Assembly (NCBI GenBank): GCA_012517315.1
Contig: JAAYVE010000024.1
Location: 186,001-250,000, forward strand
Origin: Deltaproteobacteria bacterium
GTDB taxonomy: Bacteria; Desulfobacterota; Syntrophobacteria; Syntrophobacterales; Syntrophobacteraceae
Length of the DNA: 64,000 nt
Direction: 5' to 3'
How positions within the stretch are numbered: the stretch's first letter is position 1; each line of letters starts with the position of its first letter. Positions 1 through 64,000 of the stretch are shown here, piece after piece. Below the pieces are notes generated by a model that had not been told where the DNA came from, did not search any database, and saw only the letters and a program-made list of their open reading frames with translations. The translations under genes were made by a program, and so were the position numbers.

Positions 1-78
1 TCATTCATACGACCTTGTCCATCAATGCTTCCGTGCCAGCGGGATCGAGGGGTCCCGTCCCCCATCCAATCGCGGTCC

Positions 79-975
79 TCAATAGGTGCGCATGGTCCCG
101 TGGCGTTTGCCGAGCACTTCCAGTGTATCGTTGATCACCACGAAGGCGTGGGGGTCGATATCGAAAACCATCTCCTTCATGCGGGGCAGTTCCGTGAGGG
201 TGATGATACTGAGGATCACTTCTTTTTCTTCCCCCGTATAGGCTCCGGAGCCGTGGAGAAAAGTCACCCCGCGATTGAGCCTGACCAGAATCTGGTCGGC
301 GATGAGCCGGGCCTGGTCGGACACGATGAGGATGGATTTCCTCTGGTTGAACCCCGTGAGAACGGAGTCCATGGCCTTGGAGCTGGTGTATACGTAGATG
401 AGGGAATAGAGGGTTCTTTCCAGATCCACGAAGTAGGCGCCGGCGGCGAGGACAAGGGCATTGGCGAGAAAAAAGGTGAATCCCATCCGGAAGCCGAATT
501 TCTTGTTCACGGCTACCGCCAGGATATCCACGCCGCCGCCCGACCCCTGGGACCGCAGGATGATGCCCACACCGATGCCGCAGACGATGCCCCCGAGGAT
601 TGCCGCCAGGATGGCGTTCTGGATGTGGATGGGCGGCGTGCGCATGAGCCAGGCCGCGAGGGAGAAAGAGGTCATGCCGAAGGCTGTGTAAAGGAGGAAA
701 CGGCGGCTTACCCCGAACCAACCGAGAAGCACGAGGGGGATGTTGAGGAAGAAATAATAGATGCCGGTGTTGACAACGGGAAAGAGGTAATGGAGCACAA
801 GGGCGACTCCGATGAGCCCTCCGCTGAGAAGCTGGGATGGAAGGAGAATGCTGTTCAGTCCTGCGGCGAAGACGCAGCTGCCTGCGCACATGAGAAAGAG
901 GTTCCAAAGGATATTTATCCAACCTCTGCGTTTCACAGGCAGTGAACCCGGGGCGGCCTTTTCCCTCTTTTCCAT
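79..975 (-). CDS. YitT family integral membrane protein
   Basis: A 298-residue membrane protein of the YitT type (DUF161 plus C-terminal DUF2179). About five hydrophobic segments fill residues 20-180, including a Gly-rich stretch with a GSGGGVDIL motif near 145, which is typical of the family. The soluble C-terminus (about 215-290) has the DUF2179 pattern, with VTFLHGSGAYTG and a run of beta-strand-like residues. Length matches the family (280-300 residues). The function of the family is not settled; a transport or regulatory role in the inner membrane is usually assumed. The gene stands alone at the window edge, so the neighbours give no further clue. Confidence 0.85.
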   Translation of the reverse strand: MEKREKAAPGSLPVKRRGWINILWNLFLMCAGSCVFAAGLNSILLPSQLLSGGLIGVALVLHYLFPVVNTGIYYFFLNIPLVLLGWFGVSRRFLLYTAFGMTSFSLAAWLMRTPPIHIQNAILAAILGGIVCGIGVGIILRSQGSGGGVDILAVAVNKKFGFRMGFTFFLANALVLAAGAYFVDLERTLYSLIYVYTSSKAMDSVLTGFNQRKSILIVSDQARLIADQILVRLNRGVTFLHGSGAYTGEEKEVILSIITLTELPRMKEMVFDIDPHAFVVINDTLEVLGKRHGTMRTY

Positions 976-1251
976 CCCTGGACCTAGTCCTTTCCCTTTC
1001 CTCGTTTACAGCGAATGCTAGAAAAAAAACCGAAGGCGGGTCAAGGACTAAACAGACTGTGTTCGGTTTCCGTCGCCCCTTTGTCCTCCCCGATGGGTAG
1101 GAAGGGATTCGATCCCGTGGACGGACGGTTTTTTCGTGTCTGCGGCTGAAGGTTCTGGTATAAGAATGGATTGTGTGAATCACAGGGTACCGGCGAAGGA
1201 GAAAGGCGGGTTCAGGACGGACATTGGAACAGCCCGGAGCAAAGGAGTGCC

Positions 1252-1641
1252 ATGGAGGAGAGATTCGAGTTGAAAGGGACCCAGGTGGTTTTGGATCGTC
1301 AGACGGGGTTGGTCTGGCAGCGAGGGGCTTCCCGGGACCGAATGGTCTGGAAGGACGGTTTCGCGTACGTGGACGAAATGAATCGGATCCGCTACGGTGG
1401 ATACAACGACTGGCGCTATCCGTCCAAAGATGAACTGTGCAGCCTCATCCAATCGGAGGAAGACCGCACCACGGGCCTCTTTATCGATTCTCTGTTCGAA
1501 AGGCAAAGAAACTGCTGGACTTCGAGCCCCGCAGGTCATCACCGGGCTGTTTACGTGGATTTCTATTACGGGGATGCCTACATCATCGAGGAAAACTATG
1601 CCAACCATTTCGTCCGCGCTGTCCGGTCGGAAGAGGGATGA
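1252..1641 (+). CDS. DUF1566 (Lcl C-terminal-like) domain protein
   Basis: A 129-residue protein that is almost entirely one DUF1566 module. The family signature is clear: VVLDRQTGLVWQR at the N-terminus, GGYNDWRYPSKDEL around residue 50, then a Trp/Ser-containing core and the closing FVRAVR. The start at 1252 is chosen because AAAGGAG lies at 1241-1247; the frame is open further upstream, but only with a TTG start that has no ribosome site. No signal peptide is visible with this start, so it is probably cytoplasmic. The biochemical role of DUF1566 is unknown; related domains occur in surface and repeat-containing proteins. Confidence 0.75.
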   Translation: MEERFELKGTQVVLDRQTGLVWQRGASRDRMVWKDGFAYVDEMNRIRYGGYNDWRYPSKDELCSLIQSEEDRTTGLFIDSLFERQRNCWTSSPAGHHRAVYVDFYYGDAYIIEENYANHFVRAVRSEEG

Positions 1642-1774
1642 GAGGGGCTGACGCGGTGCTTGCACATAGGGGGCCGGTGATCCTACCCATTGGGAAAAGG
1701 GGAGTGAGGAGTGCGGTGAGCGGGCGGCGTGAGCGCTCAGCGCCTGAAACGGTCTGTCTCCCGGGGAACGATTC

Positions 1775-2326
1775 ATGATACAGGTGGTTCTAATTGAACC
1801 TGAAATTCCCCAGAACACCGGGAATATTGCTCGAACGTGCGCGGCCACCCACACTCCCCTGCACCTTGTGGAACCCTTGGGGTTCAGGATCACGGACCGG
1901 CATCTGAAGAGGGCGGGCCTGGATTACTGGCAACATGTCAGGTTGAGTGTCCATGCGGGCATCCGGGCTCTGCGCGAGGCACTGGGAAGCTTTCGGTGGG
2001 TGTGTTTTTCCGCCCGCGGCCAGCGGTCATACCACGAATTCGCGTTCCTGCCCGGTGACTGCCTGGTCTTTGGTCCTGAAACGCGAGGTCTTCCCGACGA
2101 ATTCATGGGAAACGAACCAGGAAACAATGTCGTGAACATCCCCATCGATCGGACGCGGGTGAGGAGTCTCAACCTGGCCACTACCGTTGGGGTTGCCCTT
2201 TTCGAGGCCCTGCGCCAGACAACGGCTTTCAAGGGGAAGGGCATCTGGATGGCTACGGCGGATGTTGCGCCGCAAACTGAGAAGAAAGGCACAAGAGCGA
2301 TTCCACCTTCAAGGTCCTGTTTCTGA
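1775..2326 (+). CDS. trmL: tRNA (cytidine(34)-2'-O)-methyltransferase
   Basis: A 183-residue SPOUT-class methyltransferase, TrmL (YibK) type, which 2'-O-methylates the wobble nucleotide of tRNA-Leu isoacceptors using S-adenosylmethionine. The N-terminus VLIEPEIPQNTGNIART is the family hallmark. The knot-forming SAM-binding part is visible as FGPETRGLP near residue 100 and IPIDRTRVRSLNLATTVGVALFE near 125-150. Length is slightly above the usual 155-165 residues because of a polar C-terminal tail of about 25 residues. It stands between the DUF1566 gene and a poorly defined stretch. Confidence 0.92.
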   Translation: MIQVVLIEPEIPQNTGNIARTCAATHTPLHLVEPLGFRITDRHLKRAGLDYWQHVRLSVHAGIRALREALGSFRWVCFSARGQRSYHEFAFLPGDCLVFGPETRGLPDEFMGNEPGNNVVNIPIDRTRVRSLNLATTVGVALFEALRQTTAFKGKGIWMATADVAPQTEKKGTRAIPPSRSCF

Positions 2327-2377
2327 AAATGGTGCTCCATTGGACGGTCTGCAGCTGGTTACGCATGACAACGGAGA

Positions 2378-2536
2378 ATGACGATTCACTTTTTCATGTT
2401 CCAGACTCCAGCGGGAGAGATCAGGATGATCAAGGCAGAAGAGACGGCTGTAGTGGAGAGACTCCATAAATTGTGTCCGGAGATCCGGCAGATGGGGATC
2501 CAGGTCCATGTGCTGCGAAAGGGGGGCCGCTATTGA
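2378..2536 (+). CDS. possible small ORF of 52 residues
   Basis: A short ATG-initiated ORF too small for routine calling. It has a purine-rich stretch (CGGAGA) directly before the start, but the spacing is very short. The peptide has no signal sequence, membrane segment or recognised motif; the middle is moderately charged (IKAEETAVVERLHKLCPEI). The surrounding bases 2327-2711 contain no better candidate, and I see no terminator or repeat there. It may be a real small protein or chance. Confidence 0.3.
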   Translation: MTIHFFMFQTPAGEIRMIKAEETAVVERLHKLCPEIRQMGIQVHVLRKGGRY

Positions 2537-2711
2537 ATTGCCATGTTCGAGAGCAGGGGCTGCTCTAAGAGGACTCCGCCGCTTTGCTCCTTCATCATGG
2601 ACGCGAACCAAATCGACACGGATTTCAATTCCTCTTTGTCCCAATGGTCCGAATGCCTGGTGGAAGCCTTGAATCTGGCCAGACGGAGAATGGGATTCGG
2701 ACGCAGAGTGC

Positions 2712-3245
2712 ATGACCCATCCTGTTAGACTTCGATTTCGCCGACGCCCCAGAGAATGTGACGTTGTCATCGAGTGGAAGGGAGCCCTGTGGAGAAGTGC
2801 AAACACGAACCTCTCCATCGGTGACCTGCTGGCAACCCTCAAGGGCTATGGCCCCATGGAAATCGTGGAATTCGTGCGGCCGGGGCATTGGCGGGGACGC
2901 ATGAACCTGGGTTTTTCCAGTGACGGTGTGAAGGAGGTCACGCTGCTGGAACTGGTCGTCCACGGGGAGAAACGCAAGGGGAAGGGCAGAGAGGCCCTTT
3001 TGTGGCTCAAGAAAATCTTCTCCGCTTTGCTTTATGCCCAGGATTTCGGCTTCGGTCGCATCCTCGACGGATTGGAGGGAAGCTTTCCTTTCTGGATGCA
3101 GATGTTCCGGGAAGGGATCCTGGAGGGGTTGGAAGGGGAAATTTGCCAGATTCACCGAGGAATGACTCCACAGGAAATCGATGAAATGGAAGAGCGTGTG
3201 AGGCGTTCCATCGCCGCGCTGAGAATGGACGCAGAGGGAGCATGA
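2712..3245 (+). CDS. GNAT-like hypothetical protein
   Basis: A 177-residue protein without a firm family assignment. Residues about 70-115 read like the acetyl-CoA-binding region of GNAT acetyltransferases: a hydrophobic strand (LLELVVH) followed by GEKRKGKGREALLWL, comparable to the R/Q-x-x-G-x-G/A loop and following helix. The later FPFWMQMFREG resembles the FWxxxGF end of the fold. Its stop codon overlaps the start of rfaE2 in an ATGA arrangement, so the two are translationally coupled. No substrate can be named. The start is uncertain because no strong ribosome site precedes it. Confidence 0.55.
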   Translation: MTHPVRLRFRRRPRECDVVIEWKGALWRSANTNLSIGDLLATLKGYGPMEIVEFVRPGHWRGRMNLGFSSDGVKEVTLLELVVHGEKRKGKGREALLWLKKIFSALLYAQDFGFGRILDGLEGSFPFWMQMFREGILEGLEGEICQIHRGMTPQEIDEMEERVRRSIAALRMDAEGA

Positions 3246-3730
3246 GGGCGCGGGAAAAGATCAAGTCGCTGGGGGAGCTTTCAGTCATCCGGGAAGCGGC
3301 TAGAGAGGCGGGGCGACAGGTGGTGTTCACCAACGGTTGCTTCGACCTCCTGCACATCGGGCACATCCGTTACCTGGAGGCGGCCAGGCTCCTCGGAGAC
3401 CTGCTCATCGTCGCCGTGAACAGCGACGCTTCTGTGACGGCCATTAAAGGACCCCTGCGTCCCATCACCGGTGAAAGGGAGCGTTGCGAACTGGTTGCTG
3501 CTCTCCAGTGCGTGGATTTCGTGGTTTCCTTTGAAACGGCGGATCCTCTGCCTCTCATTGAAGCGCTTAAGCCAGACGTCCTGGTGAAAGGAGCGGACTG
3601 GCCCCTGGAGTCCATCGTTGGGGGCGAGGTGGTGCGCAGGGAAGGGGGACGCGTGGTGCGGATTCCACTGGTGCCCGAATGTTCCACGAGTGGAATCATC
3701 CAAAGGATCGTGACCCGGTTCGGTCGTTGA
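3242..3730 (+). CDS. rfaE2: D-glycero-beta-D-manno-heptose 1-phosphate adenylyltransferase
   Basis: A 162-residue cytidylyltransferase-like enzyme that activates D-glycero-D-manno-heptose 1-phosphate with ATP to ADP-heptose, the donor for the LPS inner core. Nucleotidyltransferase motifs are plain: FTNGCFDLLHIGHIRYLE (HxGH) near residue 30, VAVNSD near 60, and VPECSTSGII (the ISxTxxI-like motif) near the end. It is the stand-alone C-terminal half of HldE; the kinase half is not in this window. It overlaps the GNAT-like gene by four bases and is followed by a TPR membrane protein. Confidence 0.93.
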   Translation: MRAREKIKSLGELSVIREAAREAGRQVVFTNGCFDLLHIGHIRYLEAARLLGDLLIVAVNSDASVTAIKGPLRPITGERERCELVAALQCVDFVVSFETADPLPLIEALKPDVLVKGADWPLESIVGGEVVRREGGRVVRIPLVPECSTSGIIQRIVTRFGR

Positions 3731-3880
3731 GTGAGCGGACCCCCATGATGGCGGATTGGATGCGTTTGACCCCGGATGCCCGACGCAGCCGCGCCCTTTG
3801 CTTGTGCGTCGGGAGAGAGGCATGGGGCCAGTGAGTGCAGTTCATGGACCGTTTTTACGAATCTTCAAGGAGTTTTGAGC

Positions 3881-4597
3881 TTGAGTCCAAGAAGAATCCG
3901 GCCGGAAAAGAAACTGGTCGAAAAGATCGAAAACCCTGCGGAGCTTGCCGAGACGCTGAGGGAGCGCCTTGAGAGACATCAGAACAAGCTCATCGGCGGT
4001 GCGCTGGTTTTTTTCCTCATCGTTGCAGGAGGCTTCGGGTACGGTGCTTATAAGGCCTCGCAGGAGAGAAAGGCGGAGGCCGAATACGCAAGGATCGTCA
4101 GGAACTGGCCGGGGGGCCGGGCGGCAAACCAGGAGGCGCTTAGCTCGATTGTGGGGGAACTGGAAAAGTACATGGACCGGTTCGGTTCGGCCGATGCATC
4201 CCGAAACGCCCAGCTGGATCTGGGTAAGGGCTGTTATGATTTGGGGCGATACGAAGAGGCTCTAAAATGGAGCCGAATGGCCCTGGAGAGATCGGGGAAT
4301 GACCGAGGCATGAGGCTTCTTGCACGCTATCAGACTGCACTGGCCCTGGAAGCCCTGAGGCGATACGACGAGGCCAAGGAGATGTGGACGACCCTGGGGG
4401 CTGAAGGAGACGAGAGCCTGCGGCGTGAGGTGGAATGGCGTCTGGGGATGTTAGCCATGGTCCAGGGAGATCACGGCAGGGCGGTGGAACACCTGGAAAA
4501 GGCATTGAAAACGGAAGGGAGTTATCCGGGGGAGCCACTCATCCAGACCGGGCTGGCTGAAGCGAAAGGCAAGGTCGCAGGGGGCGGGGGATCCTGA
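3881..4597 (+). CDS. membrane-anchored TPR protein, YfgM-like
   Basis: A 238-residue protein with a short cytoplasmic N-terminus, one membrane segment (about residues 34-56) and a C-terminal domain containing tetratricopeptide-like helices (YDLGRYEEALKWSRMAL, YQTALALEALRRYDEAKEMW, GDHGRAVEHLEKAL). This is the layout of YfgM-type proteins, which sit at the Sec translocon with periplasmic chaperones. A TTG start at 3881 is preferred because AAGGAG lies eight bases upstream (3867-3872); the frame is open to 3776, but that part has no ribosome site. The role is inferred from topology only. Confidence 0.65.
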   Translation: MSPRRIRPEKKLVEKIENPAELAETLRERLERHQNKLIGGALVFFLIVAGGFGYGAYKASQERKAEAEYARIVRNWPGGRAANQEALSSIVGELEKYMDRFGSADASRNAQLDLGKGCYDLGRYEEALKWSRMALERSGNDRGMRLLARYQTALALEALRRYDEAKEMWTTLGAEGDESLRREVEWRLGMLAMVQGDHGRAVEHLEKALKTEGSYPGEPLIQTGLAEAKGKVAGGGGS

Positions 4598-4654
4598 TAC
4601 GGTGAAATCAACGGAATGGACAGGCGGTTGGGCTGTGGCTGTCCAGATTTTTCC

Positions 4655-4683
4655 TTGACACGCCGGGCCAAATTGGCTATCCG
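4655..4683 (+). promoter_or_regulatory. sigma-70-like promoter of the paaK-liv operon
   Basis: A perfect TTGACA at 4655-4660, a 17-base spacer and TATCCG at 4678-4683. The -10 is weak, but spacing and -35 are ideal. Transcription would begin near 4690, about 40 bases before the leader-peptide start. Confidence 0.55.
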
Positions 4684-4729
4684 TGTACCTCCCCTTCGCA
4701 GATTTCGGTAACAGAGGAGGAGACAGAAG

Positions 4730-4813
4730 ATGACCCGGTTTTACACCTGCAGCTGCTTTTACTTCCGGGGTGGGTTCTACTTTGAGAAGCCTGCCTGTGG
4801 GGTGGCATGGTAG
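4730..4813 (+). CDS. Phe/Tyr-rich leader peptide of an attenuator
   Basis: A 27-codon ORF with a strong ribosome site (AGGAGG at 4715-4720, nine bases from ATG). The peptide has five Phe and three Tyr: Phe4-Tyr5, Phe10-Tyr11-Phe12 and Phe16-Tyr17-Phe18, plus a final Trp27 just before the stop. Such clustering is what known leader peptides of phe/tyr/trp operons show. It is followed by mutually exclusive hairpins and a Rho-independent terminator before paaK. Inference: a ribosome slowed at these codons by shortage of charged tRNA-Phe or tRNA-Tyr would alter folding of the downstream RNA. The peptide itself probably has no function. Confidence 0.72.
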   Translation: MTRFYTCSCFYFRGGFYFEKPACGVAW

Positions 4814-4837
4814 GGTCTACCGGTCGCTGAATTGGCC

Positions 4838-4877
4838 AAAACCATGGGTGGGCGAAGATGCAGGAACCCATGGTTTT
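4838..4877 (+). promoter_or_regulatory. attenuator hairpin, perfect 12-bp stem
   Basis: AAAACCATGGGT (4838-4849) and ACCCATGGTTTT (4866-4877) are exact reverse complements around a 16-base loop. The downstream arm, with two further bases (GGAACCCAT, 4863-4871), can instead pair with ATGGGTTCC at 4903-4911, which includes part of the terminator's 3' arm. It can also pair with TGGGTTC at 4771-4777, inside leader codons 14-16. One arm thus has three competing partners. Confidence 0.7.
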
Positions 4878-4886
4878 CCCGTTTTC

Positions 4887-4924
4887 AAGCCGTGGAATTC
4901 CGATGGGTTCCGCGGCTTTTTTTT
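4887..4924 (+). terminator. Rho-independent terminator of the paaK leader
   Basis: An 11-bp stem, AAGCCGTGGAA (4887-4897) with TTCCGCGGCTT (4908-4918), with one G-U pair and a 10-base loop, running into eight T (4917-4924). It lies between leader peptide and paaK, about 48 bases before the gene, so it must be read through for the operon to be expressed. Confidence 0.82.
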
Positions 4925-4971
4925 ACCCGTTTGGGGATGGGCGAATATCTACTGATGAGGGAGGCTGGAGC

Positions 4972-6273
4972 ATGATACACAACATGGAGTTTGAAACTCT
5001 ACCCCGGGAGGCCCTGGAGGCGATTCAGCTCCGGCGTTTGCGCGCAACGGTGGAGCGTGTGAACGCCACGGTACCCTTCTACAGGGAGAAATTCCGGCAG
5101 GCGGGGATCGTACCCGCAGACATCAAGAGCCTCAAGGATCTTCAAAGGCTTCCATTCACCACCAAGGCCGATCTGCGGGACAATTACCCATTCGGGATGT
5201 TCGCGGTCCCCATGGACAACGTGGTGAGAATCCATGCCTCCTCGGGGACTACGGGGAAACCCACGGTGGTGGGATACACGGCGCGGGACATCGAAATGTG
5301 GGCCGAACTCATGGCCCGATCCCTGGCTGCGGGTGGGGCCTCCCGGGGGGACATCATCCACAATGCCTACGGGTACGGCTTGTTCACCGGGGGACTCGGA
5401 GTTCATTACGGGGCGGAGCGCCTGGGGGCCTCCGTCATTCCCATTTCCGGTGGGAATACCAAGCGCCAGGTCATGATCATGAAGGATTTCGGTCCGACGA
5501 TTCTCACGTGCACGCCCTCCTACGCCCTCCATCTCGCCGAAGTGGCCACTGAAATGGGTATTGATTTCAAAGATCTGCGGTTCAAGTCGGGAGTCTTCGG
5601 TGCGGAACCCTGGTCGGAAGGCATGCGCGAGGAGATCGAACGCAAACTGCACCTGACGGCGGTGGACATCTATGGTTTGAGCGAGGTGATCGGGCCAGGG
5701 GTTTCCATCGAATGCATCGAGGCCAAGAAGGGGCTCCATATTTTCGAGGATCATTTTATCGCGGAGGTCATCAACCCCGAGACGGAAGAAGTCCTGCCCT
5801 ACGGAGAGACGGGTGAGCTGGTTTTCACTTCCATCACCAAAGAGGCCTTTCCCATCATCCGCTACCGAACGCGGGACATCACCTCCCTCAATCCCGAGCC
5901 CTGCGTGTGCGGGCGCACCCTCATGCGCATGAACCGGGTGAGCGGCCGCACGGACGACATGCTCATCATCCGCGGGGTCAACGTGTTTCCGTCGCAAATC
6001 GAGAGTGTCCTCATGGAGATCGAAGGGGTGGAACCTCATTACCAACTGGTGGTGGACCGGGTGGACAACCTGGACATCCTGTCCGTGATGGTGGAAGTCG
6101 GGGAGGGGACCTTTTCCGACGAGGTGCGGGTGCTGCAGGATCTGGAGAAAAAGATCACCAAGAATATCAAAGAGTATCTGGGTGTTTCCGTGAAAGTCAA
6201 GCTGGTGGAGCCGAAGACCATCGCTCGCAGCGAGGGCAAGGCTCAGCGTGTCATCGACAACCGGAAGCTGTAA
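4972..6273 (+). CDS. paaK: phenylacetate-CoA ligase family protein
   Basis: A 433-residue ANL-superfamily AMP-forming ligase of the PaaK type. It adenylates an aryl acid such as phenylacetate or indoleacetate and transfers it to CoA in the cytoplasm. The phosphate loop SSGTTGKPT is at residues 90-98, YGLSEV follows near 235, the hinge region shows [10 protein letters not shown], and the C-terminal catalytic lysine is K423 in SEGKAQRV. All key residues are present. The start at 4972 has AGGGAGG seven bases upstream; an upstream in-frame ATG at 4858 would begin inside the attenuator and is rejected. It is first in an operon with ACT and liv genes, so the substrate is probably an aryl acid linked to aromatic amino acids. 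Confidence 0.9.
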
Positions 6274-6316
6274 GGCGGCCCGTGGGATGCGTCCAGAGAA
6301 GGAAGGAGGATCGGCC

Positions 6317-6748
6317 ATGCGAGTGGAACAGATTTCTGTTTTCCTGGAAAACAAGGCGGGAAGGCTCTGCGAAGTGACCCGCATCTTGTCCGAAGCGAAC
6401 ATCAACATCCGTGCCCTGTCCCTGGCGGACACTTCCGATTTTGGAATCCTGCGGCTCATCGTCAACGACAACGACAAGGCGAGGGAGGTTCTCAAGGAAC
6501 GGGGTTTCACCGTGGGGAAGACCGAAGTGGTGGCGGTGGAGGTGGACGATCGCCCGGGGGGGCTCCACAGGATCCTGGACGTCTTGTTCAAGGCCAACGT
6601 CAACGTGGAGTACATGTACGCCTTTGTGCAGCAAAGCGGTGACAACGCCGTGATCATCTTTCGGTTCGACAATCCGGACGATGCCGTCAAGATCCTCGAG
6701 AAAAACAACGTGACGGTGATCGGCGGGGAGAAGCTCTACAAGATGTGA
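6317..6748 (+). CDS. tandem ACT-domain protein
   Basis: A 143-residue protein built from two ACT domains: residues 1-68 ([29 protein letters not shown]) and 70-140 ([32 protein letters not shown]). ACT domains bind amino acids and act as regulatory modules. No catalytic or DNA-binding region is attached. GGAGG stands just before the ATG. Between paaK and livJ in the same direction, it is likely a small-molecule sensor that adjusts the pathway, possibly reading an aromatic or branched-chain amino acid. Whether it binds PaaK or another partner cannot be told from sequence. Confidence 0.85.
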
Positions 6749-6753
6749 GGCTG

Positions 6754-6772
6754 CGGCCCCTTTGTGGGGCCG
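6754..6772 (+). promoter_or_regulatory. intra-operon hairpin between ACT gene and livJ
   Basis: CGGCCCC (6754-6760) and GGGGCCG (6766-6772) form a perfect 7-bp GC stem with a 5-base loop. No T-run follows immediately, so it is more likely an mRNA processing or stability element than a full terminator. Confidence 0.45.
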
Positions 6773-6813
6773 GGCGGATCTTTGGACTTTTGCCGATGAG
6801 GAAGGAGACAGTC

Positions 6814-7974
6814 ATGAGACAAACGGAATCCCGCTGGATGGTGACCCTGGTGCTGTGTGCCGCGGTTATGCTCGGCATGGCACACTCTCACGCATGGGCG
6901 AAGGAACCGTACCGTATTGGGGGCGTTTTTTCCATCACGGGTGCCAGCTCTTTTCTCGGAGACCCTGAAAAGAAGAGCATGGAGATGGCCATTGAGGAGA
7001 TCAACGCTCGAGGGGGCATCGACGGCCACCTCCTGGAGGCGGTGATCTACGACGATGAAGGGGATCCCACCAAGGCGGTCCTGAATGCCACCAAGCTCAT
7101 CAGCAAGGACAACGTCATCGCCATCATCGGGCCAAGCCTGACCCCCACGACGCTCGCCATCGTCCCCATGGTGGAGAAGGAAAAGATCCCCCTCATCAGT
7201 TGCGCCGCGGGCATCAAGATCACAGAGCCCGTGAAACCGTTTGTCTTCAAGACGGCACAAAGTGATGTTCTGGCGGTGAATGCCATTTATAGTCATATGA
7301 AGAAGGGCAAGCTGCAGAAGATCGGGATCATCACTGTTGCCAACGCATTTGGGGAGAGTGGCCAGGAACAGCTCAACGCCCAGGCGGCCAAGTACGGGAT
7401 AGAGATCGTCCAGTCGGAAAGCTTCGGGGCCAAGGACACGGACATGACCGCCCAGCTCACCAAGCTCCGGTCCGCCAATCCCCAGGCCATCGTGTGCTGG
7501 GGAACCAATCCCGGGCCCGCCGTCATTTCCAAGAACATCCAGCAGATGAACATGAAAATGCCACTCTATCAAAGCCATGGCGTGGCGTCACCCAAGTTTC
7601 TCGAACTGGCGGGGGATGCCGCCGAGGGGACTTATCTGCCCACAGGGAAGATCCTGGTAACGGGCCAGTTGGCCGAGGGCGATCCGCAGAAACCTGTGCT
7701 CCAGCACTACGTGCAAGAGTTTGAAAAGAAATACCAGATGCCCGTTTCGGGATTTGGGGGATATGCCTACGATGCCGTCCATATTCTTGCCAAGGCCTTG
7801 CCGGGTACCGAAGGCAATAAGGAAAAGATCCGGGACAGCCTGGAAAAGGTGCGGGGACTTGTCGGCGTGACGGGCACCTTCAATTTCTCACCCACTGACC
7901 ACAACGGGCTGGGAGAGGATGCGTTCGTCATGGTGCAGATCCAGAAGGGGAACTGGAAGCTGTTGGAAAAGTAA
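6814..7974 (+). CDS. livJ: branched-chain amino acid ABC transporter substrate-binding protein
   Basis: A 386-residue periplasmic binding protein of the Leu/Ile/Val family (type I fold). The signal peptide is visible (basic start, hydrophobic stretch, then AWA before KEPYRIG). The mature part opens with the usual IGGVFSITGASSFLG and has DDEGDPTKAVLNATKLI and GPSLTPTTLAIVPM, characteristic of LivJ-type proteins. The start at 6814 follows GAAGGAG by six bases. Its operon partners (paaK, ACT, liv) suggest the ligand may be an aromatic compound or amino acid rather than leucine; sequence alone does not settle this. Confidence 0.88.
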   Translation: MRQTESRWMVTLVLCAAVMLGMAHSHAWAKEPYRIGGVFSITGASSFLGDPEKKSMEMAIEEINARGGIDGHLLEAVIYDDEGDPTKAVLNATKLISKDNVIAIIGPSLTPTTLAIVPMVEKEKIPLISCAAGIKITEPVKPFVFKTAQSDVLAVNAIYSHMKKGKLQKIGIITVANAFGESGQEQLNAQAAKYGIEIVQSESFGAKDTDMTAQLTKLRSANPQAIVCWGTNPGPAVISKNIQQMNMKMPLYQSHGVASPKFLELAGDAAEGTYLPTGKILVTGQLAEGDPQKPVLQHYVQEFEKKYQMPVSGFGGYAYDAVHILAKALPGTEGNKEKIRDSLEKVRGLVGVTGTFNFSPTDHNGLGEDAFVMVQIQKGNWKLLEK

Positions 7975-7997
7975 AAAATCGGGAACATAGGCTTTTC

Positions 7998-8876
7998 ATG
8001 CTTCAGGAAGTCTTGCAGTACTTCTTCTCAGGGGTGACCAACGGGGCGATTTATGCCGTCATCGCACTGGGGTTCACCATGCTCTTCGGCACCACCGGGC
8101 TCATTAACTTTGCCCAGGGGGAGTTCGTCATGCTGGGGGCCTTGGGATTGATCACCCTTTGGAAAGGATTGGACCTGCCCCTGTGGTTGGCGTTCGTCCT
8201 CTCGACGGCGGGCGTGGCTGCCACGGGTCTCCTTCTGGAGCGTCTCGCCATTCGGACCGTGAGAAAGCCCCACCCCATCGTTCTTGTCATCATCACCATC
8301 GGGGCGTCCATCCTTCTCAAGGGGATTGCCATGCTGGCGTGGGGAAAGGATGCCCGGAGCGCTCCGCCCTTTTCCCGTCACCCGCCCCTGGAAGTTGCTG
8401 GAGCGACCCTCCTTTCCCAGAGCATCTGGATCATCGTCATCGTGGTTTTGGTGGTCCTGGCCCTCCAGGCGTTCTACCGCAAATCGCTCACAGGAAAGGC
8501 GATGCAGGCATGCGCCATCAATCAGAAGGCAGCCTTGCTCATCGGTATCCCCAGCGAAAGGATGACCCTCCTCGCCTTTGCCCTCAGCGCGGGAATGGGG
8601 GGCATTGGGGGGATCCTGGTGGCCCCGGTCACCATGAGCAGCTACGACATGGGCATGTTGCTGGGGCTCAAAGGATTCTGCGCAGCCATGCTGGGGGGGC
8701 TCGGCAGTTCATGGGGCGCTGTTCTGGGGGGAATGCTGCTGGGGATCCTGGAAGCGCTCGGGGTGGGGCTGTTTTCCTCCAGCCTAAAGGATGCCATCGC
8801 CTTTTTCCTGCTCTTGGGCATCCTTTACCTCCGTCCCAGCGGAATCCTCGGAGAGAAGGCCGTTCATCGATTCTAA
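7998..8876 (+). CDS. livH: branched-chain amino acid ABC transporter permease LivH
   Basis: A 292-residue inner-membrane permease. It has the typical opening FFSGVTNGAIYAVIALGFTMLFGTTG, then GLINFAQGEFVMLGA, and multiple hydrophobic segments throughout. The cytoplasmic coupling region shows GKAMQACAINQKAALLIGI before two Gly-rich segments. Length agrees with the family (290-300). It begins 23 bases after livJ and is followed by livM, with which it would form the transmembrane channel. Confidence 0.9.
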   Translation: MLQEVLQYFFSGVTNGAIYAVIALGFTMLFGTTGLINFAQGEFVMLGALGLITLWKGLDLPLWLAFVLSTAGVAATGLLLERLAIRTVRKPHPIVLVIITIGASILLKGIAMLAWGKDARSAPPFSRHPPLEVAGATLLSQSIWIIVIVVLVVLALQAFYRKSLTGKAMQACAINQKAALLIGIPSERMTLLAFALSAGMGGIGGILVAPVTMSSYDMGMLLGLKGFCAAMLGGLGSSWGAVLGGMLLGILEALGVGLFSSSLKDAIAFFLLLGILYLRPSGILGEKAVHRF

Positions 8877-8901
8877 AGCAACATGGCAGGGACGGAGGTT
8901 C

Positions 8902-9855
8902 ATGAGACAGTTCACTTTTGCTGCCGCCATTCTCGCTTTGGGATTGACCGTCTCCCAATCCTATCACCTTCAGTTGCTCACTTTCATCGGCATCCATACT
9001 CTCCTTGCCCTCGGTTTGAACATGCTGATGGGTTATGCGGGCCAAATCTCCCTAGGGCATGCAGCCTTCTACGGGCTCGGCGCCTATGGGACGGGTATCC
9101 TCACGGTGCACTGGGGTTTCTCCCCATGGGCCGGACTCCCCCTCACCCTGGCGTTGACCTTCGTGGTGGCGTTTCTGGTGGCCTTGCCCATGTTGAAGCT
9201 CTCGGGATACTATCTTGGCATGGGGACGCTGGGCTTCGGGATGATAGCCTTCGTCGTTTTTAGGGAATGGAGTTCCCTCACCGGGGGCGACTCAGGGCTG
9301 GTGGGGATTCCTGCACTGGATGTGGGAGGGGTATCCCTGTCATCCGGCAAGGCGGGGTACTTTCTGGTGTGGGCGTGTGTGCTGCTGGCTTTCTTTGCAT
9401 GCGAGCGGGTGGTGGATTCCCGCGTGGGAAGGGCGTTGCGGGCGATCCACGACAGTGAGAGGGCTGCCGCGGCAATGGGAATCGATACCAGCCGTTTGAA
9501 AGTATGGGTTTTCGTCTTCAGCGCCCTGCTTGCGTCCCTCGCCGGTTTCCTCTATGCCCACCTAGTCACTTTCATCAGTCCAAATTCATTCGATTTTCTG
9601 GTTTCCGTGCGGATCGTCACCATGGTGGTCATCGGGGGAATGGCGAGCATCTGGGGGTCTCTTCTGGGGGCAGCGGTCCTCACAATCCTTCCCGAATGGC
9701 TGCATGTGTTCACCGATTATGAGATGGTGGTGTACGGTCTCATTCTCATGACGATCATGATTTTTCTTCCCCAAGGCCTGACGCGAGGGATACTGGATAT
9801 CCATGAGCGATCCAAGCGAAAAGACACCGCCGCCTCCAGTGCTCCTCGGAGTTGA
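8902..9855 (+). CDS. livM: branched-chain amino acid ABC transporter permease LivM
   Basis: A 317-residue inner-membrane permease, partner of LivH. Family signatures are NMLMGYAGQISLGHAAFYGLGAY near residue 45 and the later GRALRAIHDSERAAAAMGI coupling helix. The start at 8902 has GGAGG a few bases upstream; the frame is open further 5', but that stretch lies inside livH. Its last 53 bases overlap livG, so the two are likely translationally coupled. Confidence 0.9.
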   Translation: MRQFTFAAAILALGLTVSQSYHLQLLTFIGIHTLLALGLNMLMGYAGQISLGHAAFYGLGAYGTGILTVHWGFSPWAGLPLTLALTFVVAFLVALPMLKLSGYYLGMGTLGFGMIAFVVFREWSSLTGGDSGLVGIPALDVGGVSLSSGKAGYFLVWACVLLAFFACERVVDSRVGRALRAIHDSERAAAAMGIDTSRLKVWVFVFSALLASLAGFLYAHLVTFISPNSFDFLVSVRIVTMVVIGGMASIWGSLLGAAVLTILPEWLHVFTDYEMVVYGLILMTIMIFLPQGLTRGILDIHERSKRKDTAASSAPRS

Positions 9856-10597
9856 GAGCGTTTCCAGGTCCTTCGGGGGCATTCAGGCCCTCTGGCAGGT
9901 CTCCCTCCAGGTACGGCCAGGGACCATCCACTCCGTGATCGGCCCCAACGGCGCGGGAAAAACCACTCTTTTCAACGTCATCACCGGGGCCTACAAACCG
10001 GATTCAGGGCGGATCCTGTACCGGGGAGAGGAGGTGCAGGGCCGAAAGGTCCACGAACTGGTGCGACTCGGAATGGCCCGCACCTTTCAGAATGTGGAGC
10101 TTTTCGGGAGCATGAGCGTCCTGGAAAACGTCCTGGTGGGACAACACGTGCGCACACGCTGTGGTTTCCTCGGGGCCGTAGGGCGCTGGCCCTGGGTGAA
10201 GCGGGAAGAGGCGGAGGCCCGGCGCAAGGGTATGGAATTGCTCGAGTTCGTCGGCCTGGAGGAGTTTGCGTCCCAGAGGAGCGAAGACCTCCCTTTCGGT
10301 TGGCAGCGTTTCCTGGAGATAGCCCGGGCTCTTGCAACCGCTCCGCGCCTTCTCCTGCTAGATGAGCCGGCCTCGGGGCTCAATGCCGTTGAGACGGAAC
10401 GCCTGGGGGATCTGCTTGAAAGGATCCGAAAGGAGGGGATCACCCTCATCTTGGTCGAACACGACATGAGCCTCACTATGGGCATATCCGACGCCATTCT
10501 TGTCCTGCACCAGGGGAAGAAGCTCGCGGAGGGAACTCCCCGGGAAATCCAGTCCAATGATGCCGTGATTGCCGCCTACCTCGGTTCGGAGCGATGA
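9803..10597 (+). CDS. livG: branched-chain amino acid ABC transporter ATP-binding protein LivG
   Basis: A 264-residue ABC ATPase. Walker A is GPNGAGKTTLFN near residue 50, Walker B is LLLLDEPASGLN near 190, and the switch histidine is in LVEHDMS. The helical part has MARTFQNVELF, typical of LivG. The usual LSGGQ signature is replaced by DLPFGWQR (near residue 155), a variant also seen in some LivG proteins. It couples ATP hydrolysis to LivHM at the inner membrane. The gene overlaps the end of livM by 53 bases. Confidence 0.9.
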   Translation: MSDPSEKTPPPPVLLGVESVSRSFGGIQALWQVSLQVRPGTIHSVIGPNGAGKTTLFNVITGAYKPDSGRILYRGEEVQGRKVHELVRLGMARTFQNVELFGSMSVLENVLVGQHVRTRCGFLGAVGRWPWVKREEAEARRKGMELLEFVGLEEFASQRSEDLPFGWQRFLEIARALATAPRLLLLDEPASGLNAVETERLGDLLERIRKEGITLILVEHDMSLTMGISDAILVLHQGKKLAEGTPREIQSNDAVIAAYLGSER

Positions 10598-10658
10598 ACC
10601 ATTCCCTCGTCTCTGGGCCTGGGAAGAGGAAATCGCTCAACCGCTAGGAAGACCTTGC

Positions 10659-11402
10659 ATGCTGCGTATTCGCAATCTCAAGTGCTACTACGGAAAGATT
10701 CGGGCCATCAATGGGGTCAGCCTCTCGGTGAGGACCGGTGAGATCATCGCCCTCATCGGCGCCAACGGGGCGGGCAAGAGCACGCTTCTTCTAACCATCA
10801 GCGGCCTGCTTCAAGACTGGGAAGGAGAGATCCTTTTCCAGAGGGAGTCTCTGCGAGGCCTGAAAGCGCCGGCCATGGTGGAGCGGGGAATCAGCCTGGT
10901 CCCCGAGGGGCGTCTCCTGTTTCCGCCCATGAGCGTCCTCGACAATTTGAAACTGGGGGCATACCGGCGATCTCTGCGGAGGGAACATGCCGCTGTGGAA
11001 CAGGATCTGGAGGAGGTGTTGAATCTTTTCCCGATCCTGCGTGAGAGGGCTAGGCAGCAAGCCGGAACCCTCTCGGGCGGTGAACAGCAGATGCTCGCCA
11101 TCGGGAGAGCTCTCATGGCAAGACCCCGGCTCCTGCTTCTGGACGAACCGTCCATGGGACTTGCGCCTTTCCTGGTGCGCCTCATTCTGGACGTGCTCGT
11201 GCAGTTAAAAGGGCAGGGGATGACACTGCTCCTCGTGGAGCAGAATGCCCGGGCGGCCCTTCAAATTGCGGACCGAGGTTATGTGCTGGAGAACGGAAAA
11301 GTGGTCCTTGAGGGAAACGGGTGCGATTTGCTGGCCGACCAGGACGTGAAGCGCGCCTACCTGGGGAAGGACTACCGTGAATTCTGCGAGGGGAGGTCTT
11401 GA
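10659..11402 (+). CDS. livF: branched-chain amino acid ABC transporter ATP-binding protein LivF
   Basis: A 247-residue ABC ATPase, second nucleotide-binding subunit with LivG. It opens LRIRNLKCYYGKIRAINGVSL, with Walker A GANGAGKSTLL, signature LSGGEQQMLAIGRAL, Walker B LLLLDEPSMGLAP and switch histidine region LLVEQNARAAL (the usual Gln variant of LivF). The start at 10659 is chosen by comparison with the family's N-terminus; the frame is open 90 bases earlier. It ends three bases before the next gene. Confidence 0.9.
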   Translation: MLRIRNLKCYYGKIRAINGVSLSVRTGEIIALIGANGAGKSTLLLTISGLLQDWEGEILFQRESLRGLKAPAMVERGISLVPEGRLLFPPMSVLDNLKLGAYRRSLRREHAAVEQDLEEVLNLFPILRERARQQAGTLSGGEQQMLAIGRALMARPRLLLLDEPSMGLAPFLVRLILDVLVQLKGQGMTLLLVEQNARAALQIADRGYVLENGKVVLEGNGCDLLADQDVKRAYLGKDYREFCEGRS

Positions 11403-11405
11403 GCG

Positions 11406-12701
11406 ATGCCCATGTGGAATGAGAAGGAGGAGAGTCTGGACCTGGAGGAAAGGGCTCAGCAGCAGTGGGAGCGGCTGCAGAGCACACTCAACCGGGCCTA
11501 CAAGAACGTGCCTTTCTACAGGAACCGCTTCGACCGGCAGAAGATCGACTTGTCACAGATGGAGACACGGGAGGATTTGGCGGGCATTCCCTTTACTGGG
11601 AGGGAGCATTTCAGCGAAAACTACCCCTACGGCCTGTTTGCGGTGCCCCTGAGAGACGTGGTGCGTATCCATACGGCACAGGGTACCGGTTTGAGGCCGG
11701 TGGTGAGCGGTTACACCCGCCAGGACCTCCACGTGTGGCGGGAACTTGTGGCCAGGGCCCTCAGCGCATCCGGGGTCACGCGTTTGGATATCCTCCAGAT
11801 CGATTTGGATCCGGGCCTGACCAACTGGGGTCGCGACTACAAGGACGGAGCCGAATGCACGGAAGCAGGCGTCATTCCCCTCACCCTGCTTCCACCGGAG
11901 AAACAGCTGATGGTCATGCGGGACTACAGGACTTCCGTCCTGGTGACCACGCCGTCGGCAGCCGAACAACTGGCGGAACTCCTCTTTCAAAGCCGCCTCA
12001 ATCCCAACGAGCTCTCCCTGCGCACACTTATCCTGGTAGGGGAGGCCCCTCGGGGGGCCCTGCAGGATCAATTGGAAGAACAGCTCCACGTCAAGTCTTG
12101 GGTGCATTACGGGCTGAGCGAGGTTCCCGGTCCCGCCATTGCTTTTGAATGTGAGGAGCGACTGGGACTCCACATCAGCGAAGACCATTTCTTCGCTGAG
12201 GTTGTCGATCCCGCGACCGGCGTTCCCTTGCCGGATGGTGAAGAGGGAGAGCTGGTTCTCACAACCCTCACGACGAAGGCTTTCCCCCTCATCCGCTTCA
12301 GAACGGGTGACCGGGTGAAGTTCCTGGAAGGTTCCTGCCCCTGCGGGAGAACGCTGCGCAGGATGCAATGGCTGCCTAGGCGCACCGACGACATGCTCAT
12401 CATCCGAGGGGTCAAAATCCACCATCACCAGATCCTGCTGTTCCTGGAGCGCTCCCTGGGGTTCATTCCCCGGTCGTACCGCTTTCTCATCAAGCGGCAC
12501 CAGCTGAGAGACTTCCTGGAAATCTGGGTGAAGGTGGATGAGGAAATCTTTTCAGACGAGATCAAGGAGATGGAACGGTTTTCCAGGCAGCTTTGCGCTG
12601 AAATGAACCAGGAACTGGGTATACCGGTGCAGATTCGACTCAAGGAGGGAGCCTCTTTTGATCCCCATTGGCAAACCAACCGCCTGGAGGATCTACGATG
12701 A
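11406..12701 (+). CDS. degenerate phenylacetate-CoA ligase paralogue
   Basis: A 431-residue protein colinear with the PaaK at the head of the operon but stripped of catalytic residues. Where PaaK has SSGTTGKPT, this protein has AQGTGLRPV at 91-99, losing the phosphate-loop lysine. The C-terminal catalytic lysine motif SEGKAQRV is replaced by FDPHWQTNR. It still keeps YGLSEVPGPA, the RTGDR region and [10 protein letters not shown], so the fold and perhaps ligand binding remain. It lies three bases after livF. Family membership is certain; inactivity is inferred from the lost residues. It might be a regulatory or scaffolding subunit or an aryl-acid sensor. Confidence 0.82.
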   Translation: MPMWNEKEESLDLEERAQQQWERLQSTLNRAYKNVPFYRNRFDRQKIDLSQMETREDLAGIPFTGREHFSENYPYGLFAVPLRDVVRIHTAQGTGLRPVVSGYTRQDLHVWRELVARALSASGVTRLDILQIDLDPGLTNWGRDYKDGAECTEAGVIPLTLLPPEKQLMVMRDYRTSVLVTTPSAAEQLAELLFQSRLNPNELSLRTLILVGEAPRGALQDQLEEQLHVKSWVHYGLSEVPGPAIAFECEERLGLHISEDHFFAEVVDPATGVPLPDGEEGELVLTTLTTKAFPLIRFRTGDRVKFLEGSCPCGRTLRRMQWLPRRTDDMLIIRGVKIHHHQILLFLERSLGFIPRSYRFLIKRHQLRDFLEIWVKVDEEIFSDEIKEMERFSRQLCAEMNQELGIPVQIRLKEGASFDPHWQTNRLEDLR

Positions 12702-13122
12702 CAGGATGCGGGTTCCCATTTCCCCTCAACTGCCGGCGAATCTGAAGGTGTCATGAGGCAAGGAGGGGCGGACCCCGACCCGCATACCGAGACCAAGCCG
12801 GATGGCCTCCTCCCATAGGGCTTCATGCCCCCCCGTGCTTGCTTGATGGTACCGCCTTTCCCCCCTCTGACCGTTTCCCCGAAGGATTGGGGATCCGACG
12901 GCGAAGATGTTTCCCCCGGGTTTCCGGTCATATTGCCCCTAGGCCTCTCTGCCTCAAGGGTGGCAAAAGAAGATGGAGTCGCGTCGGATGACGCAACCGG
13001 TGACATGAAAACCTCCGGGTCGATTTCACATTGGCGTTTTGTCTCGTATGCAAGTGTGGTAATAGTGAGCACGATACATGGCGATCGTTCGATTGGGTTG
13101 GTGGAGAGGGGGTGAAGTAGAG
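12702..13122. other. intergenic, no gene seen
   Basis: A 421-base stretch between the end of the paaK-liv operon and folC. The open frames here lack ribosome sites and protein-like composition. No clear T-rich terminator or repeat was found. A purine-rich region (GGAGAGGGGGTGAAG, about 13103-13117) serves as the folC ribosome site. Confidence 0.5.
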
Positions 13123-14418
13123 ATGGGAGACACGTCACTGACCCGATATCATGACTCAATCGAGTATCTGTTCGGCTTGCAGAAGCACGGCATCAAGTTC
13201 GGCCTCAATTCCACCCTCAGAATCCTGGAAAGGGTGGGGAACCCTCACGAGAAACTTCGCTTCATTCACATTGCAGGCACCAACGGCAAAGGTTCCACTG
13301 CGGCCATGCTCTCGAGCATGCTCAGAGAGCACGGGCTCAAGGTGGGACTTTACACGTCGCCGCACCTGGTTCGTTTCACGGAGCGTTTTCGCATTGACGA
13401 CCAGGAAGTGAAACCGGAGCGGATCCTCAAGACCTTCGACAGGATTTACGAAACGCTGGACCCCCGGGAAGTGCCCACGTTTTTCGAGATGACGACGGCC
13501 ATGGGATTTCTCTATTTTGCAGAGGAGAGGGTGGACTGGGCCGTTGTGGAGACGGGGATGGGGGGGAGACTTGATGCGACCAACGTCATTCGTCCCCAGG
13601 TGAGCATCATCACCAATGTGTCCTTCGATCACCAGGAATACCTCGGATACACTCTTTCGGCAATCGCCCGGCAAAAGGCCGGGATTGTCAAGGAGAACGT
13701 GCCGCTGATTTCAGGTGCCTGCCAGCCTTTGGTAGTGGGCATTCTGAAGGCGACCTGTTACAAGATGCACGCTCCCCTCTACCTCCTCAGGAAGGACTTC
13801 AAAGTGAGGCGCAACGGGGATGGTTCCTTCATGTACCAGGGGCTGAGGAAACGGTGGAATTCACTCGATGTGAACCTCGCCGGTTCCCATCAGATGCAGA
13901 ACGCGGCCCTCGCCCTGGCTAGCCTGGAAGTGTTGGAGAGGAGGGGGCTTTTCTCCATCGATTCCGACGCCGTGCAGAGAGGACTCGTTCGTGTCTACTG
14001 GCCGGCAAGGCTGGAAGTGCTCTCCAGGGATCCTCTCATCATCCTGGACGGGGCTCACAATCCACAGGGAGCCGAAGCTTTACGGGATGCCCTCAGGAGG
14101 AAGTCCTTTCCATACCGGAAGCTACATCTCATTGTCGGGATCATGGCGGACAAGGACATCCGTGGAATGCTCAAAACGCTCCTGCCCCTTGCTGAGACGG
14201 TGATTTTTACCCAGCCACGTTATGTCCGGGCTGCCAGCCCCGAGATGCTGCGCCGCCTTGCGCGTCCTTTCCTGAAGCAACATTATGTGATCGCCGATCC
14301 GGCTTCCGCCATTGAGCAGGCCAAGCGCCTTGCGGAACCCGAAGATCTCATCTGCATCACGGGCTCCCTGTATTTTGCAGGAGAAATCAAGGAACTCTTC
14401 GGGGAAAAAACTCTCTGA
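13123..14418 (+). CDS. folC: bifunctional folylpolyglutamate / dihydrofolate synthase
   Basis: A 431-residue Mur-ligase-fold enzyme that joins glutamate to dihydropteroate and to folates, using ATP, in the cytoplasm. The ATP loop HIAGTNGKGSTAAMLSSML is near residue 47. LYTSPHLVRFTERFRID, ETGMGGRLDATN and LDGAHNPQGAEAL are further FolC signatures. The length is normal. The start at 13123 (MGDTSLTRYHDSIEYL) follows a GA-rich ribosome site. lptD follows about 65 bases later. folP, the preceding enzyme of the pathway, is at about 46 kb on the other strand. Confidence 0.93.
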   Translation: MGDTSLTRYHDSIEYLFGLQKHGIKFGLNSTLRILERVGNPHEKLRFIHIAGTNGKGSTAAMLSSMLREHGLKVGLYTSPHLVRFTERFRIDDQEVKPERILKTFDRIYETLDPREVPTFFEMTTAMGFLYFAEERVDWAVVETGMGGRLDATNVIRPQVSIITNVSFDHQEYLGYTLSAIARQKAGIVKENVPLISGACQPLVVGILKATCYKMHAPLYLLRKDFKVRRNGDGSFMYQGLRKRWNSLDVNLAGSHQMQNAALALASLEVLERRGLFSIDSDAVQRGLVRVYWPARLEVLSRDPLIILDGAHNPQGAEALRDALRRKSFPYRKLHLIVGIMADKDIRGMLKTLLPLAETVIFTQPRYVRAASPEMLRRLARPFLKQHYVIADPASAIEQAKRLAEPEDLICITGSLYFAGEIKELFGEKTL

Positions 14419-14483
14419 GGATGGTGGACGGACCGGGGATTCCACCCGGCCTGGTTTAATGGCACAATGCACCGCGACGGCTC

Positions 14484-16787
14484 ATGAATTCTCATTCAGC
14501 TCCCAGAACTTCATGGATTGTTTTCGTCTGCCTCCTGGCGGCGGTCCAGGCGTGTTTCATCCCATTTTCCGCCGCTCCATCCCATGGTGAGGAGCAGGCC
14601 CCTGTTTCAGGCGCAACGCATCTCCTTTCCCCTATGGCGGCTGCTCAAGGGGAATGGCGCATCGAAGCGGGGACCATTTCGTATGACCAGGAGGAGGGGG
14701 TTTACGAAGCCCAGGACAATGTGCGCATTTACACGGGTGACCGGTTCATGCGGGCCGACTGGGCGCGCCTCCACGTGGACGAAAGAAAGGCGGATCTGCG
14801 GGGCGGTGTCTTCCTCCAGTACGGGAGGGACTGGCTTAAGGGAGATCGGGTGGAGTGGAAACTGGATGAGGAGACAGGCTGGGTAGATGGGGGCATGGTC
14901 TTCTTTGCCGAAAACCACTTCTACGTCATGGGGGAGTCCATCAGCAAGACCGGCCAGAGGACCTATGAACTGAAGAACGGATTTCTCACGAGCTGCGAAC
15001 CCGATCATGCGGACTGGAAGGTCCGCTACGGGAGAATGGACATCGATCTGGACGGGTTCGCTTGGGCCAGGGATACCTCCTTCGTCATCCGGGACACGCC
15101 CGTCTTTTTCTCGCCCATAGCCGGTCTTCCCGTCCAGAAAAGGAGGCAGTCGGGATTCCTGGTTCCTTACGGGGCCTTCACCAAGTTGAGCGGTTTTGAA
15201 GGGGAACTTCCCTTTTACTGGGCCATCCGTCAAGACATGGACGCGACATTCTTCTTGAATCCCATGACGGAAAGGGGGGTCATGGGGGGTGTTGAATACC
15301 GGATCGCCCATGAAACATGGGGGGAAGGCATCTGGAATTTCAATTACCTCAGGGATCAGGTATCCAAGGACCATCTCGCGGAAAGGGGTTTTTCGTACAT
15401 CAAGGATGATCGTTACTGGCTGAGGGCGCGGCACAGCGTCGACCTTCCACACGCGGTGCACACCTTTTTGGATCTGGACTTCGCTAGCGACCAGAACTAT
15501 TTGAAGGAATTCACCAAAGGGTCCAAGGCCTTCGGCTATTCCAGCAAGATGTTCCGGGAATTTTTCGGCCGGGGGATCCTGAGTGACAAGACCATTCTTG
15601 CAAGGGAATCGAGCCTTTACATGGAGAAAGACACGGAGTCTACGGCCCTGAGCATGGACGCGCGCTATTGGGATCAGCTGAACCGCTCACTGGAGGACAT
15701 CACGCTCCAGAGACTCCCGTCCCTGGCATTCAACGTCGTTCCCACCGGTTTCCGGGACCTTCCGCTTTACTACACATTGAACAGTTCTTGGGTGCACTAC
15801 TGGCGTCGGGACGACGACCGGGGAGGTCGGCTGGATGCCATGCCGAAGCTGCATTTCCCTCTGCATATCAAGAATTACCTGGATATCGAACCCTCGGTGG
15901 GGATCAGGGGCACCTCCTATATTGTGGACTGGGAGTCGGAGGACCGGGACGCATGGCAGGGACGGTTTTCCTCCCAGATGCGCCTGGAGATGAGTTCCCG
16001 TCTCAATCGGGTTTACAATGTCCAATGGGGGGATGTGTCCGCATTGCAGCATTCCATACGGCCAGAGCTGGTTTATGAATTCATCCCCGACAACAGCAAA
16101 GGGGAGACCCCCTCCTTCGACCGTTTCGACGGCAATTTGAAGCGTCATTACGTGCGTGCCGGCTTGACGAACTTCCTCACGGCAAGGGAGACGCGAGCCG
16201 ACGAGGCGGGGGAGACGGTGACGATTTACAGGGAACTGGCAAGGATGCAACTGTTCCAGCTCTACAACATCGAACGCCCCATCGACCGGTTGCCCGATCT
16301 GCGATTCGGTCCCAGGCCGGAGTTCGTCGGGGATGACGTGGAGGGTTTCGCCAATCTCGGTTTTCGGCTGGATGTCATGCCACGGCGATACGTGACCCTC
16401 TCCTACTCGGCGGACTATTCCCCGGAAAGACGAGAAGCAACGCAACAGGATGTATTCCTTACCCTGGAGAGCGGACGGGGGCATGCCATTCGCTTCGATT
16501 ATCAATTTCGCAACGACCTGAAGGTGAACGAGTTCATCACGGAGACGAGCATCAAGATCCTGCCCGGTCTCTACGTCGGGACTTATCACGACTATTCCAT
16601 CGATCGGGACACCCTTTTCAAGCACGGCTATGCCCTCAGATATCTCAGCGGCTGCTGGGCGGTGGGGGTTTCATTTGAAAAGGAGGGGGAGGATCAACGG
16701 GTGGCATTCTCCGTGGATCTCCTTGGGCTGGGTTCCCTGGGAAGCGGAGCCCGCCGTCTGGGTGGAGTCCTGGACGTGAACCGGTGA
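14484..16787 (+). CDS. lptD: LPS-assembly protein LptD
   Basis: A 767-residue outer-membrane protein that, with LptE, inserts lipopolysaccharide into the outer leaflet. It starts with a signal peptide (hydrophobic residues 11-30). Then comes the OstA-like beta-jellyroll region (WRIEAGTISYDQEEGVYEAQDNVRIYTG, about 55-180), followed by a long beta-barrel domain with the conserved FFSPIAGLPVQKRRQSGFLVP near 210. It keeps the usual final stretch but is Cys-poor, so the disulfide pattern of the E. coli protein is absent. Its neighbours murU and amgK recall the lptD-amgK-murU neighbourhood known from Pseudomonas. Confidence 0.9.
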   Translation: MNSHSAPRTSWIVFVCLLAAVQACFIPFSAAPSHGEEQAPVSGATHLLSPMAAAQGEWRIEAGTISYDQEEGVYEAQDNVRIYTGDRFMRADWARLHVDERKADLRGGVFLQYGRDWLKGDRVEWKLDEETGWVDGGMVFFAENHFYVMGESISKTGQRTYELKNGFLTSCEPDHADWKVRYGRMDIDLDGFAWARDTSFVIRDTPVFFSPIAGLPVQKRRQSGFLVPYGAFTKLSGFEGELPFYWAIRQDMDATFFLNPMTERGVMGGVEYRIAHETWGEGIWNFNYLRDQVSKDHLAERGFSYIKDDRYWLRARHSVDLPHAVHTFLDLDFASDQNYLKEFTKGSKAFGYSSKMFREFFGRGILSDKTILARESSLYMEKDTESTALSMDARYWDQLNRSLEDITLQRLPSLAFNVVPTGFRDLPLYYTLNSSWVHYWRRDDDRGGRLDAMPKLHFPLHIKNYLDIEPSVGIRGTSYIVDWESEDRDAWQGRFSSQMRLEMSSRLNRVYNVQWGDVSALQHSIRPELVYEFIPDNSKGETPSFDRFDGNLKRHYVRAGLTNFLTARETRADEAGETVTIYRELARMQLFQLYNIERPIDRLPDLRFGPRPEFVGDDVEGFANLGFRLDVMPRRYVTLSYSADYSPERREATQQDVFLTLESGRGHAIRFDYQFRNDLKVNEFITETSIKILPGLYVGTYHDYSIDRDTLFKHGYALRYLSGCWAVGVSFEKEGEDQRVAFSVDLLGLGSLGSGARRLGGVLDVNR

Positions 16788-16855
16788 TTTGCAGTGATGC
16801 TCACCCCCCGGATCCCATGTGTTGAACCATTGCCCTCCCGGAGAAAAGCAGACGC

Positions 16856-17818
16856 ATGCGGGCTATGATTCTCGCCGCAGGTCTCGGGACCCGTCTGAGC
16901 CCCCTGAGCCTTGTGCGCCCTAAAGTGCTCGCACCGGTTCTGGGAATCACCGTCCTCGAGTTTTGGATTGAGCGCCTCCGCAGCGCCGGATGCGAGGCGG
17001 TGATGGTGAACGCCCACAACCTGCACCAGAAGCTCTGCAGGGAGATCCAGGGAAAGCGATGGCCCATCCCGGTTGAAGTCTCCGTGGAACCGGTTCTCCT
17101 GGGAACGGGAGGAGGCATTGCAAAAGTTTTGGACTATTTCGGAAACCAATCTTTCTCCGTCGTCAATGGAGACATCATCTGCCAGGCCCCTCTGGAAACA
17201 CTCCTGGAGCAACACAGGGACTCCGGCGCTCCCGCCAGCCTTCTTCTCCACGATCATCCGGATTTCAACAATGTCGCCGTGAACAGTAGCGGCAGCATCC
17301 TTGGTTTCGGAAGGGCAGCCCTCGAAATGGCAAGGAATAACAGAGACCTTGAGCTCCGGGCATTCACCGGCATTCATTTCATCGATCCGGTTGTCTTCCG
17401 GGACTTTCCGGCCCACGAGCCCTGGGAAATCCTCACTGCCTATGAGAGACTCATTGCCGAGGGTGAGCGATTGGCCGCCCTCTTCGTCCGGGACCTGTTC
17501 TGGGAGGAGATGGGGTCCGTCGAGGCTTATCGAAATCTCACCCGCAAACTCTCCTACATGCCCGAAGGTGCCTTACCGCCGCTTCCCACCGGAAAGAGAT
17601 GCCTGATCCACCCCACGGCCGAGGTGGATGACGGTGCCTTGCTGGAAGGGGTGAACATCGTCGGCAGAAGGAGTCGGGTTGCTCATGACGTGTATCTGAA
17701 GGACTGCATCCTTTGGGATGAAGTCCGGGTCAAGCCCGGCAGTCGTCTGCGAAACTGCATTCTCACCGATGGGGCGGAGGTGAAGGGCGAACACAAAGAT
17801 GCTGTCCTCATGGCCTAG
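16856..17818 (+). CDS. murU: nucleotidyltransferase, probable MurNAc-1-phosphate uridylyltransferase
   Basis: A 320-residue sugar-phosphate nucleotidyltransferase. The N-terminus MRAMILAAGLGTRLSPLSLVRPKVLAPV is the pyrophosphorylase signature; GTGGGIAKV and VNGDIICQ bind nucleotide and metal. The C-terminus (about 250-310) has left-handed-helix-like repeats (IVGRRSRVAHDVYLKDCILWDEV). Such enzymes are often annotated as mannose-1-phosphate guanylyltransferase. The overlapping downstream AmgK-like kinase and the upstream lptD match the Pseudomonas MurU-AmgK pair, which converts recycled MurNAc to UDP-MurNAc and bypasses fosfomycin-sensitive MurA. The C-terminal repeats are longer than in Pseudomonas MurU, so the substrate remains inferred. 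Confidence 0.72.
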   Translation: MRAMILAAGLGTRLSPLSLVRPKVLAPVLGITVLEFWIERLRSAGCEAVMVNAHNLHQKLCREIQGKRWPIPVEVSVEPVLLGTGGGIAKVLDYFGNQSFSVVNGDIICQAPLETLLEQHRDSGAPASLLLHDHPDFNNVAVNSSGSILGFGRAALEMARNNRDLELRAFTGIHFIDPVVFRDFPAHEPWEILTAYERLIAEGERLAALFVRDLFWEEMGSVEAYRNLTRKLSYMPEGALPPLPTGKRCLIHPTAEVDDGALLEGVNIVGRRSRVAHDVYLKDCILWDEVRVKPGSRLRNCILTDGAEVKGEHKDAVLMA

Positions 17819-18875
17819 TGTGCCCCGTCATTTCGAGGATGAAGCCGAAACGGCCTTTCGATACCTGTCGGCTCTTGCAGGGGAGTTGGGTCATTTCATC
17901 GGGAGTGAGGGGCCCGTGAAGGTGCGGGCGCTGAAAGGGGACGGGTCCGATCGGAAATTTTACCGCATCCACGTGGGGACCTCCCACTGGATCGTGCTGA
18001 TTTCCCCCCGACGCAAGGCTCACCGCGTCGACGAAAACGATTCATACTTCCTCATCGGGGGGCATCTTCTCCAACGGGGCATCCCGGTACCGCGCATTCT
18101 CGCTGCCGACGTGAGTAGAGGTTGGTTTCTCCTGGAGGACTTGGGAGACTGCCTGCTTCAGAGTCGTGCAAGAAGACCCGCATTGGACCTGGAAAGGCTT
18201 TACGGCCGCGTCGTGAGACTCCTCTCCCGCCTTCACCGTGAGGCTCCCCACGGCTTCCGCAGGGAGTTCTGCTTTGATACGCACGTGTACGACCCGCCTT
18301 TCGTCTTCGCAAGGGAGCTGGAGTATTTCCGGCAGGCCTTTTTGGTGGAGACCATGAAGCTGGAGGTTTCCAGTGAGGACCTCCGCGAGGATTTCGAGAA
18401 CTTGGCCGACGAAGCCGCGGGCGGGAAATGGAAAGGGGTGATCCACCGTGATTTCCAAAGTCGAAACATCATGCTTTGCAAAGGTGAGCTGAGGATCGTG
18501 GATTTCCAGGGGATGCGCTTCGGTCCTCCTGCTTATGACCTGGCTTCGCTCTTGGTGGACCCTTACGCGGCCCTTCCGCCCACCCTTCAGGATGGGCTGG
18601 CAAGGCTTTACTGGAATTGCTCCAGGGGTTTTCTCGGTTGTTCCCGGGAGACCTTTCTGCGTTCCTACATTTCCACCCGGGTGTGCAGGAATCTCCAAAT
18701 CCTTGGAGCTTACGGATTTCTGGGAATGACCAAGGGGAAGGGTGAGTTTCTCCAATACATCCCCCGTGCCTTGTCCCAGCTTCACTGCTGGCTGCGTGGC
18801 CCATGCCGGAACCGATTTCCCCGCCTCACGAAAGTGCTGCGTCTCCTCGGCAACCCTCCGGGAACTTTCGCGTGA
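17799..18875 (+). CDS. amgK: AmgK-like sugar kinase (aminoglycoside phosphotransferase fold)
   Basis: A 358-residue kinase. The nucleotide-binding N-lobe has GDGSDRKFYRI near residue 48; the catalytic loop is VIHRDFQSRNIML (Asp and Asn present), and the metal-binding motif is RIVDFQGMRFGPPAYDLASLL. In Pseudomonas AmgK phosphorylates MurNAc (and GlcNAc) at the anomeric position, and MurU then makes UDP-MurNAc. The gene overlaps murU by 20 bases, so the two are coupled. Together with namZ, mpl and the LD-carboxypeptidase fusion in this window, it fits a peptidoglycan-recycling pathway. Kinase family is certain; substrate rests on context. Confidence 0.75.
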   Translation: MLSSWPSVPRHFEDEAETAFRYLSALAGELGHFIGSEGPVKVRALKGDGSDRKFYRIHVGTSHWIVLISPRRKAHRVDENDSYFLIGGHLLQRGIPVPRILAADVSRGWFLLEDLGDCLLQSRARRPALDLERLYGRVVRLLSRLHREAPHGFRREFCFDTHVYDPPFVFARELEYFRQAFLVETMKLEVSSEDLREDFENLADEAAGGKWKGVIHRDFQSRNIMLCKGELRIVDFQGMRFGPPAYDLASLLVDPYAALPPTLQDGLARLYWNCSRGFLGCSRETFLRSYISTRVCRNLQILGAYGFLGMTKGKGEFLQYIPRALSQLHCWLRGPCRNRFPRLTKVLRLLGNPPGTFA

Positions 18876-18955
18876 CAACTTCCACTCAAATTGTTATACG
18901 GCACTCTGCCTCATTTTCAGGGGTTTGCAGATCCAGTGAAAGGAGAGAGAGAACA

Positions 18956-19090
18956 ATGGCCTCCAAAACCAAGACCACAGAAACGATCCGTGCAAGAAAG
19001 AGGGCCCCCAATCAAACCAATCTGAAGGTGGACGAGAAACGCACCGCCAAGAACCTGGAAGTCCTGCGCAAGACATTGGAAGAGAAATAG
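18956..19090 (+). CDS. small basic protein of 44 residues
   Basis: A 44-residue, strongly charged protein (Lys/Arg/Thr/Glu-rich), with a good ribosome site (AAGGAG near 18940). The N-terminal half is basic (IRARKRAP), the C-terminal half is probably one amphipathic helix (KRTAKNLEVLRKTLEEK). No membrane segment or known domain. It converges on pyk with a 16-base gap. It could be a nucleic-acid-binding or ribosome-associated small protein, but nothing proves it. Confidence 0.55.
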   Translation: MASKTKTTETIRARKRAPNQTNLKVDEKRTAKNLEVLRKTLEEK

Positions 19091-19106
19091 ACTGGCTGCC
19101 CCCACA

Positions 19107-20531
19107 TCAGATCTCCATGACCTTGAGAAGATTGGTGGTTCCCGACACGCCCACAGGCACACCGGCTGTGACGATGACCCGGTCTCCGGTTCGTGCCATG
19201 CCCTTTTCCCTGGCCCATGAGCGGGCGAGGGCGAACATGTTGTCCGTGTCCTTGAAGGATTCCACCAAGTCGGGAATCACCCCCCAGGAGAGCATGGTCT
19301 GGCGTTGCGTCTCCTCGTGGTCCGTAAGGGCGACAATGGGACAGGATGGGCGAAAACGGGCCACGTGACGCGCGGTGGCTCCCGACGAAGTGGTGGCAAC
19401 AATGACCGCTGCCTTGAGGTCCGCAGCCAGCCAGCATGCGGCCCGGCTGATGGCTTCGGCCGTCGTGGGAAGAAGTTCGCAGAACGATTCGTTGAGCAGT
19501 TGTCGGCCGTCCAGTTGGGGTTCCGTGCGCCGGGCGATTCTGTCCAGCATGGCGACGGCCTCAATCGGATAGAGGCCCACAGCGGTTTCGTCCGACAGCA
19601 TGAGGGCATCGGTGCCGTCCAAGATGGCATTGGCCGCATCCGTCACCTCAGCTCGGGTGGGCCTTGGATTCTCGAGCATGGAGGTGAGCATCTGGGTGGC
19701 CGTGATCACCGGTTTGCCCGCCTGGCGCGCAAGGCGGATGATCTGCTTCTGAATGATGGGGACGTCTTCCAGGGGCATTTCCACACCCAGGTCCCCCCGG
19801 GCGACCATGACGCCGTCCGCGATGTCCAGGATGCGTGAGAGGTGTTCAATGGCCTGGGGTTTTTCGATCTTGGCGATGAGCATGGGACGGTTTCTGCCCG
19901 TCCCCAGCAACTCCTGGACGGGCTGGAGGTCATCTCCCGTTCGGATGAAGGACAAAGCGACAAAGTCCACCTGTTCTTCCAGGCCGACCATGAGATCCAG
20001 CCGGTCCTTTTCCGTGAGGGCGGTGATTCTCAAATCGCTGGAAGGGAAGTTGACCCCCTTTTGGGACCGGATGATGCCCCCGTCTATGACACGGCACACG
20101 AGGCGGTCCTTCCGGCGCTCCACGGCCACCAGCTGAACGGCCCCGTCGGCGATAAGGATCCGGTGTCCCGGTTCGACGTCTTCCAGGAGATAAGGGTAGT
20201 TCACCGGGATCGTGTCTTGATCGGGGGAGGGGACCGGCTGCAGTTCCACCAGGTCGTCCCGCTTGACGATCCTCTCGTTCTCCAGGGTACCCACCCGTAT
20301 CTTAGGTCCCCCCAGGTCCTGCAGGATTCCGATGGATTTCCCCGTCTGCCGTGCCAGGGATCGAAGGCTTCGAATGGTCCGGCGATGGTCCTCCCGGTCC
20401 CCGTGGGAAAAGTTCAGACGAGCCACGTCCATTCCCGCCGCAATGAGTCCCTTCACCACATCCGCCGTATTGCTGGCCGGTCCGATGGTACAGACGATCT
20501 TGGTGCGCCTGAAGTTGCCGTTTCCTTGCAT
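19107..20531 (-). CDS. pyk: pyruvate kinase
   Basis: A 474-residue glycolytic enzyme converting phosphoenolpyruvate and ADP to pyruvate and ATP. Signatures: RRTKIVCTIGPAS at the start, MDVARLNFSHG, LQDLGGPKIRVG, the active-site stretch LIAKIEKPQAIEHL, MVARGDLGVEM, and PVITATQMLTSMLENPRPTRAEVTDAANAILDG in the catalytic barrel. The B domain (about 75-170) and C-terminal allosteric domain are both present. It lies 49 bases after the glcD-like gene on the same strand, so the two may be cotranscribed, linking 2-hydroxyacid oxidation and the pyruvate pool. Confidence 0.95.
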   Translation of the reverse strand: MQGNGNFRRTKIVCTIGPASNTADVVKGLIAAGMDVARLNFSHGDREDHRRTIRSLRSLARQTGKSIGILQDLGGPKIRVGTLENERIVKRDDLVELQPVPSPDQDTIPVNYPYLLEDVEPGHRILIADGAVQLVAVERRKDRLVCRVIDGGIIRSQKGVNFPSSDLRITALTEKDRLDLMVGLEEQVDFVALSFIRTGDDLQPVQELLGTGRNRPMLIAKIEKPQAIEHLSRILDIADGVMVARGDLGVEMPLEDVPIIQKQIIRLARQAGKPVITATQMLTSMLENPRPTRAEVTDAANAILDGTDALMLSDETAVGLYPIEAVAMLDRIARRTEPQLDGRQLLNESFCELLPTTAEAISRAACWLAADLKAAVIVATTSSGATARHVARFRPSCPIVALTDHEETQRQTMLSWGVIPDLVESFKDTDNMFALARSWAREKGMARTGDRVIVTAGVPVGVSGTTNLLKVMEI

Positions 20532-20580
20532 CTTCGCTCTTGACCATGGGGTGGATGGCAGGTTTCCCGCCGATTCCGCC

Positions 20581-21984
20581 TCAGGATCTAAAGAAAGCCC
20601 GATTCGGCTCGAACATCTTGCCGGGATTGAGGATGTTCAGAGGGTCCAAAGCCCTCTTGATCCGGTACATGGTTTCAAGCCCCTCTTCGCCCACTTCCCA
20701 TGGCATGAAGGGAGACTTGGCGATTCCCACTCCGTGTTCCCCTGACAAAGTCCCGCCGAGCTGGAGCACCAGCCGGAACAGTTCCTCCACGGCGGCCTCA
20801 GCCCTTTGGAGTTCGTCTGGATTCTTCTTGTCCAGCATGATGTTGGTGTGAATGTTCCCATCCCCTGCATGGCCGAAGCACGCAATGACCAAGTCGTGTT
20901 TCGACGCCAGTCGGCCGATGGCTCGGATCAAGGCTGGAATTTGGGTCCGGGGGACCGTGATGTCCTCGTTGATCTTCCCCGGTTTGATCCTTCCGAGGGC
21001 TGGTGATACGGCGCGTCGGGCCTTCCAGAGTCTCTCCCTTTCCGCTTCCGAGCGGGCCGTTTCCACATGGGACGCGCCGCCCCGGAGACACGTGTCACCG
21101 ATGCGTGATGCGTCCTCGGCGAGGATTGCGGGACGGCCGTCCACCTCGATGAGGAGAAGGGCTTCGGCGTCCGTGGGCAGGCCAATGTGAAGGTACTCTT
21201 CAACGGCGCGGATGGTGGGCTGATCCATGATCTCGATGGTGGAGGGAATGATCCGGTCGCGGGTGATCTGGCAAACGGCCCGTGCGGCGTCGTCAAGGCG
21301 GGGAAAGACGACCATGAGGGTCATGATGTCTTCAGGGGCGGGAACGAGTCGCAAAACGATCTCCGTGAAAACGCCGAGGGTTCCTTCCGAACCCACCATG
21401 AGCCGGGTCAGGTCGTATCCCACCACTCCCTTTACGGTCCGGGTGCCCGTTCGCAAAATGGAACCGGTGGGAAGCACCACGGTCAGCCCCAGGACATAGT
21501 CCCGGGTGACGCCGTACTTGACCGCCCTCGGTCCTCCAGCGCACATGGCCACGTTTCCTCCGATGGTGGAGAAGGCGAGGCTCGCGGGGTCCGGCGGGTA
21601 AAAGAGGCCGTGGTGCGATACCGCCTTCTGAAGCTGCCCGGTGATGACACCCGGTTCCACCACGGCGACCATATTGTCCGAGTCGATTTCCAGAATTCGG
21701 TTGAGGCGGTTGAGCACCAAGGCCATCCCCCCCCTTCCGGGAAGGGCTGCTCCCACCATGCCCGTTCCGGCTCCCCTCGGATAAACGGGCAGCATCTCCC
21801 GGTTGGCAAGCTTGAGTAGTTCCGCCACCTGTGTGGTGCTTGCAGGAAAGACCACCATTTCCGGAGTGCATTGCATCCTGCTTGCATCATAGCTGTAACA
21901 AGCGCAGTCCTCGGGGGAAGAGATCACATGCTCGGTTCCCACGATCCGGCGAATCTCGTTCAATATTCCATTTCTGCCGCTCAT
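20581..21984 (-). CDS. glcD: FAD-linked oxidase, glycolate oxidase / D-lactate dehydrogenase GlcD-like
   Basis: A 467-residue flavoprotein of the VAO family. The FAD-binding domain (about 38-180) has VYPRGAGTGMVGAAL and the PPDPASLAFSTIGGNVAMCAGG region; the C-terminal cap ends with GGTLSGEHGVGIAKSPFM and NPGKMF, as in GlcD and D-lactate dehydrogenases. It oxidises a 2-hydroxy acid such as glycolate or D-lactate and passes electrons on; no glcE or glcF partner is adjacent. The start at 21984 (MSGRNGILNEI) is preferred because a GAGGGG ribosome site precedes it; the 150-residue upstream extension of the frame is not protein-like. Confidence 0.85.
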   Translation of the reverse strand: MSGRNGILNEIRRIVGTEHVISSPEDCACYSYDASRMQCTPEMVVFPASTTQVAELLKLANREMLPVYPRGAGTGMVGAALPGRGGMALVLNRLNRILEIDSDNMVAVVEPGVITGQLQKAVSHHGLFYPPDPASLAFSTIGGNVAMCAGGPRAVKYGVTRDYVLGLTVVLPTGSILRTGTRTVKGVVGYDLTRLMVGSEGTLGVFTEIVLRLVPAPEDIMTLMVVFPRLDDAARAVCQITRDRIIPSTIEIMDQPTIRAVEEYLHIGLPTDAEALLLIEVDGRPAILAEDASRIGDTCLRGGASHVETARSEAERERLWKARRAVSPALGRIKPGKINEDITVPRTQIPALIRAIGRLASKHDLVIACFGHAGDGNIHTNIMLDKKNPDELQRAEAAVEELFRLVLQLGGTLSGEHGVGIAKSPFMPWEVGEEGLETMYRIKRALDPLNILNPGKMFEPNRAFFRS

Positions 21985-22357
21985 GCATCCCCTCGGTGTG
22001 CCGAAATCGGTGTGGAGGCACGGTTGAGTCCGTGTCGTTTCACCCGTTACCACATGGCATAAAGGGAGTGGAGGGGTTTCACAGGAATGGCCGATTCGTG
22101 CCTGCCTGAGGATCCAAGACCCCCTGTGGGTGGTATAATATATTGTGGAGGCAAATGGGAAGATGGGAAACACTCTTTCTACCGTTTGGAGGAATCCCTC
22201 GCCGGTTTCGCAATATCCGATCTGGGAGTTCACCGGATTTCTTAGAACACGGGGTCTGCCTCGGAGGCCGTGTAGATTGCAAGGCTTCCTTGACCCCTGA
22301 AGCGACGGTGTGTTAATGGCTGAGGGGCACGGTGGCCGCACATTGAGGGGAGGGCAT
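21985..22357. other. divergent promoter region, glcD and NtrC-type regulator
   Basis: A 373-base stretch between divergent genes. It has an extended -10 promoter toward the regulator (separate entry). The remaining roughly 200 bases before the regulator look like an untranslated leader without a convincing ORF. Confidence 0.45.
22131..22139 (+). promoter_or_regulatory. extended -10 promoter upstream of the NtrC-type regulator
   Basis: TGGTATAAT: a consensus TATAAT preceded by TG-N, the extended -10 arrangement, which tolerates a poor -35. It would give a leader of about 210 bases before the regulator start at 22358. Confidence 0.5.
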
Positions 22358-23767
22358 ATGACGGCGAAATCGCTGAAAACACAAGCCGCTGTTCTCGTAG
22401 TGGACGATGAGGAAGGAGCCAGGGACGCACTGGAACTCATCCTTGAGGACCACTACCGGATCGAAAAGGCCGAGGAAGGGCTGCAGGCCATTGAAATGCT
22501 CCGTCAAAAGAAATTCGATGTGGTCCTCCTCGATATCAACATGCCCGATCTGGACGGGATCGAAACCCTCAAGAGGATCAAGGAACTGGACGGATCCGTC
22601 GAGGTCATCATGGTTTCCGCTGCCGACCGGGCCAGGGAAGCGACCGCATCCATCAAGTCCGGTGCTCATGACTACATCACCAAGCCGTATGAACCGGAGG
22701 AGATCCTCTCAGCCGTTGAGCGGGCACTGGTGCGAAGGCTGCCGGAGAAGGGAGGAGGGGAAGCATCTTGGTGTGAAAGCCACTTTCGATTCAATGGCAT
22801 GGAGATTGTTAGCCAGGCTCAAAGCATGCGCAGCGTCTTCCAGTTGGTGGAAAAGGTCGCGGCCACCTGCAGCAGCGTGCTCATCACGGGAGAGAGTGGG
22901 ACGGGAAAAGAGCTCATTGCCCGTGCCATCCACGCCAAAAGCAATCGCAACAACAAGCCGTTTGTGGCCATCAACTGCGCTGCGGTGCCTCCCGACCTCA
23001 TGGAAAGCGAACTCTTCGGCCATGAAAAGGGCGCGTTCACCAGTGCCCACGCACGAAAAATCGGCAAATTTGAATACGCCAACGGCGGTAGCGTATTCCT
23101 GGACGAGATCTCGAGCCTGAGGCCTGAATTTCAGGCCAAGCTGCTACGTTTCCTTCAGGAGCGGGAGTTCAACCGGTTGGGGAGTCATCAGACCATCAAG
23201 GTGGATGTGCGTGTCATCGCAGCCACCAACACACGTCTCGAACAGATGGTGCGCGATAATCTCTTCAGACGTGATCTCTTCTTCAGGCTCAACGTGATTC
23301 CCATTGAGGTCCCTCCCTTACGGGAGCGCAAAGGAGACGTGCCTCTGCTGGCCAACCATTTCCTCAACAGGTTCAACAAGGCGTTTCACAAACGGGTGAA
23401 GGGGTTGACCCCCGAAGCGATGGAGATCCTGGAAGCCTATCCCTGGCCCGGAAACGTGCGGGAGCTGGAAAACCTCATGGAGCGCCTGGTGGTTCTCGGC
23501 GTGGACGGCAAGACCATCGGTGAGGAAGAGCTTCCGCTGGAAGAGCTTTTTGGCGAAGATTCCGAAGCAGGCGAATGGGGCATGGAAGACACCCGGGACA
23601 TGGGACTGAACAATGCCCGGCAGGCTTTTGAGCGCCGATACGTCACAAAGGCCCTGGAAAAGTGCAACTGGAACCTGACGGATACGGCCCGCCTCCTCAA
23701 GGTTCACCGCAACACCCTCATGCTGAAGGTAAAGGCCCTCAAAATCAAATGCCGCCAAGACCACTGA
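22358..23767 (+). CDS. sigma-54-dependent response regulator, NtrC family
   Basis: A 469-residue activator. The receiver domain (about 10-125) has acidic residues in VVDDEEG, the phosphoacceptor D59 in LLDINMPDLDG and the lysine in ITKPYEP. The AAA+ domain has Walker A GESGTGKE at 178-185 and Walker B VFLDE at 246-250. The sigma-54 contact loop reads GAFTSA (225-230) instead of GAFTGA. A Fis-type helix-turn-helix ends the protein (about 435-469). The start at 22358 follows GAGGGGAGGG. A sigma-54-like promoter with an inverted repeat upstream lies directly downstream, before two micro-lipoprotein genes; it is the natural candidate target. Confidence 0.9.
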   Translation: MTAKSLKTQAAVLVVDDEEGARDALELILEDHYRIEKAEEGLQAIEMLRQKKFDVVLLDINMPDLDGIETLKRIKELDGSVEVIMVSAADRAREATASIKSGAHDYITKPYEPEEILSAVERALVRRLPEKGGGEASWCESHFRFNGMEIVSQAQSMRSVFQLVEKVAATCSSVLITGESGTGKELIARAIHAKSNRNNKPFVAINCAAVPPDLMESELFGHEKGAFTSAHARKIGKFEYANGGSVFLDEISSLRPEFQAKLLRFLQEREFNRLGSHQTIKVDVRVIAATNTRLEQMVRDNLFRRDLFFRLNVIPIEVPPLRERKGDVPLLANHFLNRFNKAFHKRVKGLTPEAMEILEAYPWPGNVRELENLMERLVVLGVDGKTIGEEELPLEELFGEDSEAGEWGMEDTRDMGLNNARQAFERRYVTKALEKCNWNLTDTARLLKVHRNTLMLKVKALKIKCRQDH

Positions 23768-23838
23768 GCGGCCCACCTGGATCATCCCCCTAAAGATTTC
23801 CGTTCCCGTACAACAACCTCCTGGATTCCCTCGAGAAC

Positions 23839-23856
23839 TGCACATAAAATTGTGCA
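23839..23856. promoter_or_regulatory. inverted repeat, possible activator-binding site
   Basis: TGCACA-N6-TGTGCA, a perfect dyad. It resembles NtrC-type enhancers (TGCACC-N5-GGTGCA style). It lies about 210 bases upstream of the sigma-54-like promoter, a usual enhancer distance. A further TGCACA half-site is at 23872-23877. Confidence 0.45.
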
Positions 23857-24068
23857 TTGCCCAAATTCCTATGCACACATGGGCACAGACCTATAGCTGA
23901 GCTCGAATGAGACGAAATGTAGCTTGACCAGACTTTCCAGGTGAAGTTGTCCTTGCAGGCGGATCAATACGATGGGTTTTCGCGTTTGTTCGTCCGCCTT
24001 CAGTATAATCAGAATTAACAAGCGCTTATCACCTGTCAAGGGGTGTATTTCAAGGTGTTTCCATCTGC

Positions 24069-24084
24069 TGGTATGGCTATTGCT
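24069..24084 (+). promoter_or_regulatory. sigma-54-like promoter of the micro-lipoprotein pair
   Basis: TGGTATGGCTATTGCT: -24 GG at 24070-24071 and -12 GC at 24082-24083 with the required ten-base spacing, plus the TTGCT of the -12 element. The -24 half (TGGTATG versus TGGCACG) is imperfect. Predicted transcription start near 24095, about 78 bases before the first ATG. Confidence 0.55.
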
Positions 24085-24172
24085 GAATTTTGTTCGCTAG
24101 TGGTCATAACCGGCATGAAGCCATGGCGGGAAAAGAGGGTATTTTCGTGACACTCTATGGGAGGAAACAGCA

Positions 24173-24265
24173 ATGAAAAAATTCTTTGTACAAATGTATG
24201 TGTTGGCGGCTTTGCTTGCTGTTTATGCTCTTCCGGTTCTGGCGTGTGGGGGAGGAGGAGATTGA
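24173..24265 (+). CDS. micro-lipoprotein 1 (30 residues)
   Basis: A 30-residue ORF with a strong ribosome site (GGAGG near 24160-24164). It is nearly all signal peptide: Lys2-Lys3, a hydrophobic core, then ALPVLAC-GGGGD. VLAC is a normal lipobox, so signal peptidase II would leave a lipidated Cys followed by GGGGD, a six-residue mature product. The second copy 180 bases downstream ends with the same twelve residues. It sits behind a sigma-54-like promoter next to an NtrC-type regulator and before a peptide-binding protein gene. Inference: a lipopeptide signal or envelope component. Too small for most gene callers. Confidence 0.72.
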   Translation: MKKFFVQMYVLAALLAVYALPVLACGGGGD

Positions 24266-24352
24266 CCAGCAGCAATGACTCTGTGAAAGCCACGCTGAAT
24301 GAAATGGAGACCCATTGTTATTCAAATTGAAATCATGAATGGAGGAATACAT

Positions 24353-24445
24353 ATGAAAAAGATCCTTTTGCAACTTTATGTAGTCAGTACGCTTGTCGCC
24401 ATCTATGCTCTTCCGGTCCTTGCATGTGGAGGGGGAGGAGACTGA
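24353..24445 (+). CDS. micro-lipoprotein 2 (30 residues), tandem paralogue
   Basis: A second 30-residue ORF with a ribosome site GGAGG seven bases before ATG. It shares the layout of micro-lipoprotein 1: MKK start, QxYV at residues 7-10, and the identical end ALPVLACGGGGD. Differences elsewhere are conservative (FFVQM versus ILLQL, AALLAV versus STLVAI), and the nucleotide sequence differs at many silent positions. That pattern indicates protein-level selection, so both copies are likely real genes. A strong terminator follows at 24489-24525, so the pair probably forms its own short transcript. Confidence 0.75.
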   Translation: MKKILLQLYVVSTLVAIYALPVLACGGGGD

Positions 24446-24488
24446 GGAGTCACTCCTTACGCCTGGTTCTCCAAGTCCAATGCAGACA

Positions 24489-24525
24489 AAAAAGCACGAA
24501 AGCATGTTTCGTGCTTTTTCTTTTT
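24489..24525 (+). terminator. Rho-independent terminator after the micro-lipoprotein pair
   Basis: AAAAAGCACGAAA (24489-24501) and TTTCGTGCTTTTT (24507-24519) form a perfect 13-bp stem with a 5-base loop, followed by C and five T. It is A/T-flanked on both sides and could work in both directions. Confidence 0.88.
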
Positions 24526-24607
24526 GTAAAGAAGTCCGTGAATCGATAGAATTCATTGGCAAAGATCCTGTTTCTAAAACGGCTTGGACTTGCAGGGACA
24601 GTATGCC

Positions 24608-26248
24608 ATGTGCTCCATACGATGGGCCTTGAGGCTTTTGGCTGGCGTGTTTCTCTTTTTTTCGGCTTTGAATGTGAGCCTCACAGCGGGCGAAAAGGAT
24701 CCGGAAGTGCATGTGCTCGGGGAGGGAGCGACGAGGGGGAACATCTACCGGGCGCCTCTTCTGAACAATCCCAAGACCCTGGATCCGGCGACTGCGGAGG
24801 ACATGTACAGTGTAGCGGTCGTCCAGCAGTTGTTTGACGGTCTGGTTGAGTTCAATAGGGACCTTCTAGTGGTCCCCGCTCTTGCGGAGACCTGGCAGGT
24901 GGAGGAGGGAGGTCAGGTTTACCGGTTTATCCTCAGGGAAGGCGTACGATTTCATGACGGCAGCCGTGTGACGGCGCAGGACGTGGTCTTTTCCCTCAGC
25001 CGCATCTTGCGCATGAATCCGCCGCCGGCCATCATGTCACACATAATGAAGATCGCCGGTGCCGCTGATTACAGGGAGCGGAAGCTTGAGGCGGTGGCCG
25101 GCTTGCAGGCTCTGGATGACCGCACCGTGCGCATTCAACTGGAGGAGCCTTATGCACCTTTTCTCATCGCCCTTGGGATGTATCAGGCGAAGATCGTTCC
25201 AGCACGCCTCTTCGTTCCCGGGGTGGAGGAATTCGGGAGAAAGCCCGTGGGAACGGGTCCCTTCCGATTCGTGTCGTGGGACGAGAACCGCTCCGTGCGG
25301 CTGGAGCGCTTCAAGGATTACTATGGGGGGAAAGTCCTCTTGGACGGCATTGTCTTTGTGGTGTATCCGGGTGTTGAGATCGAAGCGGTTTACAGGGCTT
25401 TTGTGAACGGAGAACTGCATGAGATGCCTCTACACGCGCAGGTGAAAAAGCGATTGCTGGAAAGGAAAGACCTGCAGGTGATTCATCGACCGTCCCTTGG
25501 GCTTCAGTTCTATGGCATCAACTGCAGGCATTCCTTTCTGGGCAACGAGGATTTACGGCGGGCGCTTTCCTTTGCCATTGATCGAAAGCGTTTGGTCGCT
25601 GAAGTTTACGACAGCCAATACGAACCCGCCTGTGGGATCCTTCCGCCCGGACTTTTGGGATACCGGCCCAGGGACTTGCAAGAGAGTTTCTCACCCACCC
25701 GGGCGGAGGAACTCATGACAAAGGCGAGGAAGCAGCAGGGTGAGGAAATGGATACCGTTGAACTGGTGTCCAATTCCCAGTCCGCCTTGGCTCTGGCTGA
25801 AATCGAGCTGATGCGTGAATCCTGGTCGAAGCTCGGCATTTCCTTGAAACCCAGGTTCATTCCAGATTGGGCTCAGTTTGAAAACTATATCAAGTCGGAC
25901 GCGGTGCAAATCTATCGGTACGTCTGGAATGCTGACATGCCTGATCCGGACAACTTCCTTCTGCCGTTGTTTGGTATCGAAGCGGACGCCAATTTCACGA
26001 AGTACCGGGATGAGCGGGTCCACCGCCTGCTTCAGGAAGCGCGGGCTGCTGTGGACCCGGTGGCCCGGGCCGCTCTTTACCGAACCATTGAGGATACCGT
26101 CTTGAATGCCGCTCCAATCCTTCCCCTTTTCTATAGGAGCGTCAACAATGTGTATCATGCATCTGTGCAGGGGATACAGGTGAGTGCCCTCGGGGCCCAT
26201 GCCATGTCCTACCGGGGTGTTTGGCTCAAGGAGACGGAAAAACCCTGA
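24608..26248 (+). CDS. peptide-binding extracellular solute-binding protein, family 5
   Basis: A 546-residue periplasmic binding protein of the DppA/OppA type. A signal peptide covers about residues 1-28. The mature part shows the family core: NNPKTLDPATAEDMYSVAVVQQLFDGLVEF, VYRFILREGVRFHDGS, AQDVVFSLSRI, VGTGPFRFVSW, INCRHSFLGNEDLRRALSFAIDRKRLV and a Trp/Asp-rich end. Family 5 proteins bind oligopeptides and related ligands. No permease or ATPase gene is adjacent; instead a histidine kinase starts 17 bases downstream. The protein may therefore present ligands to the kinase rather than feed a transporter (inference). The ATG at 24608 was chosen; an upstream TTG also exists. Confidence 0.85.
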   Translation: MCSIRWALRLLAGVFLFFSALNVSLTAGEKDPEVHVLGEGATRGNIYRAPLLNNPKTLDPATAEDMYSVAVVQQLFDGLVEFNRDLLVVPALAETWQVEEGGQVYRFILREGVRFHDGSRVTAQDVVFSLSRILRMNPPPAIMSHIMKIAGAADYRERKLEAVAGLQALDDRTVRIQLEEPYAPFLIALGMYQAKIVPARLFVPGVEEFGRKPVGTGPFRFVSWDENRSVRLERFKDYYGGKVLLDGIVFVVYPGVEIEAVYRAFVNGELHEMPLHAQVKKRLLERKDLQVIHRPSLGLQFYGINCRHSFLGNEDLRRALSFAIDRKRLVAEVYDSQYEPACGILPPGLLGYRPRDLQESFSPTRAEELMTKARKQQGEEMDTVELVSNSQSALALAEIELMRESWSKLGISLKPRFIPDWAQFENYIKSDAVQIYRYVWNADMPDPDNFLLPLFGIEADANFTKYRDERVHRLLQEARAAVDPVARAALYRTIEDTVLNAAPILPLFYRSVNNVYHASVQGIQVSALGAHAMSYRGVWLKETEKP

Positions 26249-26265
26249 ATCCACAAAGTCTTCTG

Positions 26266-28182
26266 ATGATGCGCCGTCCTTCCCCCCAGCCTCGGAACAT
26301 TGCGTTCCCCCATTTCATCCCCCTGCGCGTACGATTCATCCTCACCACATCGGTCATGCTCGTGCTGCTTCTGGGTTCAATCGCCTTGGTAGTGGGCTGG
26401 CAGCAGAGCCGAAGCGTTCGCGGCCAAGTCGAGAAAAGGGGCTTCGCCCTCGCAGAAAGCCTTGCCGCCACTTCCAAGGCCGCCCTCCTCACCTACAATT
26501 ACATTGCCCTGGAGCAGGCCGCGAACCAGGCCGCAGCGGGTTCCGACATCGTTCACATCATCATCCATGACAAAGAAGGACGGTCGGGGGCATACAGCGG
26601 CAGACCGGATTTGCAGGGAAAGCTTCTTGAGGATCCTCTTTCCCGCGAGGCCGTGGCGATCCAGGAGCCGGTCATTCGGACGTTTGTCCCGGAGGGGGGG
26701 AAGGAAAAGGCCCTGGAAGTGGTTTTTCCAGTTTTTCTCCCGGAGGTGAGCCTCAGGTGGGGGACCGTCCGGGTGGCCCTGTCCCTCGAGCCGCTGGCGA
26801 GCCAGATCCGTCAGATCCAGCTCGTCATCGCGGGAATGGGAATCCTGGCGCTCATTTTCGGGATCCTCCTTTCTTATTGGACGGCGCGACGCATCACGCG
26901 CCCCTTGGGACAACTGATGGACGCCACCATCGAGGCGGCTCAGGGAAATCTGCGCCAGGAGCTTAAAGTCTCGACGGGAGATGAAGTGGAGGTTCTGGCC
27001 GCAAACTTCTCCACCATGATGGGAGAAATCCTCTCGCAGCGCCGGCAACTGGAAAACCAGCTGCTCGAGATCATGCATTTGCAGCGGTACACGGAGAAGC
27101 TCCTGGAAACGATGAAAGACGGACTCATTTCCGTGGACATGGAGGGCAGGCTGGCGGTCATGAACCCTGCATCGCAAGAGGTTCTCGGCCTGAAAGGTGA
27201 GGTGGTCCGGGGCTGTGCAATGTGGGAACTGCTCTCAGGCATCCCGCCCCTCCTGAAATACCTGGAGGATTTGCGACGGTCCCCAAAGACGGCAAAGAGC
27301 CAAGAGCAGATTTTCATCGAGAGGGAAGGGGGGACTCAGGTCCTTCTTGCCAGTTCGAGCCTCCTGGCGGACCCGGATGGAGTGCCCCTGGAAATCATCA
27401 CCAACCTCCACGACATCACGGAAATGAAAAAGATGGAGTCGCGGATGAGGCAGTCGGAGCGGTTGGCGGCCCTGGGGACTCTGGCTGCGGGGATGGCCCA
27501 TGAAATCCGCAATCCTCTCTCCGCCATCAAGACGTTCGTTCAACTGCTCCCTAGGAAAGTGGACAAGCCCGGTTTCCTGGAGAAGTTCAACCGAACCGTT
27601 CCAAGGGAACTGGAGCGGATCAACAGGCTCATTGAAGACCTTCTGGAACTGTCCAGAAGCCCCAAGTACCATTTCCGGCAGGTGGATCTCCGAACCCTTC
27701 TGGAGGAGACGATGGAACTCTTCGAGGAGGAACTCAGATCCTGGCACATCCGGCAGCACAGCCGAATCAGCCCGGACATCCCTTTTGTGAGAGCGGATCC
27801 AGACCAGCTGACCAAGGCGTTCCAGAACCTGATTCGAAACGCCGTCCAAGCCATGCCCGAAGGGGGCGACCTCTGGATTGAGGCGTATCGGGTTCACGAT
27901 CGTCCCACCGACGGCAGCGGCACCGAATCTCGGAGATCCTGGACGGCCATCACATTCAGGGACACCGGTCATGGGATTTCACAGGAGCACCTGAAGTCCA
28001 TCTTCAACCCTTTCTTCACCACCAAAGAAACCGGCACAGGTCTGGGCTTGGCCATCACTCACAAGGTGGTGACCGAACATGGGGGGTACATGGACGTGAC
28101 CAGCCGCCGGGGCGAGGGAACAACCTTCACCGTCTACTTTCCCCTGGAGGATGAGGGGGCGTCGAAAATGGAGAGTGGCTGA
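26266..28182 (+). CDS. membrane sensor histidine kinase (HAMP-PAS-HisKA-HATPase)
   Basis: A 638-residue kinase. Two membrane segments (about 22-45 and 184-206) flank a periplasmic sensor domain of about 135 residues; HAMP follows (205-257), then a PAS-like domain (275-385), the HisKA helix pair with phosphorylated H412 in AAGMAHEIRNPLS, and the ATPase domain with NLIRNAVQAMPEGG, DTGHGIS and TGLGLAITHKVV. It is NtrB/ZraS-like. It lies 17 bases after the peptide-binding protein gene and is probably cotranscribed. Likely partners are the lone receiver and the NtrC-type regulator nearby. The start is uncertain (ATG 26266 or 26269) because no clear ribosome site is visible. Confidence 0.87.
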   Translation: MMRRPSPQPRNIAFPHFIPLRVRFILTTSVMLVLLLGSIALVVGWQQSRSVRGQVEKRGFALAESLAATSKAALLTYNYIALEQAANQAAAGSDIVHIIIHDKEGRSGAYSGRPDLQGKLLEDPLSREAVAIQEPVIRTFVPEGGKEKALEVVFPVFLPEVSLRWGTVRVALSLEPLASQIRQIQLVIAGMGILALIFGILLSYWTARRITRPLGQLMDATIEAAQGNLRQELKVSTGDEVEVLAANFSTMMGEILSQRRQLENQLLEIMHLQRYTEKLLETMKDGLISVDMEGRLAVMNPASQEVLGLKGEVVRGCAMWELLSGIPPLLKYLEDLRRSPKTAKSQEQIFIEREGGTQVLLASSSLLADPDGVPLEIITNLHDITEMKKMESRMRQSERLAALGTLAAGMAHEIRNPLSAIKTFVQLLPRKVDKPGFLEKFNRTVPRELERINRLIEDLLELSRSPKYHFRQVDLRTLLEETMELFEEELRSWHIRQHSRISPDIPFVRADPDQLTKAFQNLIRNAVQAMPEGGDLWIEAYRVHDRPTDGSGTESRRSWTAITFRDTGHGISQEHLKSIFNPFFTTKETGTGLGLAITHKVVTEHGGYMDVTSRRGEGTTFTVYFPLEDEGASKMESG

Positions 28183-28453
28183 CCTGATTTCAGTGAATTG
28201 CGCATAGGAAACTGTGCAGAGTTTTTCGCGAGCCTTCCTTTCCACGTCCCGCCTCCATTATCTAACAGTTTGTATAAATTAAAGAAATAACAATCCAAAG
28301 ATGCTGGCATCGATCTTGTTTCGCCTTGTAGAGGGAATGACCGCAGGGTCTGGCAGCGGGTTCCGGCGCTTGTCGCAGTGTCAATGCTCGCAGTGTGAGC
28401 CTCGCAGTGCAGAAGGGTTTTTTCGCGTCGATCCAATAGGGGAGAACGTGGAT

Positions 28454-28822
28454 ATGGAAAAGAATCATACGGAGGCAATTTTTGTGGTGGACGACGACAG
28501 GGGCATTCTCGACTCCTTCGATGCCATGCTGGGAGACGAGTACCCTCTTGTCATGGTGGACAATGGGGCCCGGGCCCTTAGCCTTCTCAACGAACACAAG
28601 CCCCGGCTACTGTTTCTGGACATCAAAATGCCCGGCATAAACGGTTTGGAACTCCTGAAATGCATCCGCAGCAGCAATCTCCCCACGGAGGTTGTCATTG
28701 TCACGGCGTTGCCCCAAGAGCACTACGAGGAACTCGCCAACAAATATGGTGTCTACAGGTACCTGCGGAAACCCCTTGATGTGGACGAAGTAGAGGATAT
28801 CACACGCAATGTACTCCACTGA
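28454..28822 (+). CDS. stand-alone receiver-domain response regulator
   Basis: A 122-residue protein consisting of one receiver domain: acidic pocket VVDDDRG near residue 12, phosphoacceptor Asp in LFLDIKMPG near residue 58, Thr in VTALPQ and the conserved Lys in YLRKPLD. No output domain. The ATG at 28454 has AGGGGAG nine bases upstream; a GTG at 28448 has too short a spacing. It could be a phosphate-relay element or sink between the upstream kinase and the following receiver-kinase hybrid. Confidence 0.85.
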   Translation: MEKNHTEAIFVVDDDRGILDSFDAMLGDEYPLVMVDNGARALSLLNEHKPRLLFLDIKMPGINGLELLKCIRSSNLPTEVVIVTALPQEHYEELANKYGVYRYLRKPLDVDEVEDITRNVLH

Positions 28823-28905
28823 GGGGGTGGATCGGCCACATCACCGGGTGGGTTTCTGAGTGGAGACCTGTCTTTACACGGAAAAGCTTTGGGAGGGGCT
28901 TTGCG

Positions 28906-30069
28906 ATGGCGGGTGTGCCCATATTGATCATCGACGACGAACCTGGAGTCCTGGAGGGATTGCGGGAGTTCCTGGAGGACGAAGGGTATGAGGTGCATGA
29001 AGCGCGCGAGGGCAAAAGAGGGCTTGATTTGTTTCGGACGGTGGCGCCGGATTTGGTCATGACGGACCTCCGCATGCCCGGAATATCGGGTGTTGAACTC
29101 ATTGAGGAGATGAAGCGCCTGCGGTCTCAGGTGCCGATCATCATCATCACGGGCTACGGATCCATCAGCGCTGCCCAGGATGCCATTCGCCTGAGGGCGT
29201 TCGACTTCATCACCAAGCCCATCGACCTGGAGTCCTTGAAGAACTCCCTCGACCGTGCCAGGGCGAGCGTTCGGGAAGCGCAAGCCATTGAAAAGGAAAT
29301 GCTGGCGTTGAAGGAACAGTTGCGCGCGTTGCAGAGCCAGTGGGAGTGCCAGCTGGCCAAGTATGCAGAGGCGGAGCCCCTGATTCACACGGGACGTCTC
29401 CTGGCGGGGATACTGCACGATTTGAACAACCCGCTCACATTCATCATGGGCCAGGCGGAGCTTCTCCAATTCATGCACCCCGAGGTAGAGAATGTGGGGG
29501 TGATCAAAGAACAGGCCCTGCGGATGAAGCGCATCATTTCCACCATCACCAAGAGAATGAGGCAGGCAAAGGACCGAAACCAGGAAAGCCTCCAGCTGAA
29601 CGCCCTTCTCGAGGAGGAGGTCTATTTTCTGGAGTCGCATCCCTATTTCAAGGAAGAGATCGAGAAGGAATGGCATCTTGACGAGACACTTCCCCTGATC
29701 AGGGGAGTGGCTGCCGAGTTCAGCCAGATCTTCGGCAACCTCATTCGTAATGCGGCGGAGGCCATGAAGGGACGCGACCTCAAACGGCTGATTCTGAAGA
29801 CATGGCATGACGAGAGCTGCATCCATGTGAGTGTCGGGGATACGGGACCCGGTGTTGCCCCCCATTTGAAGCATCGGATATTTGATGCCTTTTTCAGTAC
29901 CAAGACCATGGAGAGCGTGACGGTGGGGAGCCTGGGAATGGGAATCGGCCTATATCACTGTAGGGAACTGGTCAGAAGGTATGGGGGGGAAATCAAGGTG
30001 GAAAACGGCCAGGAGATGGGTGCGGTGTTCCTGGTGCGTCTTCCCAAAAACCGTGACCCTTTGACATGA
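28906..30069 (+). CDS. receiver-histidine kinase hybrid
   Basis: A 387-residue cytoplasmic protein. An N-terminal receiver domain (about 1-120; IIDDEPG, phosphoacceptor in VMTDLRMPG, TGYGS, ITKPID) is followed by a coiled linker (about 125-155), a DHp helix pair with H-box LHDLNNPLT near residue 175, and a CA domain (NLIRNAAEAM, VGDTGPGVAP, GMGIGLYHCRELV). The arrangement makes kinase activity dependent on phosphorylation of its own receiver. No membrane segment. It lies 83 bases after the lone receiver gene and closes this signalling block. Confidence 0.85.
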   Translation: MAGVPILIIDDEPGVLEGLREFLEDEGYEVHEAREGKRGLDLFRTVAPDLVMTDLRMPGISGVELIEEMKRLRSQVPIIIITGYGSISAAQDAIRLRAFDFITKPIDLESLKNSLDRARASVREAQAIEKEMLALKEQLRALQSQWECQLAKYAEAEPLIHTGRLLAGILHDLNNPLTFIMGQAELLQFMHPEVENVGVIKEQALRMKRIISTITKRMRQAKDRNQESLQLNALLEEEVYFLESHPYFKEEIEKEWHLDETLPLIRGVAAEFSQIFGNLIRNAAEAMKGRDLKRLILKTWHDESCIHVSVGDTGPGVAPHLKHRIFDAFFSTKTMESVTVGSLGMGIGLYHCRELVRRYGGEIKVENGQEMGAVFLVRLPKNRDPLT

Positions 30070-30168
30070 GTTTCTCATGACAAGATCAAGCCGGTGAAGT
30101 ATAAGCCACTCCATGGAAAGAGAGAGTCCTGGGGGGTGACGTCTTCAGAAAGGAGGGGATCTGGGAGG

Positions 30169-31368
30169 ATGGTGGATGGAAGGACTCGGCTGGGGTGTGA
30201 ACGGTTCATGGAGTGTCTTCCTCCATGGTTTCGTTCCGCGAGGCTGGGAATTCTCGCCAACCAGGCATCTTACACGGCGGGGTACGTCCATGTGGCGGAT
30301 CTGGTGAGAGCGGCGGGGGGGTGCATCCATGCCCTCTTCTCGCCTCAGCACGGTTACTTTGGGGAAAAGCAGGCGAACATGTGTGAATCCCCAGACGACT
30401 GGGACGGCCGGTTGGGTGTCCCCGTATATAGTCTTTATGGGGCTGTCAGGGAGCCGACCGGCGCCATGCTGGAGGAGATCGATGTGCTCCTCGTGGACCT
30501 TCAGGATGTGGGGACAAGGGTCTACACGTATTCCACCACCATGGGCCTTTGTCTTGAGGCGGCAGGGCGTCGCGGCCTCAAGGTCGTGGTTTTGGACAGG
30601 CCGAACCCTCTCAACGGAACAGCAGTGGAGGGGAATGTCCTCCGGGAGTCCCACCGGTCGTTTGTGGGCAGATATCCTCTGCCCATGCGCCATGGTCTCA
30701 CCATGGGGGAACTGGCGCGTTTCATTGTCCGGCACTGCGGCGTTTCCTGCGACCTGGATGTGGTGCCCCTGGAAGGCTGGAGGAGGGATGACCTCTTTGG
30801 CGACACGCGACTGCCCTGGTTTTATCCGTCGCCCAACATGCCATCTTGGGAGACGGCACTGCTGTATGCCGGCATGGTTCTCCTGGAGGGTTGCAACCTG
30901 AGCGAGGGAAGAGGGACGACCCTTCCTTTTCACCTCTTTGGCGCCCCTTTCCTGGACCAGAAACAAGTGGGGGCCTTTCTGAAGGACGTTGGTCTTCATG
31001 GTGTCGTCCTTCGTCCTGTGTGCTTTGTGCCTGTCTTTGACAAATGGAAAGGGGAGGTTTGCCGCGGGTTTCAAATCCACGTGACGGACCCTGGAAGATT
31101 TCGGCCCTACCGGCTGGGTTTGTGCGTCCTGCGCGCCATGCTGGAGGTGCACGGGCGGGAATTCCGCTGGCTGCCTCCCCCGTACGAATACGAATGGGAA
31201 AAACTCCCCATCGACATTCTTCTCGGGGATGGAGCAGTGCGTCTGGGGCTTGAGGCCGGCCAATCGGTGGAGGCGCTCGAGGAGAGCTGGATTTGGGGGC
31301 TCCGGGAATACCTGGAAAAGCGTGAAGACGGCCTGTTGTATTCCTCAGGGTTGCCCGGGATCAGTTGA
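30169..31368 (+). CDS. namZ: DUF1343 protein, exo-beta-N-acetylmuramidase NamZ-like
   Basis: A 399-residue DUF1343 protein. The family is represented by NamZ, which removes terminal MurNAc from peptidoglycan fragments. Signatures: LGILANQASYT near the start, ALFSPQHGYFGEKQANM, PVYSLYG, VDLQDVGTRVYTYSTTMG, VVLDRPNPLNG and WFYPSPNMPSWETALLYAGM. The length is normal for the single-domain form. I see no signal peptide with the start at 30169, so it may act in the cytoplasm or be exported by other means. It would supply MurNAc for AmgK and MurU, encoded at about 17-19 kb. Confidence 0.82.
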   Translation: MVDGRTRLGCERFMECLPPWFRSARLGILANQASYTAGYVHVADLVRAAGGCIHALFSPQHGYFGEKQANMCESPDDWDGRLGVPVYSLYGAVREPTGAMLEEIDVLLVDLQDVGTRVYTYSTTMGLCLEAAGRRGLKVVVLDRPNPLNGTAVEGNVLRESHRSFVGRYPLPMRHGLTMGELARFIVRHCGVSCDLDVVPLEGWRRDDLFGDTRLPWFYPSPNMPSWETALLYAGMVLLEGCNLSEGRGTTLPFHLFGAPFLDQKQVGAFLKDVGLHGVVLRPVCFVPVFDKWKGEVCRGFQIHVTDPGRFRPYRLGLCVLRAMLEVHGREFRWLPPPYEYEWEKLPIDILLGDGAVRLGLEAGQSVEALEESWIWGLREYLEKREDGLLYSSGLPGIS

Positions 31369-32029
31369 GCAATTTTCCGATGCGATTCCAGCGCACGTAG
31401 CTCAGGGACGGGGACCAGGTCATCACACCGTCCCTGTTCCACGACCAGTAGATGATGAAGGCTTTGCCTCTCAAATCGTTGAAACTCACGAACTTCCAGA
31501 AACGGCTGTCGTGGCTCTCATCCCGGTTGTCCCCCATGACGAAGAGGTGACCGGGCGGCACGGTGATGGGCGCCATGTTGTCGCGGGTGCTGATGGAAGC
31601 GGGGAGGATGCGGTTGTCGCTGTGGATGGCGTAGGGTTCTTCCAGCGGTTGATCGTTGACAAAAACCTTTTTGTTTTGTATGCGCACGGTATCACCGGGT
31701 ATTCCCACCACCCGTTTGATAAAGTCCTTGGAGGGGTCGACGGGGTATTGAAATACGATGATATCACCCCTTTTGGGGTTGGAAAGGTGCACGAGTTCAG
31801 TGTTCCAGATAGGCAGTCGAATCCCGTAGACAAATTTGTTGACCAAAATGTGATCCCCCACGAGGAGGGTGGATTTCATTGACCCGGAAGGGATCTTGAA
31901 GGCCTGCACGACGAAGGCACGGATGAAGAGGGCGAGCAGAGCGGCGACGATGATGGCTTCGGTGTATTCGCGAAGGGTACTCTTTTTTCGGTGCTTTGTT
32001 TCTACTTCAGTTTGAGACTTAAGAGCCAA
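31361..32029 (-). CDS. lepB: signal peptidase I
   Basis: A membrane serine protease (about 222 residues with the start chosen) that cleaves signal peptides of exported proteins. One N-terminal membrane segment (about 23-42) is followed by the nucleophile Ser50 in IPSGSM, the lysine general base in DFIKRVVGIPGD, and GHLFVMGDNRDESHDSRFW. TTG at 32029 is proposed because GGAG stands a few bases upstream. The frame is open to 32125 (in-frame ATG at 32098), but that part lacks a ribosome site and is AT-rich, probably promoter DNA. It is divergent from pilM and overlaps the namZ end by eight bases. Confidence 0.88.
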   Translation of the reverse strand: MALKSQTEVETKHRKKSTLREYTEAIIVAALLALFIRAFVVQAFKIPSGSMKSTLLVGDHILVNKFVYGIRLPIWNTELVHLSNPKRGDIIVFQYPVDPSKDFIKRVVGIPGDTVRIQNKKVFVNDQPLEEPYAIHSDNRILPASISTRDNMAPITVPPGHLFVMGDNRDESHDSRFWKFVSFNDLRGKAFIIYWSWNRDGVMTWSPSLSYVRWNRIGKLLN

Positions 32030-32180
32030 ACCCAACTCCTCATTTTTTAATAAATAAGCTGAGCCAACTGCACGAAAATCATAATAAGTTTGTTGCATAT
32101 TTCGGCCGACTGATGGTAAAGTCAAAAACTAAGAAAAAGTCAACCAAAACCTTCCAAAACTTTTGGGGCAGGTGCTCTAC

Positions 32181-33233
32181 ATGTTCAAGAAACCGGAAAA
32201 TCTCGTAGGATTGGACATCGGCTCCCACGCCGTCAAGCTGGTTCAAATCAATTCAACCAACGCCACAGTCAAACTGGTGAACTTTGGAGTGTCTCCTATT
32301 TCCAAGGGGGCTTTCAGCGAAGGCAGGATCAGCAAACCGGATCTGGTGGCCGCCGCCATTCAGCAGCTGGCGGGTCATCTCAAGATCCGGGAGAAGGGCG
32401 TTGCGGCTTCGGTTCCTGGCTTCGAAGTGATGATCAAAAAGATCGACCTTCCCATGATGACGGAGGAGGAATTGGACGCGAGAATGCAGGATGAGCTGGG
32501 GCAGTACATCCCCTACAACATCGATGAGGTGGGGGTGGACTACCAGGTGCTCGGCGTGTCCAAGGACCGCCCCAACTTCATGGAGGTCATGCTCGTTGCG
32601 GCAAAGAAGGAGTCCATCAGCGACTACGTGAACCTCATCCGCATGTCGGGCTTCGAACCCATGGTCATCGATGTGGATTATTTCGCCCTGAGCAATGCGT
32701 TCGAGACGACTTACGGGTTTGGGGACGAAACCCTGGCGCTCATAGACATTGGAGCGAGCAAGGCCATCATGAGCATCATCGATCGGGGGGTGACGGCGTT
32801 CACTCGCAACATCAGCATTGGGGGGGGGCAGATCACGGACAAGATCATGGAGCACTTCAGGGTTTCTCCGGAGGAGGCGGAGCGGATCAAGTTGGGAGAG
32901 GTCGTTTCCGAAACACAGATAAAGGAGGTCGAAGAAATCTTTGTATCGAGCGTGCGCACATGGGTGAACGAGTGCAAGAGGGCAATTGACTTCTTCTATA
33001 CCAACTACTCCGACGCTCAGATCAGGAAGATTTACGTGAGTGGCGGATCGTCACGGATGGCAGGGCTCGACAAGGTCCTCGAAGAACATGTTGAAATCCC
33101 GGTGGAGATATTCAATCCTCTTTCCAAAATTGAACGCGACCCGAAACTGTTCGATCCGGCCTATGTGGATTTCGTGGGGCCCCAGGTGGCAATTTCACTA
33201 GGACTTTCCCTGAGAAAGACGAAAGAGAAATGA
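32181..33233 (+). CDS. pilM: type IV pilus inner-membrane platform protein PilM
   Basis: A 350-residue actin-like ATPase-fold protein of the type IV pilus. The opening NLVGLDIGSHAVKLVQI, the later TLALIDIGASKAIMSIID and the closing VYVSGGSSRMAGLDKVLEEH-type phosphate and adenosine motifs mark the FtsA/PilM fold. PilM sits on the cytoplasmic face and binds the PilN tail. The ATG at 32181 gives the standard length. The stop codon overlaps pilN by four bases (ATGA). Confidence 0.93.
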   Translation: MFKKPENLVGLDIGSHAVKLVQINSTNATVKLVNFGVSPISKGAFSEGRISKPDLVAAAIQQLAGHLKIREKGVAASVPGFEVMIKKIDLPMMTEEELDARMQDELGQYIPYNIDEVGVDYQVLGVSKDRPNFMEVMLVAAKKESISDYVNLIRMSGFEPMVIDVDYFALSNAFETTYGFGDETLALIDIGASKAIMSIIDRGVTAFTRNISIGGGQITDKIMEHFRVSPEEAERIKLGEVVSETQIKEVEEIFVSSVRTWVNECKRAIDFFYTNYSDAQIRKIYVSGGSSRMAGLDKVLEEHVEIPVEIFNPLSKIERDPKLFDPAYVDFVGPQVAISLGLSLRKTKEK

Positions 33234-33817
33234 TCCAGATCAATCTGCTTCCAGTTAAGGCGAAAAAGAAGAGGGAGAGTGCCAGGCAGTTGTTCTCCTT
33301 TTACCTGCTGAGCATTGTGCTGGCTCTTCTGGTCATGGGCTACCTGTGGTATGCCAAAAAGGGTGAGATCAGCATGCTCAATGGGCGCCTGGCGCAGCTG
33401 CAGCAGGAGATCAAGCAGTACGAGAAGTACGACGCCATGCTACAGGAAATGACAAAGAAGAAGGAGGCCATAGAGAAGAAGCGCAACGTGATCCTGGATC
33501 TCAAGAAGGACCGGGATTCCATTGTCCGGGTCATGGCGCTTCTGAGCATCCAGGTGCCGCCGGACAAGGTCTGGTTCGAGCGCCTTTCGCAGTCGGGGAA
33601 CTCCATCGCTCTGGACGGCGTGGCATTGAGCAACGAGGCCATCGTGGAATTCATGCGGAATCTGGAATCTTCCCCCTATGTGCAGAAAGGCAGTGTGAAC
33701 CTCACCCATTCCCGCCAGACGACCATGAGCAACAGGAAACTCAGGGAGTTCCAGGTGACCTACCGCTTCTATCCTTTCTCCGAAGTCCAGAAAGAGGGGA
33801 AGGCGCAGCCATCATGA
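33230..33817 (+). CDS. pilN: type IV pilus biogenesis protein PilN
   Basis: A 195-residue bitopic inner-membrane protein. The cytoplasmic PilM-binding motif INLLPVKAKKKRE is at residues 3-15, one membrane segment follows at about 23-42, then a coiled-coil stretch (about 45-95) and a periplasmic ferredoxin-like domain. It overlaps both pilM and pilO by four bases, as expected of a coupled operon. Confidence 0.92.
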   Translation: MIQINLLPVKAKKKRESARQLFSFYLLSIVLALLVMGYLWYAKKGEISMLNGRLAQLQQEIKQYEKYDAMLQEMTKKKEAIEKKRNVILDLKKDRDSIVRVMALLSIQVPPDKVWFERLSQSGNSIALDGVALSNEAIVEFMRNLESSPYVQKGSVNLTHSRQTTMSNRKLREFQVTYRFYPFSEVQKEGKAQPS

Positions 33818-34425
33818 AAGAACCCGCATTTTTCACACAATTACAGGAGAAGTTCACGGCCCTCTCTCAGGCGCAGAAGGTTCTGCTGTTCGTCATGACG
33901 ATTCTCGTCTTGGGGGCCGCTTTCTATTTCATCACTTACAAGGATTTGACGCTCCAGGCTGACCGAGTGAAAAGGAACGTAGCGGAACAGGAGAAACGCC
34001 TGGCGACCCTGAAGCAGGCCGTCGCCCGGGTGGACTCCCTCAAGATCGAGATTGCCCAGGCGGAAGCCGACTTTGAAAACCTCCTCAGGCTGCTTCCGGA
34101 TCAGAAGGAACTGCCCGGACTCCTTGAGAGCGTTTCGGAACTGGGGGCCCAGGTGGGTTTGGAGAACATTCTTTTCCAGCCTCAGCCGGAGCAGCTAAGG
34201 GAGTTCTATGCGGCGATTCCGGTTCGGCTGGATCTCATCGGAACCTTCCATGAACTGGGGGTCTTTTTGGACAAGGTGAGCAAGCTTGACAGGATCCTGA
34301 AAGTGGAAAACCTCAGCCTGACGCGTCAGAAGGGGAGTCCTCGTCTGCAGGTGGGTTGCACCGTGGTCACCTATCGATTCATTGACAAGCCGCCGCAGGC
34401 GGCAGCGGGAGGCAAGAAGCAGTAA
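33814..34425 (+). CDS. pilO: type IV pilus biogenesis protein PilO
   Basis: A 203-residue inner-membrane protein with one membrane segment (about 22-44), a coiled coil (48-90) and a periplasmic domain with the PilO pattern (LLRLLPDQKELPGLLESVSELGAQVGLE; PVRLDLIGTFHELGVFLDKVSKLDRIL). It pairs with PilN in the alignment subcomplex. pilP, normally next, is missing here: pilQ follows about 90 bases later. Confidence 0.92.
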   Translation: MKEPAFFTQLQEKFTALSQAQKVLLFVMTILVLGAAFYFITYKDLTLQADRVKRNVAEQEKRLATLKQAVARVDSLKIEIAQAEADFENLLRLLPDQKELPGLLESVSELGAQVGLENILFQPQPEQLREFYAAIPVRLDLIGTFHELGVFLDKVSKLDRILKVENLSLTRQKGSPRLQVGCTVVTYRFIDKPPQAAAGGKKQ

Positions 34426-34515
34426 GGGGTGTAAAAGAGGGTCGGTTTGTCTTGTTAATAGGGGAACGAGTCAAACTGCGCAACGGAGGAAAGAGCTTAG
34501 AAATGAGGGGGCGTT

Positions 34516-36441
34516 ATGCGAAGGTACGACAAGATTCTGAGGGGCTTTCTTGTGTTGGGGCTCGCGTGTTTTGCCTGCTGGAGCTGTGCGGCGCCGGGGA
34601 CAGCAGGGAAGAGCGCCAAGGGGGATGCGGCGTCTGAACAGAAGGGCAAGCCATCCCAGGAGAAGATGGCGGCCGATCAGGGTGGAAGACTGCTGGGAGT
34701 TCAGATTCAGGATGCAGGGGATGAGGCGTCGGTGGTCATGACCGGAACCATGCCTTTTCACGATTACCAGTTTCGCCGCTTGGGGGAAGACCGCTTTGTG
34801 GTGGAATTGGCGGGGGTCAAGGACCGCACCAGCTTACCGGTGCTGCCGCCGTCTTCGGAAAAGGTGCGTTTGAGCTACGGTGAGGGAGGGGAGTCCGACC
34901 GGCTGCAGATTCTGGGGACCATGTACTCGCCCTTGGACCGATATGTCATGAACACCGCCGGAAACGATCTGGTTCTCAATCTCTATTTTTCGGGCAGCAA
35001 GGCCGGTTATGGCGCCGAAGCCGTGAGTCCACCTCTCGGACCTTCCCCTGCGGAAACCAGGACAAAGCCGGTTGCGAGGAAATCTTCCCAAAATCCGCGG
35101 GGAAAGAGTCAAGCAGCGACCAGGAGAACCCCGGCTCAGGCCCACGGCGATGAATCCGTGTTTGCCGCCGACACTCCCCCCGCCGCTGCGGGACTTGCAA
35201 AAAAACAATACGTCGGCAAGCCCATCAGCCTTGACCTGGTGGATGCCGACCTGCGCAATGTCTTGCGGCTCATCTCGGACCTGACGGGCATCAACCTGGT
35301 CATCGAACCGGATGTTGCGGGCCGGGTCACCTTGAAGGTGGAACGGGTGCCATGGGACCAAGTCCTGGACATGGTCCTTGCCATGAACAACCTGGGCAAG
35401 GAGCAGGTTGGTGGGGTCATTCGGATTGCGAGACAGGACAAGCTTAAACAAGAGTGGGACCAGACCAAGAACGAAATCCTTGCCAGGCAGGAACTGCTGG
35501 AGATTGCGAAGGACGTGGGAGACATAAACACCGTCTATTTCTCGGTGAATTATGCGCAGCCTGCTGACATCGCCAAGAAGATCGAGGTGAACAAAAGTGA
35601 AAAGGGAAGAGTAGAGGTGGATGACCGGAGCAGCCTCATCATCTACTCCGACTACCCTGCCCGCATAGAGAATGCGAGGCGTCTGCTCGCGAGGCTGGAC
35701 CGGGCGACTCCCCAGGTGCTCATTGAGGCCCGGATCGTCACCATGAGCTCGGACGTCACCAGGGATTTGGGGATCAACTGGAGAGTCCAGGGGCGAAGCG
35801 GGGCGGCGAAGTTGGGTGAGCCCACCTTTTCCCGGGATTTCGAGGTGAACATTCCCGCTCAAATCCCCTTTAGCTTCTCCATCGCCGAGGTGATCAACAA
35901 CACCTTGATGAATGTCGATCTTCTTCTGGCCGCCCAGGAGCAAATGGCCCGGGTCAATGTCCTGGCTGCACCCAAGGTCCTGACCCTGAACCACAAGAAG
36001 GCGGTCATCAACCAGGGTCAGCAGATTCCGTACCTCAAGCTCAGTGACCTGAACGTGGCTTCGACGGAATTCAAGGACGCAGTACTGGAACTGCAGGTGA
36101 CCCCACACATCACCCCGGACCGAAAGATCCGGCTGGAGATCCAGGCGAAGCAGGACGAACCGTCGGCCCAGACCTTCCAGGTGGGGACGAGCCTTGTGCC
36201 CGGTATCGACTCACGGAGGATCAACACGGAACTCCTGGTGGACGACGGGAACATCGTCGTCATCGGCGGTGTCCTGCGGCGCAACGACACAGAGGGGACC
36301 ACGGCTACTCCAGGCCTTTACAAGATCCCCATTCTCGGGCGCCTGTTCCGAATCGACAATACCCGGAACATTCGCCAGGAACTGGTCATCTTCATCAGTC
36401 CCAAGATCATCGAAGCCACGAGCCCTCCCACGAGGGGATAG
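34516..36441 (+). CDS. pilQ: type IV pilus secretin PilQ
   Basis: A 641-residue outer-membrane secretin. The N-terminus carries a signal peptide ending in a Cys (CWSC-AAPG), so it may be lipidated. One AMIN domain (about 55-165) precedes a low-complexity Pro/Ala/Lys linker (175-225), then the STN/N0 domain (SLDLVDADLRNVLRLISDLTGINLVI), an N1 domain, and the secretin core (VLIEARIVTMSSDVTRDLGINW, VNVLAAPKVLTLNHKKAVINQGQQIPY, VVIGGVLRRNDTE, PILGRLFRIDNT). It forms the pore through which the pilus leaves the cell. A PilP gene is absent between pilO and pilQ. Confidence 0.92.
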   Translation: MRRYDKILRGFLVLGLACFACWSCAAPGTAGKSAKGDAASEQKGKPSQEKMAADQGGRLLGVQIQDAGDEASVVMTGTMPFHDYQFRRLGEDRFVVELAGVKDRTSLPVLPPSSEKVRLSYGEGGESDRLQILGTMYSPLDRYVMNTAGNDLVLNLYFSGSKAGYGAEAVSPPLGPSPAETRTKPVARKSSQNPRGKSQAATRRTPAQAHGDESVFAADTPPAAAGLAKKQYVGKPISLDLVDADLRNVLRLISDLTGINLVIEPDVAGRVTLKVERVPWDQVLDMVLAMNNLGKEQVGGVIRIARQDKLKQEWDQTKNEILARQELLEIAKDVGDINTVYFSVNYAQPADIAKKIEVNKSEKGRVEVDDRSSLIIYSDYPARIENARRLLARLDRATPQVLIEARIVTMSSDVTRDLGINWRVQGRSGAAKLGEPTFSRDFEVNIPAQIPFSFSIAEVINNTLMNVDLLLAAQEQMARVNVLAAPKVLTLNHKKAVINQGQQIPYLKLSDLNVASTEFKDAVLELQVTPHITPDRKIRLEIQAKQDEPSAQTFQVGTSLVPGIDSRRINTELLVDDGNIVVIGGVLRRNDTEGTTATPGLYKIPILGRLFRIDNTRNIRQELVIFISPKIIEATSPPTRG

Positions 36442-36566
36442 GTTTCGATGGCTTAACATGTTTCCAAAGCCATGGCTGTGAAATGCGGGCGGAGGAACGC
36501 GGCTGATTCCCGGCGGTCGTCAGGCTGCCGGGATGAAAAGAAGGAAACCCGTAAGCAAGGTTGAGT

Positions 36567-37244
36567 ATGAGAAACCGCGATCGAACCAGGCGGATGCTTT
36601 TTGCCTGTGCTGTGCTGTTCCTGTTGCTGCTCAACACTGCCTGTTCCGCGCAGAAATCAGGGTCCAAGTTTGAGGCCCACCCTGAGAAGGAGACCCTTTC
36701 CGCCGAAAACAAGGGCGCTGTGGAGACACAAGGTGAGAGTGGGAAGGTTCAGATCGATTATCTCACTCCGGTGGCCATGATCAGGAACCCGGAGATTTTT
36801 GTCTACAAGGAAAAGCGGCGTCTTTACGTCATGCAGTCCAATGTCCTTGTGCGGGATTACCCCATTGCCCTTGGCCTGAACCCTGCCGGAGACAAGGAAA
36901 AGCTGGGAGACGGAAAGACCCCCGAGGGTGATTTTGTGATCTGTGGAAAGGAACCCATGGGGAGATTTCCCAAGGCCCTGGCGTTGAATTATCCAAGCAG
37001 GAAACACGTGGAGCGGGCTTACTTTTTGGGGATTTTGAGTTCCGCCCAGTTCAAGGAGATTTTGAAATCCTATGAAAAGGGTCAAGCCCCCACGGTGAAC
37101 ACATCTGTCGGCGAGCGGATCGCCATCCATGGCGGGGGAGCTCACCTGGACTGGACCAATGGCTGCATCGCGTTGTATGACAGTGATCTGGAGGAGTTGT
37201 TCCGTATAGCCACCGTAGGGACGAAGGTCTCCATCCGACCCTGA
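36567..37244 (+). CDS. L,D-transpeptidase (YkuD family) lipoprotein
   Basis: A 225-residue envelope protein. The signal peptide ends in a lipobox (LNTAC), so it is likely anchored to a membrane. The catalytic YkuD domain covers about 70-225 with the His/Cys signature IAIHGGG ... WTNGCIAL (catalytic Cys near 205). L,D-transpeptidases form 3-3 crosslinks or attach proteins to peptidoglycan. Start at ATG 36567; TTG at 36561 is an alternative. It follows pilQ in the same direction by about 125 bases and is closed by a GC-rich hairpin. Confidence 0.87.
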   Translation: MRNRDRTRRMLFACAVLFLLLLNTACSAQKSGSKFEAHPEKETLSAENKGAVETQGESGKVQIDYLTPVAMIRNPEIFVYKEKRRLYVMQSNVLVRDYPIALGLNPAGDKEKLGDGKTPEGDFVICGKEPMGRFPKALALNYPSRKHVERAYFLGILSSAQFKEILKSYEKGQAPTVNTSVGERIAIHGGGAHLDWTNGCIALYDSDLEELFRIATVGTKVSIRP

Positions 37245-37274
37245 CGGGAAGATCCCGGTTCGTCGATAATGGCC

Positions 37275-37308
37275 AGGGCCTCCGTCTGCCTTGATGCGGG
37301 GAGGCCCT
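37275..37308. terminator. hairpin between convergent genes
   Basis: AGGGCCTCC (37275-37283) pairs perfectly with GGAGGCCCT (37300-37308) around a 16-base loop; a T-rich tail (TTTGATTTCT) follows. Lying between two convergent genes, it probably acts as terminator for the transpeptidase gene and perhaps for both. Confidence 0.6.
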
Positions 37309-37319
37309 TTGATTTCTCC

Positions 37320-37754
37320 TCATTCCCCCCAGGACCGATCCAGAGCCTGCCGGTAGGAGGATTCCCAGGCGTTTTTCTCGAGCCACTCGTTGTAACTTTT
37401 GAGGACATATTTGGAAGGAAAGGCGGGGTTTTCCAGGTAGGCCGTTCCAGTTGCGAGAAACTCGTCTTTCATGGTGGAGATGAGGTCATCCTTTTCTTCT
37501 GCAGCAACGAAGTTTCGCACCTTGAGCTGCCGGAATTCCAGGCATTGGCCATGGACTGACGTGAAGGAGGAGTAAGCTCCCTCCGGGTCTGGAAGATCCT
37601 TGAAGTACTCGGGGAGCACCTCGACGGTCAGTGAAATCGCCAATGCCGCCTGCCACCTGCCGCCGGCGACTGGGTGGGATTCGTCTTTGAAACGGACCTT
37701 GAGTCCATTTCTCAGAGTTCGCTCTTCAATCGTTTTGCTCAAAGAGGATTCCAT
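37320..37754 (-). CDS. hypothetical protein of 144 residues
   Basis: I do not recognise this protein. It is soluble, without signal peptide or membrane segment, and reads like a compact alpha/beta domain: RTLRNGLKVRFKDESHPVAGGRWQAALAISLTVEVLPEYF near the start, then a helical C-terminus (LVKSYNEWL-type, Trp-rich). The composition is protein-like and the ORF faces pilQ and the transpeptidase gene from the other strand. Confidence 0.6.
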   Translation of the reverse strand: MESSLSKTIEERTLRNGLKVRFKDESHPVAGGRWQAALAISLTVEVLPEYFKDLPDPEGAYSSFTSVHGQCLEFRQLKVRNFVAAEEKDDLISTMKDEFLATGTAYLENPAFPSKYVLKSYNEWLEKNAWESSYRQALDRSWGE

Positions 37755-38079
37755 TGCTGCTCCACTCCGAAAACCGTCTCAAGGGTTGCGGGGAATCGCT
37801 CGTCGCCGTGCACAGCGGCTTGAAGCCGGGGCACACTGCAACGAGATAGACGAATGGTTGAGGAATCGCAAGAGCAAAACCAATGGTGTTGACTCAGGTA
37901 TTTCAAAGCGCTATTAAACATGAGCTTCGAAGCGAGCCGGAGACCGAGGATTGGCGGGGCCCCCTCGGCTGCGGAAGCGCCGCCTGGGTGGAACCGAGGG
38001 AGAAGGGTTCTCCAGCATGAGAGGGAGAGGCGTTGGGCTGTATTCAGACGAATGCTTGGCGTGAGAGGACCGACTTGAG
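37755..38079. other. divergent intergenic region, no gene seen
   Basis: A 325-base stretch between the 144-residue hypothetical gene and porG. No ribosome-site-preceded ORF, repeat or clear promoter was found. Confidence 0.4.
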
Positions 38080-38673
38080 ATGGGGAGAAAGTGCATCGAG
38101 GTGAGGTGGCATGGCCGGGGAGGGCAAGGTGCGGTCACAGCGGCGATGATCCTCTCGGAGGCGGCTTATTATGAAGGATACAAAGGAGTTACTGCCGCAC
38201 CGTTTTTCGGTGCCGAGCGTCGCGGAGCACCCATCCTGGCCACGAATCGTTTCGGATGGCGGCCCATCAGGACCTTTTCCATGGTGGACAACCCCGACGT
38301 TGTCGTGGTTCTGGACGATACGTTGCTGAAGGTTGTCAACGTGACGGCGGGGATTCGGCCCGATGGACTGGTGCTCATCAACTCAGCCAAGCCCCTAGAG
38401 GCGTTGCACTTGAACGCCGATGTCAATGTCGCCGTCACCGATGCCACAGGGTGTGCGAAGGAGGCCGGACTGGTGGTTGCCGGTTCGGTGCTTTTCAACA
38501 CGAGCATTCTCGGGGGATTTGCCAGGGCCACGGGACTGATCAGCCAGGAAAATATGGAGAAAGCCCTGAGAAATCATTTCCAGGGGGATGCGGCCGAAAA
38601 AAACGTCCTGGGAGCGAGGCTCGCCTACGATGCCACTGTGCTCCTTCGGGAATGCAGTCTCAAATGCGCGTGA
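38080..38673 (+). CDS. porG: 2-oxoacid:ferredoxin oxidoreductase gamma subunit
   Basis: A 197-residue gamma subunit of pyruvate/2-oxoacid:ferredoxin oxidoreductase. The N-terminus EVRWHGRGGQGAVTAAMIL is the family signature; FFGAERRGAP and NPDVVVVLDDTL follow. In the complete enzyme it works with alpha, beta and delta subunits to convert a 2-oxoacid and CoA to acyl-CoA, CO2 and reduced ferredoxin. The delta-type ferredoxin gene follows, but the alpha and beta genes do not: the next gene is queH on the other strand. Confidence 0.9.
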   Translation: MGRKCIEVRWHGRGGQGAVTAAMILSEAAYYEGYKGVTAAPFFGAERRGAPILATNRFGWRPIRTFSMVDNPDVVVVLDDTLLKVVNVTAGIRPDGLVLINSAKPLEALHLNADVNVAVTDATGCAKEAGLVVAGSVLFNTSILGGFARATGLISQENMEKALRNHFQGDAAEKNVLGARLAYDATVLLRECSLKCA

Positions 38674-38724
38674 AAGCGAACCGTGACATTCCCTATGGGA
38701 AACCGGGAAGGAATAAGGATCACA

Positions 38725-39021
38725 ATGAGCGGGACTGAGAAGGACAGGTTCATTCACGCACACTCCAAGGTGTGCAAGGGGGAAGCGGGGAAAACGGGAG
38801 ACTGGCGGAGTTCCAGGCCCCAAATCGACCCGTCCAAATGCACTCCCATGAAGAATCAGAGGCCCTCTTGCTTCATCTGCTGGCTCTACTGCCCGGATGG
38901 AGTGGTGAAGCGCTCCATCCCCGTAGAAATCGATCTCGATTACTGCAAGGGCTGTGGCATTTGTGCCGAGGAGTGTCCCACCAAGGCTATCACCATGGTG
39001 GAAGAGAAAAAGGATGCCTGA
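38725..39021 (+). CDS. porD: 2-oxoacid:ferredoxin oxidoreductase delta subunit (4Fe-4S ferredoxin)
   Basis: A 98-residue ferredoxin-like subunit. It has the clusters CFICWLYCPDG and CKGCGICAEECPTKAI; the second is a full CxxCxxCxxxCP, while the first is CxxCxxxCP with the first Cys of the usual motif replaced by Pro/Ser, or provided by Cys in KCTPMKN. The start at 38725 follows AAGGAT; an open frame continues upstream to 38683. Its usual partners alpha and beta are not adjacent. Confidence 0.85.
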   Translation: MSGTEKDRFIHAHSKVCKGEAGKTGDWRSSRPQIDPSKCTPMKNQRPSCFICWLYCPDGVVKRSIPVEIDLDYCKGCGICAEECPTKAITMVEEKKDA

Positions 39022-39035
39022 GACAGGTGCCCGAT

Positions 39036-39599
39036 TTATTGGGACTTTCCTTTCCCGATTTTGGGCGCGAAGCGTTCTTTTTCACTGTAGATACAGCCGC
39101 AGTACTGCTGACGATACATCTGCATCGCCTTTGCCTGTTCCTGTCCTTCCTTCCATCCGACCCTGAAGTCCTCGTAATGGAACGGGATTCCGTATTTTCG
39201 CGACGCCCCCTGGGCGATGGAGACGATGAGGGAATGATTCTGCCTTTTGCTGTATAAAAGGGTGGACGTGAAAGCATCGAAGCGGCTCTTTTTCGCCAAC
39301 CGGGCTGCTGTCTCGAGCCTGACTGCATAACAGTATGTGCACCGTTCCCTCTCCCGGAAGCACACATTCCTGAAAAAAGCCTCCAAGTCGTAATCCTCCC
39401 GTATGATGAGGGGAAGTTCTGCCCTCACCGCGAAAATCCGCAATGTTTCCAACCGTCTCTGGAATTCCTGGTAAGGTTGAATGTGCGGGTTATGGAAAAG
39501 GGCGTGCACGGACCAGCCCCCACTCCGCAGAGTCTTCAAGGGATAGACGGTGCAGGGGCCGCAGCATGAATGAAGAAGAATACGCTTGTCTCCGGGCAT
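39036..39599 (-). CDS. queH: epoxyqueuosine reductase QueH
   Basis: A 187-residue QueH (DUF208) protein that reduces epoxyqueuosine to queuosine in tRNA, replacing QueG in many anaerobes. It has the Cys pairs LLHSCCGPCTVYPL near residue 12, RERERCTYCYAVRLE near 85, and YCGCIYSEKER near the end, which bind an iron-sulfur cluster and a second metal site. The length is normal. It lies downstream of mpl on the same strand. Confidence 0.93.
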   Translation of the reverse strand: MPGDKRILLHSCCGPCTVYPLKTLRSGGWSVHALFHNPHIQPYQEFQRRLETLRIFAVRAELPLIIREDYDLEAFFRNVCFRERERCTYCYAVRLETAARLAKKSRFDAFTSTLLYSKRQNHSLIVSIAQGASRKYGIPFHYEDFRVGWKEGQEQAKAMQMYRQQYCGCIYSEKERFAPKIGKGKSQ

Positions 39600-39749
39600 T
39601 TCATCCTCCTCCTTTCCCTGAGCTTTTTCGCGTTCCGACGACCGGTTGCATCACATCTCCCCGCAGCTGAGCCCCAAGAGCAAGCAAACCCTGAGGTGGG
39701 ACCGATCCGGCCCCTGGCAGGGCATGTGGAGTTGAGGGGGGCGTCGATG

Positions 39750-41174
39750 TCATGAACCGTTCCGGAGCTTCTCGAAAAGCCGGTGGGGCAATCCGTCGAA
39801 GCTTCCATTGCTCATGGAGAGGACGAGGTCTCCCGGCGAGCAGAACTCCGCCAAGAAGGCCAGCAGAGCGTTCGTCTCCCGGAAGAAATGCGCGTTTCCC
39901 CCTTTCCGCGCTCCGATGGTCTCCACCAGCTTTTGCGCATCAAGGCGCTCCGTTGGAGGGATGGCTTCCATGCCCGGCGGCTCTTTAAGGCAAACGAGAT
40001 CCGCGTTGTCGAACGCCTCCGGGTAGGCGTCCTGAAAGACGGATCTGCGGCTGGAATTGCTCCTGGGTTCGAAAACGGCGATGATGCGGCGACGGGGAAA
40101 GAAGAGCCGCAACGCGTTGACTGTCTCCCGGACTGCCGTGGGATGATGTGCAAAGTCATCGATGACCAGGACTCCCTTGGCCTCACCTAGGATCTCCTGC
40201 CTGCGCTTGACGCCGCGGAAAGTCTGCAGTGCCGTTTGCACGGACTGGGGGCTCACTCCCACAACGGCCGCTGTGGCCACGACCGCCAGGAGATTGAAGA
40301 CATTGTGAAGACCCGGAAGATTGGAGGTGATCGTCTCCGTTTTCCGGACCAGAGGGTTGCGGTAAGTCACGAGCACCTCGCCGGGATGAAAATCCACGTG
40401 GAGAAGACGCCACTGGGCATTGGGGGAAAAGCCGAAAGAAACCAGTTTTCCGCGGCATTTCCGGCTGAGTTCCCAACAGCGGGGATCGTCGGCATTGATG
40501 ATCAGCACGCCGTCGGGGGTTACGAGGTCCACCAGTTGCTGAAAAGCATGCAACACGGCATGGAAGCTCGGGTAAATGTCGGCATGATCATACTCGATGC
40601 TTCCGATCACGCCGATATGCGGCTTGTAGTGGACGAATTTGGGAACTTTGTCGAAAAAGGCCGTATCGTATTCGTCCCCTTCCACGACCATGAGGTCGCC
40701 GTTGCCCAGGCGGTAGGCTTTCCCCCAGTTGTTCATGAAGGCTCCCACGAAAGCGCTCGGGTCCAGTCCCGCTTCGGCAAGGACCCATGTGAGGAGCGAT
40801 GTGGTGGTGCTTTTGCCGTGAGTTCCGGCGACGACGATGCTTCTGCTATCCCCGATGAAAAAACGGGAAATGGCCTGGGGCATGGAAAGGTAGGGAATGC
40901 CATTTTTCAGGACGTGCTGGGCTTCCGGGTTTTCCCTGCGAATGACGTTGCCGACGATGACCAGGTCCGGTGAGGCCCGACGGATGTTGTCTGCAGCGTA
41001 TCCCAGGTGGACGGGGATTCCGAGGCTTTCCAGATGTGTGCTCATGGGAGGGTAGACGTTCTGGTCCGACCCGGAAACCCGGTATCCCAGATCTATCAGC
41101 ATGCCGGCCAGCGATCCCATGGCGATGCCGCCGATTCCCATGAGGTAGATTCCAGGGGTTGTTTCATCCTTCAT
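39750..41174 (-). CDS. mpl: UDP-N-acetylmuramate:L-Ala-gamma-D-Glu-meso-DAP ligase
   Basis: A 474-residue Mur ligase that attaches a recovered tripeptide to UDP-MurNAc, returning it to peptidoglycan synthesis. Mpl features: the N-terminal IYLMGIGGIAMGSLAGMLIDLGYRVSGSD; the ATP loop VVAGTHGKSTTTSLL; and VGSIEYDHADIY and DDFAHHPTAV, which separate it from MurC. The start at 41174 overlaps the end of the upstream LD-carboxypeptidase fusion gene by 11 bases, so the two are coupled. The frame remains open for another 219 codons within that gene, but that part is a shadow. Confidence 0.88.
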   Translation of the reverse strand: MKDETTPGIYLMGIGGIAMGSLAGMLIDLGYRVSGSDQNVYPPMSTHLESLGIPVHLGYAADNIRRASPDLVIVGNVIRRENPEAQHVLKNGIPYLSMPQAISRFFIGDSRSIVVAGTHGKSTTTSLLTWVLAEAGLDPSAFVGAFMNNWGKAYRLGNGDLMVVEGDEYDTAFFDKVPKFVHYKPHIGVIGSIEYDHADIYPSFHAVLHAFQQLVDLVTPDGVLIINADDPRCWELSRKCRGKLVSFGFSPNAQWRLLHVDFHPGEVLVTYRNPLVRKTETITSNLPGLHNVFNLLAVVATAAVVGVSPQSVQTALQTFRGVKRRQEILGEAKGVLVIDDFAHHPTAVRETVNALRLFFPRRRIIAVFEPRSNSSRRSVFQDAYPEAFDNADLVCLKEPPGMEAIPPTERLDAQKLVETIGARKGGNAHFFRETNALLAFLAEFCSPGDLVLSMSNGSFDGLPHRLFEKLRNGS

Positions 41175-43392
41175 GGAAGATCTCCATAACCGTGTTGTGA
41201 AGCACCGGGCGAAAGACCCTGATTCTCCCGTTTTCACGAGAGGGATGCACCCGGTTGGAAAGGAATATGACGAGACGTTCTGCATCGGGATCGAGCCAGA
41301 ACGACGTTCCCGTAAACCCGAGATGCCCCAAGGAACGGGGTGAAAAACGGCTGCCGGCACTGGAGAAGTCCGGACTCGGTGTATCGTAACCGAGGGCCCA
41401 AGTGGTGCCGGACGGCTTGTTGCTCCTCGTCCAGAAAAGATTGACCACCTCGGGCGTCCAGCCGTTCGCGCCCTTCCGTCCTCGGAACACGGACCAGAGA
41501 GAGGCAATGAGGGTCCAGACGTGGCGAGCCGAAGCGAACAGACCCGCGTGTCCCGCAACGCCGTTGAGGCAATACGCGTTCTCGTCTTGGACCTCTCCCT
41601 CCAGCAGACGTTGGCGCCAGGGACACCATTCAGTAGCCGCGTAAGAGAACGGGGCCTCACGGGAGCGAAGGGGCGGGGCGGTTGGGTCAGTGGGAACGTC
41701 CAGAGGCCGGTAGCCCGCGCCCGGCAAATCGAAAACGCTGATCCGACCGGCCTGGAGACGCTCCAGAAGGGTATCCAGGTCGGCGATGTCGCGTGACTTC
41801 CCGCCGCAGAGTGCAGCGTCGCATGAGGCAAAAAGTGCCTTGCCGAGGGTTTCGAGGGGCGTTTCGAAGACTTCTTCCACCAGAATCCCCAGTAGGATGA
41901 ACCCCAAATCGCTGTAGCGGGAGATTTCCCCCGGGCGCGATCCCAGGGGTGTTTTCAAAATTTCGCTGAGAATAGCTTCCTTTCTCCGATGCGCCGGCTT
42001 CCCGATCAGATCGCGATAGTACGGTGCGTAGGACGGCAAGCCAGAGCTGTGGTTCAACAACTGGTGGACGGTGATGTCCCGGTGACCCGGCCCCAGCAAG
42101 GAGGGTGGGAAAAATGAGGTGAGGGGTTCTTCGAGATCCACGACACCCAGTCCGACAGCCCGCATCATCATGGGAGCCACAAGGAGCGGCTTGGTGAGGG
42201 AAGCAAGATCGAAGAGAGTTTTGTCATGGCACATTTCCCCACCGTATTGGCACTTCCCCCAGGTTCGATGGTAAAGAATTCGGGTGGAGTCTGCCACGAG
42301 GAGGCTTGCGCAGGAAAAGGTTCGGTTTTTCAGTGCTTCCTGCAACAGCCTCTCCAATGGATCGGGGGCCTCATGGGAAAGGAGGGGAAGAGGAGCGGAA
42401 CCGCCCTCCCCCTGGGAGGTTGAGTTTCGCAATCCAGGCGCGGTCGCCATCCCTACGGATGAGGGACGGAAGGGGGAGTTCATGCACTCCAGGGCGGCGG
42501 CGCGCGTGTCCAGGATGAAAGGCACTCCGAGGGGGATCACATCGTTGCGGGAACCATGGCCGAAAGGGAGATCAAAGATCACGGGAAAACGGTACGGGTG
42601 AAGGTGTTCCATGATTCTCAGAAGGACCTCATCCTTAGGTCCGCAATTCTCGAAGCTTCCCAGGAGAAGACCCGCAATGCGCTCGAAGACGCCTGCGAGC
42701 TTCAGGTGTGCGATGGCCCGGTCCAAACGATATGGGGATTCGCCACGGTCCTCGAGGAGAAGGATGGCCCCCGAAGGATCCGGAAAGTACCGAGACCCCA
42801 GGAGATGGGTGAAGCAGGTGAGATTGCCCCCCACAATCCTTCCGCAGGCGGTGCCGTGGCGCAGAACCTGATGCTCCTCCAGGCTCCAGGAAAAGGCCCT
42901 CTTTCCTTCCAGCGCCTCCAGCACCCTTTCCTGTTCCCTCTCCTCCATCTTGCTGCAGAAGTCCACCAGGTTCGGCCCATGGAAAGTCGGCCAATTGAGG
43001 AGGGAGTGGAAGGCGGCATGGAGAAACGTGATGTCGCTATAACCCAGGAACAGTTTTGGTTTCCCACGGAAAGCGGAGAAAGGTGTCCAGTCGAGAATGC
43101 GGGCACTTCCATAGCCGCCTCGGACACACACCACCGCCGCTGTTTCAGGATCCGTCACGGCCTCAATCAGATCCCCACTGCGTGCACTGTCTGGACCTGC
43201 GAGGTATGCGTCCCTTTCGAACAGACATTTCCCGAGCTTGAGCCGATAGCTGCGGGATTCGAAGAATCGCAGAGCTTTCAGGAACTCTTCCCTGTCGAAC
43301 GGACTTGAGGGGGCCACAACGGAAATGAAATCCCCGGGGCACAATGGTTTCACGGGGACGAGTGAGGCTTGAGTCATGGAGTTGAAAAGCAT
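41164..43392 (-). CDS. LD-carboxypeptidase fused to a serine beta-lactamase-like domain
   Basis: A fusion of about 742 residues. Residues 1-320 form an S66 LD-carboxypeptidase: ISVVAPSSP, AVVCVRGGYGSARILD, LFLGYSDITFLHAA with the nucleophile Ser, and FGHGSRND. These enzymes cut the terminal D-Ala from recycled tetrapeptide. Residues 340-740 form an S12 beta-lactamase-like hydrolase with SLTKPLL (SxxK), RYSDLGFILLG and HLGFTGTSFWLDP. GTG at 43404 is possible, but the ATG at 43392 has the better context. The next gene is mpl, which uses the tripeptide product. The beta-lactamase half may cut another D-Ala-containing substrate (inference). Confidence 0.88.
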   Translation of the reverse strand: MLFNSMTQASLVPVKPLCPGDFISVVAPSSPFDREEFLKALRFFESRSYRLKLGKCLFERDAYLAGPDSARSGDLIEAVTDPETAAVVCVRGGYGSARILDWTPFSAFRGKPKLFLGYSDITFLHAAFHSLLNWPTFHGPNLVDFCSKMEEREQERVLEALEGKRAFSWSLEEHQVLRHGTACGRIVGGNLTCFTHLLGSRYFPDPSGAILLLEDRGESPYRLDRAIAHLKLAGVFERIAGLLLGSFENCGPKDEVLLRIMEHLHPYRFPVIFDLPFGHGSRNDVIPLGVPFILDTRAAALECMNSPFRPSSVGMATAPGLRNSTSQGEGGSAPLPLLSHEAPDPLERLLQEALKNRTFSCASLLVADSTRILYHRTWGKCQYGGEMCHDKTLFDLASLTKPLLVAPMMMRAVGLGVVDLEEPLTSFFPPSLLGPGHRDITVHQLLNHSSGLPSYAPYYRDLIGKPAHRRKEAILSEILKTPLGSRPGEISRYSDLGFILLGILVEEVFETPLETLGKALFASCDAALCGGKSRDIADLDTLLERLQAGRISVFDLPGAGYRPLDVPTDPTAPPLRSREAPFSYAATEWCPWRQRLLEGEVQDENAYCLNGVAGHAGLFASARHVWTLIASLWSVFRGRKGANGWTPEVVNLFWTRSNKPSGTTWALGYDTPSPDFSSAGSRFSPRSLGHLGFTGTSFWLDPDAERLVIFLSNRVHPSRENGRIRVFRPVLHNTVMEIFHEG

Positions 43393-43515
43393 TTCACCTG
43401 CCACAGGGATCTCCGCTTGCGGGGCTCCGCCGCTCGGGCATCCTAAGGATCCCCTTCATTGCATGAAGACCAAGAGGGGAATACCCGTAACCGCAACCCC
43501 GGCCGCCCTCGACCG

Positions 43516-44310
43516 TCAAGGCTCGTGGCGTTGGGTCGCGGGTTTCTGGTTTCGCTCGAAGATCAATTTGAGCCCCTTCAGGGTCAGGTAGTCATCCACT
43601 TGTTCGATGGCGGGGCATTCTGCAGCAATGAGAGTCGCCAATCCGCCCGTCGCGACGGTTTTCGGGTTGCTCTTCAATTCCCGTTTCATGCGGTTGATGA
43701 TCCCTTCCACCAGGCCTGCATAGCCGAACACGATCCCTGCGTTCATGGAGGCGATGGTATTCTTGGCCAGGATAGAGGTAGGACGGCCGAAGATCTCGAC
43801 CCTCGGGAGTTTGGACGCTTTCTGGAAAAGTGCTTCACAGGAAATCATGATGCCTGGCGAGATGACCCCTCCCATGTATTCGCCTCGCTCCGAAACGTAA
43901 TCAAACGTCGTTGCGGTTCCAAAGTCCACTACAATGGTGGATTGCCTGAAGGCATCGTATGCGGCGATAGCGTTGACGATCCGGTCTGCCCCCACTTCCC
44001 TGGGGTTGTCGTAGAGGATCGGCATTCCGGTTCGGATACCGGGTCCCACAATGAGCGGGTTGACGTCCAGATACTTCCTGCAGAAATGCTCCACGGCGTT
44101 GAGCATCGGGGGGACGACACAGGAGATGATGACGTGTTGGACTGCATCCACGGGATAGGGGCAGGTTGAGAAGAGATTGCGAATGAGGATCCCGAATTCA
44201 TCCACCGTCATGTTGACCTCGGTGCGGACGCGCCAGTCCTGCTCCAGTCGCTCCTCCACGAAGAGGCCCAGGACGATGTTTGTGTTTCCGATATCGACAG
44301 CCAACAGCAT
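43516..44310 (-). CDS. coaX: type III pantothenate kinase
   Basis: A 264-residue ASKHA-fold kinase for the first step of CoA synthesis (pantothenate to 4'-phosphopantothenate). The start MLLAVDIGNTNIVLG carries the phosphate-binding motif; GADRIVNAIAAY and DFGTATTFDYVSERGEYMGGVISPG are the CoaX signatures, and VATGGLA ends the adenosine pocket. The ORF is open upstream, but the chosen ATG gives the normal length. It lies 14 bases after glmM. Confidence 0.93.
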   Translation of the reverse strand: MLLAVDIGNTNIVLGLFVEERLEQDWRVRTEVNMTVDEFGILIRNLFSTCPYPVDAVQHVIISCVVPPMLNAVEHFCRKYLDVNPLIVGPGIRTGMPILYDNPREVGADRIVNAIAAYDAFRQSTIVVDFGTATTFDYVSERGEYMGGVISPGIMISCEALFQKASKLPRVEIFGRPTSILAKNTIASMNAGIVFGYAGLVEGIINRMKRELKSNPKTVATGGLATLIAAECPAIEQVDDYLTLKGLKLIFERNQKPATQRHEP

Positions 44311-44324
44311 GCACCACCCCTTGC

Positions 44325-45677
44325 CTAACCGAGGTGCTTTTCGATAGTAAACGCCATTTCGGCGACCACTTCCTCGATGAGGCCGGAATCGATACCTTCC
44401 GCCATGATACGAATGACCGGTTCCGTTCCGGAAGGTCGGATGAGCAGCCTGCCTTCGTTTCCGAGCCGCCTTTCGAGCGCCTCCTTCAAACGCATCACCT
44501 CGGGAAAGTCTTCCAGTGGCTTGTGTTCCGCGACCTTGACGTTGACGAGCTTCTGGGGATAGCGATCCATGACTTGCTTCAGTTCGGAGAGCTGTCTGCC
44601 TTCTTGGAGCATGACCGCTAGGAGTTGGATTGCCGAGAGAATCCCGTCTCCGGTGGTGCTGCAGTCTAGAAAAATAATGTGTCCGGACTGTTCGCCCCCC
44701 AAGTTGCATCCGGATCGACGCATCCGTTCCACGACGTATCGGTCCCCCACCGGAGTCCTGACCAAGTTTGCGCCCATCCGCCTGAGAGCCACCTCCAGGC
44801 CGAGGTTGCTCATGACAGTGCCCACAACGGTTTTTTCCCTGAGGCAGTTCTTCTTGAGATAATGGCCGGCACAGATGGCCATGATCTGGTCCCCGTCCAA
44901 AATCTCCCCTTTTTCGTCGGCGAATATGACGCGATCCGCATCCCCATCGAAAGCGAAACCTGCATGAGCGCCGTGCTGGCGGACCAGTCCGGCCATGTGT
45001 TCCGGGTAGAGGGATCCGCAGTCTTTGTTGATGTTGCGACCGTTGGGCCTGTCACCGGTGATGATCACTTCCGCCCCCAACTCCTCGAAGACTGTGGGAG
45101 CCACTTTGTACGCCGCCCCGTGGGCACAGTCGATGACAAGCTTCAGACCTTCCAGGGTGAGATCTCGGGGAAATGTGTTCTTGAGATACACGATGTAGCG
45201 TCCCTGGGCATCCTCGATTCTCCTGGCCCGTCCGATGTCTGCGGCAGGAGGGCGCGGCAGGGTTTCGATGGTTCCGTTGAGGATGAGATCCTCCATCTGC
45301 CATTCCGTTTCGTCGGGGAGTTTGTAACCGTCTGCGGCGAAGATTTTGATGCCGTTGTACTGATATGGGTTGTGGGACGCGGAGATGACGATACCTGCAT
45401 CGGCGCGCATGCTGCCCGTGATGAACGCGATCCCCGGGGTGGGCAGGGGACCTACCAGGAGGACGTCCACTCCCATGGAACAGATGCCGGCCGTGAGGGC
45501 GTTCTCCAGCATGTATCCCGAGAGTCTCGTGTCCTTGCCGATGATGATCTTGGGTCTGCGGTGCGTGTTTCTGAAGACGTAAGCGGTGCTCAGTCCCACC
45601 TTCATGGCAATGTCGGTGGTCATGGGTGAGGCGTTGGCGATTCCACGAATACCGTCTGTTCCAAAAAGCTTACCCAT
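44325..45677 (-). CDS. glmM: phosphoglucosamine mutase
   Basis: A 450-residue mutase that converts glucosamine 6-phosphate to glucosamine 1-phosphate for peptidoglycan and LPS precursors. Signatures: [14 protein letters not shown] at the start, catalytic Ser in [15 protein letters not shown], metal loop [14 protein letters not shown], sugar loop EQSGHIIF and the phosphate loop [12 protein letters not shown]. Length is standard. It precedes coaX and follows folP across a gap of about 190 bases. Confidence 0.95.
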
Positions 45678-45697
45678 TGAATACTCCGTGGCATGAT

Positions 45698-45751
45698 CGA
45701 AACCGGCTCTTCAGATTTCCAGCCCCATATCCCGCAGGGATTCCGGTTTCG
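45698..45751. repeat. inverted repeat in the folP-glmM gap
   Basis: CGAAACCGG (45698-45706) and CCGGTTTCG (45743-45751) are exact reverse complements around a 36-base loop. The hairpin sits in the 190-base gap where many relatives carry cdaA and ybbR. No T-run follows on the transcribed strand. Confidence 0.5.
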
Positions 45752-45867
45752 AGTACCTTGAACGATAGGTGGAAGGGCAAAAGTCCGTGGTTTGATACAG
45801 GACGGTCTTAAAGGGGGCGAAACCTGCCCGTGAGCAACCGACCACGTCGCGAACGAACAGACACCCG

Positions 45868-46734
45868 TCACCACAGGTGAGGGTTTCTCAATGCGTCCGC
45901 CATGGCAGCAACCTGCCTGTGCAGTATCACATCATGAACCCTTATGATGTGCGCCCCGGCAGCAATGCCGAATGCGTTGACCACCGCCGTGCCCACTTCC
46001 CTGTCCTCCACCGGGCGATCCAGCACACTTCCAATGAACCGCTTTCTCGAGGCTCCCAACACGAGGGGGGCATCGAGGCATGAAAACACATCGAGATCCC
46101 TCACGATAGACAAATTGTGCGCCACGGTTTTACCAAAACCTATTCCCGGGTCAACCAGAATCTGACGCCTGTCGATGCCTTGCCTCACGGCAGACTGGAT
46201 GCGTTCTTCGAGAAAGGCGACGATTTCCGAGAAAAGCGAGGCGTAGGTAGGGGCCTGCTGCATCGTCTTAGGGGTTCCGAGCATGTGCATGAGAATGAGA
46301 GGAACGCCCTCCCTCGCAACGACCCTTGCCATCTGGGGGTCAAATCTGAGGGCGCTCACGTCATTGACCATGTCGGCCCCGGCCGCTATGGCCTGCCGAG
46401 CCACTTCAGCCTTGGTAGTGTCAATGGAGAGGGGAATGTCGCTGCTTTTCCGGATGCCCTCGATGACAGGAATGACGCGATCCAGCTCCGTTTCCAGGGA
46501 GATGGGATCGGACCCTGGGCGCGTGGATTCTCCCCCCACATCCAGAATGTCCGCTCCCGCAACCACCAGGTCCAGGGCCTGCTGCAAGGCGTCATGGGCG
46601 GATAGGAAGCGGCCTCCGTCGGAAAAGGAGTCGGCCGTCACATTGAGGATCCCCATTGTGAGGGTACGCTCCCCCAGTTCTAGCCTTCCGGCGCGGAGTT
46701 TCAGGGAGTATCGCTTCCGGGGTGCGACGCTCAT
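45868..46734 (-). CDS. folP: dihydropteroate synthase
   Basis: A 288-residue TIM-barrel enzyme that condenses p-aminobenzoate with hydroxymethyl-dihydropterin pyrophosphate. Signatures: [15 protein letters not shown] near residue 27, [15 protein letters not shown] near 62, [10 protein letters not shown] near 105, DPGIGFGKT and [10 protein letters not shown]. The target of sulfonamides. Its start overlaps the ftsH stop by four bases (ATGA). Confidence 0.95.
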
Positions 46735-48689
46735 TGGGGCGGGTCTTCCTGGGGTGTCTTGCCGACTGCCTGGGAAATTTCCCGGCCTTTTTCACCGGTT
46801 TCAGGGGGGCTGCCGGATGAGTCTCCCATGGGCTCGGGAAAGGCTGTGCCACTGTCGGACCCTTGCGGCTTCAGTCGGGAAATGGCGTCCAGAAGGTCGG
46901 GTCTCACAGTTGCGATGATCCCGTCCATCTCCTTGAGATCGAGCGTCTCCCGCTCCAGCAGGGCAAGGGCGACGGAGTCCAGAACATCCCTGTGATCCAT
47001 GAGAATCTTCCGAGCCCTTCGGTGGTTTTCATCCACCACCTTGCGGACCTCCTCGTCGATCTGGATTGCCGTCTTCTCACTGTAATCCCTGGGCTGGGCG
47101 ATGTCTCGACCCAGAAAAACCGCGTCCTCGCGCTTACCGAAGTTCAACGGGCCCAGCGCTTCGCTCATGCCCCATTCACACACCATGCGGCGAGCCAGCT
47201 GAGTAGCCCTCTCGATGTCGTTGGACGCGCCCGTGGTCTGCTGATTGAAAACGACCTCCTCCGCCACACGACCTCCCATGAGAATGGCGATACGGTCCAT
47301 GAGGAATTCCCTCGAATAATTGTGGCGATCGTCTTGGGGAAGCTGCAGGGTGAGCCCGAGGGCTCGGCCCCGTGGAATGATGGTGACCTTGTGGAGCGGG
47401 TCGGTTCCCGGTAGGAAACGGGCCACCAACGCATGTCCCGCTTCGTGGTAGGCGGTGGTTCTGCGCTCCTCCTCGCTGAGGATCATGCTCTTGCGCTCCA
47501 GACCCATCATCACCTTGTCCTTGGCCGCTTCGAAATCGTCCATCTGGATGACGTCCCTGTTCTTCCTCGCTGCCAGGAGGGCGGCCTCATTCACGAGATT
47601 TTCCAAGTCCGCACCGGAAAAGCCCGGAGTCCCTCGGGCAATGGTGTTGGTGTCCACGTCCGGCGCAAGAGGTTTGTCCTTCACATGCACCTTGATGATC
47701 CCCTCCCTCCCCCTGATGTCCGGAACGGGCACCACGACCTGTCGGTCGAAGCGGCCGGGTCGGAGCAAGGCCGGGTCGAGGACATCCGGCCGGTTGGTGG
47801 CGGCGATAAGGATCACCCCTTCATTGGATTCGAATCCATCCATCTCCACCAGGAGTTGATTGAGGGTCTGTTCCCGTTCGTCGTGGCCACCCCCGAGTCC
47901 AGCACCACGGTGCCGCCCCACCGCGTCGATCTCGTCGATGAAAATGATGCAGGGGGCATTCTTCTTCCCTTGGAGAAACAGATCGCGCACTCGCGAAGCG
48001 CCTACCCCGACGAACATCTCCACGAAATCGGAACCGCTTATGGTGAAGAAAGGCACTCCCGCCTCTCCCGCAATGGCTCTGGCGAGCAATGTCTTCCCCG
48101 TTCCGGGGGCACCCACCAGGAGAACTCCTTTGGGAATACGCCCGCCCAGACGGGTGAATTTCTTGGGGTCCTTGAGGAATTCAACGATTTCCTGCAGTTC
48201 CTCCTTGGCCTCATCCACCCCCGCCACATCATCGAACATGACTTTCCGGGAACTCTCATTGAGGAGGCGCGCCCGGCTCTTGCCGAAGCTCATGGCTTTT
48301 CCGCCGCCCACCTGCATCTGACGCATGAAAAAGATCCAGACTCCGATGAGAAGCAGCATGGGAAACCAGCTGATGAGAATGTTCATGTACCAGGGGGTTT
48401 CTTCTTCAGGCTTCACCTGGATCTCCACCGTGTGTTCCCTGAGAATCCGGATCAGGTCTCCGTCTCTGGGTACAATCGTCCTGAATGAGCGTCCATTGGA
48501 GTAAATCCCGTTGACTCGATCTCCCTGAAGGGTGACCTGAGAGATTTCCCCTTTCTGCACGGAACTGATGAAGTGGCTGTAGGTCACCTCTTGGCTGGAT
48601 TGCTGCGGCTGGTGAAACATGTTGAACAACAGGATGACCATTAAGCAGATGACCAGCCATAAGGCCAGATTCTTGTAAAATGGACTCAA
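46731..48689 (-). CDS. ftsH: ATP-dependent zinc metalloprotease FtsH
   Basis: A 652-residue membrane AAA+ protease. Two membrane segments (about 8-24 and 108-126) flank the periplasmic part; the ATPase domain has Walker [14 protein letters not shown], Walker [16 protein letters not shown] and the pore motif FVEMFVG; the protease domain has HEAGH in [15 protein letters not shown]. The hydrophilic C-terminus is Pro/Gly/Glu-rich. It removes misassembled membrane proteins and regulators. First gene of the ftsH-folP-glmM-coaX line. Confidence 0.95.
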
Positions 48690-48942
48690 AGGAAAGTCCT
48701 CCTCTTCAGGTTTTTGCAGGCAGACTTTATTTCGATATGCCTGGGGCCGTTCGAAAGCCTTTTTCCCATTATAGTCGGTGAGTGCCCCGACAACAATTCA
48801 AAACAAAACAGTAAGCACTCCGTCGGCTGTTTCCACGCGATTGTAAAATAACTTGGGTCGTTTTTCCCGGTTTTCGAAAACGAGTGGTCGGCAGTGATCG
48901 GCGCATCCGGGGGGTGTGGTGTGGCGAGAGGAGAGAAGTCGC

Positions 48943-50175
48943 CTACTTGGAAGGTGTTTCGCCGACGCCCTTCAATACCCCAAAAAGGCCCGACGTCAGC
49001 CAGAAAACCACAGCGGCGGTGAGGTTGATGAAAGCGGTCAGCAGAAAGGCCCGTTCGAAACCGGCCGTTCGGATCCATGCCCCCATCCCTACGGAACTCA
49101 GCATCATGCCGAAATAAACACAGGTGTTGTAGCCTCCCATGGCAAGCCCCCTTGTGCCGGGGGCGGCGACCTCGGAAATGAGAGCGCCCACCGCCGTGAA
49201 GGCAATGCCCATGGTGATTCCCATGAGGCAAGAGGAGAAGAGGAAGGCCATCATGTTGGCCGACAGGCCGAAGCAGACGATGGACAACGCATAGCCCAGG
49301 AGTCCTGGAATCACCAGCGTGGCCCGGTTGCGCACCTTGTCGCTCAAGTAACCGAAAGGGATGCGGGAGAGTGCGTTGCAGATGGCCTGGGTGGCAAAGA
49401 TGATGCCGATTTGTCCGATGCTGATGCCCCGTTCATGGGCGTGGAGGGGGCCGAAGGTCACGAACATTCCCAGTCCGAAACAGCCCCCGAGGGTCACCAG
49501 CCAGCAGGAAAAAAGCGGCCGATTCCGCAGTACGCTTCTTGCCGCGTCCCGTGTGATTCGGTTCCTGTGTGTTCTCACAGCCACAAGGCGGGCGCGGGGA
49601 AGAAAAAAATACACTACCCAGAAGAGCAGAAAAACCAGTCCCCCAGAAAACAGGAAAACCTGGAGCAGACCAAAATACTGAGCCAGGTAGCCCGCGAACG
49701 CCGGTCCCATGCTCATGCCCCCGTAGAGCGCCATTGTATACCACCCGTAGGCCCTCCCGAGGTGGGAAGGGGGTGATACCTCAGTTACGAAGGACATCAT
49801 GGTGGGGGCAAACGCGGCCAGGCCGATTCCGAAAAGAAGATAGATGGCAGCCATTTCCAGGGGGCTGTTGCTGAAGTAGAAGAGAAACGAGGTGCCAGCG
49901 GAGATGAGAAGGCCGCAGAGAATGAGGATCTTGCGGCCGATCAGGTCCGAGAGCATCCCGAAAGGAAGTGAAAGAAGGCCGGCCATGAGCAGAAAAGAGG
50001 AGTTGATGAGCCCGACCTGGAAGGAGTCCGCGCCCATGAATTTCGCATGGATGGGGACTATAGGCATGCGCATGTAGGAGCCGAAGTAGGAGCCGAAGGT
50101 GATGAGGCAGCACAGAAGGACGAGAGCCGTGTAGGAGGATGGCAACAGCCCGTTGTAGAAGGGGATTCTGGTCAT
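48943..50175 (-). CDS. MFS transporter
   Basis: A 410-residue membrane protein with about twelve hydrophobic segments. The loop 2-3 motif LSLPFGMLSDLIGRKILIL (residues 68-86) and its C-terminal equivalent RIPFGYLSDKVRNRATLVI mark the major facilitator superfamily. The first half also shows GRAYGWYTMALYGGMSMGPAFAGYLAQ. The substrate cannot be read from sequence; the type resembles drug- or metabolite-efflux members. It stands alone downstream of a lipoprotein gene. Confidence 0.88.
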   Translation of the reverse strand: MTRIPFYNGLLPSSYTALVLLCCLITFGSYFGSYMRMPIVPIHAKFMGADSFQVGLINSSFLLMAGLLSLPFGMLSDLIGRKILILCGLLISAGTSFLFYFSNSPLEMAAIYLLFGIGLAAFAPTMMSFVTEVSPPSHLGRAYGWYTMALYGGMSMGPAFAGYLAQYFGLLQVFLFSGGLVFLLFWVVYFFLPRARLVAVRTHRNRITRDAARSVLRNRPLFSCWLVTLGGCFGLGMFVTFGPLHAHERGISIGQIGIIFATQAICNALSRIPFGYLSDKVRNRATLVIPGLLGYALSIVCFGLSANMMAFLFSSCLMGITMGIAFTAVGALISEVAAPGTRGLAMGGYNTCVYFGMMLSSVGMGAWIRTAGFERAFLLTAFINLTAAVVFWLTSGLFGVLKGVGETPSK

Positions 50176-50488
50176 GAGCGTCCCGTTTCAGTCGCACCGC
50201 CCGGCGGTTCCACCGGGACTTGGGAAGAAGGAGACGAACAAGGGTTTCGTTCTTGATGCCCGTGGGACGACTTCGGGGGGGATTCCCAAAAACGGGGGGC
50301 GACACAATCCAACACCGTTCGGGCGCGGACTCGCCCAAGAGAAAAAGGTCTTGCCTTGGACTCTCTGCTTTACACACTGACCGTCACTGACCATGGATCC
50401 TGCCTGTGGGATCGCCCTTCTGAAAAGCGGTTTCCTGGGGGAGTCATCCGGGTGAGGGTCGAAAGAGAGAACACCGCGAGAGTTCAAA
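50176..50488. other. intergenic, no gene seen
   Basis: A 313-base stretch between the MFS gene and the lipoprotein gene. I find no ORF with a ribosome site and no clear terminator. Confidence 0.4.
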
Positions 50489-50947
50489 TCACTTGGGAAG
50501 ACCGGCGAGTATCAAAGATTCCAGATCGTGCCTCACTACCAGCCAAACCTTCTCGTTTTCCATGTAACGCCATTCCTGTTGAATCGTCCTGGTATGCAGC
50601 TGTGGCGCGTCCGTATGGTAGAAGCGGCATTGGAGCACCACGTCGGCCGAAAGGGAGCTTTGCCGAAGGGAGACGTCTCTCACCTGAAAATCCATTAGTC
50701 GAACCCTCTTCTGGAAAAGGTCCATGTCTTCCCAAAATTGCTTTCTCGATGGAGGCGCAACAAACTCGGAAGCCACCTTGTACTCTTCCCAACGCACGGC
50801 GGTGAGGAATTTTTCCACGGAAAGGCCGAGTGTCTCCGGGTTGCATTTCTGCCCGGTCAAGGTCTGGCATGCCACCATAGCCGGGCAAAGAAAGCCGAGG
50901 AGCAAAAACAGAGGGAAAAACCTCCGCAAAAAGACCATTCCACTCAT
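50489..50947 (-). CDS. hypothetical lipoprotein of 152 residues
   Basis: A small envelope protein of unknown role. The start at 50947 (MSGMVFLRRFF) has AGGAG about eight bases upstream. The signal peptide ends in a lipobox (AMVAC), giving a lipidated Cys near residue 20. The mature domain (about 25-150) has VEKFLTAVRWEEYKVASEFVAPPSRKQFWEDMD and alternating strands ending in WRYMENEKVWLVVRHDLES, reminiscent of small alpha+beta accessory domains of the NTF2-like type. No partner is adjacent. Confidence 0.7.
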   Translation of the reverse strand: MSGMVFLRRFFPLFLLLGFLCPAMVACQTLTGQKCNPETLGLSVEKFLTAVRWEEYKVASEFVAPPSRKQFWEDMDLFQKRVRLMDFQVRDVSLRQSSLSADVVLQCRFYHTDAPQLHTRTIQQEWRYMENEKVWLVVRHDLESLILAGLPK

Positions 50948-51326
50948 TTGCGTTCTCCTCATGCAGTGATTTCTGCAAAATGGAGGCGAGCCCAAGGGGT
51001 TTGGATTCACCGCAGGCATTCTCGTACATTTGAAGAATGGGATCAAGGTTCTTTTGCCGTTGAGCGTGTTGCGTCGCTTGCCGAGGCGGGATGCACGTCA
51101 GCACATCCTCGTTTCCTGAACACTTCCCGTCCCTTGGGTCCGGCGGGATGTGTTGTCCCCTGCAGGGTTCTAAAGTCTTGTTGAAAAACTGACCCACAAT
51201 ATAGTAGAACTAAAATCACCAGCGCCTGGAGGGATATCTCTGCCGCCGTGAGGGAGCGCCGGGCCGGAGAGGGTGCCGCGCAGGGCCGGATGGAAGACTG
51301 ACAAACGGGACGAGGGGAGAAATCGC
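50948..51326. other. divergent intergenic region
   Basis: A 379-base stretch between the lipoprotein gene (minus) and a small plus-strand gene. It contains a plausible promoter toward the small gene (separate entry) and no other feature I can support. Confidence 0.4.
51178..51205 (+). promoter_or_regulatory. possible sigma-70 promoter
   Basis: TTGTTG (51178-51183), a 16-base spacer and TATAGT (51200-51205), about 120 bases before the small gene at 51327. Confidence 0.4.
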
Positions 51327-51542
51327 ATGAGTGACCTGATGTTGGATCAATCCGTGGGAAAAAAGGCCCCTGCTTCCGTCGACGTCGGAGCCTTTGCCGA
51401 ATACATCCAAGAGCAGGCCAACTGCATGGACAGGTACGGCTGGTGCAACGGCGCCGGGCACCTGAGGAAGTGGGCGTCTGAGTTGAGAAGCAGGCATGCC
51501 GAAGAACACAATCAACTGGGAGACCACGGCCGGATCTTCTAA
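51327..51542 (+). CDS. small hypothetical protein of 71 residues
   Basis: A soluble 71-residue protein with a GGGGAG ribosome site. It is mostly helical and polar, with two Cys (QANCMDRYGWCNGAG) and a Trp/His-rich end (HLRKWASELRSRHAEEHNQL). I do not recognise the family. It is followed by a 200-residue Cys-rich gene in the same direction. Confidence 0.55.
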   Translation: MSDLMLDQSVGKKAPASVDVGAFAEYIQEQANCMDRYGWCNGAGHLRKWASELRSRHAEEHNQLGDHGRIF

Positions 51543-51775
51543 TCGGCTCCTCAGATCCGGCCCGCGTTTGATGCCCTCCAAGGAACTTCCCCCGCCTGCC
51601 TTTCTTGTCATGGCGAACAGCAAAACAGCCCTCCAACCGATGCGCCGCGGCGAAGGGAAGGGGTCCCGCCTGTTGTATTTTCCCGCCGATCATGTAAGGT
51701 ACCGTTGGCCTACTTGCAATGGTGGCCTCATCGCCATGTGAACAGCCTCCTGTGGAAACTGGAAGGCCCAGCTGG

Positions 51776-52378
51776 ATGACGTTTTACGTTTGGTGCAAGA
51801 ACGAGGAATGCCGAGTTCCGACATTCAGGTGTCTTCTTTGTCGTGAGAACTGCTATCCCGGCAGGAGGGCGGAGGGTGATTTCGATGAGGCCTTCAGAAT
51901 GCTGCTGGACTCAGGGAAGTACAAGGAGCGCTATGTCATGAAAAGGAAAGAGAACATCGCCCCGAAAGATCAGCTCACGTTATGGCAGAAGGAGACGGAA
52001 GCACAGGCGCCCGAGGGAGGCGGGGAAGAGCAGGAGGCGCAGAGAGAATCGCTGCAGAATCTGTTCTTGCTGGAGGAAGGGCGACTGAAACCATTCCAAA
52101 AGGAGCAGTTTACCCGTTCGACACTGTATCAGACGGTTGAATCCTTCTCCGTGGAATGCCGGTTGGTGCGGCCGGAAGATCCGGGAAACCTGATGTTCGA
52201 GGGGAAGAAGCCTTCCCGCAAGACCCTGCCCATCGTGATCAGCCGTTCCGGGGACCCCGTCCTTTTGGAATCCTGGGAATCCCTGGAAGGGGATCCCCGT
52301 ATCCTCTCCGACGCCGCCGAAGTCATCGGCGTGACGCCTGTGAAGCAGGTCTTCGTCCTGCGCAGGAAGGAAGAATGA
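51776..52378 (+). CDS. hypothetical Cys-rich (zinc-ribbon-like) protein
   Basis: A 200-residue protein. The first 35 residues hold a Cys cluster (WCKNEEC ... FRCLLCRENCYPG) that may bind zinc. A polar, helical middle follows (Glu-rich EAQAPEGGGEEQEAQRE), and the C-terminal half (about 120-200) reads as an alpha/beta fold (KTLPIVISRSGDPVLLESWESLEG ... AAEVIGVTPVKQVFVLRRKEE). The start at 51776 is preferred over the ATG at 51719 because of the GGAAGG upstream. The function is unknown. Confidence 0.6.
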   Translation: MTFYVWCKNEECRVPTFRCLLCRENCYPGRRAEGDFDEAFRMLLDSGKYKERYVMKRKENIAPKDQLTLWQKETEAQAPEGGGEEQEAQRESLQNLFLLEEGRLKPFQKEQFTRSTLYQTVESFSVECRLVRPEDPGNLMFEGKKPSRKTLPIVISRSGDPVLLESWESLEGDPRILSDAAEVIGVTPVKQVFVLRRKEE

Positions 52379-52692
52379 AGCGTTTTCCAAGTCGTGTGCC
52401 GGTCGCATCTCACGGATCCTGCCGTTTTTCGTGCTTCCTGGAACCGGTGAAGCCAGTTGGTGGCTGTCCCCCGGCAGGAAGTCTTCAAATATTTCCGATG
52501 GAACCCTATATATTCTTGACATATCGAGTGATTTGCGCTAGCGTTCCCAGCCATACTCATAGGTGGTAGGTTCGGTATTTTGGAGCGTTTTTCGAATCGG
52601 TCCTGCTGGGGAACAGAACGATTTCAAAGGGTGCTCTCAAAGTAGCGCAACCGGCAAGCAGTAGAGAACAGCGAGGAAGAAAGGATTCAGAA
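52379..52692. other. long leader region of the cold-shock gene
   Basis: About 310 bases. A promoter candidate lies at 52516-52544, leaving an untranslated leader of about 140 bases, as is usual for cold-shock genes whose leader RNA folds differently at low temperature. No other gene was found. Confidence 0.45.
52516..52544 (+). promoter_or_regulatory. promoter of the cold-shock gene
   Basis: TTGACA at 52516-52521, a 17-base spacer and TAGCGT at 52539-52544. The -35 is perfect, the -10 weak. Confidence 0.5.
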
Positions 52693-52893
52693 ATGCCGGA
52701 AGGGCGAGTCAAATGGTTCAACGACAAGAAGGGGTACGGTTTCATCGAAACCAAGGATCAAGGTGACGTTTTTGTACATCACTCCGCTATTCTTGCTGAA
52801 GGTTTTCGCTCTCTTGCCGAGGGCGAGCGCGTGAGTTTCGAAGTGGAACGCGGGCCGAAGGGACCACAGGCGATCAACGTAAAAAAGCTTTAG
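52693..52893 (+). CDS. csp: cold-shock protein, CspA family
   Basis: A 66-residue single cold-shock domain that binds single-stranded RNA and DNA. RNP1 is KGYGFIE and RNP2 is [20 protein letters not shown] opens the domain. Full length for the family. It has a long leader and a clean terminator, so it is a single-gene transcript. Confidence 0.95.
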
Positions 52894-53294
52894 TGAGCAT
52901 CCTCCAACCACCTCCAAGAAAATCTTCCAATTGAGAGCAGCAGCCAGGGGCCAATTCCCTGGCTTTTTTGTCGCCGGCGGAACAAAAGGGGGTCTCAAGT
53001 GTTTCCGGGTCTCTGCCCATTGTGAGCGCCCTGTTCTGCATAAGATCTTGATAATCCCTCCCTTGTCACATAGAATGAAGCCCCTGACAAAGCCACATGA
53101 GGAAGGCGGTCCCTCCATGATTCGCGTTTTGTCAAACTGAACGAAACGAGTCTTTGCTGGTGTGCACGAGCCGTTTTGCCCTTCAGGTGCCAACTCCTCC
53201 GAGCAAGAGATTGCGGTGCTCCAATGCCTTGGCCTTGTGGAAGACAACGTGACGCGGTGGGGGATCGGCCAACCTGCCTTCTGGAACGGGTCCC
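52894..53294. other. intergenic with the csp terminator
   Basis: A 401-base gap. The first 80 bases hold the csp terminator (separate entry). The rest shows no credible gene. Confidence 0.4.
52942..52969 (+). terminator. Rho-independent terminator of csp
   Basis: AGCCAGGG (52942-52949) and CCCTGGCT (52957-52964), perfect 8-bp stem, 7-base loop, then six T (52964-52969). Confidence 0.88.
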
Positions 53295-54725
53295 ATGAGC
53301 TTCATCGACGAACTCCTCGAAAAGGCCTGCAGGAATATGATCGTCACGATCCTCTCCTGCCTGGACATCGCCTTCAAGGGAACCATTTACAAGATCGGGC
53401 CGATGCCGGAGTTGCGTGCGATGCGGATCACATCGGGTGTGCGGCAGCAGGGGAGCGACGTGATCCAGTGGGGGTTGCCGTCGGCATCTGATTACAACTA
53501 CCCAGGCAAGACGTGGTCCCAATATCGCGATGAACCCGGGCGGGTTCTGGAGGCGATGGGCTGGTGCGTCGAAAAACAGGTGAGTTGGACGGCGGAGAAT
53601 CCTTTCGAGGATGTACGAAGTGTTCGGAAGCAGCTCAGCGGAGAGATCGAGGATTTCTACCACATGGAGCCCGTGCTGGTGAGGAAGATGGAACTCTACG
53701 GGCACTGCCTCGAATCCCTCCAGTACCCCAAGGATTTTTGGGGAAACCCCATCTGGCAGAATTCCGACTATGTGGTGGTTGCTGTCATCAAAATCCATTT
53801 TCAGCCTTACACCATCCGCCGGGATGACCGTTCCACCCGGCTCATCAAGGAACTCTCCAGGAGCCTGGGGACGGAACTCCTGACCCTTTATCTTCGGGAA
53901 AGTCTCTACAATTCTCAGAAAGAGTTCACAAGGCAACGGCTCCAGAGTTGTGAAATCCTCGCCCATGAGTTGCGAAACGCCCTCATCAAATTCGGTTTTG
54001 TCTTTTCCGCTATCAATGCTCAGATTGCCATCCTGAGGGAAGACTGGGAAATGCAGTTGCAGCTGGCGTTTCCCCAGTTGAGATGGAAACCCGCCATCCT
54101 GTTCCGTCTCATGGAATTGCTCGATGGTCCCATTTCTCAACTTGCCGGATCGCCCGAGATTTTGCAGACGGCGAAGGCCCTTTCAATGGAACTGCACGAG
54201 CTGGCGAGGCTCCCCCTCTTGCCCTCCCAGTCGGAGCAGTGGGTGAAGAACAAGATTCTGCCCAAGTGGGAGATCCTCCTGACAACCTACGACCTCTGGG
54301 AAGGGCACAGGGAAGAGATACGCGAACTGCTGAAAGACCTGCTTCCCGCCCTGAATCTCGGTACAAATGATGAGTTGGCCGAAAAACTTGTCCAAGTCCC
54401 GCCGGACCTCCGAGAAAAGTGGATGAAGCTCGCCTACACGCATTTCACACCGGATAAGTCCCACCTTCTCAGCGAAGTCCTCGAGCTCCTGGATCATCCC
54501 CAGCTGAACATCGCTCACAGGGAGCAATTGCGTAAGGCTTTGAAATCCCTTAAGGTCTTGGTGGATGTCATCCCCGAGGTGGAAGAACGGGCGAACCGTA
54601 TCATCCTGTCCCTGCGATACGGGAGCCTGTCGGATGATGAGAGCATGGCGGCTGGATTCTCCCGGGAAGCATGTCCGGAGCTGTTCGCCGGCGAAAACGG
54701 GAAGGAATTCTCTTTCACCGACTGA
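53295..54725 (+). CDS. hypothetical protein with an orphan H-box-like motif
   Basis: A 476-residue soluble protein. The middle carries SCEILAHELRNALIKFG with H224, very close to the phosphorylated H-box of histidine kinases, set within a long helical region (about 205-250). No ATP-binding (N, G1, G2) boxes follow; the rest is helical and Leu-rich. The N-terminal 200 residues are alpha/beta and unrecognised. It might be a phosphotransfer or kinase-like scaffold protein that depends on another kinase. It stands alone ahead of ilvA. No signal peptide was seen. Confidence 0.65.
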   Translation: MSFIDELLEKACRNMIVTILSCLDIAFKGTIYKIGPMPELRAMRITSGVRQQGSDVIQWGLPSASDYNYPGKTWSQYRDEPGRVLEAMGWCVEKQVSWTAENPFEDVRSVRKQLSGEIEDFYHMEPVLVRKMELYGHCLESLQYPKDFWGNPIWQNSDYVVVAVIKIHFQPYTIRRDDRSTRLIKELSRSLGTELLTLYLRESLYNSQKEFTRQRLQSCEILAHELRNALIKFGFVFSAINAQIAILREDWEMQLQLAFPQLRWKPAILFRLMELLDGPISQLAGSPEILQTAKALSMELHELARLPLLPSQSEQWVKNKILPKWEILLTTYDLWEGHREEIRELLKDLLPALNLGTNDELAEKLVQVPPDLREKWMKLAYTHFTPDKSHLLSEVLELLDHPQLNIAHREQLRKALKSLKVLVDVIPEVEERANRIILSLRYGSLSDDESMAAGFSREACPELFAGENGKEFSFTD

Positions 54726-54900
54726 TGCAGATTTGCGTTCAGAATCGGGCTTCTCGTGACGTCATGGCTGTTGGAAAGCTCCCCATGGGCACGATGGAGC
54801 AGAGACGCACAGGATTTGACGATACGTCACCCTCAATCCGATTCCCCACGAAGAGGGGGGGCCCCTTCAGAAGCCGTTTGTGAAAGGACATGGGCAGGGC

Positions 54901-56130
54901 ATGATACCGCTTTCGGAGATCCGGAGGGCGGCGGGCATCCTCCAGGGAAAAATCATCAGGACTCCCCTCGTCTACTCCCCCACGTTCAGCAAGTTGTGCG
55001 GCTCCCAAGTGTATCTCAAACTCGAGAATCTGCAGGAGACCGGGTCATTCAAGCTGCGGGGGGCTACCTTCAAGATTCAATCAAGCTTGGGGCGCCTGGG
55101 GCCGGCAGGTGTTGTGGCGGCTTCCGCCGGCAATCACGCGCAAGGGGTTGCACTTGCTGCAGGGAGGGCCGGTATTGAGGCCACGATCGTCATGCCGGAG
55201 TGGGCTTCCATCACCAAGCAGGAGGCTACCCGAGGGTACGGGGGAAAGGTCATCGTCTATGGGAAGAGCCTGGAAGAGTCGCTCACCAGGGCGAAGGAAC
55301 TGGCTGCGGAGGGAAGGACGTTCATTCACCCCTTCGATGATCCCCTCATCGTTGCAGGACAGGGAACCATCGGCCTGGAGATTTTCGAGGACCTTCCCCG
55401 CACGGATGTGATCGTCGCATCCATCGGGGGTGGAGGTCTCATCAGCGGCATTGCCTGTGCCGCAGGGGCACTCTGCCCGGCGGCAAGGATCATCGGCGTG
55501 CAGACCGCCCTGTGCCCCTCCGCCCATTTATCCGTGCGGGAAGGCAAACGCATCCGCGTGGACGCCGGCAGGTCCATCGCCGACGGAATTTCCGTCAAGC
55601 AGCTGGGTGAGCTCAACTTCCCCATTATTCGTGAATCGGTGCACCGAGTCGTCCTCGTGGATGAAGAGGACATTTCCATGGCGATGGTGATGCTCCTGGA
55701 ACGGAAAAAGCTCTTGGCGGAGGGTGCCGGAGCCGCTCCGGTGGCAGCCCTTCTGCGGGGTGCTCTCCCTTTGCCCAGCGGCAGTGTCGTGGTTCTGGTG
55801 ATCAGCGGCGGAAACGTGGACTCTCCCCTCGTGGACAGGATCATCCGAAGGGAGCTGGTCCGCAACGGTCGGATCATGCGGTTCACCGTCCACCTGGAAG
55901 ACGACCCCGGGTGCCTGGCTCGCCTCCTCTCCCTCGTGTCCCAACGGAGGGCCAATGTGCTCCAAATCGTTCACGACAGGAGCGGGAGAGACCTCCCCAT
56001 ATACCTGAGCCGCGTGGAACTGGAGCTGGAGACACGGGGGCCGGATCATGCGGCGGACATCGCACTCGCCTTGAAGAACGCGGGTTACGAACTCCTAGAC
56101 CGATCGAGCGTCCCTTACCGCATCTCCTAA
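54901..56130 (+). CDS. ilvA: threonine ammonia-lyase with ACT domain
   Basis: A 409-residue PLP enzyme that deaminates threonine to 2-oxobutyrate (isoleucine synthesis or catabolism). PLP lysine lies in ETGSFKLRGA near residue 50; SAGNHAQGVALAAG follows, and the Gly-rich loop is SIGGGGLISGIA. The C-terminal about 85 residues (MRFTVHLEDDPGCLARLLSLVSQRRANVLQIVHDR) form an ACT domain, as in the short regulated type. The ATG at 54901 gives the typical IPLSEIRRA start; a GTG at 54880 is also in frame. It converges on mgtE. Confidence 0.92.
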   Translation: MIPLSEIRRAAGILQGKIIRTPLVYSPTFSKLCGSQVYLKLENLQETGSFKLRGATFKIQSSLGRLGPAGVVAASAGNHAQGVALAAGRAGIEATIVMPEWASITKQEATRGYGGKVIVYGKSLEESLTRAKELAAEGRTFIHPFDDPLIVAGQGTIGLEIFEDLPRTDVIVASIGGGGLISGIACAAGALCPAARIIGVQTALCPSAHLSVREGKRIRVDAGRSIADGISVKQLGELNFPIIRESVHRVVLVDEEDISMAMVMLLERKKLLAEGAGAAPVAALLRGALPLPSGSVVVLVISGGNVDSPLVDRIIRRELVRNGRIMRFTVHLEDDPGCLARLLSLVSQRRANVLQIVHDRSGRDLPIYLSRVELELETRGPDHAADIALALKNAGYELLDRSSVPYRIS

Positions 56131-56228
56131 TTTTCGGCCCTTGCCTTCCTGGGTACTGTCACCTTCTCTGCGCGGCTTTTTTCTCTCCCTGTTTCAATCG
56201 ACCCACCGCGGGGAGGCTCTCCATGAAA

Positions 56229-56252
56229 ACCGCCGCGTCCGGTTCCGGCGGT
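56229..56252. terminator. hairpin between convergent ilvA and mgtE
   Basis: ACCGCCG (56229-56235) and CGGCGGT (56246-56252), a 7-bp GC stem, flanked by further partly complementary GGAGGCTCTCC and GGGGAGAGAGG. No T-run, so Rho-independent termination is doubtful. Confidence 0.4.
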
Positions 56253-56362
56253 CTCGGGGAGAGAGGCCCGGAGGACTCTCCACATCAACGATCCATCCCC
56301 CCACCAAGCCGCTTCGATGAGAAAAATGAGACGAAGAGGTCCCTGATGCAGCGGTCTTGCGC

Positions 56363-57736
56363 CTAGCCGGCCATGGTGAGGAAGAATCTGGCGATATTGA
56401 AGTACACCAGGACCGAAACGAGGTCCATGCACGTCGTCACGAAAGGACCTGTCATGAGGGCCGGGTCCAGACGCAGGAAATGCAGGGCGAAGGGGAGAAC
56501 GGCGGAGAGGGTTGCGGAAGTGACGATGGAGATGCAAATGGATAGCCCCACGATCAGGCCCAGGTACATGACGTCGGGATACTGCCAGATGGCGAGCGTG
56601 TAAAGGAGAATGCCGAAGCAGCCCCCCAGAATGAGGCCCACTGCCCCTTGCTTCAAGACGGTTCGAAACCAGGCTTTGGGATGCACCTTTCCCGTCGCTA
56701 GTCCGCGAACCATGATGGCCACTCCCTGGGCACCGACATTGCCCGCCGTGCCATTGATGACCGGGATAAACGCGGCCAGGGCCAGGACCTTGGCCAGTTC
56801 GTTGGAAAACTGGGCAATGAAGTACGCCGAGACAAGGCTCCCCAGCCAGCTCACCGCAAGCCAAGGCAGCCTCACCCATGCGAGTTTCACCGTGGAAAGG
56901 GAGGTGACTTCCTCGGTGTGGTGGGTTCCGAACATCTTCAGAATATCTTCCGTCGCCTCGTCCCTGAGAACGTCGAGCACGTCGTCCACGGTGACGAGGC
57001 CAACCAGGATCCCCGCTTCGTCCACCACCGGGATGGCCAGGATGTTATAGCGGGAGATGAGTTGCGCTACGTGCTCCTGGTCGGCCAGGACGTTGACCCG
57101 CCAAACGTTGGGGGTCATGACGTCGGAGAGCTTTTGATGCGGTTTGGCGAGGAGAAGTTGGCGAAGGCTGATCACCCCCCGCAGATTCCGTGCATCATCC
57201 ACGACGTAAACGTAGAAGATGTATTCCACCTCCTGGCTCGCCTGGCGGAGCTGGGCGATGGCTTCCTCCACCGTCGTGTTCTCAAGGAGCGCAACGTAGG
57301 AATCGGTCATGATGCTGCCCGCCGAATCCGGTGGGTAGGCCATCATGTCCTGGAGGGTCTCCGTTTCCTTTGCACCCATGAGGCCCACGACTTCCGTTTG
57401 GCGTTCTTCGGGCAGCATTTCCATCAGGTAACGAGCGTCGTCGCTGCCGAGTTCTTCAATGAGTGTGGCGATCTCCTCGTTGGTCATGGGCTCAAGCAGT
57501 TCCCGCCCCACATGAGGGTCGCATTCCGTCAGGATTTGCGCCCGGTGCCTGGGGTTGCGCACCACCCGGAATGCGGCCTGGCGTTCTTCCGTGATGAGAT
57601 GGGAGAAGATCTGCGCCACTTCGGCCGCGTGCATTTTTCCCAGGGCCTTTGCCAGATGCGGTTCGGCCTGGCGGCGGAGAAGCCGTCGGATCAGGTCTTC
57701 AATGCGGGTCAGGCGCATATCGCGGTCGTGAGCCAT
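56363..57736 (-). CDS. mgtE: magnesium transporter MgtE
   Basis: A 457-residue membrane magnesium channel. The cytoplasmic N domain (about 1-130) has helical repeats (HAAEVAQIFSHLITEERQAAF, LIEELGSDDARYLMEMLPEE), two CBS domains follow (about 135-260, with LADQEHVAQLISRYNILAIPVVDEAGILVGLVTVDDVLDVL), and five membrane segments close the protein, with INGTAGNVGAQGVAIMVRGLATG forming the pore. The start at 57736 follows GAGG; an in-frame ATG at 57790 is possible. Confidence 0.93.
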   Translation of the reverse strand: MAHDRDMRLTRIEDLIRRLLRRQAEPHLAKALGKMHAAEVAQIFSHLITEERQAAFRVVRNPRHRAQILTECDPHVGRELLEPMTNEEIATLIEELGSDDARYLMEMLPEERQTEVVGLMGAKETETLQDMMAYPPDSAGSIMTDSYVALLENTTVEEAIAQLRQASQEVEYIFYVYVVDDARNLRGVISLRQLLLAKPHQKLSDVMTPNVWRVNVLADQEHVAQLISRYNILAIPVVDEAGILVGLVTVDDVLDVLRDEATEDILKMFGTHHTEEVTSLSTVKLAWVRLPWLAVSWLGSLVSAYFIAQFSNELAKVLALAAFIPVINGTAGNVGAQGVAIMVRGLATGKVHPKAWFRTVLKQGAVGLILGGCFGILLYTLAIWQYPDVMYLGLIVGLSICISIVTSATLSAVLPFALHFLRLDPALMTGPFVTTCMDLVSVLVYFNIARFFLTMAG

Positions 57737-58206
57737 GAACGCCTCGCTGGGGAATTCGTTTCCCTGCGCCCCATGGGCGAGGAAAGCCAATTCCGGAAGT
57801 CTGTTGAAGGGATGTCCGGGTGGAGAAAAAGAGGGGCCGGCGTGTTCTCGTCGACCGTGTCAAAGCTTCCGCCACTCACCGGGCGGGCTCGGAACACGCA
57901 TTGCGCGTGGCGAGGTTTCACCGTCCGGAATCGCTGTGCTTGTTTCAGTCCCCAGGAGCGAAACGGCAACGGGGGACCGAAGCACCCTCGTGCGGTCAGC
58001 GACTCAGTTGCCCCAAACCTGTGGCGAATTCAGGACCTTGCACTTGCTGCCGCCACCTGAATAGCACGTCTCGGGGGAAGCGTCAATGATGGGGGTTGCG
58101 ATGCGAGGTCGCCTGCATGCATCCGGAGTTTGACGAGCGGTGGGAGGGAAATGAGGCGGGGAGGCGGCGGATTGCATTGGTGGCGTGTTCCTGGTGTCAT
58201 CCCGGG
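57737..58206. other. intergenic, no gene seen
   Basis: A 470-base stretch between mgtE and the end of the ubiquitin-like operon, presumably with the mgtE promoter and leader. Magnesium leader elements are known for mgt genes, but I could not recognise one. No T-rich terminator for the operon was seen. Confidence 0.4.
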
Positions 58207-59472
58207 TCACGCGTCGTCGGGGGTGCTCCCCCCCAGCCTCCAGGGAAACCTCTCGCTGTAGAAGATGCTCTTCGTTTTTCGGCCTTCAAGGATTCTTCGA
58301 AACGCTTCCAGCATGAAGCCGGCGATGATCTGATTGGTGATGATGACCGAAGGTTCCGGTTGAGCGTTGCAGGAAGTGGCCGGTTCACGGGGAGAACCGG
58401 ATCTTCGGCTGTTCACGATGGCATGAAGACCGAGTGCTTCCGCAGGTGTTCGGGTGTCCCTGGCGGGGACATAAGAGACCACCTGCCCTGAATCCATCCC
58501 GGTTCCCCCACTGATGAGCACCTTGCGTTCCACCCTGCAGCGCTCGCTCAAAAGCAGCCGGGTCTCAAAATTGTCCACGCAGTCGAACACCGTGTGATAA
58601 GCGGTCAATTCGGTTTTTTCGCCGCAGGTTTCCTGCAATGCGTGCGTTTCTGTGCCGTAAAGGGCGGTTAGCCTGGAGGCCAGGATGTGCGCCTTGCTCA
58701 AGCCCACTGCGTCGTAAAAGAGCACCTGCCGATTGAGATTGGTGACCTCCACCATATCGGGGTCCATGACACTGATGGGCTGAAAACCCATGTGTGCAAG
58801 GCCCATGGCGACGAAAGTCCCCAGCGCTCCTGCACCCACGATGCACAGGGGAAGGCGCCTCCCCCGAAGGGGAAGCGGTTTGCGGCAGTACGCGACCATT
58901 TCCTCGGAAACAGGCCTCCCCATGAGGAGGTTCTTCACCTCCTGGAGCACCAGCCCGGCAACGATCATGTCCAGGACGAAGTCATCCCCGTGGGAGGCGG
59001 GAAGGTCCGGCGAAGAGACCATCTGCCCCAGTTCCTCCCATTCACGCCCTCTGTAGTAGGTGAACACTTTGAACCCCTCCCGGCTTCTTTCGCGGAATGC
59101 GAGGCCGCGAACCAGCGGGACCCCGTCCCGGTGGGACTTGTCCAGGAGGAGCTTCTGCGCGAGGCCGAAACGGGAGAGATCCACCACCACCCTGCACCCG
59201 TCCAACAGGTCCTCCAGGATCCCGTGGGTGTACAGGCCCTCCAGTAAAACCAGGTGAAGTTCGGGATTCAGCCTGCGGGCGGCTTGGACCAGTTTTTCGT
59301 CCAACCTGGGGGCGATGCACAGGAACTGCTGGATCCCGAGGGCGCTTGCCGACAAAAGAAAAAGAGAGGCCAGTTGGTCATCGTCCCCCACGACCCCGAC
59401 GCGGGCCCGGGCCAAAGCCTCCTGGTTCCAGCCCGTTGAGCGGATCTGCCTGTCGAAACGTTCCGGGATCAT
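58207..59472 (-). CDS. E1-like ThiF-family enzyme with degenerate and intact domains
   Basis: A 421-residue protein. The N-terminal half opens like ThiF (FDRQIRSTGWNQEALARARVGVVG, 6-29), but the dinucleotide loop is lost (GVVGDDDQLAS). The second half is an intact adenylation domain: IVGAGALGTF (211-220), DPDMVEVTNLNRQVLF, and DCVDNFETR (297-305). Cys368 in ATSCNAQPEPS stands where many E1 and ThiF proteins have a conserved Cys. It would adenylate the C-terminal glycine of a ubiquitin-like protein. Degenerate plus intact ThiF halves recall the two-lobed eukaryotic E1. GGAGG precedes the start. Last gene of the operon, 42 bases after the JAB gene. Confidence 0.85.
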   Translation of the reverse strand: MIPERFDRQIRSTGWNQEALARARVGVVGDDDQLASLFLLSASALGIQQFLCIAPRLDEKLVQAARRLNPELHLVLLEGLYTHGILEDLLDGCRVVVDLSRFGLAQKLLLDKSHRDGVPLVRGLAFRERSREGFKVFTYYRGREWEELGQMVSSPDLPASHGDDFVLDMIVAGLVLQEVKNLLMGRPVSEEMVAYCRKPLPLRGRRLPLCIVGAGALGTFVAMGLAHMGFQPISVMDPDMVEVTNLNRQVLFYDAVGLSKAHILASRLTALYGTETHALQETCGEKTELTAYHTVFDCVDNFETRLLLSERCRVERKVLISGGTGMDSGQVVSYVPARDTRTPAEALGLHAIVNSRRSGSPREPATSCNAQPEPSVIITNQIIAGFMLEAFRRILEGRKTKSIFYSERFPWRLGGSTPDDA

Positions 59473-59514
59473 TTCGCTGCCTCCAAGAAAGGGCCGCTGT
59501 GGGCTTTCAGATGG

Positions 59515-60312
59515 TCATGCCCGTTCCAGCTTGGGAGACTCGTGAGTCAAAGGCTTGATCTTTGCCCTCACCTCCCGGGCGAGGGTCTGCAGGGCCTCGG
59601 GACCGAGAGGTCCCCCGTCCCCCGTTATCAGGAGACGGGCCCGCTTCCGACTAAAGGCTGTGTGTCCCGACAGGATCCCTCTTTCCTTGTAGACGATTTC
59701 CTGGGCGTGCCAGCCTTCGTCGCCGATGACCAGGCAGTGACAGAACCCGCCGTAAACGGTTTCGAGGATTCGAGCGCGCGTGACGGGGGCATCGGTGACG
59801 ATGGCGATACTGCCCTCCACGAGATCCTGGTCGGTGTGGCGCCCCTCTACCAGGAGCAAAAGGTCATCGACGAAGATTTCCCGCTTGGCCACGGAGATTT
59901 TGAGGCGGGAAAAAACAAAGTCCAACATTCTCATGCTGTTTTGGTCATCCGTGGAGGAGAAGGAATGAAAGGGAAGGTTCCCATGGGAATGGACCCACCC
60001 GTTGATCACCTCCTCCCGGCGGAGGGATTCCTGATAGACCTGGATGCTCACAGGGTCAAGTGCCGTGTAGTCGATCCTGTTTTTGTCGTTCTCCGGGATG
60101 CCGATGTCCACGATGACGTCGACTCGCTCCTTTCGGGCGATGGTATACCCATACCATTCAAAACTGTCCCCGTGAATGGACCGGACCAGGCGGTTGACGG
60201 CGAACGCCTTTTCCATCGCAAACCGGGTCATGAGGATGTCCCGCGGGAGGGTGCCGAGGGACACCTGAAAGGGTTCGGGGCGTTTAAGGACGTCCAGGTT
60301 CCTGAATCTCAT
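59515..60312 (-). CDS. JAB/JAMM metallopeptidase
   Basis: A 265-residue protein with a JAMM-type zinc motif: a Glu near residue 52 (FEWYGY), and WVHSHG with His108 and His110 followed by Ser119 and Asp122. The gap between the second His and Ser is eight residues instead of the usual seven. JAMM enzymes cut isopeptide bonds at the C-terminus of ubiquitin-like proteins or mature their precursors. The start (ATG at 60312) overlaps the ClpX-like stop in an ATGA, so the two are coupled. The C-terminal half (about 130-265) is alpha/beta and unassigned. Confidence 0.82.
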   Translation of the reverse strand: MRFRNLDVLKRPEPFQVSLGTLPRDILMTRFAMEKAFAVNRLVRSIHGDSFEWYGYTIARKERVDVIVDIGIPENDKNRIDYTALDPVSIQVYQESLRREEVINGWVHSHGNLPFHSFSSTDDQNSMRMLDFVFSRLKISVAKREIFVDDLLLLVEGRHTDQDLVEGSIAIVTDAPVTRARILETVYGGFCHCLVIGDEGWHAQEIVYKERGILSGHTAFSRKRARLLITGDGGPLGPEALQTLAREVRAKIKPLTHESPKLERA

Positions 60313-61412
60313 GAAAGCCGTTCCCTCACTGTGGCCAGGTCCACTGTGAACTCTCCCTGAAAGGATCCCGGCAGCCGGAACATGTCCTCCAGGAGGATTC
60401 GATGGAGAATGCCGGTGAGTCCCCGGGCGCCGGTTCCTTCCTCTTCCGCGCGCCGGGCCACTTCCTCCAAGGCTTCGTCTGTGACCACCAGGTCTATCCC
60501 CCACGCCTTCAGGTCATGGGTGTAAGCCTTCAGGGGACTGTCCTCGCTGGCTGTCATGATCTTCTTGAGATCGTGTGTGGACAGGGGATCGTAAACTACC
60601 CTCACGGGAAACCTGCCCATGAGCTGCCGTTCCATGCCCAGTTCCACAAGGTCGTCCGTGAGAAGGAAGCCGCGCCATTCCCCTTTGAGGTGATTCCTGG
60701 CCATCCTCCGGGTGACCACATGCTCCAGCTTCTCAAATACTCCCCCGGCGATGAAAAGGACGTGGCGGGTGGATACCGTAACCCGCTCGCGGCCCACCTC
60801 GACGGTGTTTTCCACGCCTTCGGCCATCCTGAGAAGTCCCTTCTGCACGCCTCTGCCGGAGACATCCTTGTACGTCCCCGGCTCGGCGGCCAGCTTATCC
60901 AGTTCGTCCAGGTAGACGATCCCCATCTGTGCGATGTGCGGGTTTCCATCGGCGGCGATGAGCAGGTCTGCGAGAATGTCGCTGGTGTTCTGACCGACGT
61001 AGCCCACTTCGCTGAACTTGGTGAGATCCTCCACCAGGAAAGGCACCCCGACCAACCGGGATGCACTCTCGCCGCTGTACGTCTTGCCGCAGCCGGTGGG
61101 ACCGATGAGCAGGATGTTCGCCTTGGGGGTCCTCGTTCTGCGCAGGGCCGACTCCATATCCCCCCGGTCCCGGGTGAGGGTGTTTTGAAGGGCCTTGGAC
61201 AGGCGCCGGTAATGGAAGGCAATGGCGGTGGCGATGGTCTTCTTGCCTTGCTCCTGGCCGATGACAAAGCGGTCCAGTTCTTTCTTGAGTTCTGCGGGCG
61301 TGCGGTTGAATTCCAGGATGTGCCGAACCGTTTCCGCTGTCTGATGGGCCCTCAGCTGCCCCAGTCTCTCCTGCACCCGCTCCCGCCTGTATTCGGACAT
61401 CCTGTCAAGCAT
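60309..61412 (-). CDS. ClpX-like AAA+ unfoldase without zinc domain and docking loop
   Basis: A 367-residue AAA+ ATPase close to ClpX. Walker A is GPTGCGKT (104-111), the pore loop GYVG is at 137-140, Walker B is IVYLDELDK (165-173), and IAGGVFEKLEHVV, LMGRFPVRV and ARGLTGILHRILLEDMF (the sensor 2 region) follow. The zinc-binding N-domain of ClpX is missing, and the segment that in ClpX carries the IGF loop for ClpP is short (RMARNHLKGEWRGFLL) and has no IGF. It therefore probably unfolds proteins without docking ClpP in the usual way. The start (MLDRMSEY) follows AAGGGAG; a frame start at 61445 is less likely. Confidence 0.87.
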   Translation of the reverse strand: MLDRMSEYRRERVQERLGQLRAHQTAETVRHILEFNRTPAELKKELDRFVIGQEQGKKTIATAIAFHYRRLSKALQNTLTRDRGDMESALRRTRTPKANILLIGPTGCGKTYSGESASRLVGVPFLVEDLTKFSEVGYVGQNTSDILADLLIAADGNPHIAQMGIVYLDELDKLAAEPGTYKDVSGRGVQKGLLRMAEGVENTVEVGRERVTVSTRHVLFIAGGVFEKLEHVVTRRMARNHLKGEWRGFLLTDDLVELGMERQLMGRFPVRVVYDPLSTHDLKKIMTASEDSPLKAYTHDLKAWGIDLVVTDEALEEVARRAEEEGTGARGLTGILHRILLEDMFRLPGSFQGEFTVDLATVRERLS

Positions 61413-61564
61413 TGCCGCTCCCTTTTCCTCCCGCGCTTTCCCCATTCCATGGCGCTTCCACAGGCGCTGTCACCCTGTGAGGCCGTCTTGGACGGTTTCC
61501 CTCTACCCCGCCCTACGTCGGCTTGCTGGGAAAGGGGTCCCGCAGGCCGAATCCCGCCCGGACA

Positions 61565-62005
61565 CTAGGCCGTCGGAGGCTGAGTCCCCCGGCGTTGGAG
61601 TTCCTGCGTAAGGAGGTACATGAAATGATGATTCAGGAGGCGCTCGGCGTCGAGGGAAGGGTTCAGGGTGAAAAGAGGATTGCACGCGAGGATTTCGTCG
61701 GGTGAGCGGGCGAACTGAAGGTAGGGGTTCCTGATGCGCTGCAGGATGGCTTCGGCGATTCGGTATTCCCTCTCCGTCACGAGGGCGAAAAGAGCATGGG
61801 CGCGAGGCGGTTTGAAAAGGGATTCCTTCGTCGGGAACAGGGAGGTTGTGGGGAGACCGGCCAAGTTGTCCAGTTTTCGTGGGAAATTCTGGTCCAGACC
61901 ATAACGCTGAACAATTCCCGCAACTATAGTGAACAGGGACGGGACGAACGGTCTCCTGAATTTCTTTCCAGCTCTCTCCCTTTTGATTTGATCCGTGAGA
62001 CCCAT
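61565..62005 (-). CDS. hypothetical protein in the ubiquitin-like operon
   Basis: A 146-residue soluble, mainly helical protein that I do not recognise. It begins two bases after the stop of the upstream gene, so it is translated from the same message. The C-terminal part (about 75-140) has AHALFALVTEREYRIAEAILQRIRNPYLQFARSPDEILACNPLF and ends with a helix LNHHFMYLLTQELQRR. One Cys. It might be an adaptor or substrate-binding subunit of the system. The gap to the next gene (ClpX-like) is 152 bases. Confidence 0.7.
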   Translation of the reverse strand: MGLTDQIKRERAGKKFRRPFVPSLFTIVAGIVQRYGLDQNFPRKLDNLAGLPTTSLFPTKESLFKPPRAHALFALVTEREYRIAEAILQRIRNPYLQFARSPDEILACNPLFTLNPSLDAERLLNHHFMYLLTQELQRRGTQPPTA

Positions 62006-62007
62006 GG

Positions 62008-63180
62008 CTATCTAAAAAGGTTCTTGATTTCAACCCTTCCCGACCGGATGTCCGGGTGATCCCGGTCGATCCGCAGGTCTTCGAATCGAATAGTGCGCTC
62101 GTACGGTGTCAGGGGATCCAGACTGTGGTAGCCGTTTCGGCGGCGGCGGTCGTAGCCGTGGAAAAGGGCGTTGATTCCCCCCTCAATGCCGCCGATGACG
62201 GCGCCGGCCGAGAATTCACCGTTCCAGCGGCCGGAATCCTGAAAACAGATGGGCTGTCCCCGTCCGTCGGATTCCAGGAAAGGATGTCTGTATCGATCCA
62301 GGACGAAAGGCCTCGGCGGTCCCCATGTGGTGACCGCGACTCTGCAGTCGGGGAATCGATAGACGCGCCCGTAAAAGTCTTGAAGAGCATAGTCGCCGGT
62401 GTGCACGTAGACGATGAACTCATCTGCGGATCCATGGCGGTAAAACCCGAAGCCGTCCATTTCCAGGGCGCCTCGCTGGCAGAGAAAGGCGAGGACCGCA
62501 CGGTGCCCGTCATTCATCCAGGGATGCCTCCCCATGTCCGCCATGACACTTTTCATCCTGGAAAGTTCGTCGTCCAAGAACCCGAGACGGACGGCCTCAA
62601 GCAACCATCCCTTGAGTTCGCGGGCGGCAATGGGTTCGTCTGCGGGAGGACGCAACACTTCGATTCTGCGGCGTGTCTCCTCTCGTACCTGTGTCAAGGC
62701 GTCCACCACTGTTTGGCCACCGGTGTCGCCCGGAAACGACTCAGGAATGTCGAAGCGTCGCCGGATCTCTTCGAGAATATCCTTCCCCGTCGGTCTTCCG
62801 CCGCCCTCACGGGTTCTGCGCCGGACGAAGTGAGGCATGACCTCGAGCACGAGGGTCGTCAATTTGCTGCCGGGGGACACGCCGCAAAAGGCGGTTCGCG
62901 ACGGCGTTGCCGGCAGTTCCCCTGGAATGGGAGCGGCATCGTCAGGCTGAAGCATGCCCAGGCAGTTCACAAGACCGTCCACTTTCAGGCTTCGGACGTA
63001 GAGCTCCCCCCTCACCCGAAGGAGCGGCCCCCTTTCCGTCCCCCCTGCGTTCCCCGGAACTGCTCTTGCGCCCCCAGCAAGCTCCGTTTCCCCTTTGACG
63101 GATGGATCCATGAGGAGCGGCAGGTAAAGGAAACCGCCGTGCACCACAACCCTCAGTTGCGAATCGAGCAGACCGATCAA
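62008..63180 (-). CDS. protein with E2-like C-terminal domain
   Basis: A 390-residue protein. The C-terminal part (about 240-345) resembles ubiquitin-conjugating folds: strands with FIVYVH and RVAVTTWGPPRP, then HP at 299-300, GQPICFQ with Cys312 (catalytic candidate), Trp319 and a helix. HP, then G-x-C, then Trp is the core order of E2 enzymes. The N-terminal 180 residues are unassigned. The TTG start at 63180 overlaps the stop of the preceding gene (TTGA) and has a G-rich stretch upstream; the frame stays open to 63402. The E2 assignment is a hypothesis. Confidence 0.65.
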   Translation of the reverse strand: MIGLLDSQLRVVVHGGFLYLPLLMDPSVKGETELAGGARAVPGNAGGTERGPLLRVRGELYVRSLKVDGLVNCLGMLQPDDAAPIPGELPATPSRTAFCGVSPGSKLTTLVLEVMPHFVRRRTREGGGRPTGKDILEEIRRRFDIPESFPGDTGGQTVVDALTQVREETRRRIEVLRPPADEPIAARELKGWLLEAVRLGFLDDELSRMKSVMADMGRHPWMNDGHRAVLAFLCQRGALEMDGFGFYRHGSADEFIVYVHTGDYALQDFYGRVYRFPDCRVAVTTWGPPRPFVLDRYRHPFLESDGRGQPICFQDSGRWNGEFSAGAVIGGIEGGINALFHGYDRRRRNGYHSLDPLTPYERTIRFEDLRIDRDHPDIRSGRVEIKNLFR

Positions 63181-63581
63181 TGGGATGCCCCCGGGCAGGC
63201 TTGGCGGTCCATGGGCGATCCGCCCTCCTGTGGCCTGATGACGCGCACGGGCACATACCAGTATCTTTCGCCCGACTCCGTCTCTTCCACCACCGCGAAC
63301 TGTCCGGAATCTCCGTGAATCTCCCCTCCCCGGCAGATAAACCGTCCTCCCTTCATCTGCCTGCGGATGTCGTCGAGGATTTGACGCTCCTCGATGCTCC
63401 ACCCGGTCCTTTGCAGGGTTTCCTCGACGAGCTTCGCAAGGGGTTGGCCTTCGTAGCTGCCCGGGGGATAAATGTCGATGAGTCCCTCACCCGCCTGTCC
63501 CGGCAGGATTTCCAGGACGAGGGGAAGCGCCCCTGTTTCTTTTTCGGGTTCCAGTGCTCGTTTTTGTGCAGCTTCGATCAT
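63177..63581 (-). CDS. small protein, candidate ubiquitin-like modifier
   Basis: A 134-residue protein, first gene of the operon. Residues about 20-110 could be a beta-grasp-like module: LPLVLEIL, GLIDIYPPGSYEG, a long helix LAKLVEETLQRTGWSIEERQILDDIRRQ, then RFICRGGEI and RYWYVPVRVIRP. Gly120-Gly121 (RPQEGGSPMD) lies 13 residues before the C-terminus, which would fit a precursor trimmed to GG by the JAB peptidase. This is inference only; the fold is not certain. AGGGAG stands eight bases before ATG. Ending TTGA overlap couples it to the E2-like gene. Confidence 0.5.
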   Translation of the reverse strand: MIEAAQKRALEPEKETGALPLVLEILPGQAGEGLIDIYPPGSYEGQPLAKLVEETLQRTGWSIEERQILDDIRRQMKGGRFICRGGEIHGDSGQFAVVEETESGERYWYVPVRVIRPQEGGSPMDRQACPGASH

Positions 63582-64000
63582 GGCTGTGTCTCCCTGGTCG
63601 TCCGTGCAACATGCCCTCTACAAGAGTATAGCAGGCGTGTAAAGCCCCGGCCGCTGAGTCCCGGGGATGTGTGGGTCGGCACCTCCAGGGGCAAAGGCCT
63701 GCAGTGTCTTGCCGGCTGCGCCGGCCTTGTGTCGGCGGCAGGCACAGAAGTGCCTCTACGGAGATGGAACTGGCGCCGGGACACTGGGAACTTCTTGCGG
63801 GCAAATGGGACGAGGTAGTTCGGAGCAGCGTCGGGGTTGCAATCAAGGTCCACGGTAACAGTTTCGAAGGCGGAAATGGTCGTTCCCGTACCCCTACCTT
63901 ATAGCAATTCATTCTTTGCGCAACCACAAAAAGTGGTCGCTGAGGGGATCTCCAAATCGAGAGGGGCCCCGGAGGGGGCCGGGGGCGGCGAAGTGCCCTG
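63582..64000. other. upstream region of the ubiquitin-like operon
   Basis: The last 419 bases of the window. They should include the promoter of the minus-strand operon, but no strong -35/-10 pair stands out. No credible ORF or repeat array is seen; neighbouring genes lie outside the window. Confidence 0.4.

Follow-up and report, generated by a model that had tools for sequence, protein, structure and literature searches.

A conserved bacterial operon with a predicted ubiquitin-like conjugation pathway and its own ClpX-like unfoldase

The window (the whole 64,000-nt stretch of DNA analysed here) carries six minus-strand genes that probably encode a reversible ubiquitin-like (Ubl) conjugation pathway with its own, ClpP-independent unfolding motor. 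The operon composition given in the original prediction, with a modifier, an E2-like protein, a JAB peptidase, an E1 and a ClpX-like protein, is supported by a di-glycine in the modifier, a single invariant cysteine in each of the E1 and E2-like proteins, the JAMM residues and conservation across phyla. All six genes are present as claimed, and a check of the sequence found every reading frame open:

63177-63581, minus strand: Ubl modifier precursor, 134 aa (from conservation of its family, A1, AlphaFold and Foldseek)
63219..63224, minus strand: codons for Gly120-Gly121 (GG invariant across the family)
62008-63180, minus strand: E2-like protein, 390 aa (TTG start)
62245..62247, minus strand: codon for Cys312, predicted E2 thioester cysteine (sole invariant Cys of the family)
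61565-62005, minus strand: helper protein, 146 aa (position kept in nearly all loci)
60309-61445, minus strand: ClpX-like AAA+ protein, 378 aa (relatives' start corresponds to the Met codon at 61412)
60309..60312, minus strand: ClpX-like/JAB junction, an ATGA overlap of the AAA+ stop and JAB start (read from the sequence)
59515-60312, minus strand: JAB/JAMM metallopeptidase, 265 aa (start at ATG 60312 by homology)
58207-59472, minus strand: E1-like enzyme, double-headed, 421 aa (ThiF and MoeB-like halves)
58369..58371, minus strand: codon for Cys368, candidate E1 catalytic cysteine (sole strictly invariant Cys in 31 rows)

The JAB reading frame is 329 aa long in the ORF lister, which starts it at an upstream GTG, and 265 aa from the homologous ATG. 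The junctions had been described as tight, with TTGA and ATGA overlaps. Both overlaps are seen in the sequence, the first between modifier and E2-like genes and the second between the ClpX-like and JAB genes, and only 2 bp separate the E2-like gene from that of the 146-aa protein. The 146-aa and ClpX-like genes lie 119 bp apart and the JAB and E1 genes 42 bp apart, so that only three of the five junctions are tight.

A search for the same gene order elsewhere, proposed with the original prediction, recovered the Ubl, E2-like, helper, ClpX-like AAA+, JAB and E1 genes as a contiguous block in 32 other genomes, arranged in two different orders. The carriers are mostly Desulfobacterota, joined by one Methylomirabilota metagenome-assembled genome and one Woesearchaeota contig with archaeal flanks, such that the set spans two bacterial phyla and DPANN archaea; one named isolate, Desulfoferrobacter suflitae DRH4, has a member. 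Contamination was considered for the archaeal contig L080 and thought unlikely, as this contig has 30% G+C and carries Hel308-like, Bud32-like and HemK2 genes, the HemK2 match lying above its cut-off. The contiguity in 32 genomes, the correlated divergence of the six proteins (pairwise r = 0.69-0.89 between their distance matrices) and the recurrent ClpX-like/JAB overlap, a few bases long in almost all loci measured, argue that the set is not a product of chance. Where a locus is split, the absent Ubl and JAB genes were found elsewhere in the genome in all six genomes tested, and at one such locus the separated genes stand as Ubl-AAA+-JAB.

The modifier and helper reading frames are, judging from their identity to relatives across phyla (44-71% over the 28 rows of family A1, and 22-51%, respectively), real genes rather than spurious ones. 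In the modifier, P117-Q118-E119-G120-G121 is invariant across those 28 rows, and the archaeal set L086, though distant, also keeps Q-E-G-G. Eight members end exactly at GG (L078, L081, L082, L111, L112, L114, L117 and L121); L078/L121 and L081/L117 are duplicate views of the same genomes, leaving six distinct genomes. The other members carry short, variable tails behind GG, and two carry a GNAT domain. We predict from this pattern that the 13-residue tail behind Gly121 is trimmed off.

Scans of Pfam, NCBIfam, PADLOC and PHROG gave no match for the modifier, and a PDB sequence-profile search returned nothing relevant. Its AlphaFold model, with a pLDDT of about 90 across residues 21-115, contains one Ubl domain with the element order E-E-H-H-E-E-E, and Foldseek against the PDB placed Ubl3 (probability 0.92) and Smt3 at the top. 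Because the E-values of these matches are only 0.02-0.04, support for a beta-grasp-like fold in the model is moderate. Together with the invariant di-glycine, the element order and the Ubl3 and Smt3 matches support the proposal that the 134-residue protein is the modifier.

The HP...C motif proposed for the 390-residue protein holds up: all 32 rows of its family share H299-P300 and I311-C312 without variation, with 13 residues from His to Cys in 31 rows and 9 in L086. This E2-like protein consists of an N-terminal domain (1-220) and a putative UBC-like C-terminal domain (224-345). In the AlphaFold model, the C-terminal part runs from a helix through strands and the HP/IC loop to a second helix, an order that fits a UBC domain. 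Foldseek with the full model found no UBC match in the PDB or among viral models; in this search the N-terminal half, long and helical, may outweigh the rest. When the C-terminus was compared by hhalign with six yeast UBCs, exactly the HP...IC segment was aligned, no better than in column-shuffled controls. Pfam, NCBIfam, PADLOC and PHROG yielded no match, and PDB sequence profiles nothing relevant, either for the family or for the distant L086 E2 alone. Prok-E2_B (PF14461) is absent from this genome, and in the family alignment no Glu or His follows Cys312 at the CEHH offsets.

The 146-residue helper keeps its position in nearly all loci; it has no match in Pfam, NCBIfam, PADLOC or PHROG and nothing relevant among PDB sequence profiles. 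Its family alignment contains no invariant Cys, so it is not RING- or HECT-like. No recognisable E3 is encoded in the operon, and the helper is possibly an E2 adaptor or E3-like factor.

The E1-like ThiF protein of the original prediction is confirmed. It matches Pfam ThiF with 105 bits at residues 209-398, its N-terminal half matches MoeB (E 1.5e-7), and the best PDB match of the whole profile is yeast UBA1 (E 1e-19). Read from sequence, the enzyme is double-headed, as in UBA1 and BilD: a degenerate MoeB-like adenylation half (1-190, inactive) precedes an active ThiF half (about 200-410). Cys368 is its one invariant cysteine, and the adenylation-site residues D237, N245, R248, Q249, K260 and D300 are also invariant. 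No ubiquitin-fold domain (UFD), the part that recruits E2, is visible, and by its length the chain is too short to hold a further C-terminal domain past residue 410. The ThiF and MoeB matches, and the association of JAB proteins with operons for sulfur carriers (Iyer et al. 2006, PMC1779556), would also suit a ThiS/MoaD-like Ubl that carries a thiocarboxylate for a small molecule or tRNA, with the AAA+ protein as an enzyme chaperone. We consider such a sulfur carrier very improbable, as the block has no rhodanese, cysteine synthase or other sulfur gene, neither a double-headed E1 nor an E2-like protein whose Cys is invariant would be expected, and the pro-tails and the JAB-AAA+ coupling better fit protein modification.

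The dedicated ClpX-like AAA+ protein is likewise borne out, lacking a ClpP-docking loop and adjoining JAB in the conserved overlap. It scores 62 bits against Pfam AAA_2 and 254.7 bits against the ClpX model, under the equivalog cut-off of 359, and its core belongs to the ClpX/HslU clade. The family keeps Walker A and B, the GYVG pore loop and the sensor-2 GARG motif, while the ClpX-type zinc-binding domain is absent in all rows of its alignment and the [ILV]GF docking loop is deleted; both are present in the genome's own ClpX, to which the operon protein is about 36% identical. That canonical ClpX adjoins ClpP, and the genome also encodes HslUV, each protease standing beside its own partner.

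A motor so clearly of the ClpX/HslU clade, in a genome that encodes ClpP and HslV, might pass tagged proteins to one of these or to another chambered protease, as an analogue of the ubiquitin-proteasome system. This degradative version is unlikely in our judgement: no member inspected has the docking loop or the zinc domain, ClpP and HslV are already paired, and neighbour clustering found no peptidase gene belonging to the block. The operon AAA+ protein appears, from its motifs, unable to feed ClpP.

The JAB peptidase of the original prediction stands, with E52, H108-S109-H110, S119 and D122 unchanged in all 26 rows of the alignment. The metal site E...H-x-H...S-x2-D is intact, its spacing one residue longer than usual. 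Against Pfam Prok-JAB the protein scores 21.4 bits (E 2.5e-4), under the Pfam cut-off of 25, and its best PDB relative is an archaeal Rpn11-like protein (a weak match, E 0.08). We predict that it serves both precursor processing and deconjugation.

Anti-phage defence of the Bil or CBASS-associated kind, in which phage or host proteins would be modified on infection with the AAA+ protein as effector or regulator, is suggested by the patchy distribution of the set (15 of 297 genomes of the phylum) and by the use of E1, E2 and JAB proteins in Bil and CBASS, a BilD-type double E1 being held in common. Several results speak against it. Neighbour clustering found no universal seventh gene beside the block, and defence, toxin or mobile genes do not recur next to it; MgtE, a PLP enzyme and an MFS transporter are among the products of the adjoining genes. 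PADLOC matches are to generic E1 and AAA domains only. No E2 relatives were found on the plasmids, phages and viral contigs searched, and E1 searches of the same collections gave generic ThiF matches only. We therefore regard defence as quite unlikely.

The conjugation pathway that we infer, including its reactions, substrates, the role of the helper and the coupling of transfer, unfolding and deconjugation, would run as follows. JAB would cut the precursor behind Gly121, and the double-headed E1 would adenylate the Gly121 carboxylate and load the modifier onto Cys368. The modifier would then be handed to the E2-like protein, at Cys312, and from there to a substrate amine, perhaps guided by the 146-aa helper. 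The ClpX-like hexamer would engage tagged proteins and thread them through its GYVG-loop pore, leading to remodelling or extraction rather than delivery to ClpP; co-occurrence alone is no proof of such action on tagged proteins. JAB, co-translated with the motor, may strip off the modifier while the substrate is being unfolded or afterwards, much as Rpn11 acts on the proteasome. Such a scheme would provide a p97-like link of tagging to unfolding.

Described bacterial E1-E2-JAB systems are often tied to defence or mobile elements, and none in the literature searched has a dedicated segregase; in open-access literature we found no paper that describes an E1/E2/JAB operon containing a ClpX-like gene. 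BilABCD is a single operon for a Ubl, an E2, a JAB and an E1 that combines an inactive with an active adenylation half; BilA contains two Ubl domains, and the BilB active site is CEHH (PMC11354881). The operon described here shares that complement, including the double-headed E1, and differs in its one Ubl domain, an HP...IC motif without CEHH, the extra helper and the dedicated AAA+ unfoldase. It also places a canonical double-headed E1 outside eukaryotes and Bil. In contrast to CBASS Cap2/Cap3, where E2 and E1 form one chain beside a CD-NTase, the E2-like and E1 proteins are separate genes here, and the recurrent neighbours include no conspicuous nucleotidyltransferase.

Type 6d operons encode a separate Ubl with a C-terminal Gly, a JAB, an E1, an E2 and a further alpha-helical protein. 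Their E2 has no upstream His, a downstream His being used instead, and an AAA+ ATPase is not described for them (Iyer et al., PMC1779556). The separate Gly-ended Ubl, JAB, E1, E2 and extra protein recur in our operon, whereas its E2 has the upstream His (HP) and an AAA+ gene is present. Type 6d operons are presumably the PRTRC cassette, and no window protein reached the cut-off of a PRTRC family model, the only match being PRTRC_ThiF (51.5 of 144.75 bits). A precedent for the proposed pathway comes from Caldiarchaeum subterraneum, where the JAMM protease Rpn11 cuts pro-ubiquitin and E1, E2, RING and ubiquitin genes form an operon (PMC5654768). A JAMM protease acting on a Ubl precursor, predicted here, and an E1 and E2 in one operon are common to both, whereas Caldiarchaeum has a RING E3 and, in the sections consulted, an AAA+ gene is not among the listed components (PMC5654768). 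The operon JAB resembles Rpn11 weakly.

The Pup/Mpa(ARC)/proteasome system likewise keeps bacterial tagging genes together with an AAA+ unfoldase. Pup is a disordered protein that PafA attaches without E1/E2 chemistry, and Mpa belongs to another AAA clade with a 20S partner, in contrast to the E1/E2-type genes and ClpX/HslU-clade motor found here. That motor shares the AAA+ core, pore loop and sensor-2 motif with ClpX and HslU, and differs from ClpX in having neither zinc domain nor ClpP-docking loop and in falling under the equivalog cut-off. Genes for tagging, untagging and unfolding are thus conserved together in different phyla, DPANN archaea included, and this compact set makes it possible to test how tags of the ubiquitin type came to be linked with AAA+ motors. 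We hold evenly balanced confidence in the wider proposal that bacteria and DPANN archaea possess a full tag/untag/unfold pathway, in which a functional, proteolysis-independent pair of ClpX-derived unfoldase and JAMM deconjugase would be an independently evolved counterpart of ubiquitin-p97 or of Rpn11 on the proteasome base.

The original prediction described six minus-strand genes encoding a candidate modifier, E2-, JAB- and E1-like proteins, an unknown 146-residue protein and a ClpX-like AAA+ protein, and the window sequence bears out their positions:

58207-63581, minus strand: the six-gene operon, in the order modifier (134 aa), E2-like protein (390 aa), helper (146 aa), AAA+, JAB, E1
63177-63180, minus strand: TTGA overlap
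60309-60312, minus strand: ATGA overlap
61412, minus strand: probable Met start codon of the AAA+ protein, preferred to 61445 because relatives' proteins begin there

The predicted tight junctions hold for the two overlaps and one 2-bp gap, but two further gaps are wider (119 bp and 42 bp). The E2-like protein starts with TTG. Outside the operon, a 476-aa ORF without a Pfam match (53295-54725) apparently also lies near the operon in a sister genome (L047:9930-11495).

Using the E1 as query against ~85,000 genomes, we identified 40 tblastn-confirmed loci, 26 of which carry all six genes side by side according to iterated profiles of the window proteins; many of the remainder are truncated by contig ends. 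When the E2 profile was run independently against 297 genomes of the phylum, 15 were positive, and those fetched included six not seen before with the whole set and two with five genes together and E1 apart. Conservation of the neighbourhood in relatives had been named beforehand as a check, and the complete set is contiguous in 32 genomes besides the window's. E1 stands either last, as in the window, or first. Hosts are chiefly Desulfobacterota, plus one Methylomirabilota MAG (L079) and DPANN archaeal MAGs. At one DPANN locus (L080), the contig that carries the complete set also bears Hel308-like, Bud32-like and HemK2 genes; at another (L077) a longer protein takes the helper position. Modifier and JAB genes absent from incomplete blocks turned up at other sites in all 6 of the 6 genomes tested, and one genome (G046) carries the set in two pieces, Ubl-AAA+-JAB and E2-helper-E1. 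Pairwise divergence is correlated among all six proteins (r 0.69-0.89), as would be expected for joint inheritance, with host kinship also contributing.

Proteins of 396-577 aa occupy the helper slot or lie behind E1 at three DPANN loci (L077:6808-7995, L080:6707-7912, L086:11335-13065); their beta-rich segments are apparently repeated and have no Pfam match.

The modifier family closes with QEGG in every member inspected. Eight members, from six distinct genomes, stop exactly there, and most of the others extend past it by anywhere from 1 to a few dozen residues. At two loci (L057:5586-6389, L116:9802-10626), a GNAT-like domain, called by eye, follows QEGG within the modifier ORF, recalling ubiquitin-fusion precursors. 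Next to an E2-JAB-E1 set in an archaeon, a highly divergent protein likewise closes with QEGG and a single further residue. The AlphaFold model of the modifier (core pLDDT about 90) is ordered strand-strand-helix-helix-strand-strand-strand, and its top two PDB matches are Ubl3 and Smt3, with weak E-values.

In its C-terminal half the E1 carries a ThiF-type adenylation domain in which every ATP-site residue is present, and the N-terminal half is a degenerate, MoeB-related copy (E 1.5e-7), an inactive/active tandem shared with eukaryotic E1s and BilD (PMC11354881). The whole E1 profile best matches yeast UBA1, and among the family's cysteines Cys368 alone is strictly invariant. For the E2-like family the sole invariant cysteine is Cys312, preceded by an invariant H299-P300; the archaeal version at L086 reads HPFVSDGTIC, tighter and nearer to UBC. 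Its C-terminal domain is predicted to run helix, strands, HP/IC loop, helix, which is the UBC element order. The proposed E2-like C-terminus stands as to its HP and Cys312, but neither Foldseek nor profile-profile comparison returned UBC, and for this reason the 390-aa protein is a putative E2, an assignment that motif, architecture and context make likely rather than proven.

JAMM residues are invariant across the JAB family, with a Pfam score under the cut-off. The AAA+ protein keeps Walker A, Walker B, the GYVG pore loop and sensor 2, and lacks the zinc domain and the [ILV]GF loop, the ClpP docking element of ClpX. Also encoded in this genome are a canonical ClpX, loop intact and adjoining ClpP, and HslUV. 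We consider most economical a cycle in which the modifier would be conjugated and later deconjugated, while the AAA+ motor would remodel tagged proteins without ClpP; a degradative version of the pathway ranks first among the rival readings. An overlap between the AAA+ and JAB genes recurs at almost all loci (start codons chosen automatically), which makes it probable that unfoldase and predicted deconjugase are produced together, much as Rpn11 sits on the proteasomal ATPase ring. A second ClpX-like paralogue in the genome (G000 contig C7:13191-14219, L088) has 601 aa and combines an IGF loop with a long extension at its C-terminus.

Residue conservation points to the steps of the conjugation/deconjugation cycle as far as E2 loading; what is modified, what the helper does and how the motor uses the tag are parts that we infer. 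A defence role, second among the rivals, is disfavoured by the operon's recurrent neighbours, which include no defence genes, and by its flanking genes in the window (MgtE, a PLP enzyme and an MFS transporter). A sulfur-carrier role comes third.

At 8 loci (including L052:8564-9841, L059:2805-4067 and L079:1813-3006, the last with TPR repeats), a metallo-beta-lactamase-fold protein is encoded no more than a few kb from the operon. Beyond the window, about 7.7 kb upstream of the operon, L109:9267-10352 encodes a tyrosine integrase whose N-terminal domain is SAM-like.

Bil is a known E1-E2-JAB-Ubl operon, characterized by a tandem Ubl and CEHH, which the window set lacks; it likewise lacks the E2-E1 fusion of CBASS, and its proteins do not reach the cut-offs of the diagnostic PRTRC family models. 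Such operons were also already known as types 6a-6e (PMC1779556) and in Caldiarchaeum (PMC5654768). A ClpX-like gene goes unmentioned in the accessible portions of the descriptions of types 6a-6e, Bil and the Caldiarchaeum operon, older subscription-journal E1/E2 surveys lying outside the search, and the word ClpX is absent from PMC1779556 and from the review PMC11354881. Because the descriptions covered lack this gene and the Bil, CBASS and PRTRC diagnostics do not apply, we file the window operon, of whose neighbourhood an earlier mention is possible, as a new variant among bacterial ubiquitin-like conjugation operons.
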